A DNA stretch of 61,295 bases, from the NCBI GenBank assembly GCA_002483145.1, contig DLHJ01000011.1:1-61295 (forward strand). Reading direction: 5' to 3'. The notes below the pieces were generated by a model, which saw only the letters and a program-made list of their open reading frames with translations, did no database searches and was not told the DNA's origin. This document shows positions 1 through 61,295 of this stretch, one piece after another. Source of the DNA: Cellvibrio sp. UBA7671 (GTDB lineage Bacteria; Pseudomonadota; Gammaproteobacteria; Pseudomonadales; Cellvibrionaceae). Position numbers and translations under genes: made by a program. The number at the start of each line of letters is the position of its first letter. Positions within the stretch are counted from its first letter, which is position 1.

Positions 1-129
1 TAACGTTGAGCGCAGGGGCGCGTTGTAAGTTGCGCATGTGCGATAAACTCCGCGCAGCGATTCGCTAAATGCGCGACTTACAATGCGTCCAGCAAACGAA
101 GTTTGCGAGCCTGGCGCGATTTGTTATGT
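1..129 (-). repeat. integron attC site (distal cassette, truncated at window edge)
   Basis: Read on the minus strand, the site starts with the core ACATAAC (complement of 123-129) and ends near an AAC/GTT core at positions 1-6, where the window cuts it. The inside is a long imperfect palindrome: GTTGTAAGT at about 23-31 pairs with ACTTACAA at 76-83, and GCGCAT pairs with ATGCGC. The central part (about 41-70) is nearly identical to the second attC at 441-580. Paired cores around a long imperfect inverted repeat is the definition of attC. The TAA stop of the neighbouring cassette gene lies inside the core, as is common in compact cassettes. Confidence 0.85.
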
Positions 130-429
130 GTTTTGCGTGGGATACCATATAAACACCCTTGAGCTTTTCTCTGTCAATCGAACTCCATCAACTACTAGCC
201 AGCCGTTTTCTGTACCCAGTGGATAAAGCTCAACCGCGCCTGAGCCGTAATAACTTTCATGCAGAAGAGTTTTTGCAAAATCTCTAAGCGATTCTCTTGA
301 TGAAAACTCTAAATGCACATCATTGTTATAAGTGCCCACTTTCACCGTTAGTGAGTGTGATTCATCATTTAGGACGGTATCACTCGGTATTCCATCAGCG
401 CCTTCAGTGATTTCTATTGTGTGGCTCAT
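124..429 (-). CDS. integron cassette protein of unknown function (101 aa)
   Basis: I do not recognise this protein. It is a small acidic soluble protein without signal peptide, membrane segment or Cys motif. It begins MSHTIEITEG and ends in WYPTQNT. The start is an ATG 11 bases after the attC core of the preceding cassette, and the stop lies in the core of its own attC, so the gene fills the cassette exactly. It is on the strand expected for a cassette read away from intI. No promoter is visible within the cassette, so expression would come from an array promoter. Cassette genes often encode immunity, toxin-antitoxin or phage-defence functions, but nothing here points to one. Confidence 0.7.
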   Translation of the reverse strand: MSHTIEITEGADGIPSDTVLNDESHSLTVKVGTYNNDVHLEFSSRESLRDFAKTLLHESYYGSGAVELYPLGTENGWLVVDGVRLTEKSSRVFIWYPTQNT

Positions 430-440
430 AATCTATTTAC

Positions 441-580
441 ACATAACGTTCGGTTCAACTGCAGTTTGTAAGCGGCGCATTTATGATAAACTTCGCGCAG
501 CGATTCACTAAATGCGCTGCTTACAAACTGTCGAGCGTAAGCGCGAAGCGCTGTAGCGGCGTTGCAACCGCTTGTTAGGC
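441..580 (-). repeat. integron attC site of the first cassette (about 140 bp)
   Basis: Minus-strand core GCCTAAC is the complement of GTTAGGC at 574-580. The other end is the ACATAAC/GTTATGT core at 441-447. CAGTTTGTAAGC at about 461-472 pairs with GCTTACAAACTG at about 519-530, around a spacer rich in GCGCATTTA/TAAATGCGC complementarity. Length and sequence closely match the partial attC at 1-129. Such homogeneous attC sites are typical of resident chromosomal integrons rather than mobile class 1 integrons, whose attC sites vary. Confidence 0.88.
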
Positions 581-1009
581 TTTTTTCTTTGTAGCGTAAT
601 AGCTTAGCGAACCCATGAAGAAGCCAAGCAAGCCGTAAATTAACATAAAGTTCTCAATTCCTTTTTTTGTTGTAATTCCTTCAAAGAAATTGCTATGAGA
701 AATTTGTGACAAAACTCCAAGCAATATAAAAAAGACTACAGGTGCCACGAAGCCGAATAAGATTGTGGTAATGGTTGTATTTAAATTTAAATGAACTAGT
801 TCGCAGTATAACCAACCTATAAGAATGGCCGTAAGCAACATTATGCTTGAAACTGGAATATATGATTTAAATGCAATGAGCCAACCGCCGAAAGGGACGG
901 ATTTAAGTAGTAATGCAACAGGAAGAGCTATAAGAGTAGAAGCCAAAAAAATAGCTACAGCAATAAACGATATTTGTTTAAGTGGTAAGTATTTGTTCGT
1001 TGCAGGCAT
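575..1009 (-). CDS. integron cassette membrane protein of unknown function (144 aa)
   Basis: This is the first cassette gene next to intI. Four hydrophobic stretches (about residues 12-35, 50-70, 80-102 and 120-138) separated by short polar loops predict a four-helix inner-membrane protein. The C-terminus is lysine-rich (TKKKA). I see no catalytic or metal motif and do not recognise a family. The ATG at 1009 lies about 35 bases inside the cassette boundary at 1044-1050. The TAA stop is inside the attC core GCCTAAC. It is lower in GC than the flanking chromosome, as is usual for cassettes. Confidence 0.75.
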   Translation of the reverse strand: MPATNKYLPLKQISFIAVAIFLASTLIALPVALLLKSVPFGGWLIAFKSYIPVSSIMLLTAILIGWLYCELVHLNLNTTITTILFGFVAPVVFFILLGVLSQISHSNFFEGITTKKGIENFMLIYGLLGFFMGSLSYYATKKKA

Positions 1010-1043
1010 AAATTTTCCGAATGGATGGTTATGTGCTAGCAGA

Positions 1044-1322
1044 GCCTAACATTTGTATACCGAGCATGCGCGTTATCCTTCCTTACTTTTTCTTTAGAAA
1101 AACACATCAACTCTTTGAAATACAAAGTTATCTTTGTGGTTTCGTCAGGACATTAGGGAGGGATAAACACGCGTGCGTGTTTATTCGCAGGACGGAGCTT
1201 GTTTTTTGGATTCGTCCAGCGTGCAAGTGGCTGAATATAATCGGGTTTACAGGTTTATGAAAGGGGATTATCGCGCAGTGTAAAGTAGGTATTTGCGCAT
1301 TGCAGGTTGTTTGTTAATAATA
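1044..1322 (-). other. attI / array leader region between first cassette and intI
   Basis: GCCTAAC at 1044-1050 (GTTAGGC on the minus strand) is the recombination core where the first cassette joins attI. From here to the LexA box there is no convincing gene. The position between the divergent intI and the array is where attI and the cassette promoter Pc sit in characterised integrons. I could not identify a clear minus-strand -35/-10 pair. The stretch also holds the 22-bp palindrome at 1163-1184. The attI limits are inferred from position only. Confidence 0.6.
1163..1184. repeat. perfect 22-bp palindrome in the attI-intI spacer
   Basis: ATAAACACGC, then GT, then GCGTGTTTAT: a 10-bp perfect inverted repeat with a 2-base centre. 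It could be a protein-binding site or the stem of a leader-transcript hairpin. No T-run follows on either strand, so it does not look like an intrinsic terminator. Confidence 0.6.
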
Positions 1323-1342
1323 TACTGTATGCAAAACCAGTA
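1323..1342 (+). promoter_or_regulatory. LexA (SOS) box upstream of intI
   Basis: CTG at 1325-1327, ten bases, then CAG at 1338-1340, flanked by TA on both sides. This fits the gammaproteobacterial LexA consensus taCTG-N10-CAGta, although the spacer is less AT-alternating than the best sites. It overlaps a plausible -10 (TATACT, 1321-1326) and ends 25 bases before the intI start codon. LexA repression of integron integrases is established for Vibrio and class 1 integrons; here it is inferred from the box. Confidence 0.72.
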
Positions 1343-1367
1343 TTAAGGTGTTTCAGGGAGAGTTGTA

Positions 1368-2351
1368 ATGACAGGAAAATCCAGTCCGTTTTTGGAAATG
1401 GTCAGGGGGGAGATCCGGCTGAGGGGTTACAGCATTCGCACCGAGAAGAGTTATTTGTATTGGACTCGACAGTTTATTTTGTTTCATCAAAAACGCCATC
1501 CGGCTGAAATGGCAGGTGCTGAAGTTAAGGCGTTCCTCACTTGGCTTGCAGTCAAACAAAATGTTGCTGTAAATACCCAAAAGGTCGCTTTGAATGCGTT
1601 AGTTTTTCTGTATGCAAAGGTGCTCAAGCAGGAGTTGGGTGATTTAGGTTTTACGCTTGCAGTGAAGCAGCGTCATTTGCCAGTGGTATTAACCCAAGAG
1701 GAAATTTTGCGTGTTTTTGTGCAAATGCAGGGGCGTAACCGTTTGATTTTTGAATTGTTGTACGCGAGTGGTTTGCGTATTACGGAATGTTTGCGCTTGC
1801 GTGTTCAGGATGTTGATTTTTCTAATGGTTCTATTTGTGTTCGTGATGCCAAAGGTAATAAAGATAGGCAGACGTTATTAGGGAAATCCTTGATTCCGCA
1901 GTTGCAAAAAGCAATTGATGAGTCTCTCGCGTTGCAGGCAGAGGATAATAAACGCGGTATAGGCCCTTCGTTACCTAATCAACTTGCCAAAAAATTCCCC
2001 AATGCATTTCGCTCCCCTGCATGGATGTTTGTATTTCCATCATCCAGTTTTTCAGAGCATCCGGTTACTCACGCGCTCTGTCGCCATCACCTGCATGATT
2101 CGGTTGCGCGCAAGGCGTTGCAGCAAGCTGTGCGGGCAGCAGGGATTGATCGCAAACGTGTAACTTGCCACAGTTTTCGCCATTCGTTTGCAACGCATTT
2201 ATTGCAGGCGGGATGTGATATTCGTAACGTGCAAGAGCTTCTTGGTCACAATGATGTAAAAACAACCCAAATTTACACGCATGTTTTGGGGCAGCATTTT
2301 GTTGGCGTGAATAGCCCGCTTGATCGACTAAGGCTTTTAGGTGGGCAATAA
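1368..2351 (+). CDS. intI: integron integrase (site-specific tyrosine recombinase)
   Basis: IntI inserts and excises gene cassettes by recombining attI and folded single-stranded attC sites. The 327-aa protein has an N-terminal SAM-like core-binding domain (about residues 8-90) and a tyrosine recombinase catalytic domain with R137, a lysine in KGNKDR (162-165), H268-x-x-R271, H294 and nucleophile Y303. The insert at about residues 190-222, with PNQLAKKFPNA and a WMFVFPS tail, is the additional domain that separates IntI from XerC/D. The start has a GGGAGAG ribosome site 7 bases upstream. The gene diverges from the two cassettes, and a LexA box precedes it. All catalytic residues are present, so the enzyme is probably active. 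Confidence 0.95.
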   Translation: MTGKSSPFLEMVRGEIRLRGYSIRTEKSYLYWTRQFILFHQKRHPAEMAGAEVKAFLTWLAVKQNVAVNTQKVALNALVFLYAKVLKQELGDLGFTLAVKQRHLPVVLTQEEILRVFVQMQGRNRLIFELLYASGLRITECLRLRVQDVDFSNGSICVRDAKGNKDRQTLLGKSLIPQLQKAIDESLALQAEDNKRGIGPSLPNQLAKKFPNAFRSPAWMFVFPSSSFSEHPVTHALCRHHLHDSVARKALQQAVRAAGIDRKRVTCHSFRHSFATHLLQAGCDIRNVQELLGHNDVKTTQIYTHVLGQHFVGVNSPLDRLRLLGGQ

Positions 2352-2393
2352 ATTTTGCTATTCTGGCGTTCTTGTCTTTTTTTGAGCCAGCCT

Positions 2394-3677
2394 ATGCGTG
2401 TTCTCTATACCTCCATTTTTTATCTGCTCCTGCCTTTTATACTGCTGCGCTTGCTCTGGCGTTCAATTGCCGCTCCCGCTTATGCAAAACGCTGGGCGGA
2501 ACGCTTTGGTTTTTTTTCCGAGTTAACTACCCATAAAAAAGTAGTGTGGTTGCATACGGTATCAGTGGGTGAGTTTTTAGCGGCACTACCGCTGATTCGC
2601 CGTTTGCAGGCCGATGAAAGCGTGCAGTTGGTGATTACTACTACAACCCCAACGGGTTCCGAGCGCGTGCGTGCAACCTTGGGTGATTCTGTTGTGCATG
2701 TTTATGCACCTTATGATTTGCCCGATGCACTGGCGCGTTTTTTTAAGCGCGTTAAACCATCGCTCTATTTAGTTATGGAAACCGAGTTGTGGCCAAACAC
2801 TTTGGCTGCCTGCGCCAAGCGCAATATTCCAGCTGTGTTGGTCAATGGTCGGTTGTCTGAAAAATCTGCGCGCGGCTATACGCGTTTTGGTGCGTTAACC
2901 AAACCTATGTTGCAGCATTTATCCTGTGCAGCGATTCAAAATTCGGTCGATGCCGCGCGTTTTGTCGCATTAGGTTTATCTGGCGATAAAGTGATAGTGA
3001 CAGGCAATATCAAATTCGATTTGAGTTTAAGTGATGATCTTCGCGCACAAGCGGCGACGCTGAAGAGTCAATTATCAAATGATGGCAAACACTTGGTGTT
3101 GATTGCAGCGAGTACCCATCAAGGTGAAGACGAAATTATTCTCGATGCCTTTGCGCAGGTTCGTGCAAGTTCTTTCGCTTTGGAACGCGGCGCAGTCCTG
3201 GTTTTAGTCCCGCGCCACCCTGAACGTTTTGAACGGGTAGGACAGTTGTGTGCGAGCCGTGGTTACAGTGTGGTGCGGCGCAGTGAGCATAGTTGGAACG
3301 GAGCGAGTGACATTTTGCTCGGCAATACCATGGGTGAATTGATGTTGATGTTTGGTGCCAGCGATATCGCATTTGTTGGTGGAAGCCTGGTGCCCAATGG
3401 CGGACATAACTTCATTGAACCGGCTGCTTGGGGTTTGCCCTTAATCAGTGGTGAGCATTTATTTAATTTTGCAGAGGTTGCACGTTTGCTGACCGATGCA
3501 GGTGCATTAATTAAAGTTAATTCGGCACAAACACTTGCCGAAGCGTTTGTTCGCTTGTTGGAGAACGATTCGCTGCGAGTAGAGGTGGGTAATGCTGCTT
3601 TGCGGGTGGCATTGGAAAATCGCGGTGCTTTGGATAAAACGCTTTTAGTGATTGCCGATTATTTAAGGAAATCATGA
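2394..3677 (+). CDS. waaA: 3-deoxy-D-manno-octulosonic acid (Kdo) transferase
   Basis: WaaA transfers Kdo from CMP-Kdo to lipid IVA at the inner face of the inner membrane, in lipopolysaccharide core synthesis. The 427-aa protein has an N-terminal membrane anchor (about residues 5-20), then VSVGE with E60, the position of the catalytic base in characterised WaaA. The family segments ETELWPN and LVNGRLSEKS follow. The C-terminal GT-B half has LVPRHPERF and GGSLVPNGGHNFIEPA, which bind CMP-Kdo. An in-frame ATG 39 bases upstream exists, but MRVLYTS matches the usual N-terminus and is preferred. It lies 42 bases after intI on the same strand; read-through from the intI promoter is possible. Confidence 0.95.
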   Translation: MRVLYTSIFYLLLPFILLRLLWRSIAAPAYAKRWAERFGFFSELTTHKKVVWLHTVSVGEFLAALPLIRRLQADESVQLVITTTTPTGSERVRATLGDSVVHVYAPYDLPDALARFFKRVKPSLYLVMETELWPNTLAACAKRNIPAVLVNGRLSEKSARGYTRFGALTKPMLQHLSCAAIQNSVDAARFVALGLSGDKVIVTGNIKFDLSLSDDLRAQAATLKSQLSNDGKHLVLIAASTHQGEDEIILDAFAQVRASSFALERGAVLVLVPRHPERFERVGQLCASRGYSVVRRSEHSWNGASDILLGNTMGELMLMFGASDIAFVGGSLVPNGGHNFIEPAAWGLPLISGEHLFNFAEVARLLTDAGALIKVNSAQTLAEAFVRLLENDSLRVEVGNAALRVALENRGALDKTLLVIADYLRKS

Positions 3678-3694
3678 ATAATGTATCGCTCGTC

Positions 3695-3714
3695 ATACCT
3701 GCGAACGCGGGTAT
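3695..3714. repeat. short palindromic (REP-like) element
   Basis: ATACCTGCG-AA-CGCGGGTAT is a 9-bp imperfect inverted repeat. It sits within the sequence CGTCATACCTGCG...GGTATCCAT, which has the form of the dispersed intergenic palindromes common in proteobacteria. A partial partner, TGCAGGTATGGC, follows at about 3748-3759. It lies just after waaA in non-coding sequence. Confidence 0.5.
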
Positions 3715-3819
3715 CCATAGCTGTCAATTATCCGGATGTCTGTAGTTGCAGGTATGGCAAGTAATTCAGCATCTCCTTGACATGACCTGCAAAAAATATT
3801 TCATAATTATTCATTAAAT

Positions 3820-3860
3820 AAAAACGTCGGACGTTCAGTTGATGAACGTCCGGCGTTTTT
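3820..3860. terminator. bidirectional intrinsic terminator between waaA and pectate lyase
   Basis: An 18-bp stem (3820-3837 with 3843-3860, one G-T mismatch) around a GTTGA loop has an A-run on one side and a T-run on the other. It can terminate waaA from the left and the convergent lyase gene from the right. Confidence 0.9.
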
Positions 3861-3886
3861 CATTGCTAACAGAAAGTTGCTAACGA

Positions 3887-4843
3887 TTAATAGTTGGTTA
3901 TACCTGAACTGGTGCAGCTTGCCCACTTGCCAATGCAAATGCTGCCCGCGTTTCTCAAACGGCTATTGGTAATTTTTGCGGTGCTGGTGGAGCTGTCGGT
4001 GCGGAAAATACCTTCACCCATATTGGATATCTGGCACTTATCAACGCTTACTGCAACCTTGAATGTAGTACCGCCATTTTGCCGCAGGAATTTACCCATG
4101 CTATCCACAACACAATTGGATACGTTAAGCGTTGATGCTGCATTGACCTGAATAAATTTATCGGAACCGGCGAATCCGGAAATGTTTTTTACATTCACAG
4201 TGCCGGACGATTTAATGGTCATTGCATCTTCACCTACGTTGGTCCAGCGCACATTGTCGATGGTGCCACCGTTGTAAAAGTGAATCCCATCGGCAGCATT
4301 GTTGCCAAAAATCACGTTCTTCAAGGTAGCACCGTTCTCTACACGGAACACCGGGCTTTGTCCTTCGCTTTGGCTGCCGTCTCCCAACGCTGTAGTTGCG
4401 TTAAATACTTTGCAGCCGCCGTCATAAACTCCACTGGTCACTTTGATGGTGGTGCTCACACTCACCGAACCATTGGCGGTACAAGTTGCCCCGGTGATGC
4501 TGCCGCTCGTACTGCCGCTGCTGCTGGTGCTACCTGAAGAGGATGTCGATGGTGAGGATGATGTAGTGCCACCGGAACCAGAAGCGGGAATAGAGCATTC
4601 CTTCACAGATTTTGATGGAATCGGATCGGAACCAAAGGTGGCTACCGAGCATGAGAAGCTTCCGCTCAGGATTTTATAAACGAATGCACCTGACGCTCCG
4701 AAGGCAACATTGGTTGATCCGCTGACTGAACAGGTTTGCCCGATTTTACAAATAGTGACGTAGCCGTCAGGGCGATTAGATGCAGAAAATGCGCTGGCAG
4801 CGCAACCGAGTAGTGCAGTAGTGATAAAGATTTTTTTTAGCAT
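3887..4843 (-). CDS. secreted pectate lyase, polysaccharide lyase family 3
   Basis: The enzyme should cleave polygalacturonate by calcium-dependent beta-elimination outside the cell. The 318-aa protein has an N-terminal signal (residues 1-21), a Cys-rich module of about 65 residues (22-86) probably for binding or anchoring, and a Ser/Gly/Thr linker (87-116) typical of Cellvibrio plant-wall enzymes. The C-terminal PL3 parallel beta-helix domain (about 117-318) has the family hallmarks DGIHFYNGG and WTNVGEDAMTIK, and later KFIQVN and NMGEGIFRTDSS. LLGC at 11-14 could alternatively be a lipobox, giving a surface lipoprotein. It is monocistronic, ending at the terminator at 3820-3860. Its promoter should be in 4844-5110, where I could not pick a clear -35/-10. 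Confidence 0.9.
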   Translation of the reverse strand: MLKKIFITTALLGCAASAFSASNRPDGYVTICKIGQTCSVSGSTNVAFGASGAFVYKILSGSFSCSVATFGSDPIPSKSVKECSIPASGSGGTTSSSPSTSSSGSTSSSGSTSGSITGATCTANGSVSVSTTIKVTSGVYDGGCKVFNATTALGDGSQSEGQSPVFRVENGATLKNVIFGNNAADGIHFYNGGTIDNVRWTNVGEDAMTIKSSGTVNVKNISGFAGSDKFIQVNAASTLNVSNCVVDSMGKFLRQNGGTTFKVAVSVDKCQISNMGEGIFRTDSSTSTAKITNSRLRNAGSICIGKWASCTSSGITNY

Positions 4844-5110
4844 GATTTCAATCTCGTCAGTTATTGGGATAAATGAACGGATTGACCGAATAATGGCGCC
4901 TGCTAAATTCAGGGGAGTTACAGCTTTCCAGAGAAATAAGGGCAGACTATTTATTGTTATGTGTGCTCTTGATACGGCGAAAAGCGAGTGGACTATACGT
5001 TTGTTTATTGGGCATTAAAATCGGTTTAGATGACAAATGATTTTTTTGTGAAGAACTTTGTAAAAAAATTATTAACTGATGCGCCATTAAGCATGAATTT
5101 ATTTACCAAT

Positions 5111-5140
5111 AAAAATGCCGGAGATTAGTCCGGCATTTTT
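5111..5140 (-). terminator. intrinsic terminator downstream of the tolC-like gene
   Basis: A perfect 12-bp stem, AAAAATGCCGGA with TCCGGCATTTTT, around a 6-base loop, with a T-run in both directions. It lies 28 bases after the stop codon of the minus-strand porin gene and separates it from the lyase promoter region. Confidence 0.9.
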
Positions 5141-5168
5141 ATTGATCATTGTGCAATGCTTATTGTGA

Positions 5169-6533
5169 TCAGTTTTCGTATTTGCTGCGGCTCACCAGTG
5201 CGTCGTCCAGCAACCACTTATCAATTTCCTGCACATCGGCTGGAGTCAGCATGCCAGCAACTTCGCGCAGTTTGATGGTATCGATCACGTAATTGTAAAG
5301 TGCATCTGAGTAGTTGCGGCGCGCCTGGTACAAATTGCGCTGTGCTAACAACACTTCCACCAAATTGCGGGTGCCAACTTCGTAACCGGATTGGGTTGCT
5401 TCCAATGCTGATTGGTTGGATACAATCGCCTGCTTGCGCGCTTGTACACTGGCAACATCAGTTTCAACTGAGAGGTGCAGGGCGCGTGTGCTTTGAATTA
5501 CGTTGCGTTGGGTACTGTTGTAAAGCTCCTGCGCTTGTGTGTATTGCGCATAAGCCTGACGGCTGCGGCCAGAGGTTGCACCGCCGCTGTAAATAGGAAC
5601 ATCCAAGCGCAGGTTGATGGTGCTGCCATCGGTTGTGGTATCAAAGGTATCACCACGGTTGATGCCGTCGCTATCGTAATCCGAGTAACCCAGTGTGGCA
5701 CCAAGGGTTGGCAAATGATTGGACTTGTTTGCCTTGGCGTTCTGCAGGGAAGCCTCGGCCTGCAGCTTTGAGGCTTTCAGGTTGTAGTTGTTCTTTAATG
5801 AAAATTCGACCCACTCCGCGCGGTTGGCAGGAACGGGTGTTATCACCGGGAATTTTGCCGATAATGGTGCAATGCGGTCTTCTGGTTTACCAGTCAGCAC
5901 TTCGAGCGCTTCATAATTAATTCCCAAGTTCCCACGTGCTTCAAGGGTTGCGGCTCTAGCGCTGTCGAATGCCGCCTGGGCTTCGTGCACTTCGGTAATG
6001 GCGGTCAAGCCCACTTCAAAGCGTTGCTTGGTTTGTTCAAGCTGTTTCTCCAAGGCTTTTTCTTCTGCAATGGTTGCTTCCAGAGTTTCTATGGCGCGCA
6101 GTACATTGAAGTAGGCTTCAGCTGTGCGGACGATCAGGCTTTGTTGGTCGGCGCCAAATTGTGCTTCAGCTTGCTCACTTAATTTAACGCCCTGTTTGTA
6201 GCTGTACCATGAAGACATATTAAACAGGGGTTGCGATAAAGAAAGATCCCAGCCGCTAGAGTCACTGTCAGTTTTCAGGGTGGTGTTAGTTAAATTGTTG
6301 ACGGTGTCTTCGTCGGTATTCCCCAGTTGTGCTTTGGCGTTGATTTGCGGTAGCAAGCCGGAGCGGCCAATAGTTTTGTTTGCCAAGCCAGCCTCATATT
6401 TCGCCTTGTCGGCTTTTAATTGAGCATCGTTTTGTGCTGCCAGCTCATAAATATCCAGCAAGCTGTTAGCACTGGCAGTCAAAGGTGCGAGAGAAAAGAG
6501 GCTGACGAGCAAGTAAAGCTTGGTCTTTTTCAT
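5169..6533 (-). CDS. tolC: TolC-family outer membrane channel protein
   Basis: TolC trimers form the outer-membrane exit duct for type I secretion and tripartite efflux pumps. The 454-aa protein starts at MKKTKLYLLV, giving a good signal peptide cleaved near ASA-NSLLDIYELA; a further 14 residues upstream in frame would spoil the signal. Two homologous halves of the outer-membrane efflux family are visible: SQPLFNMSSWYSYKQG in the first, and LDVPIYSGGATSGRSRQA with ARNLVEVLLAQRNLYQARRNY-type helices in the second. It is a single-gene unit with its own terminator. It is distinct from the metal-efflux OMFs at 36170 and 53471, so it is probably the housekeeping TolC. Confidence 0.9.
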   Translation of the reverse strand: MKKTKLYLLVSLFSLAPLTASANSLLDIYELAAQNDAQLKADKAKYEAGLANKTIGRSGLLPQINAKAQLGNTDEDTVNNLTNTTLKTDSDSSGWDLSLSQPLFNMSSWYSYKQGVKLSEQAEAQFGADQQSLIVRTAEAYFNVLRAIETLEATIAEEKALEKQLEQTKQRFEVGLTAITEVHEAQAAFDSARAATLEARGNLGINYEALEVLTGKPEDRIAPLSAKFPVITPVPANRAEWVEFSLKNNYNLKASKLQAEASLQNAKANKSNHLPTLGATLGYSDYDSDGINRGDTFDTTTDGSTINLRLDVPIYSGGATSGRSRQAYAQYTQAQELYNSTQRNVIQSTRALHLSVETDVASVQARKQAIVSNQSALEATQSGYEVGTRNLVEVLLAQRNLYQARRNYSDALYNYVIDTIKLREVAGMLTPADVQEIDKWLLDDALVSRSKYEN

Positions 6534-7165
6534 AGAGTTTTCCAAAGTCCAGAGTTGAGAATTCCAGTTCAACACCCGCGGTAAACCAGACGTACTGTAT
6601 TGTTCAGCGCGGGTGTAGGTACAAAATAAGCGAGTTGCGTGGAGTTTAGCCGCTTGCTGCCTTGGGGTCGAGAAATGAACGAGGGTTCAGTCGTTAAAAA
6701 GGGTAAAACGCGCCGCACTCGCCGTGAAGTTACAAATGTAAGCTTAGTTTCGTGTTTTACCTTTCTAAACCATCCCGCCTCTAATCCATCTCCTCGCCAG
6801 GGTGATCTCCAATTGCAGGGGATTAGACACAGTTGTGTAGGATACAGATTCACTGGGCAAAAAATTGTCAGTGACTGTAACGATAGTGCTATTAGTCAAT
6901 GTGGATTTATGGAGCAGTTTTTGCGTAAGTTTTGGCGCGATATTGAAGGATCGTAGCAAGTTATTGATTTTCTCGACTATTCTCACAGTGTTTGATTGCT
7001 TCATCGCAGTGCAACTTTTATCATGCGCGCCCAAATTGAGCAGAGGCAAGCGTGAGTTTACTCGTTTGCCCTACTGCCGCACCTAGTCGCTACTGACTAG
7101 CTGCTATTGATGTGGTCAATCCATTGCCGCTCACCAGCTTCTTCATTTTTTATTAAAGGTCGTAT
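6534..7165. other. intergenic region between divergent tolC and nhaD (632 bp)
   Basis: No convincing gene is present; the short open frames here have no recognisable product and overlap one another. It should hold both divergent promoters. An inverted repeat, ACACCCGC (6572-6579) with GCGGGTGT (6609-6616), falls in the tolC leader, 39-83 bases before its start codon. It could be an operator or an mRNA hairpin. I see no repeat, RNA gene or riboswitch motif. Confidence 0.5.
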
Positions 7166-8422
7166 ATGCCGATGTCATTGGAAGTCGTGCTGATAGTTTT
7201 TGCGGTGCTTGCCCTGCTTGGTGTGGTGTTCGAGGAAGTTATCCACATCAATAAAGCCAAAACCACCTTGTTTTTTGGCAGTTTGTCATGGCTGGTGATG
7301 TTTATGTTTTCAGGTGGTCACGAACAACAAGATGTGATGTTGGAAAAGCTCAATCACAATCTGTTGGAAATCGCCACTCTATGGCTATTTCTGATGGCAA
7401 CCATGACCTTCGTAGCCTATCTCAATGCTAAAGGTATAGTGCAATCAGTAGTGCAACGTTTGTGCCCGGCACAAATGAGCACGCGCAGTTTGATGATCCT
7501 TGTTGCGCTCTTTGCAATGACCTTATCTATGATCTGCGATAACGTGACTGCGACCCTGGTAACGCTGGGGTTGGTGCATGCGTTTGATGTCGACCAGAAA
7601 ACCCGTATCAAGCTCGCGGTATTGGTTGTGTTTGCCGTGAACTCCGGCGGCGTTGCGCTGATTACCGGTGATGTCACTACCCTCATGATTTTTCTCTCTG
7701 GTCACGTCACCATGCCACAGCTGCTGTTGCTGTGGATTCCGGCGATTGTGGGTGTAATGGTATTGGCGGGTTTGATGTTTCCGGGTGTTTCCGGTCAGGT
7801 CACCACCGAGAAAAATGTGCGCACTTTTACAGGTATGGATTGGGCAATCGTAGGCACTTTCTTTAGTACTATTATCTGCACCATGCTGTTTAATTTCTTC
7901 TTTCATGTACCCCCGGTGCTCACCTTTTTGGTTGGTCTATCGGTGATGTTTTTTATCGGCCACTTTATGGATATGGATCCGGAAGAAACTCGCATTCTGG
8001 AATATGTTCGCCAAATTGAATATGAAACCCTGTTGTTCTTCCTCGGGATTTTATTGTTAGTCGGTATGTTGAAAGAAATTGGCACGCTGGACCTGCTCAC
8101 CAATTTCTACGCCCAAATTGCGCCTCAATATGCTAACTATTTAATGGGATTGTTCTCTGCCTTGATTGATAACGTCCCTCTGACTGCTGCGTTATTGAAG
8201 TCTGAGCCTGTATTGCAAACCCCCGAATGGCTGGCATTGACTTACGGCGTGGGTGTGGGTGGTTCATTGCTGGCAATTGGTTCAGCTGCAGGGATTATTG
8301 CCATGAGCAAGGTAAAAGGGCTGACGTTTGGTGCTTTTTTGCGTTATACCCCTCTAGTATTTGTTGCTTATACCTGTGGTTATTTGGTGGCTTTGAGCTT
8401 GGCGAAGGTCGTTTTTGGCTAG
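7166..8422 (+). CDS. nhaD: Na+/H+ antiporter, NhaD family
   Basis: NhaD exchanges cytoplasmic Na+ (or Li+) for external H+, supporting alkaline and salt tolerance. The 418-aa protein has about 12 hydrophobic helices. Family segments seen are FEEVIHINKAKTTLF at the N-terminus, MICDNVTATLVTLGL, FAVNSGGVALITGDVTTLM, SALIDNVPLTAALL and GGSLLAIGSAAGIIAMS, which carry the conserved polar residues of the ion-transporter superfamily. The ATG at 7166 is followed by a second in-frame ATG two codons on; AAAGG lies 9 bases upstream of the first. The gene is followed by its own terminator and then a second, unrelated antiporter, suggesting sodium homeostasis matters to this organism. Confidence 0.93.
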   Translation: MPMSLEVVLIVFAVLALLGVVFEEVIHINKAKTTLFFGSLSWLVMFMFSGGHEQQDVMLEKLNHNLLEIATLWLFLMATMTFVAYLNAKGIVQSVVQRLCPAQMSTRSLMILVALFAMTLSMICDNVTATLVTLGLVHAFDVDQKTRIKLAVLVVFAVNSGGVALITGDVTTLMIFLSGHVTMPQLLLLWIPAIVGVMVLAGLMFPGVSGQVTTEKNVRTFTGMDWAIVGTFFSTIICTMLFNFFFHVPPVLTFLVGLSVMFFIGHFMDMDPEETRILEYVRQIEYETLLFFLGILLLVGMLKEIGTLDLLTNFYAQIAPQYANYLMGLFSALIDNVPLTAALLKSEPVLQTPEWLALTYGVGVGGSLLAIGSAAGIIAMSKVKGLTFGAFLRYTPLVFVAYTCGYLVALSLAKVVFG

Positions 8423-8445
8423 TTGCACATTGATTTGATCTGATT

Positions 8446-8473
8446 AAAAACCGGAGGACACCTCCGGTTTTTT
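8446..8473 (+). terminator. intrinsic terminator after nhaD
   Basis: A 12-bp perfect stem, AAAAACCGGAGG with CCTCCGGTTTTT, around loop ACA, followed by T. It starts 24 bases after the nhaD stop codon. Confidence 0.92.
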
Positions 8474-8613
8474 GTATCTGCCGTGTGGGTTGGTGAGTTT
8501 ACAGGCGTAACTAGAGGGAATTTACACGCAATTTATAATGGCCTCGCTCATTTGCTGGCAGCATGCACCCATTTTCAGCTTTACGTTTTTTAACTTTTAA
8601 CCTTGGAGTCGCC

Positions 8614-9849
8614 ATGTCGTCATTAGATATTGCCAAGCTCGACCTTATGTATGTCGGGATTATTATTTTTACCGGTTTGCTTGGCGGAGTTATCGCCAAA
8701 AAAATCAAAGTGCCCGATATCGTATTATTTCTATTAATTGGTATTGGCCTAGGTCCAACTGTAGGTGGTTTGCTGCATGTTCCGGCGGATTCCACCATGA
8801 ACCAGCTTATCCTCACTATTGGTGCTTGCTACCTGCTGTTTGAAGGCGGTGCAACATTGCGTTTTGCGGTGTTAAAACAAATTTGGATAACCTTGACCGT
8901 TATCGCCACCTTCGGTGTGTTGATTACTGGAGCAATCATCACCTACGCTGGTGTCTGGCTGGGTATTCCTATTGGTGTTGCGTTGGTGTTGGGTGCTCTT
9001 ACGGCATCTACCGACCCGGCTACTCTGGTGCCTATCTTCAAACAAGTACCGATTAAAGATCGTGTATCCCAAACGGTGATGAGTGAGTCGGCGCTCAACG
9101 ATGCCATGGGTGCAATTGCGACCTTTGCAGTAGTGGCTTATGTAATGGGTACCGGTGAAGGTTTCAGCCTGACTCACTCTCTTGGCGAGCTGGCCTATGA
9201 GGCTGGTATGGGCTTGGTGCTGGGGGCAATCGTGGGTTATACCGCGGCGTTCCTGATGGCGCATAACAGTTTGGGGATTTTCCGTGAGGTAACTCCCTTC
9301 GTGATTATCCTCGCGGTGATCACCGTATTTTTGTTGGCCGATGCGATCGGCGCGTCAGGGTTTATGGCGGTATTTACCTGTGGTGTGATGATCGGCAATA
9401 AAGAGACATTCAATCTGCCGCTGGATCATCACGAACACGAATATCTGGAAGATTATGTCGGTAATACTGCGCTGTTGATGCGTATGTTTATCTTTATCCT
9501 GCTGGGTTCACAAGTCGATTTCCATCTGCTCAAAGAATACTTGGGTGTTGGTTTGATCCTCCTGTTCATCTTTATCTTTATCGCGCGCCCACTGACCGTC
9601 TTCATTTGTGCTGGTCCTGATCGTCGGGCCAAGTGGACGTGGAAAGAGTTGGTATTTATGAGCTGGACTCGGGAAACCGGTGTTATTCCTGCGGCCTTGG
9701 TGGGTATTTTGGCGGGTATGAAAGTGCCGGGTATCGATGTAGTGGGTGCAATCACGTTCATCTTTATTTTGGGTACTATCTTGATTCAAGCACCAACGAC
9801 TGCGCTGCTCGCAGGCAAGTTGGGCTTATTGAAATCCCAGGAAAAATAA
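8614..9849 (+). CDS. cation:proton antiporter, CPA1 (NhaP-type) family
   Basis: This inner-membrane exchanger is expected to swap Na+ or K+ for H+. The 411-aa protein is nearly all transmembrane helices. It shows the CPA1 features GALTASTDPATLVPIF (the TDP motif of the unwound helix) and SESALNDAMGAIATF (the ND ion-binding pair), followed by a conserved arginine-containing segment, SWTRETGVIPAAL. An ATG at 8563 would add 17 residues, but CTTGGAG lies 6 bases before the ATG at 8614, so that start is chosen. It lacks the C-terminal TrkA-like cytosolic domain of longer members. Substrate cannot be set from sequence. Confidence 0.88.
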   Translation: MSSLDIAKLDLMYVGIIIFTGLLGGVIAKKIKVPDIVLFLLIGIGLGPTVGGLLHVPADSTMNQLILTIGACYLLFEGGATLRFAVLKQIWITLTVIATFGVLITGAIITYAGVWLGIPIGVALVLGALTASTDPATLVPIFKQVPIKDRVSQTVMSESALNDAMGAIATFAVVAYVMGTGEGFSLTHSLGELAYEAGMGLVLGAIVGYTAAFLMAHNSLGIFREVTPFVIILAVITVFLLADAIGASGFMAVFTCGVMIGNKETFNLPLDHHEHEYLEDYVGNTALLMRMFIFILLGSQVDFHLLKEYLGVGLILLFIFIFIARPLTVFICAGPDRRAKWTWKELVFMSWTRETGVIPAALVGILAGMKVPGIDVVGAITFIFILGTILIQAPTTALLAGKLGLLKSQEK

Positions 9850-9906
9850 CTATTGGTAGGGGCGCTGCTTAACGCTCCTAACAATCTCCGCAAATAATCC
9901 AAACCT

Positions 9907-9972
9907 GTAGGGGCGCCGCTTGCTGCGCCCAGGTTTTTCAAGCACATCAGGGCGCAGCAAACAGCGCCCTAC
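9907..9972. repeat. intergenic palindromic repeat (BIME-like)
   Basis: GTAGGGGCGCCGCTTGCTGC... (9907-9930) is the imperfect reverse complement of GGGCGCAGCAAACAGCGCCC... (9950-9972). A third, degenerate arm, GGTAGGGGCGCTGCTTAACG, lies at 9856-9875. Such GC-rich paired arms between genes are the form of REP/BIME repeats. They probably also end transcription or stabilise the antiporter mRNA. Copies elsewhere in the genome are likely but cannot be checked here. Confidence 0.7.
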
Positions 9973-10010
9973 CTTTACTCTCCCCGTTAACTCCAATAGA
10001 CTGCCGGTTT

Positions 10011-10105
10011 TCTTGTCGGGGTGCTTTTTGCTGGCTGTATGCTGGTAACGAGGCTGAGATATACCCGCCGACCTGATCCGGTTAGTACCGGCGTAGGGAA
10101 CGAGA
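10011..10105 (+). promoter_or_regulatory. TPP riboswitch (THI element)
   Basis: The conserved thi-box parts are present in order: CGGGGTGC (10017-10024), GGCTGAGAT, ATACCCGC, GACCTGATCCGGTTAGTACC and GGCGTAGGGAA. P1 can form between TCTTGT (10011-10016) and ACGAGA (10100-10105). It binds thiamin pyrophosphate and represses the downstream genes. The start codon of thiD lies 100 bases further on, and this span must hold the expression platform. I did not see a classic terminator hairpin with a T-run, so control may be on translation start. GAGAGCCTCC just after the aptamer could be part of a switching stem. Confidence 0.95.
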
Positions 10106-10205
10106 GCCTCCAGTTTTTTGCATGCCTAGTATCTATTCAGCGTGCCTTGGTATTTCTCCCTTTCCCCGCGTCTTTGCTGTTTAGTCAATACATTGCGGAA
10201 ATACC

Positions 10206-11018
10206 ATGCACTCATTCATACCAACTCCCATAGCTCTTACTATTGCCGGTAGCGACAGCGGTGGCGGTGCAGGTATTCAAGCCGACCTAAAAACCTTTTC
10301 TGCTTTGGGTGTGTTTGGTTGCAGTGCTATTGCGTCGCTCACTGCGCAAAACACGCTTGGTGTTCAAGGTGTATTGCCAATTCCGCCGGCGTTTGTACAA
10401 CAGCAAATCCATTCGGTAATGAGCGATATCAATGTCGGTGCGATTAAAAGCGGCATGTTGGCAACGGCGGAAATTATCGCTGCTGTTGCAGAGTCCCTAA
10501 GTGCTTATCCGCAAATTCCTTTTGTGCTTGATCCAGTGATGGTCGCAACCAGTGGCGATAGATTATTGGCAGAAGATGCGATTCAAACGCTGATTGAAAA
10601 ATTGCTCCCGCTTGCTACTCTGGTAACTCCTAATTTGCATGAAGCAGCAGTTCTATTGAATTCATCAACCGCGCAAAATCTTGCGGAAATGCAATCGCAA
10701 GGTGAAAAAATTCTCTCTTTGGGTGCGCGCGCCGTATTGATGAAAGGAGGCCACACCGATGGTGAAGATGCAACGGATTTATTAATCACCACAGCGGGTG
10801 TTGAAGCTTTTTCTGCACCGCGTTTACACACTAAAAATACCCACGGAACCGGTTGTACTCTGGCATCGGCAATTGCCGCTGGTTTGGCGAAACAGCTGTC
10901 GCTCAGTGACTCGGTCAAGCAGGCAAAAGACTATTTGCATCAAGCTTTGGTACATTCCGAAAAGTTGCATATAGGGCAGGGCTCAGGCCCGGTTCATCAC
11001 TTCTATTCTTTTTATTAA
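10206..11018 (+). CDS. thiD: hydroxymethylpyrimidine/phosphomethylpyrimidine kinase
   Basis: ThiD phosphorylates HMP and HMP-phosphate to HMP-PP in thiamin synthesis. The 270-aa protein shows the ribokinase-fold family segments ALTIAGSDSGGGAGIQADLK near the N-terminus (substrate loop), LDPVMVATSGDRLL in the middle, VTPNLHEA, and the C-terminal anion-hole motif KNTHGTGCTLASAIAAG with its catalytic Cys. The length is normal. It follows the TPP riboswitch and precedes thiC by 57 bases on the same strand, so both are probably under thiamin control. Confidence 0.96.
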   Translation: MHSFIPTPIALTIAGSDSGGGAGIQADLKTFSALGVFGCSAIASLTAQNTLGVQGVLPIPPAFVQQQIHSVMSDINVGAIKSGMLATAEIIAAVAESLSAYPQIPFVLDPVMVATSGDRLLAEDAIQTLIEKLLPLATLVTPNLHEAAVLLNSSTAQNLAEMQSQGEKILSLGARAVLMKGGHTDGEDATDLLITTAGVEAFSAPRLHTKNTHGTGCTLASAIAAGLAKQLSLSDSVKQAKDYLHQALVHSEKLHIGQGSGPVHHFYSFY

Positions 11019-11059
11019 ATCACGTTCTATTATCCAAGTTTATTTAAATACTTGATTAA

Positions 11060-13003
<1,944 letters not shown>

Positions 13004-13087
13004 ATTGCAAACTACTCCCTCCCCTGATAAGGGGGTGGGGGCTTTTGCACAGTTATTTTTTTATTAAGCTATCTAATATAAATCATC

Positions 13088-13711
13088 ATGATCAAAAAAC
13101 CAGAATTCACCCGCGCCGATGTGGAAATTATTCGTCGCGAAGAAATGTATAAACGCTTTTTTCGCGTAGAAAAAATATTTCTTCGTCACAAGTTGTTCGG
13201 CGGTGGCTGGGGTAAGGAAATTGGCCGCGAGCTATTTGTGCGCGGCGAAGCGGTCGCGGTGGTGCTTTATGATCCTAAACATGATTTGATCGGTATGGTC
13301 GAACAATTTCGTATAGGTGCACTCGACGAACCTAATGGCCCCTGGTGCTATGAAGTTGTTGCCGGTATGTTGGAAGATGGCGAGTCGCCTGAAGATGTCG
13401 CACGGCGCGAGCTGATCGAAGAGGCGAATATACTACCCTATGCAATGGAATACATTTGCAATTATTTATCCAGCCCTGGTGGTTGTGATGAAAAATTGCA
13501 TTTATTTTGTGGTTTATGCGATTTAAGTCAGGCAGGGGGTATTTACGGTTTGCCTGAAGAGGGGGAGGATATTCGCGTCCATGTATTGGCTGCGGATAAT
13601 GTTTTTGCCGAGTTATTAAACGGCGCTTTTAATAACGCAGCAGCGCTAATTTGTTTGCAATGGCTGCAACTCAACAGAGTGCGGTTGCGCAATTTGCCGA
13701 TCAGTGAATAA
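13088..13711 (+). CDS. nudF: ADP-ribose pyrophosphatase, Nudix family
   Basis: The enzyme hydrolyses ADP-ribose to AMP and ribose-5-phosphate. The 207-aa protein carries a Nudix box, G93-x5-E99-x7-R107-E108-x2-E111-E112, with one deviation: the usual Gly two residues after EE is Asn114. The metal-binding glutamates are intact, so activity is expected. It heads the conserved gammaproteobacterial order nudF, DUF1249, cpdA, yqiA, parE, which supports the assignment over other Nudix enzymes. Confidence 0.92.
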   Translation: MIKKPEFTRADVEIIRREEMYKRFFRVEKIFLRHKLFGGGWGKEIGRELFVRGEAVAVVLYDPKHDLIGMVEQFRIGALDEPNGPWCYEVVAGMLEDGESPEDVARRELIEEANILPYAMEYICNYLSSPGGCDEKLHLFCGLCDLSQAGGIYGLPEEGEDIRVHVLAADNVFAELLNGAFNNAAALICLQWLQLNRVRLRNLPISE

Positions 13712-13855
13712 TTTTTTGCAACCATTGACTTAGCATCGAGTCTGGCTAACACTTCAACTATCGGGTGTTCCAAGCTACAACGGAATCGCCCGGCAATTCT
13801 TACTACTCTTACTTTTTTATTTGCGCCCCTGTTTCGGCAAATTTTTAAGGCCTCT

Positions 13856-14368
13856 ATGTTTACACTGCGCGCCACCAAAATCCAACCTGCCTACGTAACT
13901 TACAAAGAGCGTTATAAGGTGGATTTGCCGCTGCAGATGGCTGAGTGTGAAACTAATTATGCCCGCCTGACCAAATTGCTTGCCAGTAATCGGCGGGATC
14001 AAACCGGTGAGCTGCAAGATGAATTCCGTTTTATGGTGGCGCGTGGTGCCCAACAATGGCTGCATGTACTGCGCATTACCGAGCGTTCGCCTTACACCAC
14101 AACCTTAGAGTTAAGCCGCGCGGCAATAGATACAAGTTCCAACTGGCTCAAGATGCCCAGATTAACCCTGCGCATGTATCACGATGCAAAGCTTGCTGAG
14201 GTTCTGGCGTGGGAAGGGCATAAACGTTTGCGTCCACGCTATGAATATCCTAACCAGTCCATGTACCAAAGTGATGAAAAATATCAGCTCAATTGTTTTC
14301 TGGGTGAATGGTTAACCCTGTGTTTGGAGCATGGCCATAGCCTTGATACGTCCTTTTGTTTTGATTAA
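13856..14368 (+). CDS. DUF1249 (YqiB-like) protein
   Basis: A 170-aa soluble protein of the DUF1249 family, whose function is unknown. Characteristic stretches are ECETNYARLTKLL near residue 30 and MYHDAKLAEVLAWEG about two thirds along. It has no signal peptide. The gene sits between nudF and cpdA exactly as yqiB does in Escherichia coli. GGCCTCT precedes the ATG as a weak ribosome site. The following 296 bases hold no gene. They include a TTGACA at 14577 without a good -10, and must contain the cpdA leader. Confidence 0.9.
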   Translation: MFTLRATKIQPAYVTYKERYKVDLPLQMAECETNYARLTKLLASNRRDQTGELQDEFRFMVARGAQQWLHVLRITERSPYTTTLELSRAAIDTSSNWLKMPRLTLRMYHDAKLAEVLAWEGHKRLRPRYEYPNQSMYQSDEKYQLNCFLGEWLTLCLEHGHSLDTSFCFD

Positions 14369-14664
14369 AAATTATTCTCCCTGCGATTGTGTCGCACGGT
14401 CCTAGAGTATGTAGCTGTGCAATCGCATCTGTTGCTGTTTGTAAAATCTGTTGTAAGCAATTCTTAACTTCTTCACAAAATTTACACTTCTTGGCTGCAA
14501 ATGCCGTTTTTTCCATAGTTGCAGGGTGGCGTAAACCCTGATTAGCGTATATCGTTGCGGTTGAAACTTATCCATTTTGACACTTAAGTCCACGCCAGAG
14601 CGTGAGTGGAACCTAGTCTGTTAATCATTTACAGAACCCGACTATCGAGGGACGAGAGCCGCCA

Positions 14665-15447
14665 GTGCGTCTGATTCAGATAACCGATTGCCATTTGGGG
14701 CCGCAGCAGAGCGAAACCCTTTTGGGGTTAAACACCGACCAGAGCCTTGAGGATGTGCTACAGCTTATCCAGGAGGTGGAGCCGCGTTTTGATCATTTAG
14801 TTTGTACTGGTGATGTCGCCAGTGCAGGCCATATCGATTGTTACCGGCGTTTTGCTCATTCGATCCGCCGTTACTTTCCCCAACCTCTTAGCTGGCTTGC
14901 TGGCAACCACGATTCGGCTGAGATAATGGCTTCTGAACAGGATGCCTTGGGTATTCAAGGGCGCTTGGTCACTTTGGGCGAATGGCTGTTAGTGTTGTTG
15001 GATTCCAGCGTGCCCGGCCAAGTGTATGGTCAACTGGCGGCAAGTGAATTGGATTTTCTTGCGCATGTGCTTGAAAGTCATCCCGACAAGCACACTATTG
15101 TTTCATTGCACCATCAACCGGTTCCGGTGGGCAGTGTGTGGATTGACCAATATGTCGTGCGCAATGCCGATGCTTTCTTTCAATTAATCGATGATCACCC
15201 TCAAGTGAAACTGGTTGCCTGGGGGCACGTGCATCAAGAGTTCCAGCAAAGGCGTAAAGGCGTTACTCTGGTTGCGACGCCCTCTACCTGTGTGCAATTT
15301 AAACCTCTGTGCGATGATTTTACGGTAGATACTCAAATGCCCGGTTATCGCTGGTTTGAACTTAACAGCGATGGGTCGTTTACTACCGGCATCGCACGCG
15401 TGACTAACAAGCAATACGTGATCGATTACAAATCGGCAGGCTATTGA
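14665..15447 (+). CDS. cpdA: 3',5'-cyclic AMP phosphodiesterase
   Basis: CpdA hydrolyses cAMP to AMP. The 260-aa metallophosphoesterase shows all five metal motifs in order: ITDCHLG (D-x-H, residues 6-12), CTGDVAS (GD), AGNHDS (GNHD), SLHHQPV (H) and WGHVHQEF (GHxH). It begins with GTG, placing MRLIQITD at the expected N-terminus; the nearest ATG would delete the first metal motif. GAGGGACGAGAG upstream may supply the ribosome site. It is followed after 6 bases by yqiA. Confidence 0.94.
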   Translation: MRLIQITDCHLGPQQSETLLGLNTDQSLEDVLQLIQEVEPRFDHLVCTGDVASAGHIDCYRRFAHSIRRYFPQPLSWLAGNHDSAEIMASEQDALGIQGRLVTLGEWLLVLLDSSVPGQVYGQLAASELDFLAHVLESHPDKHTIVSLHHQPVPVGSVWIDQYVVRNADAFFQLIDDHPQVKLVAWGHVHQEFQQRRKGVTLVATPSTCVQFKPLCDDFTVDTQMPGYRWFELNSDGSFTTGIARVTNKQYVIDYKSAGY

Positions 15448-15453
15448 TCGCCC

Positions 15454-16026
15454 ATGGCTGCATTGCTGTACATCCACGGTTTTCTCAGTTCCCCCTTCTC
15501 GTTCAAAGCACAGCAAACCGCACAATGGTTGGCTGTTGCGCATCCGGAAATTGAATTCCTCTGCCCCCAATTAACGCCTTATCCAGCGGATACCCAAAAG
15601 TTGCTGCAATCATTAATTGAGCAGCACTTGCCTACGCCTGTGTATTTAATGGGCAGTTCACTCGGCGGATTCTGGGCGACTTGGCTGGCGGAGAAATATA
15701 ATTTGCGTGCAGTGCTGATTAATCCTGCTGTACGCCCGCAAGATTTTATGCCGGCCTATTTAGAGGTTGACCTGAAAAGTTATCACACGGATGATAGCTA
15801 CCGCTTAAGCGCACACCACATTGACGAGATTGTTGCGGTCGATGTGCCAGTCGTGCGCCCAAACAATTATTGGCTGCTGGTACAAACGGGCGATGAAACA
15901 CTCGACTACCGGCAAGCGGTACAAAAATACCACGCATGCAAACAGACAATAGAAGAGGGTGGCGATCACGCTTTTCAGGGGTTCGAGCGCTATCTTGATG
16001 ATTGCATGACATTTTTTAAACACTAG
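15454..16026 (+). CDS. yqiA: YqiA-family esterase
   Basis: An alpha/beta hydrolase of 190 aa. It has the oxyanion segment YIHGFLSSP (5-13), the nucleophile elbow GSSLGG, an acid in TGDETLDY and the catalytic His in GGDHAF near the C-terminus. E. coli YqiA shows esterase activity on short acyl and palmitoyl-CoA substrates; the natural role is unsettled. It is tightly spaced after cpdA and 69 bases before parE, in the conserved order. Confidence 0.9.
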   Translation: MAALLYIHGFLSSPFSFKAQQTAQWLAVAHPEIEFLCPQLTPYPADTQKLLQSLIEQHLPTPVYLMGSSLGGFWATWLAEKYNLRAVLINPAVRPQDFMPAYLEVDLKSYHTDDSYRLSAHHIDEIVAVDVPVVRPNNYWLLVQTGDETLDYRQAVQKYHACKQTIEEGGDHAFQGFERYLDDCMTFFKH

Positions 16027-16083
16027 GCCTTGTTAACTACTCAGCCTTTTTTCAGTATTGGGCCTTTTTACATTTTTGGGTAA

Positions 16084-17985
<1,902 letters not shown>

Positions 17986-18060
17986 TGTGAATTATAGGTA
18001 AAGTTTATAAATTTATAGGATAAGGTTATAAATTTATAGGATAAAATTATAAAGTAGAGT
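17986..18060. repeat. right end of Tn7-like transposon with 21-bp phased TnsB sites
   Basis: The element begins TGTGAATTATAGG directly after the parE stop codon. The 19-mer TTATAAATTTATAGGATAA occurs exactly at 18005-18023 and 18026-18044. Partial copies line up in the same register at 17984-18002 (sharing TTATAGG) and from 18047 (TTATAAA). The four copies are thus spaced by exactly 21 bp, two helical turns. Tn7 ends start with TGT, and its right end has overlapping TnsB sites with about this spacing. The five bases 17981-17985 (TCTAA), which include the parE stop, would be the left copy of a 5-bp target duplication. The matching left end was not found in the window. Confidence 0.85.
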
Positions 18061-18086
18061 ATATTTTGAGCAAGGATGCTTAGGAA

Positions 18087-18728
18087 ATGCTCGAAATGAA
18101 TATTCCCGCCCGCAAGCTCAAAATGTCAGCCGTCAAGAATATTGTTCGCTTCCCAGCGATCAAAGCAAATGGCGGTAAAACCATCCTAGTGGAATCGATC
18201 TTAGAGTCTAAGTATTGTCTTCACCTCGAATTTGATTCTACGGTCGAAACCTATATCCCCCAGCCTAGGACTTTCGCTATCCCTAGTGAAAGTGAGGAAA
18301 ATAGGTATACCCCGGACTTTGAAGTTCATTACATTTGTGGTCAGCGGAAATATGTAGAAGTTAAACCGTCTCATCGCGCAAGTTCAGAGCATTATCAACT
18401 CCTCTTCTCCCGTTTCGAATTGTCACTCGAAAAAACTCTTACGAAGTTCCTACTTGTAAATGAGACGGAAATTCTTAGGCAGCCACTCTTATCCAATTAC
18501 GAAAAACTGTATCAGTACAGGAAACGTCCCACGATCGATATGAGGAACTTGCATCAGTTCGCCGAAATCCACCGTGTTTCGATGCCATTGTCCCGTTTGA
18601 TAAGTGAGTTAGAAAATCAAATTAGCCTTCGAGAAATTTATACTTGGCTGGCCCTAGGGTACTTACGGTTCGACATAAATTCAGAAGAATTAAGCATGAT
18701 GACGGAGGTGGAATTCGATGTCTGTTGA
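18087..18728 (+). CDS. tnsA: Tn7-like transposase subunit A (endonuclease)
   Basis: TnsA cuts the 5' ends of the transposon, which together with TnsB gives cut-and-paste movement. The 213-aa protein has the restriction-enzyme-like nuclease core: E40 in ILESKYCLHLEFD, then QP, D77 in RYTPDFEV, and E91-V-K93 in KYVEVKP. The N-terminal catalytic and C-terminal helical (TnsC-contacting) regions are both present, though it is shorter than Tn7 TnsA (273 aa). TTAGGA precedes the ATG closely. The end overlaps tnsB by 11 bases, implying coupled translation. With active-site residues intact, simple insertion rather than cointegrate formation is expected. Confidence 0.9.
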   Translation: MLEMNIPARKLKMSAVKNIVRFPAIKANGGKTILVESILESKYCLHLEFDSTVETYIPQPRTFAIPSESEENRYTPDFEVHYICGQRKYVEVKPSHRASSEHYQLLFSRFELSLEKTLTKFLLVNETEILRQPLLSNYEKLYQYRKRPTIDMRNLHQFAEIHRVSMPLSRLISELENQISLREIYTWLALGYLRFDINSEELSMMTEVEFDVC

Positions 18729-20631
18729 GTTATGGGTCGAAGGTGTTATCGCCGAATTTAAAGATGGAACCCCTTTCAGTAGGGCGATTGTGCGTGCAAT
18801 CGGTAAAAGTGAAATCGTATTAGCTGATATAGTCAAAGGTTCAACTCTTCGACTAAGTAGATCAGAGCTTAATGAAATCCATGCGGCTGGGGACGTTAAA
18901 TTTCTAGCAGACTCAAGACATTTAGGTGACTTGAAATTTTCAGATCTCACCGAAAAAGAACAGCTCGAAACAAATCGAAGGTTTAAATATATACAAAAAT
19001 TGCAAGAACAGAAAATTAATAAAATTACGGAAAAGCGTGCTTGCAAAACTATTTCGGCTGTTGCGCAGGAGCTAGGTGAAAAACCACCTCATTGGCAAAC
19101 CGTCAGATCGTGGTACAGAAGCTTTGTCGAGGCTGGGATGAAAATGCGAGGGCTTTATCCTAACCATCGATCAAAAGGTTTTTTCGAACCTAAAGTGAGT
19201 GCAAAGGTATTGGAGATCATCAATGAAGCTGCTAAACGTTTTCATCATCAAAGCAGACCGACAATGGCATCCATCCACCGAAACGTTGTAGAGAAGGTAA
19301 TTGCTCACAATTTGGATAACCCACATGACCTTCAAATTGCCCCCACTTACTGCACCGTACAGTCACGAATTCTCAATGTGTCCTACCAACATAAAACAAA
19401 GTCCAGACGCGGGAGCCGTGCACTCCAGGCCGAACTTGCTGGCGCACATAGCGGAATTGAAACAAGTCGAGTGTTAGAACGGGTCGAAATAGACCATACC
19501 TTACTAGATATTCATGTACTTCATGATGAACTCAAGACGCTCTTAGGCCGCCCAAGTATTACGGTTCTGATCGATCATTACTCTCACATGGTCCTTGGTT
19601 GCCAGCTCTCTTTTGAAAAGCCGTCATTTGCATCCGTATGTATGGCTTGCATGAATGCGTTCCTACCAAAAGATTCGATGATGAAAAATCTGGCGATTGA
19701 GGCTGACTGGCTGGCTCATGGAATCCCTACAACGTTGGTTTCAGACAACGCGATGGAGTTTTGGGGTAAAAATTTCAGAGCGGTTGCGGACGAAATTGGA
19801 TCAGTATTTCAATACTGTCCAGTCCGAAAAGGTAATTATAAAAGCCGGGTTGAGCGATTCAATGGGATAGTGAATTCCCTGGTATTGGATGATTTGCCGG
19901 GTGTGGTCCGCAAGCACGATAAATGTGGCGAAGAGTATGATGCACGGCAAGAGGCTACTCTTACTTTTTCTGAGTTTAAACGCTACTTCTTCACTTGGCT
20001 AACGACTGTCTACCATAACACCCCATTGGAATGTGGAATGACGCCTAACGAATTGTGGCTGTCGTCTGAAGAAAGCTTCCCGGTTCCCGTAGAGGACGAG
20101 ATGGATCTCGCACCAATTCTTATGGCCACAGACTCGCGGGAACTGGGCAAAGGCGGGATACGAATTAATAATCTGGATTACAATTCAGATTTGCTGAAAG
20201 ATTTATATAGACGGGACGGTCCTGCCACTATAACTGTTAAGTCGAATTATTTCGATCTTGGGTACATTCTGGTTCTCGATGAGGTCAATAAAGTTTATTT
20301 GAAAATTGAATCTGACGAGTACGAGTACGTTTCAGGCGTCTCTCTATATGAACATAACAAGATCAGAGCCGCTGCAAAGTCCACCGCTAAATCAAAAATG
20401 GAAAGGCCTGACTATCAGCGCGCCAGAGTTAAGCTGGCACGCGAGCGTGACGAGTTACACGCGCGCAATTCCCGCAGGAAAACGCAAGTTACAGCATCTA
20501 AAGCTGCTAGATCACAAAAGGTAGGAGTTAACGATCTTAAGTTAGTCGTCGATAACTCCAGACGAGTTGCAAAAGTGAGTGTCGACTTGTTGGACGATGA
20601 ACTTAGCTTTGACGGGTGGAGCGTAGAATAA
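18718..20631 (+). CDS. tnsB: Tn7-like transposase subunit B (DDE transposase)
   Basis: TnsB binds the transposon ends, cuts the 3' strands and joins them to target DNA. The 637-aa protein has N-terminal DNA-binding helices (HTH-like about residues 105-140), and an rve integrase core with D259 (VEIDHT), D343 (VSDNAMEFWG) and E379 (KSRVERFNG), a DD35E spacing. The Mu-transposase-type beta-barrel follows, then a basic C-terminal tail that should contact TnsC. GGAGG precedes the start. Its stop overlaps the tnsC ATG (TAATG). The presumed binding sites are the repeats at 17986-18060. Confidence 0.95.
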   Translation: MSVELWVEGVIAEFKDGTPFSRAIVRAIGKSEIVLADIVKGSTLRLSRSELNEIHAAGDVKFLADSRHLGDLKFSDLTEKEQLETNRRFKYIQKLQEQKINKITEKRACKTISAVAQELGEKPPHWQTVRSWYRSFVEAGMKMRGLYPNHRSKGFFEPKVSAKVLEIINEAAKRFHHQSRPTMASIHRNVVEKVIAHNLDNPHDLQIAPTYCTVQSRILNVSYQHKTKSRRGSRALQAELAGAHSGIETSRVLERVEIDHTLLDIHVLHDELKTLLGRPSITVLIDHYSHMVLGCQLSFEKPSFASVCMACMNAFLPKDSMMKNLAIEADWLAHGIPTTLVSDNAMEFWGKNFRAVADEIGSVFQYCPVRKGNYKSRVERFNGIVNSLVLDDLPGVVRKHDKCGEEYDARQEATLTFSEFKRYFFTWLTTVYHNTPLECGMTPNELWLSSEESFPVPVEDEMDLAPILMATDSRELGKGGIRINNLDYNSDLLKDLYRRDGPATITVKSNYFDLGYILVLDEVNKVYLKIESDEYEYVSGVSLYEHNKIRAAAKSTAKSKMERPDYQRARVKLARERDELHARNSRRKTQVTASKAARSQKVGVNDLKLVVDNSRRVAKVSVDLLDDELSFDGWSVE

Positions 20632-21626
20632 TGAACAGTCCCCCGAGTGAACGCCCCTTTATCAAGAGTCCATTTCACACGGAAGTGCTTGACTTATTCG
20701 ATACCCTTAGGCTCAAAAAAAAACGTTACGGAGTTGCGTCATGCTTACTGTTAACCGGCGAGTCCGGCAGCGGCAAGAGCGAACTGGCAAAGCACTATGT
20801 GAAAATGAATCCTATCATTGAGCAGTTGGAAAGAACTTATATACCTGTTTTACATTTCGAGTTGAGATCAGTATCTAATGTAGAGGAATTTTTAAAATCC
20901 CTTTTGATAGGTCTGGGTGATCCTCAGATGGGGCGTGGTGCGAAAAATAAAGTTGAGCTCTACGATCGGTTGATTAACTTGATTCGGACCACGTGTGTAG
21001 AACTGTTCATTCTCGATGAGATTCAAGTAATCATTGAGCGTCGTAGCGCACAAGTAGTAGTAGGAATAGCCGATTTGTTCAAAGATCTTATTAAAGACAC
21101 GGAAATTCCTATAGTTTTCATGGGTATGCCATGGAGCAAATACCTTGTTGACTCTAATCGTCAGTTGAAGCGCCGCATAGCGTATCGACGCGTATTCCCG
21201 CCTTACCGAGTAAGCAACAAAAAAGACCGGGACGACTATAGAAGGCTATTGAAGCTGTTGGCTAATGCTTATGGTCTTTCGTCCGACCTTGATATTTCAG
21301 GTACCGCAATGGCATTGAGATGCTTCGCCGCGACCAATGGAAATCTGTCTCTCACGGCAGAGCTCATAAGCGAGGCATTTATGATGTCAGAGATGGAGGA
21401 CAGAAAGGTTGACATCGAATTATTTGCAAATGTCCTCCGCAGCTATGGAGTCGACGATGAATTTAATTCATTTTTAGTAAGTATTGATAAGCTTGTTCTA
21501 AATGAGCTGGTGGTTAATTCTGATTGGCACTTCGGGTATCGCGCAAATAAAAACGCAATTATTGATGCACAATTTGTGACTTACGGTGTATCAAAGGAAA
21601 ATAAAGTATTTTGTCTGACAGGCTGA
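20631..21626 (+). CDS. tnsC: Tn7-like transposition regulator C (AAA+ ATPase)
   Basis: TnsC is the ATP-dependent filament protein that links the target selector (TnsD/TniQ) to the TnsAB transposase. The 331-aa AAA+ protein has Walker A GESGSGKS (residues 43-50), Walker B LFILDE (125-130) and a sensor segment IPIVFMGMP (159-167). The ATG overlaps the tnsB stop as TAATG; a GTG 15 bases upstream in frame is possible but less likely. It is much shorter than Tn7 TnsC (555 aa) and nearer in size to TniB or the short TnsC of other Tn7-like families, so the extra TnsD- and TnsA-binding extensions of Tn7 are missing. Confidence 0.93.
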   Translation: MNSPPSERPFIKSPFHTEVLDLFDTLRLKKKRYGVASCLLLTGESGSGKSELAKHYVKMNPIIEQLERTYIPVLHFELRSVSNVEEFLKSLLIGLGDPQMGRGAKNKVELYDRLINLIRTTCVELFILDEIQVIIERRSAQVVVGIADLFKDLIKDTEIPIVFMGMPWSKYLVDSNRQLKRRIAYRRVFPPYRVSNKKDRDDYRRLLKLLANAYGLSSDLDISGTAMALRCFAATNGNLSLTAELISEAFMMSEMEDRKVDIELFANVLRSYGVDDEFNSFLVSIDKLVLNELVVNSDWHFGYRANKNAIIDAQFVTYGVSKENKVFCLTG

Positions 21627-21702
21627 GTGAGCATCAGATGCAAAAAAGTGGAAACCGATGGTAAATGTAGGTTGATTTTTTTCAGTATTCCTCAATTAGA
21701 AT

Positions 21703-22980
21703 ATGTTCGTGAGACCCGAACCTATTTTTATTATTAGAGTTTTACAGATGCAGAACTTTGGTGAGAAGTTAGATCTGCTCGAAATCGATCAGGGTGTGCA
21801 GGTGAAGCTACTATACAGAGCGGATAAATTTCCGGATGAGTGCTTTCCCGATTACCTTGCGCGATTATCCTGTTGGAACGGCTTTAAAGACAGCGCGGAT
21901 TTCATGCGCTTCTTATCAAAAATATACAACAATCTGCATCCCGATGATTGCCAGGAAAAAAATCCGGATCCAGACAGCAAAGAGTTCGAAGCTAGATATC
22001 CATTCTATATTCGTTGGTATAAATGTAGAATCGCTTTGGAGTTCATAATACGACGATCCCTTGTTTATTCAGAGTTGAATCTGGATGCTTACAGAGTCAG
22101 TCAGCCTAACAAAGTATGCGTGGGTTGTTGGGGTGAAAATCCATATAGAAAATTTTATTGGCGATATCAAGAGTATAAAATCTGCCACAAGCATAATGTA
22201 AGACTTGTAGTTGTCGACAATATTCTCTACAACAGTCCAACGTTGACAGGTACGACGGAATATGTCGCTACATTGGACCGAAGATCCATAAGCTGTTCAT
22301 ACGTATCTGCAATTCTTAGAAATAATCCTTTAAAAACATTTAATTTTGAAAATTTGCAACGTGAAAATTACATTATTGAGCTAGAAATAACTTTGTGGAA
22401 AAGGGTGATTAGATTTCTAAATGAAAGGTTTTCATTCTCGTTTGTTAGTATGGATATATTTGATTTCGTCACTCTTGAATCCATTGCAGGCTTAGCAATT
22501 TCTAATCGTCTAGAGAAAATGACGGAAAAGCTCATTGGATGTAAGACTGAGTTTTCGTTATTCATTAAGACGGCTGTTTTAGTCTGTATTCAAAGATCGT
22601 ACTTGATGTATTATCCTGATGTAAAAAGCTGGGTATTATCAGAAGCCTATTTTATTAATCCTGTTTTTTACTCATATCTTTACGGAATTAACCAACATTT
22701 TTTTATAAAAGATGAGCTTACTTTTGCAGATGAAATTTCTCAAAAGAATGCGTTTCGAAGGGTGAATCTTAGCAGGGTGTCAGACAGGATCCTCTGCAAA
22801 TTTATTCTAGAGTCGAGAATTTTGTCCGATTCTCAATTGGAATCAATATCGCGAAATGGACGGATTGTAATTGGAACTACAGAGCTACCGGGGCATATCG
22901 ATCAGCAACGAGTTGACTACGAAAAATTTATTGAAATGACGGGTGATTGCCTTTTTGATAGACAGCCGATCAATAGATGA
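21703..22980 (+). CDS. tniQ: TniQ-domain target-selection protein, first copy
   Basis: A 425-aa TniQ-family protein. Near the N-terminus is the TniQ signature region with FPDYLARLSCWNGF. The zinc-binding set is C139, C142, C161 and H164 (KVCVGCW then KICHKHNVRLV). Such proteins recruit TnsC to a target. The second half is not recognised, lacks clear HTH repeats and is very AT-rich. The start is uncertain: the ATG at 21703 has no good ribosome site, and an in-frame ATG at 21748 is an alternative. It is followed with no gap by a second tniQ gene. The two are divergent in sequence, not a recent duplication. Confidence 0.85.
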   Translation: MFVRPEPIFIIRVLQMQNFGEKLDLLEIDQGVQVKLLYRADKFPDECFPDYLARLSCWNGFKDSADFMRFLSKIYNNLHPDDCQEKNPDPDSKEFEARYPFYIRWYKCRIALEFIIRRSLVYSELNLDAYRVSQPNKVCVGCWGENPYRKFYWRYQEYKICHKHNVRLVVVDNILYNSPTLTGTTEYVATLDRRSISCSYVSAILRNNPLKTFNFENLQRENYIIELEITLWKRVIRFLNERFSFSFVSMDIFDFVTLESIAGLAISNRLEKMTEKLIGCKTEFSLFIKTAVLVCIQRSYLMYYPDVKSWVLSEAYFINPVFYSYLYGINQHFFIKDELTFADEISQKNAFRRVNLSRVSDRILCKFILESRILSDSQLESISRNGRIVIGTTELPGHIDQQRVDYEKFIEMTGDCLFDRQPINR

Positions 22981-23004
22981 ATGAAGATGATTAGGGAGGG
23001 ACAG

Positions 23005-24477
23005 ATGGGTAAACTTTTATTCAGGCCCGCGCCTTTCTCTGATGAATGTCAGGTTAGTTATCTTATCCGTATTTCTCAACACAATGGTTTTAGCCACATA
23101 GGGAAACTCCTGGATTTCGCTGGGCTTAAGTGGAAAAACGCTAGGGTCCCGGTACATCAGATTTTAACGGGCGAATTTGATTTGTCGTCGCATTTTTTGC
23201 AGTTAGACTTAAAAGTTTCCTTTGCACCAACCGCTGAAGTGTATCGGAGTTTTAGACGCGTGATAGATTCCCCCTATATATTGGTCAAACACCCAAAATT
23301 GTGTCCAGACTGTCTACAGGAACTGGGTTATTGCAAATATTATTGGTCGTTTTTACCGGTTGTCGCTTGTAATAAACACCAGAAATTATTGGTAGATGTG
23401 CAAGAAGATACGGGAAAACGATTGAGTTGGTATCGCCCAAGGCTTGATAGTTTCGATACTAACCATGAGCCTATTCTAGCGCCTCACCAAAAATTCGGCT
23501 CATCTGTTTTTCAATTCAATGCTTACGTTAATAGCCTATTATCGAATACCGTCCATACAGTGGAGATTCCAAAGATAGTTCGAGGTTTAACATTCCGGGA
23601 GTCATTGACGTTGATAAATTTTCTTGCACATTATTCAGCGAGACTGGTAGGGGATAATTTTAATCCCAACAGGATGGAAAATATTGAACTCGCTCAACAT
23701 TACACAGCCATATGGAATTTGTTAAGGAATTGGCCAGATGCATTTTATTCTTTACTTTCTCAATTCATTGATAATCCGATGAGTAAAAGGGGCATCGCTG
23801 GAATCAATAAACATTATAGAGATCTTTACGAGCAGCTACATAGAAGGCGACTCAACCAAGGCATTGCAGTTATCAAGGAAGAATTTGATCGTTACGTGGC
23901 TACGTATTGGCCCGGGGTACTGGATAGTCAGCGCGTCACTAGGATCACGTCGTCAATCGCCTCGCGCAATATCATTTCCAAAAAAAAAGCAGCTGTTGTC
24001 ATCGGCTGCCGACCGGAACGTATTGATAGTTATGTAATTATGAAACGCTTATCAAGGGTAATTTTTAAAGGGAAAGCTCATTACTTGCTTGATGAAGCAG
24101 ATGCGTTGGCCACCGAACTTGGGTCAAACTGGACTATGAACGAGGCGTGCCATGAACTGGAAATTACAAGACATCAGCTCAGGCAATTATTGGATAGCCA
24201 AATACTAACCGCAATTCAAAAGCCAAACCGCCTTAATCGGGACTGGGTAATCGACAAAAATCACTGTGAAAAATTTATTCGCGATTTGAGCCTCAAGGCT
24301 CGCATTGGAGTGCCCAAGAAGCCCATATCTAGAGCTGGAATCCAGCACCAGGGATTCTCTATAGTTCAGCTAGTTACGGCCATGAAGACTGGAAGTGTTA
24401 CCTTCGATTTCTCTCCAAACATCGACCACCGGGTCAGTTTTAAACAATTTTCTAATTTCGAAATTAATATTGTGTAA
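23005..24477 (+). CDS. tnsD: TnsD-like target-site selector (TniQ domain), second copy
   Basis: A 490-aa protein. The N-terminal TniQ domain begins LLFRPAPFSDECQVSYLIRI, a common opening for TnsD-type proteins. Zinc ligands are C100, C103, C122 and H125 (KLCPDC and ACNKH). The C-terminal half has helix-turn-helix-like segments (for example SNWTMNEACHELEITRHQLR) suited to recognising specific DNA, as TnsD does for its attachment site. I infer that this copy recognises the 3' end of parE. An in-frame ATG 24 bases upstream exists, but AGGGAGG lies 7 bases before the ATG at 23005, so that start is preferred. It is the last gene of the tns operon. Confidence 0.85.
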   Translation: MGKLLFRPAPFSDECQVSYLIRISQHNGFSHIGKLLDFAGLKWKNARVPVHQILTGEFDLSSHFLQLDLKVSFAPTAEVYRSFRRVIDSPYILVKHPKLCPDCLQELGYCKYYWSFLPVVACNKHQKLLVDVQEDTGKRLSWYRPRLDSFDTNHEPILAPHQKFGSSVFQFNAYVNSLLSNTVHTVEIPKIVRGLTFRESLTLINFLAHYSARLVGDNFNPNRMENIELAQHYTAIWNLLRNWPDAFYSLLSQFIDNPMSKRGIAGINKHYRDLYEQLHRRRLNQGIAVIKEEFDRYVATYWPGVLDSQRVTRITSSIASRNIISKKKAAVVIGCRPERIDSYVIMKRLSRVIFKGKAHYLLDEADALATELGSNWTMNEACHELEITRHQLRQLLDSQILTAIQKPNRLNRDWVIDKNHCEKFIRDLSLKARIGVPKKPISRAGIQHQGFSIVQLVTAMKTGSVTFDFSPNIDHRVSFKQFSNFEINIV

Positions 24478-24895
24478 TCAAAGCTACAACTTTCAGGCTG
24501 AATACTCCACGTTTGCCAATATGAAACGTGCGAATTATGTATAAGTACGCCTGAGTTTTACTGCGGACATAAAGGAGCATCCTCCATGCGTCCTTGTTGA
24601 TTAAATCTATCAGATAACCAGACTAATACGTCTTGATGCAACAATCCGGCAATAAACATCGAATCCCAATTATTTTTTCCCATGTGAGCTTCATCTACAA
24701 GATCCAGTTCCTCTTGAATTAAATCCCGTAAAATAAACCATCCAGGGTGGGTCAATTTTCAATGCAGGGGGGCGCTCAATCTCATCTGGTCAGTCGCCCC
24801 GCGAACCAATTATCATATGGACACCCCGTAGAAGCAATCAATCTCGATGAGTATCGTCTTCTACCCTAAGTTTGGCCGCCACTTTTAGAACGGCA
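24478..24895. other. gene-poor stretch after the tns operon
   Basis: About 420 bases with only one short minus-strand frame (24558-24755, listed separately). GCCAATATGAAACGTGCG and similar short phrases are not recognisable signals. GGGTGGGTCAATTTTCAATG at about 24747-24766 has the look of the trailing edge of an insertion-sequence remnant, but I cannot name a family. No tRNA, attachment repeat or TnsB site was seen. Confidence 0.4.
24558..24755 (-). CDS. short hypothetical ORF or gene remnant (65 aa)
   Basis: A 65-aa frame beginning MTHPGWFILRD. The composition is protein-like (acidic, with Trp and His, and a helix-like WDSMFIAGLLHQDVLVWLSD), but it is isolated, lacks a clear ribosome site, and sits in otherwise gene-free sequence. 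It may be the remains of a larger cargo gene. I do not recognise it. Confidence 0.3.
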   Translation of the reverse strand: MTHPGWFILRDLIQEELDLVDEAHMGKNNWDSMFIAGLLHQDVLVWLSDRFNQQGRMEDAPLCPQ

Positions 24896-25942
24896 TCATC
24901 GGACGTGCAATACTATTTCAAGCTCCGAAATTAATGCGTCTCGATAAGTTTTGAAGTCCATACCCTTTCGCAGGTTACGTCCTTTTTCATCAACCATTCG
25001 TTCTGAAATCGCCGCTATGACCTTTATCAGTTTGTCTGGTAAGTCATCTGCAAACTGCGAGGCATCAGGCTGTAGTTGCAAGGAGATTGCTCTGTACAGA
25101 ACTTCTTTAAGCGGTCCATCATTGGTGGCGTAGATGGATTCCACAGCGCCATCTTTTGCGACCCATTTTTCAAAAAACTTATCGACGTAAAATAAATCCC
25201 ACGTCATATTCATTAATGCTTTTTTCCGATCCTGTTGAGGTGCGGCAGGTTTATATTTCATCAAACTCGATGAGGCAGCAAACAGGCTTATCGCAAAGCT
25301 CGTGGCAGCCAGGCTAAATAGAAAATACTGATGACACCAATCAAGCAGTTTCTGCACTTTTTGATGTGTTGGCGCAGAATCGCAATGGCAAAGGCAGGTA
25401 ATTTTTAACACTATCAGGTACAGCGTGTCCCATTTTTTTAAACGATGGTATTTAGTCAATTCGTGTCGAAGTTGCCCCTTATCGGTTTCTGGCGGACCCG
25501 GTAACGCGATTAGATCTGTATGCCCAAGGGCGAACTGGGCAAGCTGGTCCATGTCGGCATTATCGAGCTGCCTGAAAAGGATCAAATCCTCAAGAATTTC
25601 ATCAGAAAAATCATTTTGATAATTAATTTTTTCATAGATGGCGAAAGTTGGATCCACCAGGATATCGGTGAACTTACAAAACACCATTAACGCAATTGCG
25701 TCCCTGTGGATCTGCTTCTTATCAGTCTTTTTATAGGCGCTCAGTACATACTGATAAATATTTAGATCGAAAATTAAATGATAGGCGATGCCGTTTATGT
25801 GATTATGATACAGATACAGCGCCGGGTTATAGATATCATCTTCGGTGTCCACTTGCAGGCAATGGGCGAACCAATCAGCTTGCCTTAGTTGGTCAAGAAT
25901 GAGTATGGTGTAGTCTGGAAACTTGAAAGCCAATTGATCCAT
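24896..25942 (-). CDS. uncharacterised protein, third gene of HAD operon (348 aa)
   Basis: I do not recognise this protein. It is acidic and mainly helical by eye, with no signal peptide. A hydrophobic segment at about residues 210-233 (YFLFSLAATSFAISLFAASS) could be one membrane helix. A short LCHCDSAP stretch precedes it, but there is no repeated Cys or His pattern suggesting metal binding. No nuclease, NTPase or protease motif was found. It follows the 212-aa gene by 52 bases on the same strand, and the HAD gene lies upstream, so the three form a likely operon. The position just inside the tns operon is where Tn7-like elements often carry defence or other accessory cargo; function is otherwise unknown. 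Confidence 0.75.
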   Translation of the reverse strand: MDQLAFKFPDYTILILDQLRQADWFAHCLQVDTEDDIYNPALYLYHNHINGIAYHLIFDLNIYQYVLSAYKKTDKKQIHRDAIALMVFCKFTDILVDPTFAIYEKINYQNDFSDEILEDLILFRQLDNADMDQLAQFALGHTDLIALPGPPETDKGQLRHELTKYHRLKKWDTLYLIVLKITCLCHCDSAPTHQKVQKLLDWCHQYFLFSLAATSFAISLFAASSSLMKYKPAAPQQDRKKALMNMTWDLFYVDKFFEKWVAKDGAVESIYATNDGPLKEVLYRAISLQLQPDASQFADDLPDKLIKVIAAISERMVDEKGRNLRKGMDFKTYRDALISELEIVLHVR

Positions 25943-25994
25943 TTTTTGCCTTTTACCCTGTTATCCAAGATTTCCGTTTCACCAAGACCCGCAA

Positions 25995-26633
25995 TTAATA
26001 TTGCAACCGGGGTCTAATATCGCTGTAATTGATTTTTGCATTTTTAAAGTCTTCCCAAATCGCCTGTGTTTCAGGTGTCATCCCCGACACCGGCATAACG
26101 CCTCTGTTTCCAGACGCCATTTTCATCCAAATCTTTTCGGTAATTCCTGATATCTCCTTCGCAGCCTCCTCAACCCAGGACTGCTCGCCTGTAGTTCGGT
26201 CTTGCGAGCCAAACCAATGCAAGTAGTGCGAATACTTCCCCCAATATTTTGACATTTCGGATAGATCCCAAAAAATGAGCGGCGGCGCATCGGGCTCCAG
26301 TTCAATCAGTGCTTTTGAAAAAAGGTTGAGCTTTTCATGATCAGGGTTTAGCGTCTTAATCAATTTGAGAAATTTGTTCGTTTCTCTTGTGCACTTTTTA
26401 TAAAAGTTGTCGGGCAACGCCGGATCTGCGAGTAATACCAATTCCTCAAACAGTAAATGTTCAATCCCGAGCCTTGCATCGGTGCATGCATAAATCATTG
26501 CAGTAAATGTTCTATGTCGATGGTAATAATCAATCCAGGACATCGCTCTATAAAAATAGCCCACTGAGTCAAAATAGATGCGGTCATTCAATATTTCCTC
26601 AGCACTTCTTCCTTTATAAATGGGGGCTAACAT
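25995..26633 (-). CDS. uncharacterised protein, second gene of HAD operon (212 aa)
   Basis: I do not recognise this protein. It is soluble, rich in Trp, Tyr and His (MSWIDYYHRHR, FWDLSEMSKYWGKYSHYLHWFG) and predicted mostly helical. There is no signal peptide or obvious catalytic motif. The aromatic and His-rich N-terminal half (about residues 30-60), with DARLGIEHLLFEELV, resembles an all-helical substrate- or nucleotide-binding fold, but that is only an impression. The ATG overlaps the stop of the upstream HAD gene by 7 bases, so the two are translationally coupled and probably work together. Confidence 0.78.
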   Translation of the reverse strand: MLAPIYKGRSAEEILNDRIYFDSVGYFYRAMSWIDYYHRHRTFTAMIYACTDARLGIEHLLFEELVLLADPALPDNFYKKCTRETNKFLKLIKTLNPDHEKLNLFSKALIELEPDAPPLIFWDLSEMSKYWGKYSHYLHWFGSQDRTTGEQSWVEEAAKEISGITEKIWMKMASGNRGVMPVSGMTPETQAIWEDFKNAKINYSDIRPRLQY

Positions 26634-27250
26634 GCGATCTCCTTGAGCGCCAAAATGTCAGCAAGAGAGCCAATCGTTTCGGTGGAGCATTTTGTTCCTC
26701 TTATCAAATGCTTTGCGCGAAAACCAAATTGAGTTGGACCTTCATAGTCGGCCAACAAGGTGTCGCCCACGAAGAGACACTGAGCCGGATCCACTTTCGC
26801 TCTATCTACAACCCATTGGTAAATTTCTCGCTCAGGCTTTATATAACCAACGTCATAGCTCAAGCATTTGAGGAGTGGAACATCAGGCAACAACTGTTCG
26901 AGCACTGCACCATAGGGTTTTGCGAGGTTGGAGCATACAGCTATGGGAATATGCCAATCCGATAACTGGCGTATTGTGGGAATCACGTCCTCAAATAATG
27001 CCAAGCTGGCAAGTTCTTGCTTAATGTCAATCTCAAGCTGTGTGATCATCTGTGTCGGTGGAACAATCCCCATCGCTGAGAATAGCTCGGCCGGATCTTC
27101 CGGGCGCGTCATCAAGAATCGGGCATCACCCGGCCGGGGTGAGCGGCCTTGTTGTCGCGCCCACTGCAACACTTTGCGAAATGGATGATGTTTCACTCCA
27201 AACTGGATGAGAGTTCCATACAAATCAAAAATTACCAATTTGGGGCGCAT
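26627..27250 (-). CDS. HAD-superfamily hydrolase (subfamily IA), first gene of the operon
   Basis: A 207-aa phosphatase-like enzyme. Motif I is FDLYGTLI with nucleophile D9, followed by a helical cap. Motif II is the Ser of VCSNLA, motif III the Lys of YIKPEREIY, and motif IV is FVGDTLLADYEG with its acidic pair. Subfamily IA members hydrolyse small phosphate esters or act as dehalogenases; the substrate is unknown. An upstream in-frame ATG at 27265 exists, but AGG lies 8 bases before the ATG at 27250. The last codons overlap the start of the 212-aa gene. It is part of the three-gene minus-strand operon divergent from nothing; the nearest upstream gene is the RcnR-like repressor. Confidence 0.88.
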   Translation of the reverse strand: MRPKLVIFDLYGTLIQFGVKHHPFRKVLQWARQQGRSPRPGDARFLMTRPEDPAELFSAMGIVPPTQMITQLEIDIKQELASLALFEDVIPTIRQLSDWHIPIAVCSNLAKPYGAVLEQLLPDVPLLKCLSYDVGYIKPEREIYQWVVDRAKVDPAQCLFVGDTLLADYEGPTQFGFRAKHLIRGTKCSTETIGSLADILALKEIAC

Positions 27251-27410
27251 CGTAAACCTGTGCATAATGAGTAGGTGGATTAATAAAACATCACTCTATT
27301 ACTTAAATTCAAACTGCGCGCCTCGTGCGTTTGCATACGCGGCAGGAAGATCAATAAAAATGGTACAGATGGCCAATTACCGCTGTAATCCACCACCTCG
27401 CCAGAAGTAC

Positions 27411-27686
27411 TTACTTTAAATAAGTTCGCAGTACCGATATCACTTGCTCCAAATTTTCCTGCCGCTGCTGCGGGGAAGCATCATCTGAACCCAGGTGTTC
27501 GCGGAGGTGCCCCTCCAATACCTCAGTCATTAGCCCATTAACCGCCCCGCGAATGGCTGATATTTGCTGAAGAATTGCTGCGCACTCGGTTTCTTGCGTC
27601 AGCGCCAGTTCCAATGCTTCTGCTTGGCCCTTGATGCGCCGTACGCGGCCAAGCAATTTATTTTTGGATTTAGTGGTATGAGCCAT
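27411..27686 (-). CDS. dmeR: RcnR/DmeR-type Ni/Co-responsive repressor (CsoR superfamily)
   Basis: A 91-aa all-helical DNA-binding repressor. The metal ligands of E. coli RcnR are all at the same positions: His3, Cys35, His60 and His64. It also carries the RcnR-type stretch QQISAIRGAVNGLM. A copper CsoR would instead have the C-H-C set, so nickel or cobalt is the likely inducer. The gene diverges from the dmeF-type exporter, with a shared operator at 27713-27727. Upon metal binding it should release the DNA and allow exporter expression. Confidence 0.9.
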   Translation of the reverse strand: MAHTTKSKNKLLGRVRRIKGQAEALELALTQETECAAILQQISAIRGAVNGLMTEVLEGHLREHLGSDDASPQQRQENLEQVISVLRTYLK

Positions 27687-27712
27687 AGAACACCTTTAGG
27701 GGAATGCATATG

Positions 27713-27727
27713 TACTAGGGGGGAGTA
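27713..27727. promoter_or_regulatory. RcnR-type operator between dmeR and dmeF
   Basis: TACT, A, GGGGGG, AGTA: this matches the RcnR site form TACT-G6-N-AGTA, with the extra base before rather than after the G-tract. It lies in the 69-bp divergent spacer, 26 bases from the repressor start and 28 from the exporter start. G-tract sites flanked by TACT/AGTA are established for the RcnR group. Confidence 0.88.
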
Positions 27728-27755
27728 TATTAAATCTGACCAAAGGATACTTTAA

Positions 27756-28721
27756 ATGCAATCCCACGCCGTTGATATAGATACCCTCCGTCATTCGCAT
27801 GCCTTTGATGATGGCAATCCCTTGGCGGAGCGAAACATTCGTTGGGCGTTGTTGCTGACGATTGTGATGATGGTTGCCGAGATTAGCGGCGGCTGGGTAT
27901 ACAACTCGATGGCGTTGCTGGCGGATGGCTGGCACATGAGTTCCCATGCTTTGGCGCTGGGGCTATCGGTGTTTGCTTATGCAGCCGCTCGGCGTCTCGC
28001 CCAGGATGCACGCTTTTCCTTTGGTACCTGGAAAATCGAAGTGTTATGTGGTTACACCAGTGCGATATTCCTGTTGGGTGTGGCGGGCCTCATGCTGTAC
28101 CAGTCTGTTGAGCGCCTGATTTCACCAACCCCTATTCACTATGATCACGCTATAGCGATTGCCGGTGTCGGCCTATTGGTTAACCTTATCTGTGCATGGT
28201 TGCTAAAAGATAACCATGCCCATCATCACGACCACCATGATCATCATCATTCGCCAGGTGATCACGAACATCATCATGACTTAAATTTGCGCTCGGCTTA
28301 TTTGCATGTTTTGGCTGATGCGGCTACATCGGTGCTGACAATTGTAGCGCTGACGGGTGGCAAACTGTGGGGGGCCGATTGGCTTGATCCGCTCATGGGC
28401 ATTGTGGGTGCCGTGTTAGTGTCAGTGTGGGCCTATGGTTTGTTACGGGATACAGGGCGTGTGTTGCTTGATGCGGAAATGGGCGCGCCGGTAGTGGCTG
28501 AAATTCGGGAAGTGATTGCAGCAAGCCCTGTCAAAGCTGACATTACTGATTTACACGTGTGGCGGGTGGCCAAGGGTAAATATGCCTGTATCCTCTCTCT
28601 TGCTACCACCGGTGATGTCCAACCAGATTACTTCAAACAACAATTAAGTATTCATGAAGAGCTCGTGCATATCACGGTGGAGTTAAATGCGCATCCGATT
28701 CAAATGATGTCAGCACAATGA
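27756..28721 (+). CDS. dmeF: cation diffusion facilitator exporter, DmeF type (Co/Ni)
   Basis: An inner-membrane antiporter that exports divalent metal in exchange for protons. The 321-aa protein begins with a His-containing segment (HSHAFDD), then six helices with metal-site residues: ALLADGWHMSSHAL (D and H of helix II) and HVLADAATSVL (helix V). A long His-rich loop lies at about residues 151-171. The C-terminal ferredoxin-like domain carries DLHVWRVAKGKYAC. The HxHxF start and the divergent RcnR-like gene fit the DmeRF pair described in rhizobia for cobalt and nickel. It is the first gene of the metal island on the plus strand. Confidence 0.92.
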   Translation: MQSHAVDIDTLRHSHAFDDGNPLAERNIRWALLLTIVMMVAEISGGWVYNSMALLADGWHMSSHALALGLSVFAYAAARRLAQDARFSFGTWKIEVLCGYTSAIFLLGVAGLMLYQSVERLISPTPIHYDHAIAIAGVGLLVNLICAWLLKDNHAHHHDHHDHHHSPGDHEHHHDLNLRSAYLHVLADAATSVLTIVALTGGKLWGADWLDPLMGIVGAVLVSVWAYGLLRDTGRVLLDAEMGAPVVAEIREVIAASPVKADITDLHVWRVAKGKYACILSLATTGDVQPDYFKQQLSIHEELVHITVELNAHPIQMMSAQ

Positions 28722-28847
28722 GCTGTTTAGTGTTGGTAATCAAAAATGCAAATATTGTGATTGCACGACCACGCCCCGTCATACCGCTGGACTCCATGCT
28801 CCCTATTGCACTATGCTTTTAACCGTATTCAAACGATATCCATTTTT

Positions 28848-29240
28848 ATGGTCATTAAACGACGTCACCTTATCTGGTTAATCGCACTGCTTACCTTGGT
28901 CTTTTTAGGTCAATCGTTGGCGGTTGTGGCTATGCCATGCCAGTTTATGGACGTTGCGCCAACCAGTCATAAGATGGAATCCATGGATCATTCGATGATG
29001 GGTATGCATCACGATATGAGCAAAATGGATGTCCAGAATAAGGCCATGGATATGAAAGCCACTCACGATTGTTGCAAAACCATGGGGCATTGCTCTTCCA
29101 GCAGTTGTTCGGCACCGGCATTGAGCTATAGCGTGGCTTTTGCAATCCAATCTGACACTTCAGTGAATACCAATGGGTATCACCAGTACATCCCCAGCTC
29201 GCCCATTTCATCCCTCTATCGTCCCCCCATTTTCCGCTGA
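28848..29240 (+). CDS. small Met/His/Cys-rich secreted protein at head of cop block (CopL/DUF2946-like)
   Basis: A 130-aa protein with an N-terminal signal (MVIKRRHLIWLIALLTLVFL), then a metal-binding middle: repeated MDHSMMGMHHDMSKMD and a cluster of Cys (HDCCKTMGHCSSSSC). It ends SSLYRPPIFR. This composition suits a periplasmic copper chaperone or sensor peptide. I chose the internal ATG at 28848 because it gives a clean signal peptide; the frame is open to 28761. Family placement is by resemblance to CopL and DUF2946 proteins only. Two analogous small proteins at 47409 and 52992 share the RPP-containing C-terminus and also precede efflux genes. Confidence 0.75.
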   Translation: MVIKRRHLIWLIALLTLVFLGQSLAVVAMPCQFMDVAPTSHKMESMDHSMMGMHHDMSKMDVQNKAMDMKATHDCCKTMGHCSSSSCSAPALSYSVAFAIQSDTSVNTNGYHQYIPSSPISSLYRPPIFR

Positions 29241-29354
29241 TACAGGACAGTTACGCCTGAAATTTGGCGTATAGATCATCCAATTGTATTCGCGGGAGTG
29301 ACATTAGCTCCCTCCGTAGATGTTTAACAACCTTCGCGTTGTTTTGGAGCTTTT

Positions 29355-29864
29355 ATGGTTTTCCAGCGTTTTATAGGCGCTATCGGTAGCCTGGCGATCA
29401 CGTTTTTATTGATAAGCCACACATCACACGCCTCATCCACCCCATCAACAGCCACTGCTGCTAAACCCGCGCAGTTAGAGGTATATAAAAGCCCGACGTG
29501 CGGTTGTTGTGAAGAATGGATTTCCCACCTGCAATCCCATGGGCTGAAATCCAATATCCATCATCCCGATGATCTGAACGCGATCAAAAACCGCTACCGG
29601 ATTAGCCCCCAATACCAGTCCTGCCATACCGCTATATCACCTGACGGGTATGTATTTGAGGGCCATATTCCAGCTCCGGTCATTACCCGTTTCCTCGCCG
29701 AAAAGCCTGAAGGAGCCATAGGCTTGGCCGTTCCCGGCATGCCGGTGGGGAGCCCCGGCATGGAAATGGGCGACCGCTTCACACCCTACGATGTGCTCTT
29801 GCTGAAAAGCGATGGCAGCAGCGAGGTGTACATCCGCATCACCAGTTTGACGCAAACATTCTAA
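29355..29864 (+). CDS. DUF411 metal-binding protein (CopG-like)
   Basis: A 169-aa exported protein of the DUF411 family found in copper-resistance clusters. The signal peptide is residues 1-26. The thioredoxin-like domain opens with VYKSPTCGCCEEW (C49, C51, C52) and continues with QSCHTAISPDGYVFEGHIPA. The CxCC motif is expected to bind Cu(I) or undergo redox change in the periplasm. GGAG lies 9 bases before the ATG, and the multicopper oxidase gene follows within 6 bases. An inverted repeat, TACGCC/GGCGTA at 29252-29271, lies in the upstream spacer. Confidence 0.9.
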   Translation: MVFQRFIGAIGSLAITFLLISHTSHASSTPSTATAAKPAQLEVYKSPTCGCCEEWISHLQSHGLKSNIHHPDDLNAIKNRYRISPQYQSCHTAISPDGYVFEGHIPAPVITRFLAEKPEGAIGLAVPGMPVGSPGMEMGDRFTPYDVLLLKSDGSSEVYIRITSLTQTF

Positions 29865-29869
29865 GGAGA

Positions 29870-31999
29870 ATGGACATGAAAATTCCCGACACCCGCACAG
29901 CGGGGATACACATACCAACGGAGCTGAGCAGCGCAACGGATCGCTATCCGGTAGTACCGGACATGTTGCCACCAGACCAGTCACGTCGTCGCTTTGTACT
30001 CGGTGCCTCCTCATTGGTAGCACTGGGTGCGTTACCGTTATCGGGTCAGCTATTTGCCGCTACACCATTGCAAAACAATGACCCCCAGACCTTGGCTGGA
30101 AAACAGTTCGATCTATCGATTGGCTTCCAGAAGGTCAACTTCACCGGCAAACAACGGATCGCCACAACCGTTAACCAAAGCTTGCCCGCTCCCATCTTGC
30201 GCTGGAAAGAAGGTGAACGCGTGACTTTGCGGGTAACCAATACACTCGATCACGACAGCTCCATCCATTGGCACGGCATCATTTTGCCCTCGGAAATGGA
30301 TGGCGTGCCGGGCATGAGCTTTGATGGCATAAAGCCCGGCGAGACCTTTATCTACGAGTTTGATGTACAGCAAAGCGGCACTTATTGGTATCACAGCCAT
30401 TCTGGATTCCAGGAGCAAACCGGCCTAATGGGCGCCATCGTCATTGAGCCGAAAGAGCCCGATCCTGTGACTTATGACCGGGATATGGTCGTGCTGCTGT
30501 CTGACTGGACGGACACTGCACCGGAAAAGGTCTATGGCACCCTGAAAAAGATGAGCCACTACTACAACTTCCGAGAGCGGACGGTTGGCGATCTGGTGCG
30601 TGACCTCAAAACCAAAGGGTTCGCAGCTACCTGGAACGAGCGCGCCATGTGGGGCCAGATGCGCATGAGCGAAACTGATATATCGGACGTGACCGGTTAT
30701 ACCTACACCTACTTGATGAACGGCGTTACACCGGATCAAGGCTGGTTGGGACTCTGCAAACCCGGCGAGAAAGTACGCCTGCGCTTTATCAACGGCGCGG
30801 CGATGAGCATTTTCGATGTGCGGATTCCGGGATTAAAAATGACGGTAGTCGCTGCTGACGGCCAGAATATCCAGCCGGTCGTGGTCGATGAATTTCGTAT
30901 CGGGGTAGCGGAAACCTACGATGTCATCGTGGAACCCGCTGCTGATAGCGCCTACACCATCTTTGCCCAAAGTAATGACCGTACCGGTTATGCCCGTGGC
31001 ACCCTGACCACGGATATTGCCTTGCGGGCCGAGATACCGGCGATGGACCCGGCTCCCAGGTTAGGTCATCGCGACATGGGGATGGATATGTCTGGTATGG
31101 ATCACAGTGGACACGACATGGGCGGTATGGCTCACTCCGGCCATAACATGGGAGCGATGGATCACAGCGGCCACGATATGTCGGCCATGAAGATGGATCA
31201 CAGCCAGCATTCGAAGCCCGCCATGGAAGGTATGGATCACTCCGGTCATGACATGGGCGCGATGGACCATAGCGGGCACGATATGTCAGCCATGAAGATG
31301 GACCATAGCCAGCACTCCAAGCCCGCAATGGAAGGTATGGATCACTCCGGCCATGACATGGGCGCGATGGATCACAGCGGGCACGATATGTCGAAGATGG
31401 ATCACAGCCAGCACACCGGCAAATCGCGTCTGGCCAAAGCTGGTTTTGGCAGCAATTTTGATCCGCTCACCAAGATAAGCCATGTTGATACGGAATTTGG
31501 CCCACACGTGGATATGCGTTCAGACGCACCTCAAAGCGGCTTGGCCGATCCGGGGATTGGACTGCGTGATCACCAAAAACTGTACGGTCGCCGTGTATTG
31601 ACCTACGCGGACATCCGGGGCCTGCATCCCACCTACGACAAACGTGAGCCCTCACGGGAAATTGAGCTGCACCTGACCGGCAACATGCGCCGTTATATGT
31701 GGTCGATCAACGGCCTCAATTTTGCCGATGCCAAGCCGCTGGAACTGAGCTTTGGCGAGCGCGTGCGCATCATTCTGGTCAATGACACCATGATGACGCA
31801 TCCCATTCATTTGCACGGAATGTGGAGCGAATTGGAAACCGGTGATCCCCACTATATCCCACGTAAACACACCATCCTTGTCCAACCCGGTTCGCGCATC
31901 AGTTACCTCGTAACTGCCGATGCCAAGGGCCGTTGGGCATATCACTGTCATTTGCTTTACCACATGCCCGGCATGATGCGTGAAGTCAGGGTCGTTTAG
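29870..31999 (+). CDS. copA: multicopper oxidase, copper resistance (CopA/PcoA family)
   Basis: A periplasmic laccase-like enzyme that oxidises Cu(I) and sequesters copper. The 709-aa protein is a Tat substrate (SRRRFVLG, residues 38-45, then a hydrophobic stretch). Cupredoxin domain 1 contains IHWHG and YWYHSHSG. The last domain has HPIHLHGMW and YHCHLLYHMPGMM, completing type 1, 2 and 3 copper sites. Between them (about residues 405-520) is an expanded Met/His region built from MDHSGHDM units, encoded by a 105-bp tandem repeat. AAGGAG precedes the start; a second ATG two codons later is equally possible. copB follows after 9 bases. This is not the P-type ATPase also called CopA. Confidence 0.96.
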   Translation: MDMKIPDTRTAGIHIPTELSSATDRYPVVPDMLPPDQSRRRFVLGASSLVALGALPLSGQLFAATPLQNNDPQTLAGKQFDLSIGFQKVNFTGKQRIATTVNQSLPAPILRWKEGERVTLRVTNTLDHDSSIHWHGIILPSEMDGVPGMSFDGIKPGETFIYEFDVQQSGTYWYHSHSGFQEQTGLMGAIVIEPKEPDPVTYDRDMVVLLSDWTDTAPEKVYGTLKKMSHYYNFRERTVGDLVRDLKTKGFAATWNERAMWGQMRMSETDISDVTGYTYTYLMNGVTPDQGWLGLCKPGEKVRLRFINGAAMSIFDVRIPGLKMTVVAADGQNIQPVVVDEFRIGVAETYDVIVEPAADSAYTIFAQSNDRTGYARGTLTTDIALRAEIPAMDPAPRLGHRDMGMDMSGMDHSGHDMGGMAHSGHNMGAMDHSGHDMSAMKMDHSQHSKPAMEGMDHSGHDMGAMDHSGHDMSAMKMDHSQHSKPAMEGMDHSGHDMGAMDHSGHDMSKMDHSQHTGKSRLAKAGFGSNFDPLTKISHVDTEFGPHVDMRSDAPQSGLADPGIGLRDHQKLYGRRVLTYADIRGLHPTYDKREPSREIELHLTGNMRRYMWSINGLNFADAKPLELSFGERVRIILVNDTMMTHPIHLHGMWSELETGDPHYIPRKHTILVQPGSRISYLVTADAKGRWAYHCHLLYHMPGMMREVRVV
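31157..31419 (+). repeat. 105-bp in-frame tandem repeat inside copA
   Basis: Two full copies (31157-31261, 31262-31366) and a shortened third (from 31367) of a 105-bp, 35-codon unit. Each encodes MDHSGHDMSAMKMDHSQHS followed by KPAMEGMDHSGHDMGA. The copies differ at a few mostly third-position bases, so the array is not brand new. It expands the Met/His copper-binding segment. Confidence 0.9.
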
Positions 32000-32008
32000 G
32001 AGAACGCT

Positions 32009-32722
32009 ATGAAAAACCTATCAAAAAAACTGACCCTGACTCTCTGGGCAACCGCGTTATCCAGCATGCCCGTGATTGCCCACGAGGGGGATGACCCATT
32101 GCTGTCGCGTGTGATGATTGACCAATTCGAGTGGCGCGATAGTGACGAGGCTGAACCCTATGTACTGGAAGCCCAGGGCTGGATCGGTAAAGACCTGCAT
32201 AAACTCTGGATCAAAACCGATGTAGAGCGAGTGGACGGTGAAACCGAGGAAGCCGAAATCCAAGCGCTTTACAGCCGTGCCATTGCACCCTTCTGGGATG
32301 TTCAAGTTGGTGTACGGCAAGACCTGAAACCAACACCTGAACGTGAATGGGGTGTGATTGGTATCCAGGGGTTGGCGCCGTATTTCTTTGAAATAGATGC
32401 AGCACTGTTTATCGGGGATTCCGGGGATACAGCCGCGCGTTTATCAGCAGAGTATGAATGGATGCTCACCCAGAAAGTAGTTTTATCACCGGAAGTTTCG
32501 GTGAACTTTTATGGCCAAAACGATATGCACCGGCTGACGGGTTCAGGCTTATCTGATGGCCAGGCAGGCCTTCGGTTGCGTTACGAAATTCGCCGCGAAT
32601 TTGCGCCCTACATCGGTGTGAATTGGACGAAGAGCTTCGGCAACACCGCCGATTTTGTCCGTGATCATGGCGAGCCCACCAGCGATACCCAGTGGGTCGC
32701 CGGTGTTCGCGCATGGTTTTAA
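32009..32722 (+). CDS. copB: copper resistance outer membrane protein (CopB/PcoB family)
   Basis: A 237-aa predicted beta-barrel of the CopB family, working with CopA to bind or pass copper at the outer membrane. The signal peptide ends near VIAHEG. The family core is seen in FEWRDSD, LEAQGWIGKDLHKLWIKTD, QALYSRAIAPFWDVQVGVRQD and the C-terminal WVAGVRAWF ending in an aromatic residue, as barrels do. It lacks the long Met-rich N-terminal region of Pseudomonas CopB. AGGAG lies 8 bases upstream. Confidence 0.93.
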   Translation: MKNLSKKLTLTLWATALSSMPVIAHEGDDPLLSRVMIDQFEWRDSDEAEPYVLEAQGWIGKDLHKLWIKTDVERVDGETEEAEIQALYSRAIAPFWDVQVGVRQDLKPTPEREWGVIGIQGLAPYFFEIDAALFIGDSGDTAARLSAEYEWMLTQKVVLSPEVSVNFYGQNDMHRLTGSGLSDGQAGLRLRYEIRREFAPYIGVNWTKSFGNTADFVRDHGEPTSDTQWVAGVRAWF

Positions 32723-32762
32723 TACACAGTGTCAAACAACTTTAATTACCGAGGAACATACA

Positions 32763-33101
32763 ATGAAAACTTTTCTTCTTAACTCTGCCTTGATCTTGTC
32801 TAGTGCATTGATGGTGGCTCCGAGCTTCGCTCATGATCCCGCAGAGCATGCCAAAACGGCAGAAGCGCCCGATTGTGATGCGATGAAAAAAATGGATCAC
32901 TCCAAGATGGATATGAATGATCCGGTGATGCAGGCCCTGATGAAAAAATGCAGTGCAAAATCTGCTGTTAGCGATCCGCACAAAGGCATGGAAGGAATGG
33001 ATCACGAGAAGATGGAAGGCATGAATCACGGAGACATGGAAGGAATGGATAAGAGCAAATCGACCTCCAGTGAAAGCCATGAAGGGCACAGTGCCCATTG
33101 A
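32763..33101 (+). CDS. small Met/His-rich periplasmic protein
   Basis: A 112-aa exported protein: signal peptide MKTFLLNSALILSSALMVAP...SFA, then a soluble part full of MDHSKMDMND, MEGMDHEKMEGMNHGDMEGMD and a His-containing tail (HEGHSAH). Such proteins are likely copper-binding buffers, similar in style to the CopA insert. The upstream ATG at 32655 is in frame but inside copB; GAGGA before 32763 marks the real start. No named family is claimed. Confidence 0.8.
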   Translation: MKTFLLNSALILSSALMVAPSFAHDPAEHAKTAEAPDCDAMKKMDHSKMDMNDPVMQALMKKCSAKSAVSDPHKGMEGMDHEKMEGMNHGDMEGMDKSKSTSSESHEGHSAH

Positions 33102-33210
33102 TGGGTAATGCGCGGGTTGCTTACTAAGCTGAGTGGGCAACCCACAAATCGCTATTGGACACGGATGACAGTGTTTGCTGTACATCCGTTGTTAATCTGG
33201 AGAACGATAC

Positions 33211-33741
33211 ATGAAAACCATTAAATGGATCATCCTGCTTAGTGTTGCCGCACTGGCCGTAGCATATGCTTATGTCAATGCAGGGCTATACCCGATAGGC
33301 GCCGATGTGCCACACAATAAAGCAACTTATTGGCTGCTGGAAACCTTGCGTGAGCGATCCATTGCGCGCGCCGCTGCGGAAATTGACGTTCCTGATTTAA
33401 ACGATTCCCAACTACTCCTCAGTGGTGGGCCGGATTACAACGATATGTGTGCCCAGTGTCATTTAAAGCCGGGGCGCACGCAAAGTGATATGAGTATTGG
33501 GCTTTATCCAAGTCCGCCAAATTTATCGCTGCCGCTTGATAACAAAACCAACAGCGCGCGCCGGCAATTCTGGATCATTAAACATGGAATAAAAGCCAGC
33601 GGTATGCCCGCTTGGGGGCCAACACACGATGACCAACGTATTTGGGCAATGGTGGCATTTATTCAGAAGCTTCCATCATTAACACCGGAGCAATATCAGA
33701 TATTGACTACCCGAGGGGAAGGTGAAAGTACTCACCACTAG
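33211..33741 (+). CDS. membrane-anchored c-type cytochrome
   Basis: A 176-aa protein with an N-terminal hydrophobic anchor (residues 5-22) and one haem site, CAQCH (80-84). The distal methionine is probably in ASGMPAWGP. It should be a periplasmic electron carrier. Cytochromes of this kind occur in copper clusters and may accept electrons from Cu(I) oxidation, but this role is inferred from the neighbourhood. GGAG precedes the ATG. The next 267 bases hold no gene or clear signal. Confidence 0.88.
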   Translation: MKTIKWIILLSVAALAVAYAYVNAGLYPIGADVPHNKATYWLLETLRERSIARAAAEIDVPDLNDSQLLLSGGPDYNDMCAQCHLKPGRTQSDMSIGLYPSPPNLSLPLDNKTNSARRQFWIIKHGIKASGMPAWGPTHDDQRIWAMVAFIQKLPSLTPEQYQILTTRGEGESTHH

Positions 33742-34008
33742 ATATATTTAAAAAATTAGCCAGAAAGTTGGGGTGTCTATGTGGGTCAACGTACAGAGAT
33801 TGCCTTACAAATAGTTCGCTAATGCAAGATAAGTATTTGTCTTCACTCCATTGGCAGATATGGATTGTCATCGCATGAACGATTGATCTGTATCAACTAA
33901 TCACGTAAACAATCGGACTAGTCTAGTTACCGTACCAAAATGTTTAGTGCATCACTTGAGTCCAGCTTCTCAAACTTTTAACGCAGAGTCGATATAGGAA
34001 AAATCGTT

Positions 34009-34257
34009 ATGGCAAATGCACCTAGATACTGGTCTGGCCTACACGGGCTTGCGACTCTCACTCTGATTGGCGCCGCCCTCTATTTTTTGTTAGTAGAACA
34101 TGGTAATCACACCCTGCCATATTTGCCTTATCTCATCATTTTGCTGTGCCCGTTGATGCATCTATTTATGCACAAGGGTCACGGGGGGCACAATCATGGT
34201 GAAGACAAGCGCCCAGATCGGGATACCGACCGCAGCATGGAAGACGGAAAAAAATAA
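34009..34257 (+). CDS. DUF2933 small membrane protein
   Basis: An 82-aa protein with two hydrophobic helices (about residues 12-27 and 36-52) and a C-terminal His/Gly-rich tail (MHKGHGGHNHGEDK). This fits DUF2933, small membrane proteins of unknown function often beside copper or silver resistance genes. AGGA lies 9 bases upstream. It is in the stretch between the cop block and the cus block. Confidence 0.8.
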   Translation: MANAPRYWSGLHGLATLTLIGAALYFLLVEHGNHTLPYLPYLIILLCPLMHLFMHKGHGGHNHGEDKRPDRDTDRSMEDGKK

Positions 34258-34322
34258 TCCACTGAATGTTCTTAGCTTCGAAAATGAGCCAGATAGTCAA
34301 GTAAACATATAAGGTGCATGGC

Positions 34323-34781
34323 ATGGAAATTAAAACTTTCTCAGACTTAATCGACTGGACCCGTCAGTTGCATGGGCATTTGTCAAAATGTCTTGCGCAT
34401 TGCGCATCAAAAAACGAAGAAGAGCGTGCTCGATTACTACTTGATTACCTGGCTGAGCATGAAGGCAAAATGGAAAAAATGGTAAGTGCCTTCGAAGCGC
34501 AGGCGGAGTCCAAGGTAATGAAAACGTACATTTACGACTACTTGTCACACCAGCCTATCCAATCACATCGGACTTGCGATGCACCCTACGCGGAACTTGG
34601 TTTTGACGATATCTGCCAAGAGGTCTTTGATTACCACCAGCAAATTATTGAGCTTTATCGCGATATTGAAGAAAGGGCTGACATTCCTGAGGCGAAGGCA
34701 TTGCTTGGTTCACTACTGGCGATGGAAGAGCATGAGGCTATGCGACTATCCCGACAAACAGGACGAATGAGTGATATGTAA
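34323..34781 (+). CDS. ferritin-like four-helix protein of unknown function
   Basis: A 152-aa soluble helical protein. Repeated acidic/His positions (LHGHLSKCLAHC, DYLAEHEGKME, VFDYHQQIIELYRDIEERA, AMEEHEAMRLSRQ) have the periodicity of a ferritin or rubrerythrin-like bundle with possible ExxH metal ligands. No signal peptide, so it should be cytoplasmic. AAGG lies 8 bases before the ATG at 34323. It probably belongs with the metal-resistance genes; I cannot name a characterised homologue. Confidence 0.7.
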   Translation: MEIKTFSDLIDWTRQLHGHLSKCLAHCASKNEEERARLLLDYLAEHEGKMEKMVSAFEAQAESKVMKTYIYDYLSHQPIQSHRTCDAPYAELGFDDICQEVFDYHQQIIELYRDIEERADIPEAKALLGSLLAMEEHEAMRLSRQTGRMSDM

Positions 34782-35042
34782 AAACACATACCTCGATTCT
34801 CTAGCGCCGCCTACGCGGCTTCGAATTTACTCCCTCCTTTAAGAACTTGCTTCGCGAGTAGCTTTGGCCCTGCTTACCCGCCCGCCCAACTTACTTCCTC
34901 TTGCTATGTTGTATAGCGAACAGACCGTCCACAGGTAAAGGTAGCTACTGCTATTCAAATTCAATATTCATTTGGCGTCCCTAGAGTCTTATTAGCAATA
35001 TTAAAAAAATACGCGATCTGACGACAAATATAAAAAGTTCAC

Positions 35043-35073
35043 TTGACCTGTGAGCCGCACACAGATTTAGGAT
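35043..35073 (+). promoter_or_regulatory. MerR-type promoter with 19-bp spacer upstream of merR gene
   Basis: TTGACC (35043-35048), 19 bases, TAGGAT (35068-35073). The spacer contains a perfect dyad, CTGTG (35048-35052) with CACAG (35060-35064). An overlong 19-bp spacer with a dyad is the signature of MerR-activated promoters. It should be the target of the MerR regulator encoded 114 bases downstream, and would drive it and perhaps the cus operon. The 260 bases upstream (34782-35042) contain no gene or other signal that I recognise. Confidence 0.7.
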
Positions 35074-35090
35074 GTAATGAATTCACTATC

Positions 35091-35104
35091 TAAACCTAGG
35101 TTTA
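35091..35104. promoter_or_regulatory. 14-bp perfect palindrome in merR leader
   Basis: TAAACCTAGGTTTA, perfectly symmetrical, 18 bases after the proposed -10. It falls in the transcribed leader about 80 bases before the merR start codon. It could be a second regulator site. No family is assigned. Confidence 0.5.
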
Positions 35105-35186
35105 ACTCTTGGGTTTGATCCTGATCAAGATCGAGAGTGTTGAAAGGAGTAAATTAAAAACGTCGAAGAAATTATGTGGAGTAAGT

Positions 35187-35600
35187 ATGCGGGTGGCTCA
35201 ACTGGCGCGTGAATTGGCAATTTCCGCTGATACTATCCGGTATTACACGCTTATAGGATTGATCAAACCAAAACGTAACCCGGCCAATAATTACAAAGAA
35301 TATCGTGAAGAAGAACGTAGGCGGCTGCAGTTTATTCTGAGTGCGCGGAAACTAGGCTTCACCCTGAATGATATTAAAGAAATCATTCGCGAAGCCAGTA
35401 AGGGCAAGATGGCGTGCCCTCTGGTACGTCAAATTCTTGAAAAAAGGCTACAAGAAACAGAGCAAAGTTTTAACCAACAGAGCGCACTGCGAAAGCATAT
35501 GAAAAAAGCAATGAAAGACTGGAAAAACAAGCCAAACCAAGAGCCGAATGGACATGAGATATGTCATTTAATCGAAGGGTTTTCCTTTGCAAATGAATAG
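35187..35600 (+). CDS. MerR-family metal-responsive transcriptional regulator
   Basis: A 137-aa regulator. N-terminal winged helix (MRVAQLARELAISADTIRYY), linker with LGFTLNDIKEII, a long dimerisation helix, and a C-terminal metal-binding loop set: C77 in MACPLV, then H123 and C126 in GHEICHLI. The Cys pattern points to a metal sensor rather than a drug or redox sensor; the metal is probably Cu/Ag or another soft ion given the cus genes downstream. The start at 35187 was chosen over an upstream ATG at 35109 because it begins the canonical HTH; TGGAG is just upstream. Confidence 0.9.
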   Translation: MRVAQLARELAISADTIRYYTLIGLIKPKRNPANNYKEYREEERRRLQFILSARKLGFTLNDIKEIIREASKGKMACPLVRQILEKRLQETEQSFNQQSALRKHMKKAMKDWKNKPNQEPNGHEICHLIEGFSFANE

Positions 35601-35710
35601 AGCAATTTTTTTATTTGGAATCATAGATCGCTTAAAAAAGTATCACATAGAAGTATACGATAGACAGCACGTGTAATTATCCAACCATTAACCTTACCAA
35701 GGAAAACTTT

Positions 35711-36076
35711 ATGAAAAAATCATCCGTATTTTCTGCATTCATATTAAGCACCGCATTACTCTTGCCAGCATTTGCAATAGCGGCTGACACCCATTCAACC
35801 CCCATTGAGAAGCTAATTTCAGAAATAGCTGATAAGCCTGAGCAACATCATGCTATTGCAAGTTACTACAAGGACAAGATTACTGAAGCCAAAAAAGATT
35901 TAGCCATGCATACCAAAATGCGCAAGGCTTATGAAGTGGGGTATGTCAAAAACCAGGACGCAATGGCTGGCATGCGCAAACACTGTGATAAGTTAATCAG
36001 TAACGCAGAGTCTAATATCAAAGAATATGAAGCACTGGCGGCAGAGCATGAAGCTATCGCCATGAAAAAACCTTAG
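35711..36076 (+). CDS. small helical periplasmic protein of unknown function
   Basis: A 121-aa exported protein: signal peptide to about residue 25 (AIAAD), then an all-helical body, HAIASYYKDKITEAKKDLAM, MRKAYEVGYVKNQDAMAGMRKHCDKL and YEALAAEHEAIAMKKP. Spaced His, Met and Glu could bind metal weakly. AAGGA is 9-10 bases upstream. It sits directly before cusC and may be a periplasmic accessory of the pump, replacing CusF, which is absent here. No family name is claimed. Confidence 0.75.
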   Translation: MKKSSVFSAFILSTALLLPAFAIAADTHSTPIEKLISEIADKPEQHHAIASYYKDKITEAKKDLAMHTKMRKAYEVGYVKNQDAMAGMRKHCDKLISNAESNIKEYEALAAEHEAIAMKKP

Positions 36077-36169
36077 CAGCCTGTTGTCGCGCGTGGCTTG
36101 CACTGCACGCGCTAGTTAATTGAATAAACCGTTAATTACAGCTATTGGATTAATAAAAATGGAGGACTT

Positions 36170-37588
36170 ATGAATAAATTATCTCCATTTTCAGTTTCAC
36201 TAGTATTTTTATCGCTCTTTGTGGCGATGCCTGTGTTTGCCGAACAAGGCTCCCTCACTTTAGAAGAGTTTCTGACTCAAGTTGATACTTCCAATCCCGG
36301 TTTGTCTGCCGCACAGCAATACAACAAAGCACTACAGCACCGCATCAAACCAGCAGGCGCGCTGGATGATCCTTTTGTGGCATTTGGCATGGATGAGATT
36401 CCTTACGGAGAGCAAAGTCCGCAAGCCTATCGTTATCAGATTAGCCAATCTTTACCATTCCCCGGAAAACGGGGCACACGTGAAAAGATTGCCGCACTCA
36501 AAGCGGAAACTGCTGAGCAAGAAACCGCAACGCAACGTCGTGAGTTGAAAGTAATCGCCACACAATTTTTTTATCGTACTTTTTTTAACGCCCAAGCGAT
36601 CAACCTCAATTTACAACTGCAAACTGCTGTGCGTTCTGCAATGCAAAGCGCCAAAGCACGTTATGAAGCGGGAGGCACAGAACACCACGATTGGCTGTTA
36701 GCCAAAATGGAATTAGCTACGCTTGCCATTGAACAACAAAAACTTAAACGTGAACAATTTTGGTTACGTACATCGCTTAACGAATTGCGCGGTCATCCGC
36801 CTGAAGCTGACTTACCAATAAGTGTTGTTGACTTTACGCACACAACTGAGCCAGCTTTCACTGAAACCGAGTTTAACGATCAACCAGAACTCGCCGTACT
36901 TGATGCGCAAACACAACAATCTGCGCATGAATATAAATTAGCAAAGCTTTCCTATTACCCGGATTTTGTGCTGCAAATAATGGCAATGGAGCCGCGCAAT
37001 ATGGGTGAGATGGACACTGAAAAATCCAACTGGGGTGTCATGGTCGGCATGACCGTACCGCTTTATTTTGGACACAAGCAATCGCATTTGGTAACAGCCG
37101 CACGTTATGAGCAACAAGCAGTTGAATCGGATAAAGTGTATTTACGCAATAAACTGATTAGCGAATCGGTGAACGCAAACCAAGCGTTAATTTCTGCGCG
37201 TGACTTGGTGAGGTTGTACGAAACCGATGTGCTGCCTAACACACAGTTAGCACTGGCCGATGCACGATCTGCCTATCAGTCCCGGCGTATGAATTTGTCG
37301 CAGTATGTTGCGATAGAAAAAATTCAGGCGATCCAACAATTGGAATTAGTTGCAGCGCGGATTGATGTTGAACTGGCAAAAACCCGTTTAAATGAATTGC
37401 TGTCCTCGCCACCCATTCTCAAGTTGGCGCCATCACGCCCCACCGTTTTTGGTGCGGGCAATATGGGCGATGCCATGCCCGCTTCCGACACCGTCAATAT
37501 GGGCGGTGGCATGAGCCAGCCCAAACCTGCCGGTAAAAAATCTTCTACAACTGATCAAGGCGGAAATTCCGGCATGGGTGGAATGTAA
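36170..37588 (+). CDS. cusC: TolC-family outer membrane factor of copper/silver efflux (CusC-like)
   Basis: The outer-membrane duct of the tripartite pump. The 472-aa protein has a signal peptide (to about residue 24, VFAEQGS) and two OEP repeats (QISQSLPFPGKRGTREKIA in the first, GMTVPLYFGHKQSHLVTAA in the second). The C-terminal tail of about 50 residues is rich in Met and Gly (NMGDAMPAS, NMGGGMSQP, GNSGMGGM), unusual for OMFs and possibly copper-binding. GGAGG precedes the ATG. The stop overlaps cusB as TAATG. It probably also serves the second cusBA pair at 47853-52227, which lacks an OMF. Confidence 0.9.
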   Translation: MNKLSPFSVSLVFLSLFVAMPVFAEQGSLTLEEFLTQVDTSNPGLSAAQQYNKALQHRIKPAGALDDPFVAFGMDEIPYGEQSPQAYRYQISQSLPFPGKRGTREKIAALKAETAEQETATQRRELKVIATQFFYRTFFNAQAINLNLQLQTAVRSAMQSAKARYEAGGTEHHDWLLAKMELATLAIEQQKLKREQFWLRTSLNELRGHPPEADLPISVVDFTHTTEPAFTETEFNDQPELAVLDAQTQQSAHEYKLAKLSYYPDFVLQIMAMEPRNMGEMDTEKSNWGVMVGMTVPLYFGHKQSHLVTAARYEQQAVESDKVYLRNKLISESVNANQALISARDLVRLYETDVLPNTQLALADARSAYQSRRMNLSQYVAIEKIQAIQQLELVAARIDVELAKTRLNELLSSPPILKLAPSRPTVFGAGNMGDAMPASDTVNMGGGMSQPKPAGKKSSTTDQGGNSGMGGM

Positions 37589-38823
37589 TGAGAATATCCC
37601 GGTTATATATCACCTTGCTTGCTGCCACTGCATTGCTAACACAGCTTGCGATGTCTGCTGAAATATCATCCTCTAAAGCATTGTCTTCTAATGATAAGCA
37701 GAAAGCCCATGCTTCCGGTGAAACGCAGCACGGAAATGCCTCTAGTGATAAAAGTGTTATTGATGACCGCGCCGAGATTACGGTTTCAGATCAGCAACAA
37801 AAAGCCGCGGGCGTACAAACGCAAATTGTTACGCGCGAAAAATTGTTTCATAAAATACGCACCGTCGGCAGCATTACCACGGATCAAACACGGGAAGCGC
37901 ATGTACATACGCGCATCAGTGGGTGGATTGAAAAAATTCACATCGATTACGTGGGTAAAGCGGTCACCAAAGGTGCGCCCTTGTTTGATTTATACAGCCC
38001 TGATTTGGTCAGTACGCAAGAGGAATATTTAGCGGCGCGGCGGCAAGGCTCGGGAGCCACTGAGGTTGCAGAGGCCGCCCTGACTCGCTTGCGCTTATGG
38101 GGTGTGGCCGAGGTGGAACTGCAGCGATTACGCTCGGCAAAAACAGCAAAAAAAGCACTGACATTTTATGCACCCGTAACCGGCGTAGTCATCCGCAAAG
38201 CGGCGATTCTGGGCACCTATGTAACGCCTGACACTGAGCTTTACTATCTCGCTGACATCGCCCAGGTATGGCTACTACTAACACTCTATGAGGCGGATGT
38301 CGCCTTGATAAAGATTGGCGACAAAGTAGCAGTGAGCTTGCCTTATGACCTTAGTAAACACTACACGGGCGTTATTAGTTACGTTTACCCGGAGATAGAT
38401 ATTCAAACCCGCACGGCTAAAGCGCGCGTGGAAATTGCTAACGCCGATCAATTTTTGCGGCCGGGTATGTTTGCCAATGCCGACATTGAAAAACAATTAA
38501 CCGAGCAGCTAGTGGTGCCCGATGAAGCCGTGCTCGATACCGGCCAGCGCAAGATTGTGTTTGTAAAAACCGGTGATATCCAATTTATTCCGCGTGAAGT
38601 AAAAATTGGCCAGCGAGTGGGCGATCAACTGACGATTCTCGCAGGCTTAAACGAAGGTGAAGCCGTTGTTGTCAGCGCCAGTTTTCTGATTGATGCTGAA
38701 AGCCGTTTGCAAGCAGCATTGCGTAAAGGTACGCCCGCAGCAGGCGGCCACGGTGGTCATGGCGACAACGCTAGTGACACCAGTAAAAAGCCCAGTAACA
38801 ACAGCACGTCTGGTAAGGAGTAG
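37588..38823 (+). CDS. cusB: RND periplasmic adaptor, copper/silver type (CusB-like)
   Basis: The membrane-fusion subunit that joins CusA to CusC and passes metal. The 411-aa protein has a signal peptide, a His/Ser-rich stretch (about 25-60), a beta-barrel and lipoyl domain (HTRISGWIEKIHIDYVGKAV) and a helical hairpin (PDLVSTQEEYLAA). The C-terminal tail is His/Gly-rich (GGHGGHGDN). The CusB heavy-metal-binding N-terminal domain seen in the second adaptor (47853) is absent. It begins on the TAATG overlap with cusC and is 5 bases from cusA. Confidence 0.92.
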   Translation: MRISRLYITLLAATALLTQLAMSAEISSSKALSSNDKQKAHASGETQHGNASSDKSVIDDRAEITVSDQQQKAAGVQTQIVTREKLFHKIRTVGSITTDQTREAHVHTRISGWIEKIHIDYVGKAVTKGAPLFDLYSPDLVSTQEEYLAARRQGSGATEVAEAALTRLRLWGVAEVELQRLRSAKTAKKALTFYAPVTGVVIRKAAILGTYVTPDTELYYLADIAQVWLLLTLYEADVALIKIGDKVAVSLPYDLSKHYTGVISYVYPEIDIQTRTAKARVEIANADQFLRPGMFANADIEKQLTEQLVVPDEAVLDTGQRKIVFVKTGDIQFIPREVKIGQRVGDQLTILAGLNEGEAVVVSASFLIDAESRLQAALRKGTPAAGGHGGHGDNASDTSKKPSNNSTSGKE

Positions 38824-38828
38824 CAGCT

Positions 38829-41800
38829 ATGATCTCAGCGATCATTACCTGGTGCTGGAACCACAGTAAAGCGACCATTGTTGCCGCCTTGCTACTCGGT
38901 GGTTGGGGTGCTTACTGCTTAATAAATATTAAGGTTGATGCCATTCCCGACTTATCGGAAACACAAGTCATTATTTTTTCAGAATGGATGGGGCGCAGCC
39001 CTGACTTAGTAGAAGCACAAATCACCTATCCCTTGGTGAGCACCTTGCTTTCCGCACCCAAAGTGAAAGTTGCGCGTGGCTTTTCCATGTTTGGAATGTC
39101 ATTTGTCTACGTCATTTTTGAAGATGGTACCGATAACTATTGGGCGCGTGCCCGCGTGTTGGAATATCTTTCAAAAATCAGCGGGCAAATGCCCGAAGGC
39201 GTGACGCCAAGTATCGGCCCCGATGCTTCAGGGGTTGGTTGGGTATTGCAATATGCGTTGGTTGATCCCGAGGGTAAATATAATCTCGCGCAAATTAAAA
39301 CCTTTCAGGATTGGTATCTTAAATATTGGTTAAGTGCTGTCCCCGGTGTGGCCGAAGTGGCGAGCGTGGGCGGGTTTGATAAGCAGTATCAAGTCGAGGT
39401 TGACCCCAATAAACTCGCCGCGCTAAACCTTTCGCTAGAGCGTGTGATTAGCGCAATTAGAAAAAGTAACAATGATGTTGGCGGTCGGACGTTAGAAATT
39501 TCTGAGCGAGAATATTACATCCGTGGCTTGGGCTACGTTAAAGATCCGCGCGACCTGGAAAACATTGCGCTCGGTGTCAGTGCAGATGCCACACCTATAC
39601 TGCTGACCGATGTAGCGCGCGTAACACTCGGGCCCAATATTCGCCGTGGCATTTCCGATTTGAATGGTCAGGGCGATACGGTTGGTGGCGTCGTGGTTAT
39701 GCGTCAGGGAGAAGATGTTTCGCGGGTGATTGCCGCCGTTAAAGAAAAAATTGCCACGGTTAAGGGGGCTTTCCCACCCGGGTTGGAATTGCAATTAGTG
39801 TATGACCGCTCCGATTTAATCGGCCAGGCGGTTCAAACCCTGAAAGTGAATTTGATTGAAGAAATCATACTGGTCTGCATTGTTATTCTGTTTTTTCTAT
39901 TTCATATCCGCAGTATTTTGGTGGTAGTTATTACGCTTCCATTGTCGCTGCTGTTATCGCTTATCCCGATGTATTACTTTGATATCAGCCTCAATATTAT
40001 GTCGCTTGGCGGCATTATTCTGGCTGTTGGCGATATTGTGGATGGCGTGGTGGTGTTTATTGAAAACACCCACACCAAAATTGCCAATTCCGATGGCAAA
40101 AAAACGCGGCAGGAACTCGCGTTAGAAGCGTGTCGCGAGCTTGGGCCCGCTATATTTTCCGCGTTGCTGATTATCAGCATTTCGTTTCTACCGATTTTTG
40201 CCTTGCAGGCGCAAGAAGGCAAGCTGTTCCATCCGCTCGCCTACACAAAAACCTTTGCAATGCTCGCGGCGGCCTTAGTCACTATCACTCTGGTGCCTAT
40301 TTTAATTGCGCTTTTTGTTAAGGGGAGAATCCGTAAAGCCAGCGACAATCCGCTAAACCGCTGGCTACAAGCGATCTACACCCCAGTGGTGAGCTGGGCT
40401 GTTGCCCACACTAAAACCGTGTTTGCGAGCACCGCTTTATTAATGGCGGTGTCTGCTGCGTTATTTTTACGCTTGGGTTCAGAGTTTATGCCGCCCTTAT
40501 GGGAGGGCGATTTGCTCTACATGCCCATCACCGTGCCTGGTATTTCGGTAACGGCGGCGCAGGATATTCTCACCCGCCAAAACCTTGCGATTAAAGCTAT
40601 CCCCGAAGTGGTTAGCTCATTTGGCAAGGCTGGGCGCTTTGAAACCGCGACTGACCCCGCCCCGTTGTCGATGTTTGAATACACCATCCGCTTAAAGCCT
40701 CAAAAAGAGTGGCGGGCGGGGCTAACCCCTGAAGCCTTAGTTCAGGAGCTTGATGCGGCGGTTGCGGTACCGGGTTTAAACCGTGCCTGGACGAAACCCG
40801 TGCGCGGCCGCATTGATATGTTGTCCACCGGAATTCGCACACCCGTGGGCATTAAAATTTTTGGGCCAGACCTCAACACCATTGAGCATATTGGCCAGCA
40901 AATCGAGCAGACCTTAGCCAAGCTACCGGGCACTCGCAGCGCCTATGCTGAACGCATTAACGGTGGAAATTACCTTGATTTTGAGGCCGATAAAGCGGCG
41001 CTGGCACGGTACGGGCTCGTACTGGGCGATGTGCAAATGGTTATTGAAACAGCAATTGGCGGGATGGATATCGCCGAAACTGTTGAGGGACGCGAGCGCT
41101 ATTCCATCAACGTACGCTACCCACGCGAACTGCGCGATAGTGTGGAAAAAATCGAACACATTCTGGTGGCAACACCCGCTGGAGCGCAGGTACCTTTGAG
41201 CCAACTGGGCAAGCTGATTACCCGCACCGGGCCACCCATGGTGCTGGATGAAAACGGCTCACTTGCGGGTTATGTTTACATTGATCTGCTCAATCGCGAC
41301 GCCGGTGGTTACGTTACCGATGCTAAAGCAGCCATCGCCGACGCCGTACATATCCCGCCCGGGTATTTCATCACCTGGACTGGCCAATACGAGTATCTCG
41401 CACGCATGCAAAAGCGCATGGCTATCGTCTTGCCCGTAACACTCGCTCTGGTATTTGCATTTTTGTATTTCAGCATGCAGTCCACCTCAAAGGCGCTCAT
41501 TGTGATGCTCGCAGTGCCTCTATCTTTAAGCGGCGGCATCATCTTAATGTGGTTTTTAAACTACAACACCAGTGTGGCTGTGTGGGCGGGAGCTATTGCG
41601 TTGATTGGGGTAGCGGTGTCTACCACGTCAATCATGATGGTATTTCTGGATCAGTCCTGGCGGCGCTGGCAAACGGAAGGTCGGCTTCTTACAGCAAGCG
41701 ATGGCCAGCTCGCCATCGTGGAAGGTGCTAAAAACAGTTTGCGCTCGGTGTTAATGGCCGTTGCCATGAATGTATTTGGACTCATGCCGGTCATGCTTGC

Positions 41801-41975
41801 CACAGGTTTAGGTGCAGATGTTATGAAAACGCTGGCATCACCCATGTTCGGTGGATTGCTTTCACTTATTTTCCTAACACTATTGGTGATTCCGTGTGTT
41901 TATCGCCGTGTCTATGGTCACAACTTGCCTGTTGCTGAAAATAATGCGCAACCAGTGCCAGTGCTCACACCATGA
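38829..41975 (+). CDS. cusA: heavy-metal RND permease, copper/silver type (CusA-like)
   Basis: The inner-membrane proton-driven pump. At 1048 aa it has the normal HME-RND length with 12 helices and two large periplasmic loops. The three methionines known to pass Cu(I)/Ag(I) in E. coli CusA are conserved in context: DLLYMPITVPG, APLSMFEYTI and IDMLSTGIRTP. The helix-IV motif reads LAVGDIVDGVVVFIEN, differing from the AIGAMVD form in the second copy at 49090, so the two belong to separate branches. GGAG lies 9 bases upstream. Its stop overlaps the start of the P2A-type ATPase (ATGA). Confidence 0.93.
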   Translation: MISAIITWCWNHSKATIVAALLLGGWGAYCLINIKVDAIPDLSETQVIIFSEWMGRSPDLVEAQITYPLVSTLLSAPKVKVARGFSMFGMSFVYVIFEDGTDNYWARARVLEYLSKISGQMPEGVTPSIGPDASGVGWVLQYALVDPEGKYNLAQIKTFQDWYLKYWLSAVPGVAEVASVGGFDKQYQVEVDPNKLAALNLSLERVISAIRKSNNDVGGRTLEISEREYYIRGLGYVKDPRDLENIALGVSADATPILLTDVARVTLGPNIRRGISDLNGQGDTVGGVVVMRQGEDVSRVIAAVKEKIATVKGAFPPGLELQLVYDRSDLIGQAVQTLKVNLIEEIILVCIVILFFLFHIRSILVVVITLPLSLLLSLIPMYYFDISLNIMSLGGIILAVGDIVDGVVVFIENTHTKIANSDGKKTRQELALEACRELGPAIFSALLIISISFLPIFALQAQEGKLFHPLAYTKTFAMLAAALVTITLVPILIALFVKGRIRKASDNPLNRWLQAIYTPVVSWAVAHTKTVFASTALLMAVSAALFLRLGSEFMPPLWEGDLLYMPITVPGISVTAAQDILTRQNLAIKAIPEVVSSFGKAGRFETATDPAPLSMFEYTIRLKPQKEWRAGLTPEALVQELDAAVAVPGLNRAWTKPVRGRIDMLSTGIRTPVGIKIFGPDLNTIEHIGQQIEQTLAKLPGTRSAYAERINGGNYLDFEADKAALARYGLVLGDVQMVIETAIGGMDIAETVEGRERYSINVRYPRELRDSVEKIEHILVATPAGAQVPLSQLGKLITRTGPPMVLDENGSLAGYVYIDLLNRDAGGYVTDAKAAIADAVHIPPGYFITWTGQYEYLARMQKRMAIVLPVTLALVFAFLYFSMQSTSKALIVMLAVPLSLSGGIILMWFLNYNTSVAVWAGAIALIGVAVSTTSIMMVFLDQSWRRWQTEGRLLTASDGQLAIVEGAKNSLRSVLMAVAMNVFGLMPVMLATGLGADVMKTLASPMFGGLLSLIFLTLLVIPCVYRRVYGHNLPVAENNAQPVPVLTP

Positions 41976-44785
41976 GCTTAAAAAAGACCGTAGATAAATA
42001 TATGCCTGAATCTGCACCTACGTCACCGCCACCATCCCAAACTACGAAAGTGTTGCGCTCAGTGGTTGCGCCGTGGCAAGTAGAAGTCGCCAATCTGTTC
42101 AAGCAATTGAGCAGTACGGAAAACGGGCTCTCAGCGGTAGAGGCCGCCGCATACTTAAACTCCGAAGGCGCCAATACTTTGCAGGAAGGTGCACCCACGA
42201 GTGTGCTTAAGATTATTGCCGCACAATTTAAAAGCGTCATGATCTGGGTTTTGTTAGGCGCGGCGGTGATTTCGGGAGTGTTGGGGGACATGATCGATTT
42301 TGTGGTCATTGTCGCGATCGTGGTGCTCAATGCGGTTATCGGGTTTTATCAGGAATACAAAGCCGAAAAATCTATTGCGGCGCTGAAAAACATGACCGCA
42401 CCGCAAGCGAAAGTAAAGCGCGATGGTCAGGTAATTATCATTCCGGCAGCCGATATTGTCGTGGGCGATATTCTCATGCTGGAAGCCGGTGATCTGGTAG
42501 CAGCGGATGCGCGGTTGCTGCAAGCGGCTTCCCTAAAAATTACCGAATCGGCGTTAACCGGCGAATCAGAATCGGTTGAGAAACAATCTAATACTCTCCT
42601 GGCAGCAGATGCCCCGCTCGGTGACCGCGACAACATGGTCTTCGCCGGTACCAGCGTGGCCAACGGCGCTGCCACTGCGCTTGTAGTCGCTACGGCGATG
42701 AACACCGAGTTGGGCCAAATTGCGCGCTTAATTGAAGATGCCAGCAGCAGCGAAGGTACGCCTTTACAACAAAAGCTGGATTCGTTTGGGCGCATATTGG
42801 TGTGGTTTTCGCTGGCGATAGTCACGCTCTTATTTATGCTCGGCTGGTGGCGTGGCAGCCCGCCACTGGAACTGGTGATGTCTGCTGTCAGTCTCGCGGT
42901 TGCAGCTGTTCCCGAAGGTTTGCCGACCATCGTGACAGTGGCGCTGGCGCTGGGTGTTATGCGCATGTCGCGCCGCAGTGCGCTCATCCGCAAACTACCG
43001 GCAGTAGAAATCCTGGGTTCTACCTCCGTCATTTGTACTGATAAAACCGGCACGCTAACGGTCGGCCAAATGACAGTGCGTGCTTTATGTGTAGCGGAGC
43101 AAAGCTTTACGGTAACCGGCGAAGGTTATGCACCTAAGGGTGAGATTTTGCTTAACAACAACCCGGTAAATGTTCCCGACACTGCCGCCTTGCAGGAGCT
43201 TGCGACGCTATTAATCGGCTGTAATAACGCGCATTTAGTGGAGGAAGATGGCCACTGGCAAGTGATTGGCGACCCCACAGAAGGTGCGTTACTGGCGGCG
43301 GCTCATAAAGTGTTTAGCGAACAAGCCGGTCGTGAACCATCCAGCTTTGAGCAGCGCCTTCCCAAACAACATGAAATTCCCTTTGATTCGGATCGCAAGC
43401 GCAGCTGCGTTATTCGCCGCTTGGAAGACGGTAATTTGCGCGCGATGGTCAATGGCGCGCCCGATGTGCTCCTGCAAGCCTGCACTCGGTTTTATACCGC
43501 CAGAGGAGTGCTGCCACTGACGGACGCCGACCGCGCGCGCATCCAGGAGCAAAATACTGTCCTGGGGCAACAAGCCTTGCGTGTACTCGGTTCAGCTTAT
43601 CGCGACTTAGGGCAGCAGTTGCCCGCCGATTTAAGTGCAGCCGCGATAGAACAGGATTTGGTGTTTGTCGGCTTGAGCGGCATGGTCGACCCACCGCGTG
43701 CCGAGGCAAAAGTCGCCGTGGCCAAATGTGTATCGGCGGGTATCCGCGTGGTCATGATCACGGGCGATCATCCGCACACGGCGCTCGCTATAGCCCGCGA
43801 TCTTGGCATTGCGACAGATACTGACGTTGTGGTCGCAGGACCCGAGTTAGATGGTATAAGTGAAGATGAGTTAGCGCGGCGCGCCTCAACCATCGCCGTT
43901 TATGCGCGCGTCACTGCTGCGCACAAGCTACGCATAGTTCGCGCATGGAAAGCGAATGGCGCGGTGGTTGCCATGACTGGCGACGGCGTAAACGACGCGC
44001 CCGCCATTGAAGGTGCCGATATCGGCATCGCGATGGGGCGCTCCGGTACCGAAGTCACCAAACAAGCTGCGGATATGGTCATCACTGACGATAACTTCGC
44101 CACCATAGTGGCGGCAGTTGAAGAAGGGCGTGGCATTTACAGCAATATTCGCAAAACTTTGCAGTATCTATTAGCCGGTAATACCGGTGAACTTTTATTA
44201 ATGACTCTGTGCGTTATTATGGGTTTACCAGCACCACTCTTACCTATACATCTACTCTGGATTAACCTGGTTACCGATGGTCTACCGGCACTGTGTCTCG
44301 CTACAGACGCCATTGACCCGGATGTTATGAAGCAACGTCCACGCCCGCGCGATGAACATATTGCGGCGAATAATTTTCTCGGGACGATGTTTTTGACGGG
44401 GCTGCTGACTGCGGGAGTCGCCTTTGCGGTTTACTTTTATAGCTTACAAACTGGCAGTGAAGAACTGGCACGCACCAAAGCCTTTACCACGCTCGTTTTT
44501 GCAGAATTGTTGCGTGCCTTTGGTGCCCGCAGTGAAACCAAGGCACTGTGGCGAATTCCTTTGCGCACCAATCTAATCTTGGCGGTTGTGGTATTTCTGG
44601 TGATTGGTTTACAGGTGTGGGCGCACCACAACGCCACCTTGGGATTGTTTTTGAAAACCACATTCTTATCGCTAGAGGATTGCGTCTTGCTACTCGTAAT
44701 TAGCACTATCCCCTTGTTGATATTGGAGTTGGTAAAGTTGTGGCAAAACCGCGCGCGACAAAGCACAGCCATACCGATCCAATAG
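41972..44785 (+). CDS. P2A-type cation-transporting ATPase (calcium-ATPase-like)
   Basis: A 937-aa P-type ATPase. N-terminal cation-ATPase domain, TGES motif (ALTGESESVEK), helix M4 VAAVPEGLP, phosphorylation site CTDKTGTLT, hinge GDGVNDAPAI, and helix M6 WINLVTDGLPA with the Asn/Thr/Asp pattern of the P2A (SERCA/PMR1) group. It lacks the CPC motif of copper ATPases, so its ion is probably Ca2+ or Mn2+ rather than Cu. It overlaps the cusA stop by 4 bases (ATGA), meaning translational coupling with a copper pump, which is unusual. The N-terminal 30 residues are Pro/Thr-rich and look like an added tail. Confidence 0.9.
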   Translation: MSLKKTVDKYMPESAPTSPPPSQTTKVLRSVVAPWQVEVANLFKQLSSTENGLSAVEAAAYLNSEGANTLQEGAPTSVLKIIAAQFKSVMIWVLLGAAVISGVLGDMIDFVVIVAIVVLNAVIGFYQEYKAEKSIAALKNMTAPQAKVKRDGQVIIIPAADIVVGDILMLEAGDLVAADARLLQAASLKITESALTGESESVEKQSNTLLAADAPLGDRDNMVFAGTSVANGAATALVVATAMNTELGQIARLIEDASSSEGTPLQQKLDSFGRILVWFSLAIVTLLFMLGWWRGSPPLELVMSAVSLAVAAVPEGLPTIVTVALALGVMRMSRRSALIRKLPAVEILGSTSVICTDKTGTLTVGQMTVRALCVAEQSFTVTGEGYAPKGEILLNNNPVNVPDTAALQELATLLIGCNNAHLVEEDGHWQVIGDPTEGALLAAAHKVFSEQAGREPSSFEQRLPKQHEIPFDSDRKRSCVIRRLEDGNLRAMVNGAPDVLLQACTRFYTARGVLPLTDADRARIQEQNTVLGQQALRVLGSAYRDLGQQLPADLSAAAIEQDLVFVGLSGMVDPPRAEAKVAVAKCVSAGIRVVMITGDHPHTALAIARDLGIATDTDVVVAGPELDGISEDELARRASTIAVYARVTAAHKLRIVRAWKANGAVVAMTGDGVNDAPAIEGADIGIAMGRSGTEVTKQAADMVITDDNFATIVAAVEEGRGIYSNIRKTLQYLLAGNTGELLLMTLCVIMGLPAPLLPIHLLWINLVTDGLPALCLATDAIDPDVMKQRPRPRDEHIAANNFLGTMFLTGLLTAGVAFAVYFYSLQTGSEELARTKAFTTLVFAELLRAFGARSETKALWRIPLRTNLILAVVVFLVIGLQVWAHHNATLGLFLKTTFLSLEDCVLLLVISTIPLLILELVKLWQNRARQSTAIPIQ

Positions 44786-44912
44786 TTTTCACGATAGCGG
44801 TTACGAATGTTAATTCACATAAAATTTATGAATGATCGCCGAACCCAACACTGAGTTGGAAGGCGCTTTCTTAGCAGGCAACTTGATAATGCACCGCATC
44901 ACGAGGGAACCC

Positions 44913-47321
44913 ATGGAACATAACCACGCTCATTCGCATCAATCAAATAAACCGGATTCAGAAGTTCTCAAAGATCCTGTTTGTGGAATGTCTGTTACTG
45001 AACAATCATCGCATCGGTGTGAGCACGAGGGACACATGTACTACTTTTGCAGTGGACGTTGCCAAACGACGTTCATCGCCACGGCAGAAAAATACATAAC
45101 TAAAACATCGGAACAGCACAGCGGGAGTCATGCACATTCGCAAGTTGCTACGCCGCAACCTCAGCAGGCGAAGAATGCGGTGCAACCCGCTTCTGAAGCG
45201 ATCACTGGCGCTATCTACACCTGCCCAATGCATCCTGAAATACGTCAGGAGCAACCGGGTAATTGCCCTAAATGCGGTATGACTTTAGAGCCATTGTTGC
45301 CCGAACTCGATGAAGACGAAAATCCGGAGTTGCGTGATTTCACTCGCCGGTTTTGGTGGACATTGCCGCTGACTGTCATTGTCACTGTTCTTGCCATGGT
45401 CGGTCATCAACTTCATTTGTTTGATGTATCTACTCAAACCTGGATCGAATTGATTCTGACATTGCCTATCATTTTGTGGGCTGGAGCGCCTTTTTTTGTG
45501 CGCGGCTGGCAGTCAATCATCAATCGCAGCCCCAACATGTGGACGTTGATTAGCTTGGGTACAGGCGCTGCATTTGTTTACAGCCTTGTAGCAACATTGG
45601 CCCCCAACGTATTCCCCGAATCCTTCGTATCGATGGGACGGGTCTCCGTTTATTTCGAGGCGGCAGCCGTCATTATTTCATTGACGCTGCTAGGACAACT
45701 ATTGGAATTAAAGGCGCGTTCGCAGACCTCAGCGGCGATCAAATCCTTGCTGGGGTTAGCACCAAAAACAGCACGACGCATTCGCGACGATAACACTGAA
45801 GAGGATGTGCCACTCACGCATGTCCATGTCGGTGACAAGTTGCGTGTTCGCCCCGGCGAAAAAGTACCCGTGGATGGTGTCGTTGTGGAAGGCAGCAGCG
45901 CTGTGGATGAATCCATGCTGACCGGCGAGCCGCTGCCAGTGATGAAACGCACGGGTGATAAAGTGATTGGCGCAACACTGAATACCAATGGTGCACTCAC
46001 CATTGAATCTGAGCGCGTAGGGTCGGCTACCATGTTGGCGCAGATTGTTCAGATGGTGGCGCAAGCGCAGCGCTCCAAAGCGCCGATGCAACGCATGGCG
46101 GATTCGGTCGCCGGTTATTTTGTCGTTGCGGTGGTCGCGATTGCCGTGCTGACCTTTTTTGCCTGGGGTCTGTTCGGCCCTGAACCGCGTTGGGTATTCG
46201 GATTAATTAACGCGGTAGCCGTACTGATTATTGCTTGCCCTTGCGCACTAGGGCTGGCTACACCTATGTCGATCATGGTGGCCACCGGGCGTGGTGCCAC
46301 CCAAGGTGTACTGTTTCGGGACGCAGCCGCCATCGAAAACTTCCGCAAGATAGATACACTCATTATCGATAAAACGGGAACCTTGACTGAAGGGCGGCCT
46401 GCATTTGATCGTGCGGTACCTACGCAGGGATTTAGTGAAGACGATGTGTTGCGCCTTGCCGCAAGCCTTGATCAAGGAAGCGAACATCCGCTGGCCGATG
46501 CCATTGTCCGGGCGGCGCGCGAGCGCAATCTCTCATTGGAAAAAGTTGAACAATTTGAGTCAGGTTCCGGCATCGGTGTGTACGGAACAGTTTCAGGGCG
46601 CAAGCTGGCGCTGGGAAACACGGTGCTGATGGAGCAACAGGGTGTAGTTGTCGCACCGCTGGTGCCCGAAGCCGAAACCTTACGCAGTGAAGGTGCCAGT
46701 GTTATGTACCTGGCAGTGGATGGGCAGCTCGCGGGTCTGCTTGCGGTGTCTGACCCCGTCAAGGCCAGTACACCGGAAGCCTTGGCAACGCTAAAAGCCG
46801 CTGGTTTGCGCATTATTATGGCGACGGGTGATGGCCTTACAACAGCCAAAGCCGTGGCGGCGCGCCTGGGTATCGATGAAGTCTACGGTGAAGTGAAACC
46901 AGAGGATAAATTGCGTTTGGTTGAACGCTTGCAAGCCGAGGGCAAGGTTGTTGCCATGGCGGGCGATGGAATCAATGATGCACCCGCCTTGGCCAAAGCC
47001 GATGTGGGTATTGCCATGGGCACGGGTACTGACGTAGCGATGAACAGCGCACAAGTTACTTTGGTGAAAGGTGATCTACGCGGTATTGCGGTCGCGCGCT
47101 TTTTATCGGAGGCGACCGTGACCAATATGAAACAGAACCTGATGTTTGCATTCTTGTACAATGGTTTGGGAATTCCGATTGCTGCCGGAATACTTTTTCC
47201 CTGGACGGGCTGGTTGTTGTCGCCAATGATTGCCGCACTGGCAATGAGCCTCAGCTCTGCATCGGTGATTGGAAATGCCCTGAGGTTGAAACGGGAAAAA
47301 ATCTCTATCAACGATCAATAG
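44913..47321 (+). CDS. Cu+/Ag+ P1B-type ATPase with YHS and heavy-metal-binding N-domains
   Basis: Exports monovalent copper or silver from the cytoplasm. The 802-aa protein has, in order: a His-rich start (EHNHAHSHQ), a YHS domain (DPVCGM, later YFCSGRC), a heavy-metal-binding domain (YTCPMHPEI then GNCPKCGM), eight helices with CPC in [11 protein letters not shown], the TGE motif in [19 protein letters not shown] (SEHPLAD) and [13 protein letters not shown]. It lacks the usual GMxCxxC ferredoxin-like domain. This arrangement is that of SilP/CopA-type ATPases in metal islands. I chose the ATG at 44913 since residues upstream (from 44832) look non-conserved and no good ribosome site lies there. 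Confidence 0.93.
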
Positions 47322-47408
47322 ACTCGGGTGAGTGAATTTTAAGAACTTACACACCTTAATCTTGGGTGACGTATTTTTCTATCGCCTGCATTGAGCTATG
47401 CTTAAACC

Positions 47409-47765
47409 ATGCGCCACTGTTCATTGCTATTCGTCTTACTGCTGAGTTTCGTGATGCCCCTGCAAGTCGCGGCAGAAATTCTGCTGTCTGCCTCACCGTG
47501 CCCTGAAGAAATGACCATGGTGATGGATGAATCGGGTGATAGTGAAGCTATGCCTTGCTGCCCCGATGCAGATGACGATGATGCAATAAATCCCTGTGAA
47601 ACCGCCAAATCCTGTCATCTCTGTAAAACACCCGTGCAGGTATATCTCTATACACCCGCGTCGTTTTTCTCTCTTTCAAATTTGACTGCACACACTAAAA
47701 CTCGTCCGCTGAATATTGCTGTCTTCAATCCCGCCGGTATCTGGCGACCTCCGAACGCCTCCTGA
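47409..47765 (+). CDS. small Cys-rich secreted protein before second cus pair
   Basis: A 118-aa exported protein: signal peptide to about residue 22 (QVAAE), then a Cys/Asp-rich segment with CPEEMTMVMD, MPCCPDADDDD, NPCETAKSCHLC, and a C-terminal part ending GIWRPPNAS. The six to seven cysteines suggest soft-metal binding in the periplasm. The layout (signal, Cys/His region, RPP ending) parallels the small proteins at 28848 and 52992. It immediately precedes the second cusBA pair, 87 bases away. Function is unknown. Confidence 0.78.
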   Translation: MRHCSLLFVLLLSFVMPLQVAAEILLSASPCPEEMTMVMDESGDSEAMPCCPDADDDDAINPCETAKSCHLCKTPVQVYLYTPASFFSLSNLTAHTKTRPLNIAVFNPAGIWRPPNAS

Positions 47766-47818
47766 GTTAATACGATTACACCTCGCTTAAACCGGTAAAG
47801 ATGCCGGGTGTTTAGGCG

Positions 47819-47838
47819 AGACGTTTTTTATCGTCTCT
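47819..47838 (+). other. hairpin in leader of second cusB
   Basis: GAGACG (47819-47824) pairs with CGTCTC (47833-47838) around a TTTTTTAT loop. The stem is in the 87-base gap before cusB2 and ends 15 bases from its ATG. No T-run follows, so it is more likely a leader structure than a terminator. Weak evidence. Confidence 0.35.
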
Positions 47839-47852
47839 CGGGAATCACCTAA

Positions 47853-49103
47853 ATGAATAATCTCTCTGTACGTCTGCTTGCAGCCGTTGGGCTAGGCACG
47901 TTGCTACTCGGCATTGCGCTAGGTGTTGGTTGGCAGCACCTGCATAAATCCACCCCTATACCACCGCCGCAAAAGGATGCTGCTGATGCGGCCAAACAGG
48001 AACCTAAGGTGCTCTACTGGTATGACCCTATGGTCCCCGACCAGCATTTTGATAAACCGGGTCCATCACCCTTCATGGATATGGAATTGGTACCCAAATA
48101 CGCGGCAGCGGATGAAGCTGCTCCCGCATTAACGGTTGCCGCGGGTTTGGTACAAAACCTGGGAATGCGCAAAACCAGAGTGCAACGCCTGCCAATAGCC
48201 CACGAGCTGGAAGTGGTCGGGCAACTGCAATTTAACCAGCGCAACCAGGCGATATTGCAATTGCGCGCGGCGGGTTTTGTGGAAAAAGCCTGGCCGCTAG
48301 CGGTGGGCGATCATGTCAGCGCCGGTCAGCCGCTTGCCGAATTTCAGATACCCGAATGGCTGGATGCCCAAAATGAACTGCTCTCCCAGCCGGTTGGACA
48401 GAACCCGCATTTGTTAGCGACATTGCGCGCCCGCCTGCAATTACTCGGGATGCCCGATGCCCTGATTGCCAAGGTGGAAAAAACCCGCCAACCGGAGACC
48501 CGTGTAACTATCACTTCGCCCATCTCGGGTGTATTGGATATGCTGGATGTTAAAACCGGTATGGCGCTGGCCAGTGGCGCTACGCTGGCAAAGATTAACA
48601 ACTTGGACAGCTTGTGGCTGGATGCCGCCATTCCCGAAGCGCGAGCAACTGGCTTGCGCCCGGGTGACAAGGCTATTTTCAATTCCGCCAACCCTGGTGA
48701 TCCAGCCCTGACCGGCACACTGGAATACCTGTTGCCCTCGCTCAATGACAGCTCCCGCACCCTGACTGCCCGCATCCTGTTGGACAACCCCGAAGCACGC
48801 TTGAAACCCGGTACCAGTGGACGTGTACTGCTGCAATCATCCACTAAAGAAACCGGATTGTTTGTGCCCACAGAAGCAGTCATCCGCACGGGCAAACGGG
48901 TGTTGGTGATGCTGGCTGAAGCCGGTAGCAAGTTTCGCCCGGTGGAGGTTGTCACCGGCCGCGAGATAGGTAACCAGACCCTCATCCGCGAAGGTTTGGA
49001 GGAGGATCAGGAGGTAGTAGTCAGCGGCCAGTTCCTGCTCGATTCCGAAGCCTCCTTTTTGGGGATAGCACCAAAAACAGCGGGAGGATATGACCATGAT
49101 TAG
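47853..49103 (+). CDS. cusB: RND periplasmic adaptor with heavy-metal-binding domain (second CusB)
   Basis: The 416-aa adaptor has a membrane-anchoring N-terminus (residues 5-22), then a CusB-type metal-binding segment, [17 protein letters not shown] followed by [10 protein letters not shown], then barrel, lipoyl and hairpin regions ([36 protein letters not shown]). It overlaps the next permease by 14 bases. No outer-membrane factor gene accompanies this pair, so it probably shares CusC from 36170 or the TolC at 5169. It is distinct from the adaptor at 37588. Confidence 0.92.
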
Positions 49104-52100
49104 CCGTTTGATTCATTGGTCTGTTGCGCACCGCGTATTGGTGCTGTTGGCCTCACTGCTGCTCACTGGCTGGGGCATTTGGGCCGTCAAAACCACACCG
49201 ATTGACGCCTTACCCGACCTCTCAGATGTGCAAGTCATTATCCGCACCAGTTTCCCAGGGCAAGCGCCCGAGCTGGTGGAAAATCAGGTGACTTACCCGC
49301 TGGCCAGCAAAATGCTCTCGGTACCCGGCGCTAAAACCGTGCGCGGTTATTCGATGTACGGCGATAGCTTTGTGTATGTCTTGTTTGAGGATGGTACCGA
49401 TCTGTACTGGGCACGCTCCCGCGTGTTGGAGTCCTTGAGCCAAATGCAGGCGCAGCTACCGGCCAGCGCCAAACCGGCATTAGGGCCGGATGCCACCGGT
49501 GTTGGCTGGATATTTCAATACGCCTTGGTCGATAAGCCGGGTCAGCACGATATTGCCCAACTGCGAGCACTGCAGGATTGGTTCCTACGCTTTGAACTGG
49601 CGCCCTTGCCGGATGTGGCCGAAGTCGCCGCTGTCGGAGGTATGGTCAAGCAATACCAAGTGGTGCTCGACCCGATCCGGCTTGCAGCCCATAACCTGTC
49701 CCATGACGCGGTAATTACCGCTGTGCAGCAAGCCAATCAGGAAACTGGTGGTGGTGTTCTGGAACTGGGTGAAGCCGAACTGATGATCCGCGCCAGTGGT
49801 TATTTACATACGCTTGATGACTTCAAATCCATACCGCTGAAGTTGGTGGATAACATTCCCGTTACCCTGGCCGACGTCGCCCATATCCAGCTCGGGCCGG
49901 AAATGCGCCGGGGCATTGCCGAACTGGATGGTGAAGGCGAAGTGACTGGCGGTATTGTGGTGATGCGCTCGGGCGGAAATGCCCGCGCCACTATCGCAGC
50001 AGTTAAGGAAAAACTGGCGCAACTCCAAAGCAGCTTGCCAGTTGGGGTCGAGATCATCGCCACCTACGACCGCAGTCTCCTGATCGACCGCGCCGTCGCC
50101 AACCTGACCTATAAACTACTTGAAGAATTTCTGGTGGTTGCACTGGTCTGTGCTTTATTCCTCTGGCATTGGCGCTCTGCGTTGGTAGCGATTGTCGCCC
50201 TGCCACTTGGGGTTTTGATCGCTTTTGTCGTTATGCGTTATCAAGGTATCAATGCCAACATCATGTCGCTCGGCGGTATCGCGATTGCCATAGGGGCAAT
50301 GGTGGATGCGGCCATCGTCATGATTGAAAACGCCCACAAACATGTGGAGCGATGGCAGCTACAACATCCTGAGCAAGAACTCATCGGTGAGAAACGCTGG
50401 CAGGTATTGACCCAGGCGGCGGCCGAGGTGGGACCTGCACTATTTTTCTCGCTGCTCATTGTCACCCTCTCGTTTATTCCAGTATTTACACTCGAAGCGC
50501 AAGAGGGTCGGCTCTTTGGTCCACTCGCTTTTACCAAAACCTATGCCATGGCCGCTGCTGCCGGGCTTTCTATCACCCTGATCCCGGTACTCATGGGTTA
50601 CTGGATTCGTGGCCGGATTCCGCAGGAACATCAAAATCCCATCAATCGCTGGCTGATCCGGGGTTATCGTCCACTGTTGACCGGAGTTTTGCGCCACCCG
50701 AAAAAGACACTGGGTTTTGCACTAGCGGTATTACTGAGCACCGCTTGGCCATTAAGCCAGCTGGGCAGTGAATTCCTGCCGCCGCTGGACGAAGGGGATT
50801 TACTGTACATGCCCAGTGCCTTGCCGGGGTTAAGTGCCCAACAGGCCAGCCGCTTGCTGCAACAAACAGATCGGCTGATTAAAACTGTCCCGGAAGTGGA
50901 GCGTGTGTTTGGCAAGGCTGGCCGCAGCGACAGCGCCACCGATCCTGCCCCCTTGGAGATGTTTGAAACCACCATCCAGTTTAAGCCGCGCGATCAGTGG
51001 CGCCCCGGTATGACTCCGGAAAAACTCATGGCTGAACTGGATGCACGGGTCAAAATACCGGGGCTATCCAATATCTGGATTCCGCCCATCCGCAACCGTA
51101 TCGATATGCTGGCCACCGGTATCAAAAGCCCCATCGGCGTCAAGGTTGCTGGCCAGAACCTGGCCGACATTGACCAAGTCGCCAAACAGGTTGCGCAGGT
51201 TGCCAAAACCGTCCCCGGTATCTCCTCGGCAGTTGCCGAGCGCCTGGGTGGTGGGCGTTACCTTGATATCCAGTTCGACCGCGCTGCACTTGCGCGTTAT
51301 GGCCTGAGCATCACGCAGGCGCAATTGGTCGTGAGTAGCCTGATTGGTGGCGACAACATTGGCGAAGTCACCGATGGCCGCGCACGATTCCCTATCAACC
51401 TGCGTTATCAGCGTGATTGGCGTGACAGCATCGGCAAGCTGCAAAACCTGCCCATCATCGCACCACTCGGCAGCCAAATCACGTTGGGTACGATTGCCAC
51501 GATCAAGGTGACCGATGGTCCCAGTATGCTCAAAAGCGAAAATGCGCGTCCCACGAGTGTGGTTTACATTGATGTGCGTGACCGCGACCTGGGCTCGACG
51601 GTGAAAGATCTGCAACACACCATCAACCGACAGGTGACCTTGCTGCCGGGCACCAGTATCAGCTACGCAGGCCAGTTTGAATTTATGGAACGCGCTAATG
51701 CCCGCCTGCAATGGATAGTCCCGGCAACGCTCGTTATCGTTCTGGTGCTGTTATTCCTGACCTTTTCCCGTTTGGATGAAGCCCTGTTAATCATGGGCAC
51801 CTTACCTTTTGCGTTAACCGGAGGCATTTGGCTGTTATACCTGATGGACTATGAGCTATCTGTTGCAACAGCCGTCGGGTTTATCGCACTGGCCGGAGTG
51901 TCCGCTGAATTCGGGGTTATTATGTTGCTCTACCTGAAACAGGCGTGGCAGCGGCGTATTGAAGCAGGCACAACCACGCAAGAGGATTTACTCGATGCCA
52001 TTCGGGAAGGTGCCGTGTTGCGAATACGCCCCAAGATGATGACGGTTACAGTGATCGTTGCCGGTTTATTGCCGATATTTTTAGGCAGCGGTACAGGTTC

Positions 52101-52227
52101 GGAAATTATGAGCCGTATTGCAGCACCGATGGTGGGAGGAATGATTAGCGCCCCCTTGCTTTCGCTATTGGTATTGCCAGCGGCGTATTTGTTGGTGCAG
52201 CGTAAGAAGCATGACGTAAAAGAATAA
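49090..52227 (+). CDS. cusA: heavy-metal RND permease CusA, second copy
   Basis: A 1045-aa HME-RND pump. It carries the CusA methionines in [19 protein letters not shown] and [15 protein letters not shown], contexts almost identical to E. coli CusA. The helix-IV proton-relay motif is [17 protein letters not shown], as in copper/silver pumps. Length is normal. Compared with the copy at 38829 it is closer to the enterobacterial CusA. It is the last gene of its unit; 140 bases of non-coding sequence separate it from the convergent cadR. Confidence 0.95.
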
Positions 52228-52367
52228 CCGATTACAAAATTCAATGATGCAATTGACCAATAGCACTAGATGATTATCTGGCGCTATTGCTAAAACAACT
52301 CAATTCCGAACCGTTTGCCAGCGTTGCAATAAACGCGCGCTGGCAATACAAATAACGCTAATGTAAA

Positions 52368-52760
52368 TCAATGCTCCAACAACTCCTTCATGATGCCGCA
52401 ATCTTTTACCGCTTGGTGAGCATCACATTTAGTTCGAAGTTCACCGAGCTGACGGCGTAATTCCTGAAGCTCAGCAAGGCGAATATCTACTTGCTGGATA
52501 TGGCTATCGATAATCATATTTACACTGTTGCAGGTTTCGTTCGGAGTGCTGGAGTAGCCGATCAACTGGCGGATCTCCTCTAGCGTCAAGCCAAGGTTCC
52601 GGCACTGTTTAATGAAGAAAAGATCATGGGAGGCTGCTTCATCGTAAAAACGATAATTGCCTTCGGTACGAGGGGCCGTAGATAGCAAGCCCTCGTGTTC
52701 GTAATAGCGTATGGTTTGGACACTAAGACCAGTAAGTTTTGCGAGCTCACCTATTTTCAT
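52368..52760 (-). CDS. cadR: Cd(II)/Pb(II)-responsive MerR-family regulator
   Basis: A 130-aa activator-repressor. The winged-helix start MKIGELAKLTGLSVQTIRYYEHEG and three cysteines, C77, C112 and C121, match the CadR/PbrR ligand layout. It is divergent from the czc operon and should twist the 19-bp-spaced promoter at 52774-52804 on binding Cd, Zn or Pb. An upstream in-frame ATG at 52823 would remove the canonical N-terminus and overlap the operator, so the ATG at 52760 is preferred. Confidence 0.93.
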   Translation of the reverse strand: MKIGELAKLTGLSVQTIRYYEHEGLLSTAPRTEGNYRFYDEAASHDLFFIKQCRNLGLTLEEIRQLIGYSSTPNETCNSVNMIIDSHIQQVDIRLAELQELRRQLGELRTKCDAHQAVKDCGIMKELLEH

Positions 52761-52773
52761 AGACTGTCCAGTA

Positions 52774-52804
52774 TTGACTCTATAGTTACTGTAGACTTTA
52801 TACT
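52774..52804 (+). promoter_or_regulatory. CadR operator and 19-bp-spacer promoter for the czc operon
   Basis: TTGACT (52774-52779), 19 bases, TATACT (52799-52804) reading to the right. Within the spacer, ACTCTATAG (52777-52785) and CTGTAGACT (52789-52797) form an imperfect dyad (7 of 9 positions). This closely follows the form of the CadR/PbrR operator. It is 14 bases upstream of the cadR start on the other strand and 188 bases before the first czc gene. A small hairpin, CGCAT...ATGCG at about 52818-52835, follows in the leader. Confidence 0.85.
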
Positions 52805-52991
52805 CTTTCACAGTTCGGCGCATCGTAAGGATGCGGCAGTGAACTTATAAGGGCGAAACCCCTCATAATTGTCTGGTACCACAGTGTCGGTATTTGAGCC
52901 GCCACTTTTTATAATATGGTAATGATCACTACAGACAATCGTTGGTTTACTGCCATAATCCAGTCAACTTTTCTGGAACAAATAAGTAATC

Positions 52992-53372
52992 GTGAATTGT
53001 TTCCTGCGTTATAAGTATTGGGCCTTGCTGTCCACACTGCTCTGGCTTATGGCTAGTTGGGCTGGTGTGCACGGGCACTATTGCTTTGATGGTCAGGAAC
53101 CTCCTATTTCCATTCATCTCGACAATATCGATACACATGTAGGGCATGATGCAGACAGTGCACATGTTGATATGGATATCGATCTATCCCAATCGGTCGT
53201 CGCAAAACTGCTGAAATTCGATGCAACTTTGGCGTTGTTGCTCGTTGCGATTTTTGTTCTTTTAGTATTGCCACAAGCCCCATTTTCCGTTTCGTTTTCT
53301 AAAGCGTGTCACCCACGCCGTATTGTCGGTTTACGTCCACCACCGCGCGCGCCTCCCGTAACTCCAGTCTGA
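52992..53372 (+). CDS. czcI: small membrane/secreted protein at head of czc operon (CzcI-like)
   Basis: A 126-aa protein with an N-terminal hydrophobic signal (about 8-26), a His/Asp region (GHYCFDGQE, DTHVGHDADSAHVDMDID), a second hydrophobic segment (about 78-97), and a Pro-rich tail containing GLRPPPRAPP. Its position directly before czcC matches CzcI, a poorly understood regulator of czc induction, but sequence resemblance is only partial. It shares the RPP-type ending with the proteins at 28848 and 47409. The gene symbol rests on position. Confidence 0.65.
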   Translation: MNCFLRYKYWALLSTLLWLMASWAGVHGHYCFDGQEPPISIHLDNIDTHVGHDADSAHVDMDIDLSQSVVAKLLKFDATLALLLVAIFVLLVLPQAPFSVSFSKACHPRRIVGLRPPPRAPPVTPV

Positions 53373-53470
53373 TTACCCATAACGCCCCTTTTTTGACAGG
53401 GGTAATTCGTGTATTTCCATTGTGCGTCCACGTGCTGCGCCGGGAAATACCAATATGGCTGGAGCTTTCT

Positions 53471-54745
53471 ATGCAATTTATCCATCGGGCATTAACCGTC
53501 TCGGTTATTGCCATTACCTGTAGTACCTATGCTGCGTCGTCAACTGCACAATCAACACTCACGTTGAGCGAAGCAGTTCGGGCAACCCTGCAACAAAATC
53601 CTCAGCTGGCGGGCTATACCTTTAAGGTCAATGCATTGGCCGGAGAAAAACAAACTGCCGCACTACGACCGGAGTACCGCATTAGTGCTGATCTGGAAAA
53701 CGTCGCCGGTTCCGGTGAATTTAGTGGCACTAAAGCCAGTGAATTAACCATTTCGTTGTCGTCCGCCATCGAATTAGGTGGTCAGCGCGATGCGCGCATG
53801 AGTGTAGTAACTGCTCGTCAACAGCAACTGCAATCCACCCAACGCGTACTTACACTGGATGTGATTACAGCAGTAACTCATCAATTTATTCAATTACTGG
53901 CAGCGCAAGAACAATTGGCACTACAGGAAGAGTCGCACCAGTTAATCCAACAAACCCTCAACTCACTGACCAGGCAGGTTCAGGCAGGCGGGACAGCGGA
54001 CAGTGAACTCTTACGCGGAAACGCTGCACTGGCTCTCTCTAATATTGCTTTGCAACAAGCCCGACAAATGGTCAGCAGTGAGCGAGTCAAGCTCAGTGCT
54101 TATTGGGCGGACTCCTCGCCGGACTTTAGAGCGGTAACAGCAGATCTTTATGCTGTTCCAACGGCAATGCCGTTACCAATGCTGCTGGAAAAACTGTCTG
54201 GCAATCCGGATTTGGAGCAGTTGACTAAAGGGGTAGATGTTCGCATAGCCGAAGTGCAACAGGCTCGTAGCGAGCGACGCCCTTCTTTGGAGTGGAATGC
54301 CGGTGTTCGTCGCCTTCAAGCTACCGAGGATTCTGCTGTCGTTCTTGGCTTGAGTATGCCATTAGGTACAGGCAGTAGAGCCAGTGGTGCAATCACAACC
54401 GCTAGTGCCAACCAACAAAGTGCTGAACTTGAACGGGACAGTGCGCGAGTTCAATTAGAGGCTCAACTCATCTCATCTTATGAGGCTCATCGGCAAGCTA
54501 TTGATGAAGTCAATGTGTTGCGTGATCAAGTCCTTCCTTCGCTAAAAAAAGCCATGCGCAGTACAGCAAGTGCTTTTGACCAGGGGCGCTATAGCTACAT
54601 GGAATTAAACCTTGCACAAAGCCAATTGCTGGATGCCCAGCAAGCCTTGGTTGAGGCGGCGGCACGCATGCAGGAAACCCGGATCGAATTAGAGCGGATG
54701 ATTGGTTCCGCACTGAATGAGCAGAATAATGAGGTTACGCAATGA
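53471..54745 (+). CDS. czcC: outer membrane factor of Zn/Cd/Co efflux (CzcC-like)
   Basis: The TolC-family duct of the Czc pump. The 424-aa protein has a signal peptide from MQFIHRALTVSV to about residue 26, then the CzcC-type core LTLSEAVRATLQQNPQLAGY, SLSSAIELGGQRDARMSV and, near the end, FDQGRYSYMELNLAQSQLLDAQ. GGAG lies 7 bases before the ATG at 53471; the frame is open far upstream but that part overlaps czcI and is not used. Its end overlaps czcB as ATGA. Confidence 0.92.
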   Translation: MQFIHRALTVSVIAITCSTYAASSTAQSTLTLSEAVRATLQQNPQLAGYTFKVNALAGEKQTAALRPEYRISADLENVAGSGEFSGTKASELTISLSSAIELGGQRDARMSVVTARQQQLQSTQRVLTLDVITAVTHQFIQLLAAQEQLALQEESHQLIQQTLNSLTRQVQAGGTADSELLRGNAALALSNIALQQARQMVSSERVKLSAYWADSSPDFRAVTADLYAVPTAMPLPMLLEKLSGNPDLEQLTKGVDVRIAEVQQARSERRPSLEWNAGVRRLQATEDSAVVLGLSMPLGTGSRASGAITTASANQQSAELERDSARVQLEAQLISSYEAHRQAIDEVNVLRDQVLPSLKKAMRSTASAFDQGRYSYMELNLAQSQLLDAQQALVEAAARMQETRIELERMIGSALNEQNNEVTQ

Positions 54746-55827
54746 AAACTTTAAAAAAGAATACCTTGAAATCACCAGAAAAAAATTTCCTAAAATCCGC
54801 ACCCGCACTTGTTTTTGTCTTAGTCATTTTACTGGCTCTATTTTTGGCTGACATTTACATGGCCAATGCGGCCACAGAGAAAGACGATCACAAGCACCAA
54901 GAGAATGAGCAGGCAGACGAAAAAGATGCTCATGGTGATGACCATGAAGATAAAAAATCAGGCGAAGAAAAACATGGCGATGAGCACGGAGATGAAGAAG
55001 GTGGCCATGACGATGAAAAAATGAAGTTGTCTGCCGAGCAACAAAAAAATGGTGGCATTCAAGTAGCAGAAGCAGGTCCGATTGATATTCAGCAAACTTT
55101 GCCGCTTTATGGTGTTGTTGGAGTCAATGCAGAGCGTATCCAAAACATTACAGCGCGTTTTCCCGGTGTTATTCGCAAGGTAAATCGTAAACAAGGCGAT
55201 AATGTATCGGTGGGTGATGCATTAGCCACTATCGAAAGCAATGAAAGTATGAAGGTGTACACCATCAACGCCACCATGAACGGGATCATTACTGACCGTC
55301 ATGCAGTTGAGGGTGAGCAAACGGGTGATGAGCCGCTGTTCGTGGTCGCAGACATGACCACCGTATGGGTTGATTTATCCATATTCCCTCGCGATGTTGC
55401 GCAACTACAACTTGGACAACAGGTTCGTGTTGAACAAGCGCAACGTAAACTCGTCGATAAGGGACAGCTCGTTTATATTTCTGCAAATGCTAATCCTGTC
55501 AACCAGGCAACCAGTGCGCGGGTGTTGTTGGATAATTCAAAAGGCCAATGGATTCCAGGGCATTTTGTAAACGCGCAAGCAACCTTGGGCAAAACTCCGG
55601 TTGCGGTCGCGGTACAAAACGACGCGCTGCAAACGCTTGAAGGCAAAACTGTTGTTTTTGTAAAAGAAGGAGATGGGTTTGAGCCCAGGCCTGTTCGCCT
55701 CGGAAAAGCCGATAGCAAATTCAGCGAGGTGTTAGAAGGTATTGCGGCAGGTGAAACTTATGTTGCACGTAATAGCTTTATTCTGAAATCCGAAATGGGC
55801 AAGGAGAGCGCTGAACATGGACATTAA
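54742..55827 (+). CDS. czcB: RND periplasmic adaptor, Zn/Cd/Co type (CzcB-like)
   Basis: A 361-aa adaptor. One N-terminal membrane helix (about 20-40) is followed by a long His/Asp/Glu-rich tract (about 46-95; DDHKHQENEQADEK, HGDDHEDKK, HGDEHGDEEGGHDD) that is typical of CzcB and should bind zinc. The adaptor core follows (ARFPGVIRKVNRKQGDNVSVGD; NATMNGIITDRHAVEGEQTG). It overlaps czcC by 4 bases and is 54 bases before czcA. Confidence 0.94.
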   Translation: MKTLKKNTLKSPEKNFLKSAPALVFVLVILLALFLADIYMANAATEKDDHKHQENEQADEKDAHGDDHEDKKSGEEKHGDEHGDEEGGHDDEKMKLSAEQQKNGGIQVAEAGPIDIQQTLPLYGVVGVNAERIQNITARFPGVIRKVNRKQGDNVSVGDALATIESNESMKVYTINATMNGIITDRHAVEGEQTGDEPLFVVADMTTVWVDLSIFPRDVAQLQLGQQVRVEQAQRKLVDKGQLVYISANANPVNQATSARVLLDNSKGQWIPGHFVNAQATLGKTPVAVAVQNDALQTLEGKTVVFVKEGDGFEPRPVRLGKADSKFSEVLEGIAAGETYVARNSFILKSEMGKESAEHGH

Positions 55828-55880
55828 TCTGTGCATTTTGCTGCTCAACCCTGATCACTCTCCATTAGGAGGAATGAACC

Positions 55881-58800
55881 ATGGTTGATGCACTGTTACA
55901 ATTTTCCATCGCGCGACGTTGGCTGATTTTATTTCTAGTGGCCGTTACTGCCGGTGTAGGTTTATGGAATTATCAAAAGCTTCCGATTGATGCAGTTCCT
56001 GACATTACTAACGTACAGGTTCAAATCAATACACAAGCGGCCGGTTATTCGCCGCTTGAAGTAGAACAGCGCATCACATATCTAGTGGAAGTGGCGATTG
56101 CAGGTTTACCTCACGTAGAAAGCACACGTTCACTCTCTCGTTATGCATTGTCACAAGTGACGGTCGTGTTTGAAGACGGCACTGACATTTACTTCGCCCG
56201 CAATATTATTAATGAGAGATTGCAGCAAGCAAAAAGTCAGATGCCCGCCGGTATTGAACCCGAAATGGGCCCGGTTGCGACCGGGTTGGGTGAGATCTTT
56301 CACTACTCCGTTCATGCCGACGCAAAAGCTCGCCAGCCTAACGGTGAGCCTTATGACGCCATGGCGCTGCGCACCTTGCAGGATTGGGTTATTCGCCCAC
56401 AGCTTCGTCTCGTTCCCGGCGTAACTGAAGTCAACACTATTGGCGGCTATGAAAAACAGTTCCATATAACACCCGACCCATCAGCATTACTTGCCTATGG
56501 AGTTACCTTCGCCGATCTGGCTTCAGCACTTGAACGAAACAATGCCAATATCGGTGCGGGATACATTGAGAAAAATGGCGAGCAATACCTGATCCGTGCA
56601 CCGGGACAAGTTGCTGATATTCCCGCTATTAAAAAAATCATTGTAACTCGTAAAGATGGCTTACCGGTTCTCGTTGGTGACCTCGCAGGTGTCGCATTAG
56701 GCAATGAGTTGCGAACCGGTGCTGCCACACGCGATGGCGAAGAAACTGTGCTCGGTACCGCTGTGATGTTATTGGGTGGCAATAGCCGCACAGTATCGGA
56801 AGCCGTTGCTGAAAAACTGGTGGAGATTAATAAAACCCTACCCGAAGGGATCACCGCCGACACTGTTTATGACCGCACCGTGCTCGTCGATAAAACCATC
56901 GCAACTGTACAAAAAAACTTGTTGGAAGGTGCAATTCTCGTTGTCGTGGTGTTGTTGTTGATGCTGGGCAATGTCAGGGCAGCATTACTCACCGCGATGG
57001 TGATTCCACTCTCAATGCTGATGTTGATGACGGGCATGGTAGAGGCCAAAGTCAGCGCCAATTTGATGAGCCTCGGCGCGTTGGATTTCGGTTTAATTGT
57101 CGATGGTGCAGTCATTATTGTTGAAAACTGTCTGATGCGTTTAGGACAGCGGCAACACCATCTCGGACGACTGCTAAATCTTGAGGAACGACTGCAAACT
57201 GTGTTTAGTGCAACACGCGAAGTGTTTACGCCCAGTCTAATCAGTGTGCTTGTGGTGATTTTAGTAAATTTGCCAATCCTCGCACTCACCGGTGTGGAAG
57301 GCAAAATGTTCACCCCAATGGCTCTGGCCGTGATTATGGCGTTAATCGGTGCATTGATTCTGTCACTGACGTTTGTACCCGCTGCTGTTGCATTGCTTCT
57401 TACGGGAAAAATCGAAGAGAAAGACAATCGCATCGTTGTGAAAGCCAAAGAAGCTTACACACCAACCCTAGATTTTGCCCTTAAACGCAGAGTGCCGATT
57501 CTAGTGGGTGCAGTTGTGTTTGTTATTTTTTCCGGTTGGTTATCTACACGTATGGGTACCGAGTTTGTGCCTAACCTGGATGAAGGTGATATCGCGGTTC
57601 AGGCCTTACGCATACCGGGTACTAGCCTGACCCAATCACTCGACATGCAATTTCAGGTTGAGAAAGCGGTCATGAAAGTCCCGGAGGTGAAAACCTTCTT
57701 CTCGCGTGTGGGGACCGCTGAAGTTGCCAGTGACCCGATGGGGCCCAACATTTCTGACGGCTACGTCATGCTGAAAGACAGAAAGGACTGGCCAGATCCC
57801 GATGTCTCCAAAGCAGATGTACTTGAGGCAATTGAAGAACAATTGGCGAAAGTACCGGGCAATGCTTACGAAATTAGTCAGCCAATTCAATTGCGCTTCA
57901 ACGAACTCATTTCGGGCGTGCGCTCGGATCTCGGCGTCAAGATTTACGGTGACGATCTCAACCAATTACTGACCACCGGCAATCAAATTGCCAAGTTGTT
58001 AAATGGGATCGAGGGCGCAGATGGTGTGAAGGTCGAACAAGCCGACGGCTTGCCGATTCTAGCGGTTGAAGCAGATCGTGATGTGTTGCTGCGCTATGGA
58101 CTCAACATCGCCGACGTCCAGGAAACACTGGCAGCGGCGACCGGTGGGCAGGAGGCTGGCCAAATATTTGAAGGCGATCAGCGTTTCGATATTGTCGTTC
58201 GTTTACCAGAACAACAGCGCAATGATTTGGCAGCCTTGTCGTATTTGCCTATCCCGTTACCAGAAGGTGGATTTGTCCCACTGGGCGAAGTCGCAACACT
58301 GACACTTGCACCCGGAGCCAACCAAATCAGCCGTGAAAATGGTAAGCGCCGCCTGGTCGTCACAGCCAATGTGCGCGACCGCGACCTGGGAGGATTTGTT
58401 GCTGAGGTCCAAGCCAAAGTGGAACAAGAAATAAAACTTCCTCCGGGTTATTGGCTTAATTACGGCGGAACGTTTGAGCAATTGGAGTCGGCATCAAAAC
58501 GACTAACGCTGCTGGTTCCACTGACCCTGATCATGATTTTTGCGCTGTTGATGATGACCTTTGGTTCGGCCAAAGATGCCCTATTGGTGTTCAGTGGAGT
58601 TCCACTCGCCTTAACGGGCGGGGTTATTTTCCTATGGTTGCGCGATATCCCACTCTCCATTACCGCTGGAGTCGGCTTCATCACCCTATCAGGGGTGGCG
58701 GTGCTAACGGGGGTAATGATGGTGTCTGCCTTCCGCGATAGCTTGAACAATGGCCTGGCCATTGAACCTGCTATCCGCGAAGGAGCCATGTTGCGCTTAC

Positions 58801-58997
58801 GGCCCATTTTGATGGTTGCTTTAGTCGCCGCACTCGGTTTCTTGCCGATGGCGCTGAACACCAGCACCGGCGCTGAGGTGCAACGGCCACTGGCCACAGT
58901 AGTCATTGGCGGGATTATTTCATCGACCATATTGACCCTGCTGGTATTGCCGGGTTTATACCGAATGGCTTATCGCGGAGCACAAAAAGGCCACTAA
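55881..58997 (+). CDS. czcA: heavy-metal RND permease, Zn/Cd/Co type (CzcA)
   Basis: The 1038-aa inner-membrane pump of the third RND system here. The helix-IV motif is ALDFGLIVDGAVIIVEN, the DFG-x3-DGA form of the Zn/Co/Cd (HME1) branch, unlike the two Cus-type pumps. Methionines of the copper route are absent at the equivalent places. AGGAGG lies close before the ATG. It is followed by a PII-like gene, an arrangement seen in other czc operons. Confidence 0.95.
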   Translation: MVDALLQFSIARRWLILFLVAVTAGVGLWNYQKLPIDAVPDITNVQVQINTQAAGYSPLEVEQRITYLVEVAIAGLPHVESTRSLSRYALSQVTVVFEDGTDIYFARNIINERLQQAKSQMPAGIEPEMGPVATGLGEIFHYSVHADAKARQPNGEPYDAMALRTLQDWVIRPQLRLVPGVTEVNTIGGYEKQFHITPDPSALLAYGVTFADLASALERNNANIGAGYIEKNGEQYLIRAPGQVADIPAIKKIIVTRKDGLPVLVGDLAGVALGNELRTGAATRDGEETVLGTAVMLLGGNSRTVSEAVAEKLVEINKTLPEGITADTVYDRTVLVDKTIATVQKNLLEGAILVVVVLLLMLGNVRAALLTAMVIPLSMLMLMTGMVEAKVSANLMSLGALDFGLIVDGAVIIVENCLMRLGQRQHHLGRLLNLEERLQTVFSATREVFTPSLISVLVVILVNLPILALTGVEGKMFTPMALAVIMALIGALILSLTFVPAAVALLLTGKIEEKDNRIVVKAKEAYTPTLDFALKRRVPILVGAVVFVIFSGWLSTRMGTEFVPNLDEGDIAVQALRIPGTSLTQSLDMQFQVEKAVMKVPEVKTFFSRVGTAEVASDPMGPNISDGYVMLKDRKDWPDPDVSKADVLEAIEEQLAKVPGNAYEISQPIQLRFNELISGVRSDLGVKIYGDDLNQLLTTGNQIAKLLNGIEGADGVKVEQADGLPILAVEADRDVLLRYGLNIADVQETLAAATGGQEAGQIFEGDQRFDIVVRLPEQQRNDLAALSYLPIPLPEGGFVPLGEVATLTLAPGANQISRENGKRRLVVTANVRDRDLGGFVAEVQAKVEQEIKLPPGYWLNYGGTFEQLESASKRLTLLVPLTLIMIFALLMMTFGSAKDALLVFSGVPLALTGGVIFLWLRDIPLSITAGVGFITLSGVAVLTGVMMVSAFRDSLNNGLAIEPAIREGAMLRLRPILMVALVAALGFLPMALNTSTGAEVQRPLATVVIGGIISSTILTLLVLPGLYRMAYRGAQKGH

Positions 58998-59086
58998 CCT
59001 GAACTGTCACCAGCCTCGTGCTGGTGACAACCTAATTCTGACGCGTTGCAAAATCGGCAGCGCGCCTTCGCCAGGAGACTGGAATT

Positions 59087-59401
59087 ATGAAACTGATCAC
59101 TGCGCTTTTACATCATGTGCGGGTAACCGCTGTTATCGATGCATTGAACGATGCGGGTTATCGCAACCTCAACTTACAGGATGTAAAAGGTACGCTCAAA
59201 CCCTTGGGCGATTTTGAATTGACCTATTCGTCGGAGGCCCGGCTGGTTATTTCCGAGGTGCAATTGTCACTCCCCTGTGAGGACAGCGATGTGGAATCCA
59301 TCACCCGGATTATTCGCGAGGCTGGCCGCATTGGTAACGATGTTTGTGGATGGGTTTATGTGAGTGCTATTGAACAGGCATTACCCATCGGCGGCTCGTA
59401 A
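59087..59401 (+). CDS. PII-like signalling protein linked to czc
   Basis: A 104-aa protein with a ferredoxin-like PII/CutA fold: KLITALLHHVRVTAVIDALNDAGYRNLNLQDVKG as first beta-alpha-beta, and the second half VESITRIIREAGRIGNDVCGWVYVSAIEQAL with the typical IxxAxxTGxxGDGxxxV-like arrangement. It lacks the T-loop tyrosine of classical GlnB/GlnK. PII-like proteins sit at the end of several CusA/CzcA operons and probably sense metal or an adenylyl nucleotide to tune the pump. AGGAGA precedes the ATG. Confidence 0.85.
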   Translation: MKLITALLHHVRVTAVIDALNDAGYRNLNLQDVKGTLKPLGDFELTYSSEARLVISEVQLSLPCEDSDVESITRIIREAGRIGNDVCGWVYVSAIEQALPIGGS

Positions 59402-59416
59402 GCACAGAATAACGTG

Positions 59417-59441
59417 CGACTGGGAAATGTTTTTCCAGTCG
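59417..59441 (+). terminator. possible weak terminator or processing hairpin after the PII-like gene
   Basis: An 11-bp stem, CGACTGGGAAA with TTTTCCAGTCG (one G-T pair), around loop TGT, followed by TCTTTC rather than a clean T-run. Attenuation or mRNA processing between czcA-PII and the lipoprotein gene is possible. Confidence 0.5.
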
Positions 59442-59469
59442 TCTTTCGATTCACTACAGGAGAACTCAC

Positions 59470-59886
59470 ATGATTAACCTGTCACGAATACTAATTTCAT
59501 TTTTCTTTGTTGCATTACTCAGTGCCTGCCAAACAACAGTGCCCACTACGTCCAATATTGTGTTCGAGGACGATGCACTGCGTCAGCATAAGCTTGAACT
59601 GACCAACGCAACGGCCAGTTTTAATGATGGCATTTTGACAATAAGTGGTGGCGTCTGGCCAACACAAAAAAAGCCACATATCGCGTGCGGACAATTGCAG
59701 TTTCAGATATTTGATACCCAAGGCGTTTTGTTAAAAGCGCTCAATGTAAATTACTCACCTTGTCACTTGCATTACGGCCCCAATACCCGTCGTAAAGGAT
59801 CTTTTTCAGTCGTGATCAATGACATACATCCGCAGGCATTAATTATTAAATCGAGTTACCAAAAAACGCCGCATGAGGCTCACTGA
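59470..59886 (+). CDS. small predicted lipoprotein of unknown function
   Basis: A 138-aa protein with a lipoprotein signal: hydrophobic residues 5-18 and lipobox LLSAC (Cys20). The mature part is beta-rich by eye, with two further cysteines in HIACGQLQF and YSPCHLHYG that may pair or bind metal. AGGAG precedes the ATG. It sits between the czc genes and the Zn/Cd ATPase and is likely co-expressed. I do not recognise a family. Confidence 0.78.
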   Translation: MINLSRILISFFFVALLSACQTTVPTTSNIVFEDDALRQHKLELTNATASFNDGILTISGGVWPTQKKPHIACGQLQFQIFDTQGVLLKALNVNYSPCHLHYGPNTRRKGSFSVVINDIHPQALIIKSSYQKTPHEAH

Positions 59887-59942
59887 TTTTTTGTGATATG
59901 ACCCTTCATTTTCTATCACTATTTTCAAGTAAAGGAAACACT

Positions 59943-61295
59943 ATGGAACATACACACAAATATGATGAACAGGGCAAACAACTATGTTGTACAGAAGAAG
60001 AAAAAATAAATCACCAAGCCGATTCGCTCATAAAAAATAGCCCCATGAAAAGCTGTTGTTGTGCCAGTGATGATCAAGATCAGCATACCGATTATGGTGG
60101 TCATGACCACGATCATACCAGTGATGGCGGTAGCAATATCAGGCTATTTCTGCCTGCCGCAATGAGTTTGGTTGCACTGATTATTGCGATAGTACTGGAT
60201 AATTATTTTCCACAAACCTGGTTTACTGGCTGGTTACGTATTGGTTGGTACGTTGCCGCCTATTTACCTGTAGGCCTGCCAGTGTTGAAAGAGGCCTATC
60301 AAAGCATCACGAAAGGTGAAGTATTTTCCGAGTTTTTCTTGATGAGTATTGCAACCCTCGGCGCATTTGCTATCGGCGAGTACCCGGAAGGAGTTGCTGT
60401 TATGTTGTTTTATTCTGTGGGCGAGGTATTCCAAACGCTCGCGGTCAAAAGGGCAAAGCTTAATATCAAAACATTGCTTGACCAACGTCCCGATGAAGTC
60501 ACAGTGTTACGCGATAACCGCGCTGTGATACTGAAAGCAGAAACCGTCAGTATTGGCGATATTATCCAACTCAAAGCAGGTGAAAAATTAGGCCTGGATG
60601 GAGAACTCTTATCCGAAACTGCTTCCTTCAATACCGCTGCGCTGACTGGTGAAAGTAAGCCTGACACCAAAACAAAAGGCGAAAGTGTTTTAGCGGGTAT
60701 GATTAATCTTAATGCGGTATCACAAATCAAAGTAACCGCAGCCTATACCGACAGTAAACTGTCCAGAATTTTAGAATTAGTGCAAAACGCCTCAGCACAA
60801 AAAGCCCCCACCGAATTGTTCATCCGCAAGTTCGCCAAAATATACACACCAATTGTGGTTGTGTTGGCCTTTGCGATTTGTTTGTTGCCATACTTTTTTG
60901 TTGAGACATATGTATTCAGTCAATGGTTGTACCGCGCGCTGATTTTCCTGGTGATTTCATGCCCTTGTGCGCTGGTCATCAGTATTCCACTCGGTTATTT
61001 TGGGGGAATTGGCGCTGCCAGTAAAAATGGTATTTTGTTTAAAGGCAGTAACTTTTTAGACACCATTTCTAGCATTCAAAATGTAGTGATGGATAAAACC
61101 GGCACCATGACTGAAGGTGTATTTAAAGTACAAGAGGTCAACCTCAAACCTGAGGTCAATCGAGATGAAATTCTCAAAATGGTCAATGCACTGGAAAGCC
61201 AAAGTACGCATCCGGTAGCAACCGCCATTCATCAATTTGTAGGTGGTATCGACAGCAGCATTACATTGAACAATGTTGAAGAAATATCGGGTCAT
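59943..61295 (+). CDS. Zn/Cd/Pb P1B-type ATPase (partial; runs off window)
   Basis: The first 451 residues are present; the 3' end is outside the window. There is no GMxCxxC domain. Instead the first 65 residues hold QLCCTEEE, KSCCCASDD and a His/Asp-rich stretch (GGHDHDHTSDGG). Helices follow, then TGES (AALTGESKPD), the CPC motif in VISCPCALVISIP, DKTGTMTEG and HP in STHPVATAI. The SCPCALVIS context is that of ZntA/CadA zinc-cadmium-lead pumps rather than copper ATPases. GTAAAGGAAA lies before the ATG. It probably belongs to the CadR-controlled group. The ATP hinge and last helices cannot be assessed. Confidence 0.92.
   Translation, partial: MEHTHKYDEQGKQLCCTEEEKINHQADSLIKNSPMKSCCCASDDQDQHTDYGGHDHDHTSDGGSNIRLFLPAAMSLVALIIAIVLDNYFPQTWFTGWLRIGWYVAAYLPVGLPVLKEAYQSITKGEVFSEFFLMSIATLGAFAIGEYPEGVAVMLFYSVGEVFQTLAVKRAKLNIKTLLDQRPDEVTVLRDNRAVILKAETVSIGDIIQLKAGEKLGLDGELLSETASFNTAALTGESKPDTKTKGESVLAGMINLNAVSQIKVTAAYTDSKLSRILELVQNASAQKAPTELFIRKFAKIYTPIVVVLAFAICLLPYFFVETYVFSQWLYRALIFLVISCPCALVISIPLGYFGGIGAASKNGILFKGSNFLDTISSIQNVVMDKTGTMTEGVFKVQEVNLKPEVNRDEILKMVNALESQSTHPVATAIHQFVGGIDSSITLNNVEEISGH

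Follow-up and report, generated by a model that had tools for sequence, protein, structure and literature searches.

In Tn7, TnsD reads the coding sequence of glmS, and the element inserts at a set distance from the 3' coding sequence, with its tnsA-side end towards the target and with a 5-bp duplication. The target gene lies outside the right end of Tn7, and closely spaced sites at one end are combined with spaced sites at the other (PMC11406308). The parE landing site is already known for type I-F3 CASTs, some of which have a parE-targeting TnsD, Tn7017 (EasCAST) being named among them (PMC11406308, Annual Review 2024); parE is also listed as a homing site in PMC10201428 and PMC12719977, and it does not occur in the main text of PMC10293859. 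Elements of the Tn7017 kind are Tn7-like and have two TniQ-family proteins, one of which directs insertion next to parE (PMC11406308), whereas Tn6677 (VchCAST) is a type I-F3a CAST (PMC11406308). In the Tn6022 group, TniQ works with another selector, TnsF (PMC10293859).

The DNA analysed here (the window) is an entire contig, C8, of 61,295 bp, in which a Tn7-like element stands directly behind parE. The first-pass annotation had proposed a Tn7-type right end whose target is the 3' end of parE rather than that of glmS, and this reading is supported by the end itself and by the tnsABC and TniQ genes behind parE; its question whether parE is a described site is answered by the CASTs above. The window element shares with Tn7017 and the other parE-homing I-F3 CASTs the Tn7-like build, the two TniQ-family proteins and insertion at parE with a TniQ/TnsD homologue; this likeness was judged on a parE-adjacent CAST of genome G351 (see below), and for Tn7017 by its description. 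It differs from them in the Cas8-Cas5, Cas7 and Cas6 genes and CRISPR array, since Csy3 was not found in the window's genome and no CRISPR-like array was found in positions 24000-61295 with the settings used; the unseen middle of the element is covered by the genome search for Csy3 alone. The small TniQ of the window also groups apart from the CAST TniQ rows tested. With Tn7 the element has in common the position of the target gene outside the right end, the arrangement of closely spaced and spaced sites, the 5-bp duplication, the tnsA-side end turned to the target and a set distance from a 3' coding sequence; it differs in its target, attTn7 lying behind glmS, and in its second TniQ protein. 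The pairing of TniQ with TnsF in Tn6022 provides a precedent for this second protein (TniQ1), although Tn6022 inserts in the comM gene itself and the window element behind parE. Because parE is already described as a CAST site, the element adds a CRISPR-less, dual-TniQ branch to a known kind. CRISPR-less parE elements were not described in the literature searched, from which Klompe 2022 and Petassi 2020 were absent.

The target gene parE (topoisomerase IV subunit B; 16096-17985, plus strand; Pfam DNA_gyraseB, Toprim and HATPase_c) encodes a protein of 629 aa, which is matched over its full length in congeners, and it retains its own stop codon. Its TAA occupies positions 17983-17985, and TGTGAATTATAGG begins at the next base, 17986, exactly as the first-pass annotation had it. 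The right end (17986-18060, plus strand) is composed of a TGT terminus and three abutting 21-bp presumed TnsB sites starting at 17992, 18013 and 18034, and a repeat analysis of this end returned three 21-nt copies at steps of 21 and 21. The phased repeats had been described as two perfect and two partial 19-mers, and the positions agree: perfect copies of TTATAAATTTATAGGATAA occupy 18005-18023 and 18026-18044, and partial ones were seen by eye one step of 21 bp to either side. Across the 5.04-Mb assembly, the exact 18-mer core has two occurrences, both at the right end behind parE; looser matches to it (2-3 mismatches) are about as frequent as in the control. The five bases before the end, TCTAA (17981-17985, plus strand), had been pointed out as the putative target duplication and are found as stated. 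The end on the tnsA side faces parE, the orientation of Tn7, which also had been recognised at the outset.

The Tn7-like gene set of tnsA, tnsB, tnsC and TniQ/TnsD is present together according to Pfam, all on the plus strand. The transposase endonuclease gene tnsA (18087-18728) matches Tn7_TnsA-like_N; the DDE transposase gene tnsB (18718-20631) matches Mu-transpos_C above and rve below the cut-off; and the AAA+ regulator gene tnsC (20616-21626) matches TniB. Among solved structures, the best relatives of the TnsB and TnsC proteins are Tn6677 TnsB and VchTnsC of Tn6677, which within the Tn7 family points towards the I-F3 CASTs, Tn6677 itself differing as a CAST from an element whose genome yielded no Csy3. 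Two TniQ-family genes follow: tniQ1 (21703-22980; 425 aa), which is fast-evolving and has a TniQ match just under the Pfam cut-off (25.8 vs 27 bits), and tniQ2/tnsD (22981-24477; 498 aa), the proposed parE target selector, which matches Pfam TniQ and belongs to a conserved, parE-linked family (alignment A1). Neither PHROGs nor NCBIfam contained a match to TniQ1, to TniQ2 or to two unnamed minus-strand genes, and a structure prediction for TniQ2 from a 2-row alignment failed, at a mean pLDDT of 32.5.

The element continues past the end of the window. A far terminus was located on contig C9 of the same assembly, where it ends at position 2401 and is followed by the second copy of TCTAA (2402-2406); its inverted 20-mer sites match the consensus at 19/20 and 18/20 positions. 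These are the duplication and the inverted sites that the first-pass annotation had proposed to look for, and a far end with non-matching repeats or duplication, which would have spoken against the reading, was not encountered. The left (far) terminus is TGC, vs TGT at the right end, so the termini fit a TG...CA pattern with the repeated sites inverted at the two ends, while a rule of TGT at both ends would fail. A search for an inverted end with TCTAA, allowing up to three mismatches, returned 11 matches (8+3) vs 10 in the reversed control (4+6), and the C9 match carried three mismatches; at reversed-control level, such a match alone proves nothing, and the case is made by the TCTAA duplication, the inverted sites and the gene order of the empty site taken together. 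An initial candidate on contig C17 (2 mismatches) was rejected, being located inside an ORF and having, by eye, neither TCTAA nor a further site adjoining.

Beyond the far end, C9 contains a terminator-like stretch (by eye) and then an ORF of 788 aa. The same ORF follows parE in 6 of 17 congener loci examined with 1.5-kb flanks (L018, L019, L021, L022, L024 and L029); the 17 include L026, which is G014 and has an element of its own. When joined, the two flanks of the window's element align across the junction with L024 (451 columns, 68.5%). No 21-bp sites were found behind parE in eight congener loci (L018, L021, L022, L023, L025, L027, L033 and L034), so an uninterrupted relative with the same repeats, which would have spoken against the transposon end, was not seen among them. 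In L021 (G016), a congener without an element, a short TTATAAAGGTGTAG repeat with a 14-bp step lies just behind the parE stop. Continuity of the element between C8 and C9 is presumed; with 43,310 bp in the window and 2,401 bp on C9, plus the unseen middle, it would measure at least 45.7 kb.

Of 390 genomes of the order, 20 (that of the window among them) have a relative of TnsB at E <= 1e-40. Ten of 144 genomes of the family have a TniQ2-family gene, as do 7 of 15 from another family in the order; with G063, G082 and G193 this amounts to 20 genomes and 21 chromosomal copies. Partial copies (G319, G158 and G063) and one with a stop (G876) are included in this count. Cellvibrio mixtus J3-8 is a named relative. 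A class-wide search with TniQ2 (E <= 1e-30) had a match in 1 of 369, the genome from which the window comes, and none of 56 pattern matches in a scan of viral contigs was confirmed as a relative. Seventeen of the 21 chromosomal copies share a contig with parE and lie no more than 35 kb downstream of it, and tnsABC operons downstream of parE, another point that the first-pass annotation had suggested checking, are present in several genomes. Three copies are on contigs other than that of parE in draft genomes: in G285 and G266 parE is followed by an element end, and in G158 the contig breaks 4 bases past the stop. A second copy in G062 is located away from parE, which suggests that these elements may have another targeting route. 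Two further TniQ2 copies are on Acinetobacter plasmids and have a 172-aa protein in the TniQ1 slot; the one examined measures 17,464 bp and has an exact 5-bp duplication, CTTTC. This copy adjoins repeated plasmid sequences. Type-1 relatives (see below) in L083, L084 and L171 reside on large Acinetobacter plasmids typed as mobilizable.

Two main layouts were observed. In type 1, as in the window, tniQ1 and tnsD stand behind tnsC; in type 2 (G099, G062 and G820), tnsD occupies the far end and is encoded on the opposite strand. In G798, whose TnsB falls in the type-2 clade, tnsD precedes tnsABC and is likewise encoded on the opposite strand, and in G193 a distance of 26.5 kb separates the tns operon from the parE-side end. 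Type-1 and type-2 TnsB together form one clade of 14 rows (support 100/100). Beside tnsA, the type-2 elements of G099 (L080, 1403-3263), G062 and G820 keep minus-strand genes of 301, 177 and 126-144 aa, which had no family match except a weak helix-turn-helix and were unmatched in G798; they are candidates for a second target selector. The second type-2 copy of G062 (L078, G062:C1, 657-995) cuts into an exonuclease-like ORF.

The parE-side ends of the relatives are arranged similarly to the right end of the window. Both ends, with exact 5-bp duplications and matching sites, were found for five of eight further chromosomal elements: G850 (23,785 bp, AAGCC), G014 (13,630 bp, GTAGT), G099 (28,430 bp, TTTTT), G062 (28,884 bp, GAGTC) and G820 (24,191 bp, TAATC). 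No far end was found in G082, G798 and G193 within 60, 20 and 40 kb searched, respectively. Since this search required ACA before the duplication, a TGC left end like that of the window would escape it, and the TGT seen at both ends of the relatives with two located ends is the terminus that the search itself required. About 28.4 kb behind parE in G099 (L131/L132), the type-2 element is followed by the duplicated TTTTT and then by the end of an apparent type-1 element, which looks like two elements stacked behind one parE. L106 (G876) and L108 (G319) contain element remnants behind parE, in which the end keeps its usual distance and the TniQ2 frame is broken or partial.

Two other explanations of the locus concern its ends. 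The repeats are AT-rich and loose matches to the core occur elsewhere at control level, as would be expected if chance repeats happened to lie beside an unrelated island; this is scarcely credible, because the exact 18-mer is confined to the right end in 5.04 Mb, the same layout recurs at many parE loci, congeners show the empty-site gene order, and the far end and the relatives speak against it. It is also conceivable that each of the ends on C8 and C9 is the outer end of a separate element, the two being stacked behind parE in the manner of the pair in G099, since they are on different contigs. We regard such a stack as quite improbable, given that the two ends share their site sequence (18-19 of 20 positions to one consensus) and TCTAA, although a stack of close relatives could produce the same. 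A single element with ends on C8 and C9 is the reading followed below.

The distance between parE and the element was read by hand; it runs from the D codon of ParE (in DRK), which in the window starts at 17932, to the element end, counted between their first bases. Of 22 loci, 19 genomes were used after removal of the G285 duplicate, of G131, which shows no element, and of G158, which breaks off 4 bases past the stop; G171 and G351 are outside this count, as it was not possible to place their element ends behind parE exactly and with confidence. A separation of 51-55 bp between the D codon and the element end is found in 17 of the 19 genomes, with distances of 51, 52, 53 (three), 54 (nine) and 55 (three), the outliers being G029 with 63 and G856 with 90. 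From the D codon to the end of the stop codon there are 48, 51 or 54 bp, a variation of up to 6 bp, and the gap that follows compensates for it with 5-6 bp, 0-3 bp and 0-1 bp, respectively, the two outliers excepted. Tail length and gap are correlated at -0.91 in the 17 genomes without the outliers; 1 in 100,000 permutations was as tight, a figure that overstates the case because the genomes are not independent. This spacing was seen with both TnsB types and in several genera; together with the tnsA-side end beside parE, it fits the Tn7-like trait of insertion in one orientation at a safe chromosomal site.

As the end keeps its 51-55 bp to the D codon while the stop shifts, the insertion position seems to be read from the coding sequence and not from the stop codon. 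The last parE codons (17890-17985, plus strand), with positions conserved in the 19 target sites, are the presumed TnsD-read sequence, and conserved codons at a fixed distance are what a TnsD-type reader of the 3' coding sequence would give. That the element abuts the stop in the window's host would then be a coincidence of ParE length. A codon ruler of this kind was not described in the literature searched, which did not include Klompe 2022 and Petassi 2020.

TniQ2 is the likely reader of parE. In the other eight rows of A1 it is 47-56% identical to that of the window, whereas TniQ1 is 25-39% identical in relatives, was not found in G226, is in pieces in G082 and has moved behind tnsD in G850. 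Among nine genomes with only remoter TnsB relatives, stronger TniQ2 matches were obtained in G171 (E 4e-80) and G351 (E 2e-31), and in both the match and the tns genes follow parE directly. The TniQ2 match is weak in the remaining seven (best E 1.5e-11), whose tns genes are on non-parE contigs or far from parE. In L168 (16785-18917; G361) and L169 (17306-18958; G378), tnsA is preceded on its own strand, at a distance of 5.5-6.2 kb, by a gyrase/ParE-like ORF with 38-40% identity to ParE; it is possibly another target gene, or there by chance.

A tree of TniQ proteins places together, though at an open fork (80/92), 11 TnsD-type rows, all at parE and including that of the G351 CAST. A second group (97/91) is made up of nine small TniQ rows from CRISPR-less elements, and three TniQ rows of CASTs stand separately from it (100/100). 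G171's small TniQ belongs to neither of these two small-TniQ groups, and long branches leave the deep order unsure. TniQ1 directly follows tnsC, the position of TniQ in the parE-adjacent I-F3 CAST of G351 (G351:C13; L165/L173), whose order is tnsABC-TniQ-Csy2-Csy3-Csy4-TnsD. The TnsD-type protein of this CAST is homologous to that of the window (22% identity, E 3e-20; E 2e-31 against A1). The most likely role of TniQ1 would be that of an adaptor through which a second pathway, one that does not use CRISPR, reaches mobile DNA such as plasmids.

Searches for Csy3 in 21 genomes left 17 without a match, and none was seen in the 19 kb read of G171. The four genomes with matches are G131, which has no element at parE, and G029, G205 and G798, where Csy3 is on a contig other than that of the parE element; for G029 and G798 this separation is not proof, because these are drafts whose far ends were not found.

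Against this background, the division of labour between the two TniQ proteins and their ancestry may be read differently. Both have TniQ similarity and are encoded in one operon, so TniQ1 instead of TniQ2 might read parE. This is very unlikely: TniQ1 has no match in G226, where the element is at parE, and is variable, broken or moved elsewhere, while TniQ2 is matched in the window, G226, G029, G014, G063 (as a shorter ORF), G082 and G850, and the TnsD-type proteins at parE cluster, through the open fork, with that of the G351 CAST. The kinship of TnsB and TnsC with Tn6677 and the gene order of the G351 CAST, which apart from the Cas genes is that of the window, would suit a decayed parE-homing I-F3 CAST that lacks its CRISPR-Cas genes and has TniQ1 as a former Cascade partner. 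We consider such decay unlikely, since TniQ1 and the type-2 small TniQ group apart from the CAST TniQ (that of G171 in neither group), Csy3 is missing in most genomes searched, and type-1 and type-2 TnsB are one clade. Tentatively, and with less than even odds, parE homing by TnsD might be an old trait of the whole branch behind the I-F3 CASTs, with CRISPR-less elements keeping a pre-CRISPR, two-pathway design in which a fast-evolving small TniQ couples TnsABC to a non-CRISPR plasmid selector. Candidate partners for the small TniQ are the 301-, 177- and 138-aa genes of type 2 and the 172-aa plasmid protein.

Taken with TniQ2 as the reader, the element is very probably a Tn7-like cut-and-paste transposon in which TniQ2 reads the 3' coding end of parE and TnsC directs insertion by TnsA/TnsB some 54 bp further on. 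TnsB would bind the 21-bp sites at both ends, as its family suggests, and TniQ2, as a TnsD-type protein, would read the conserved 3' coding sequence and recruit TnsC. TnsC, in its presumed placement, would direct TnsA and TnsB to the insertion point, where a 5-bp duplication would be made. With the insertion point exactly behind the stop in the window's host, ParE is unchanged. TniQ1 would most likely serve the second pathway, to mobile DNA such as plasmids, without CRISPR.

A described CAST site is thus also used by CRISPR-less Tn7-like elements, which form a comparison set for the adoption of CRISPR-Cas by transposons. As their position follows conserved codons and not the stop, they provide a natural-variation test of distance setting by TnsD and TnsC, and they represent a natural protein-guided insertion system behind an essential gene.

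In the window's host, the element carries copper and heavy-metal resistance. The cargo (24896-61295; Pfam), which runs off the contig end, is mainly of this kind and contains a copper oxidase, CopB, P-type ATPases, a cation diffusion facilitator and RND efflux genes in two Cus-type sets and one further set. None of the window's cargo ORFs had a match in 12 other elements (E 1e-8), several of which are partial. Three 105-bp direct repeats lie within a copper-oxidase-like gene (31114-31428), and a small PII-like gene (59087-59401) is located in a metal-efflux cluster.
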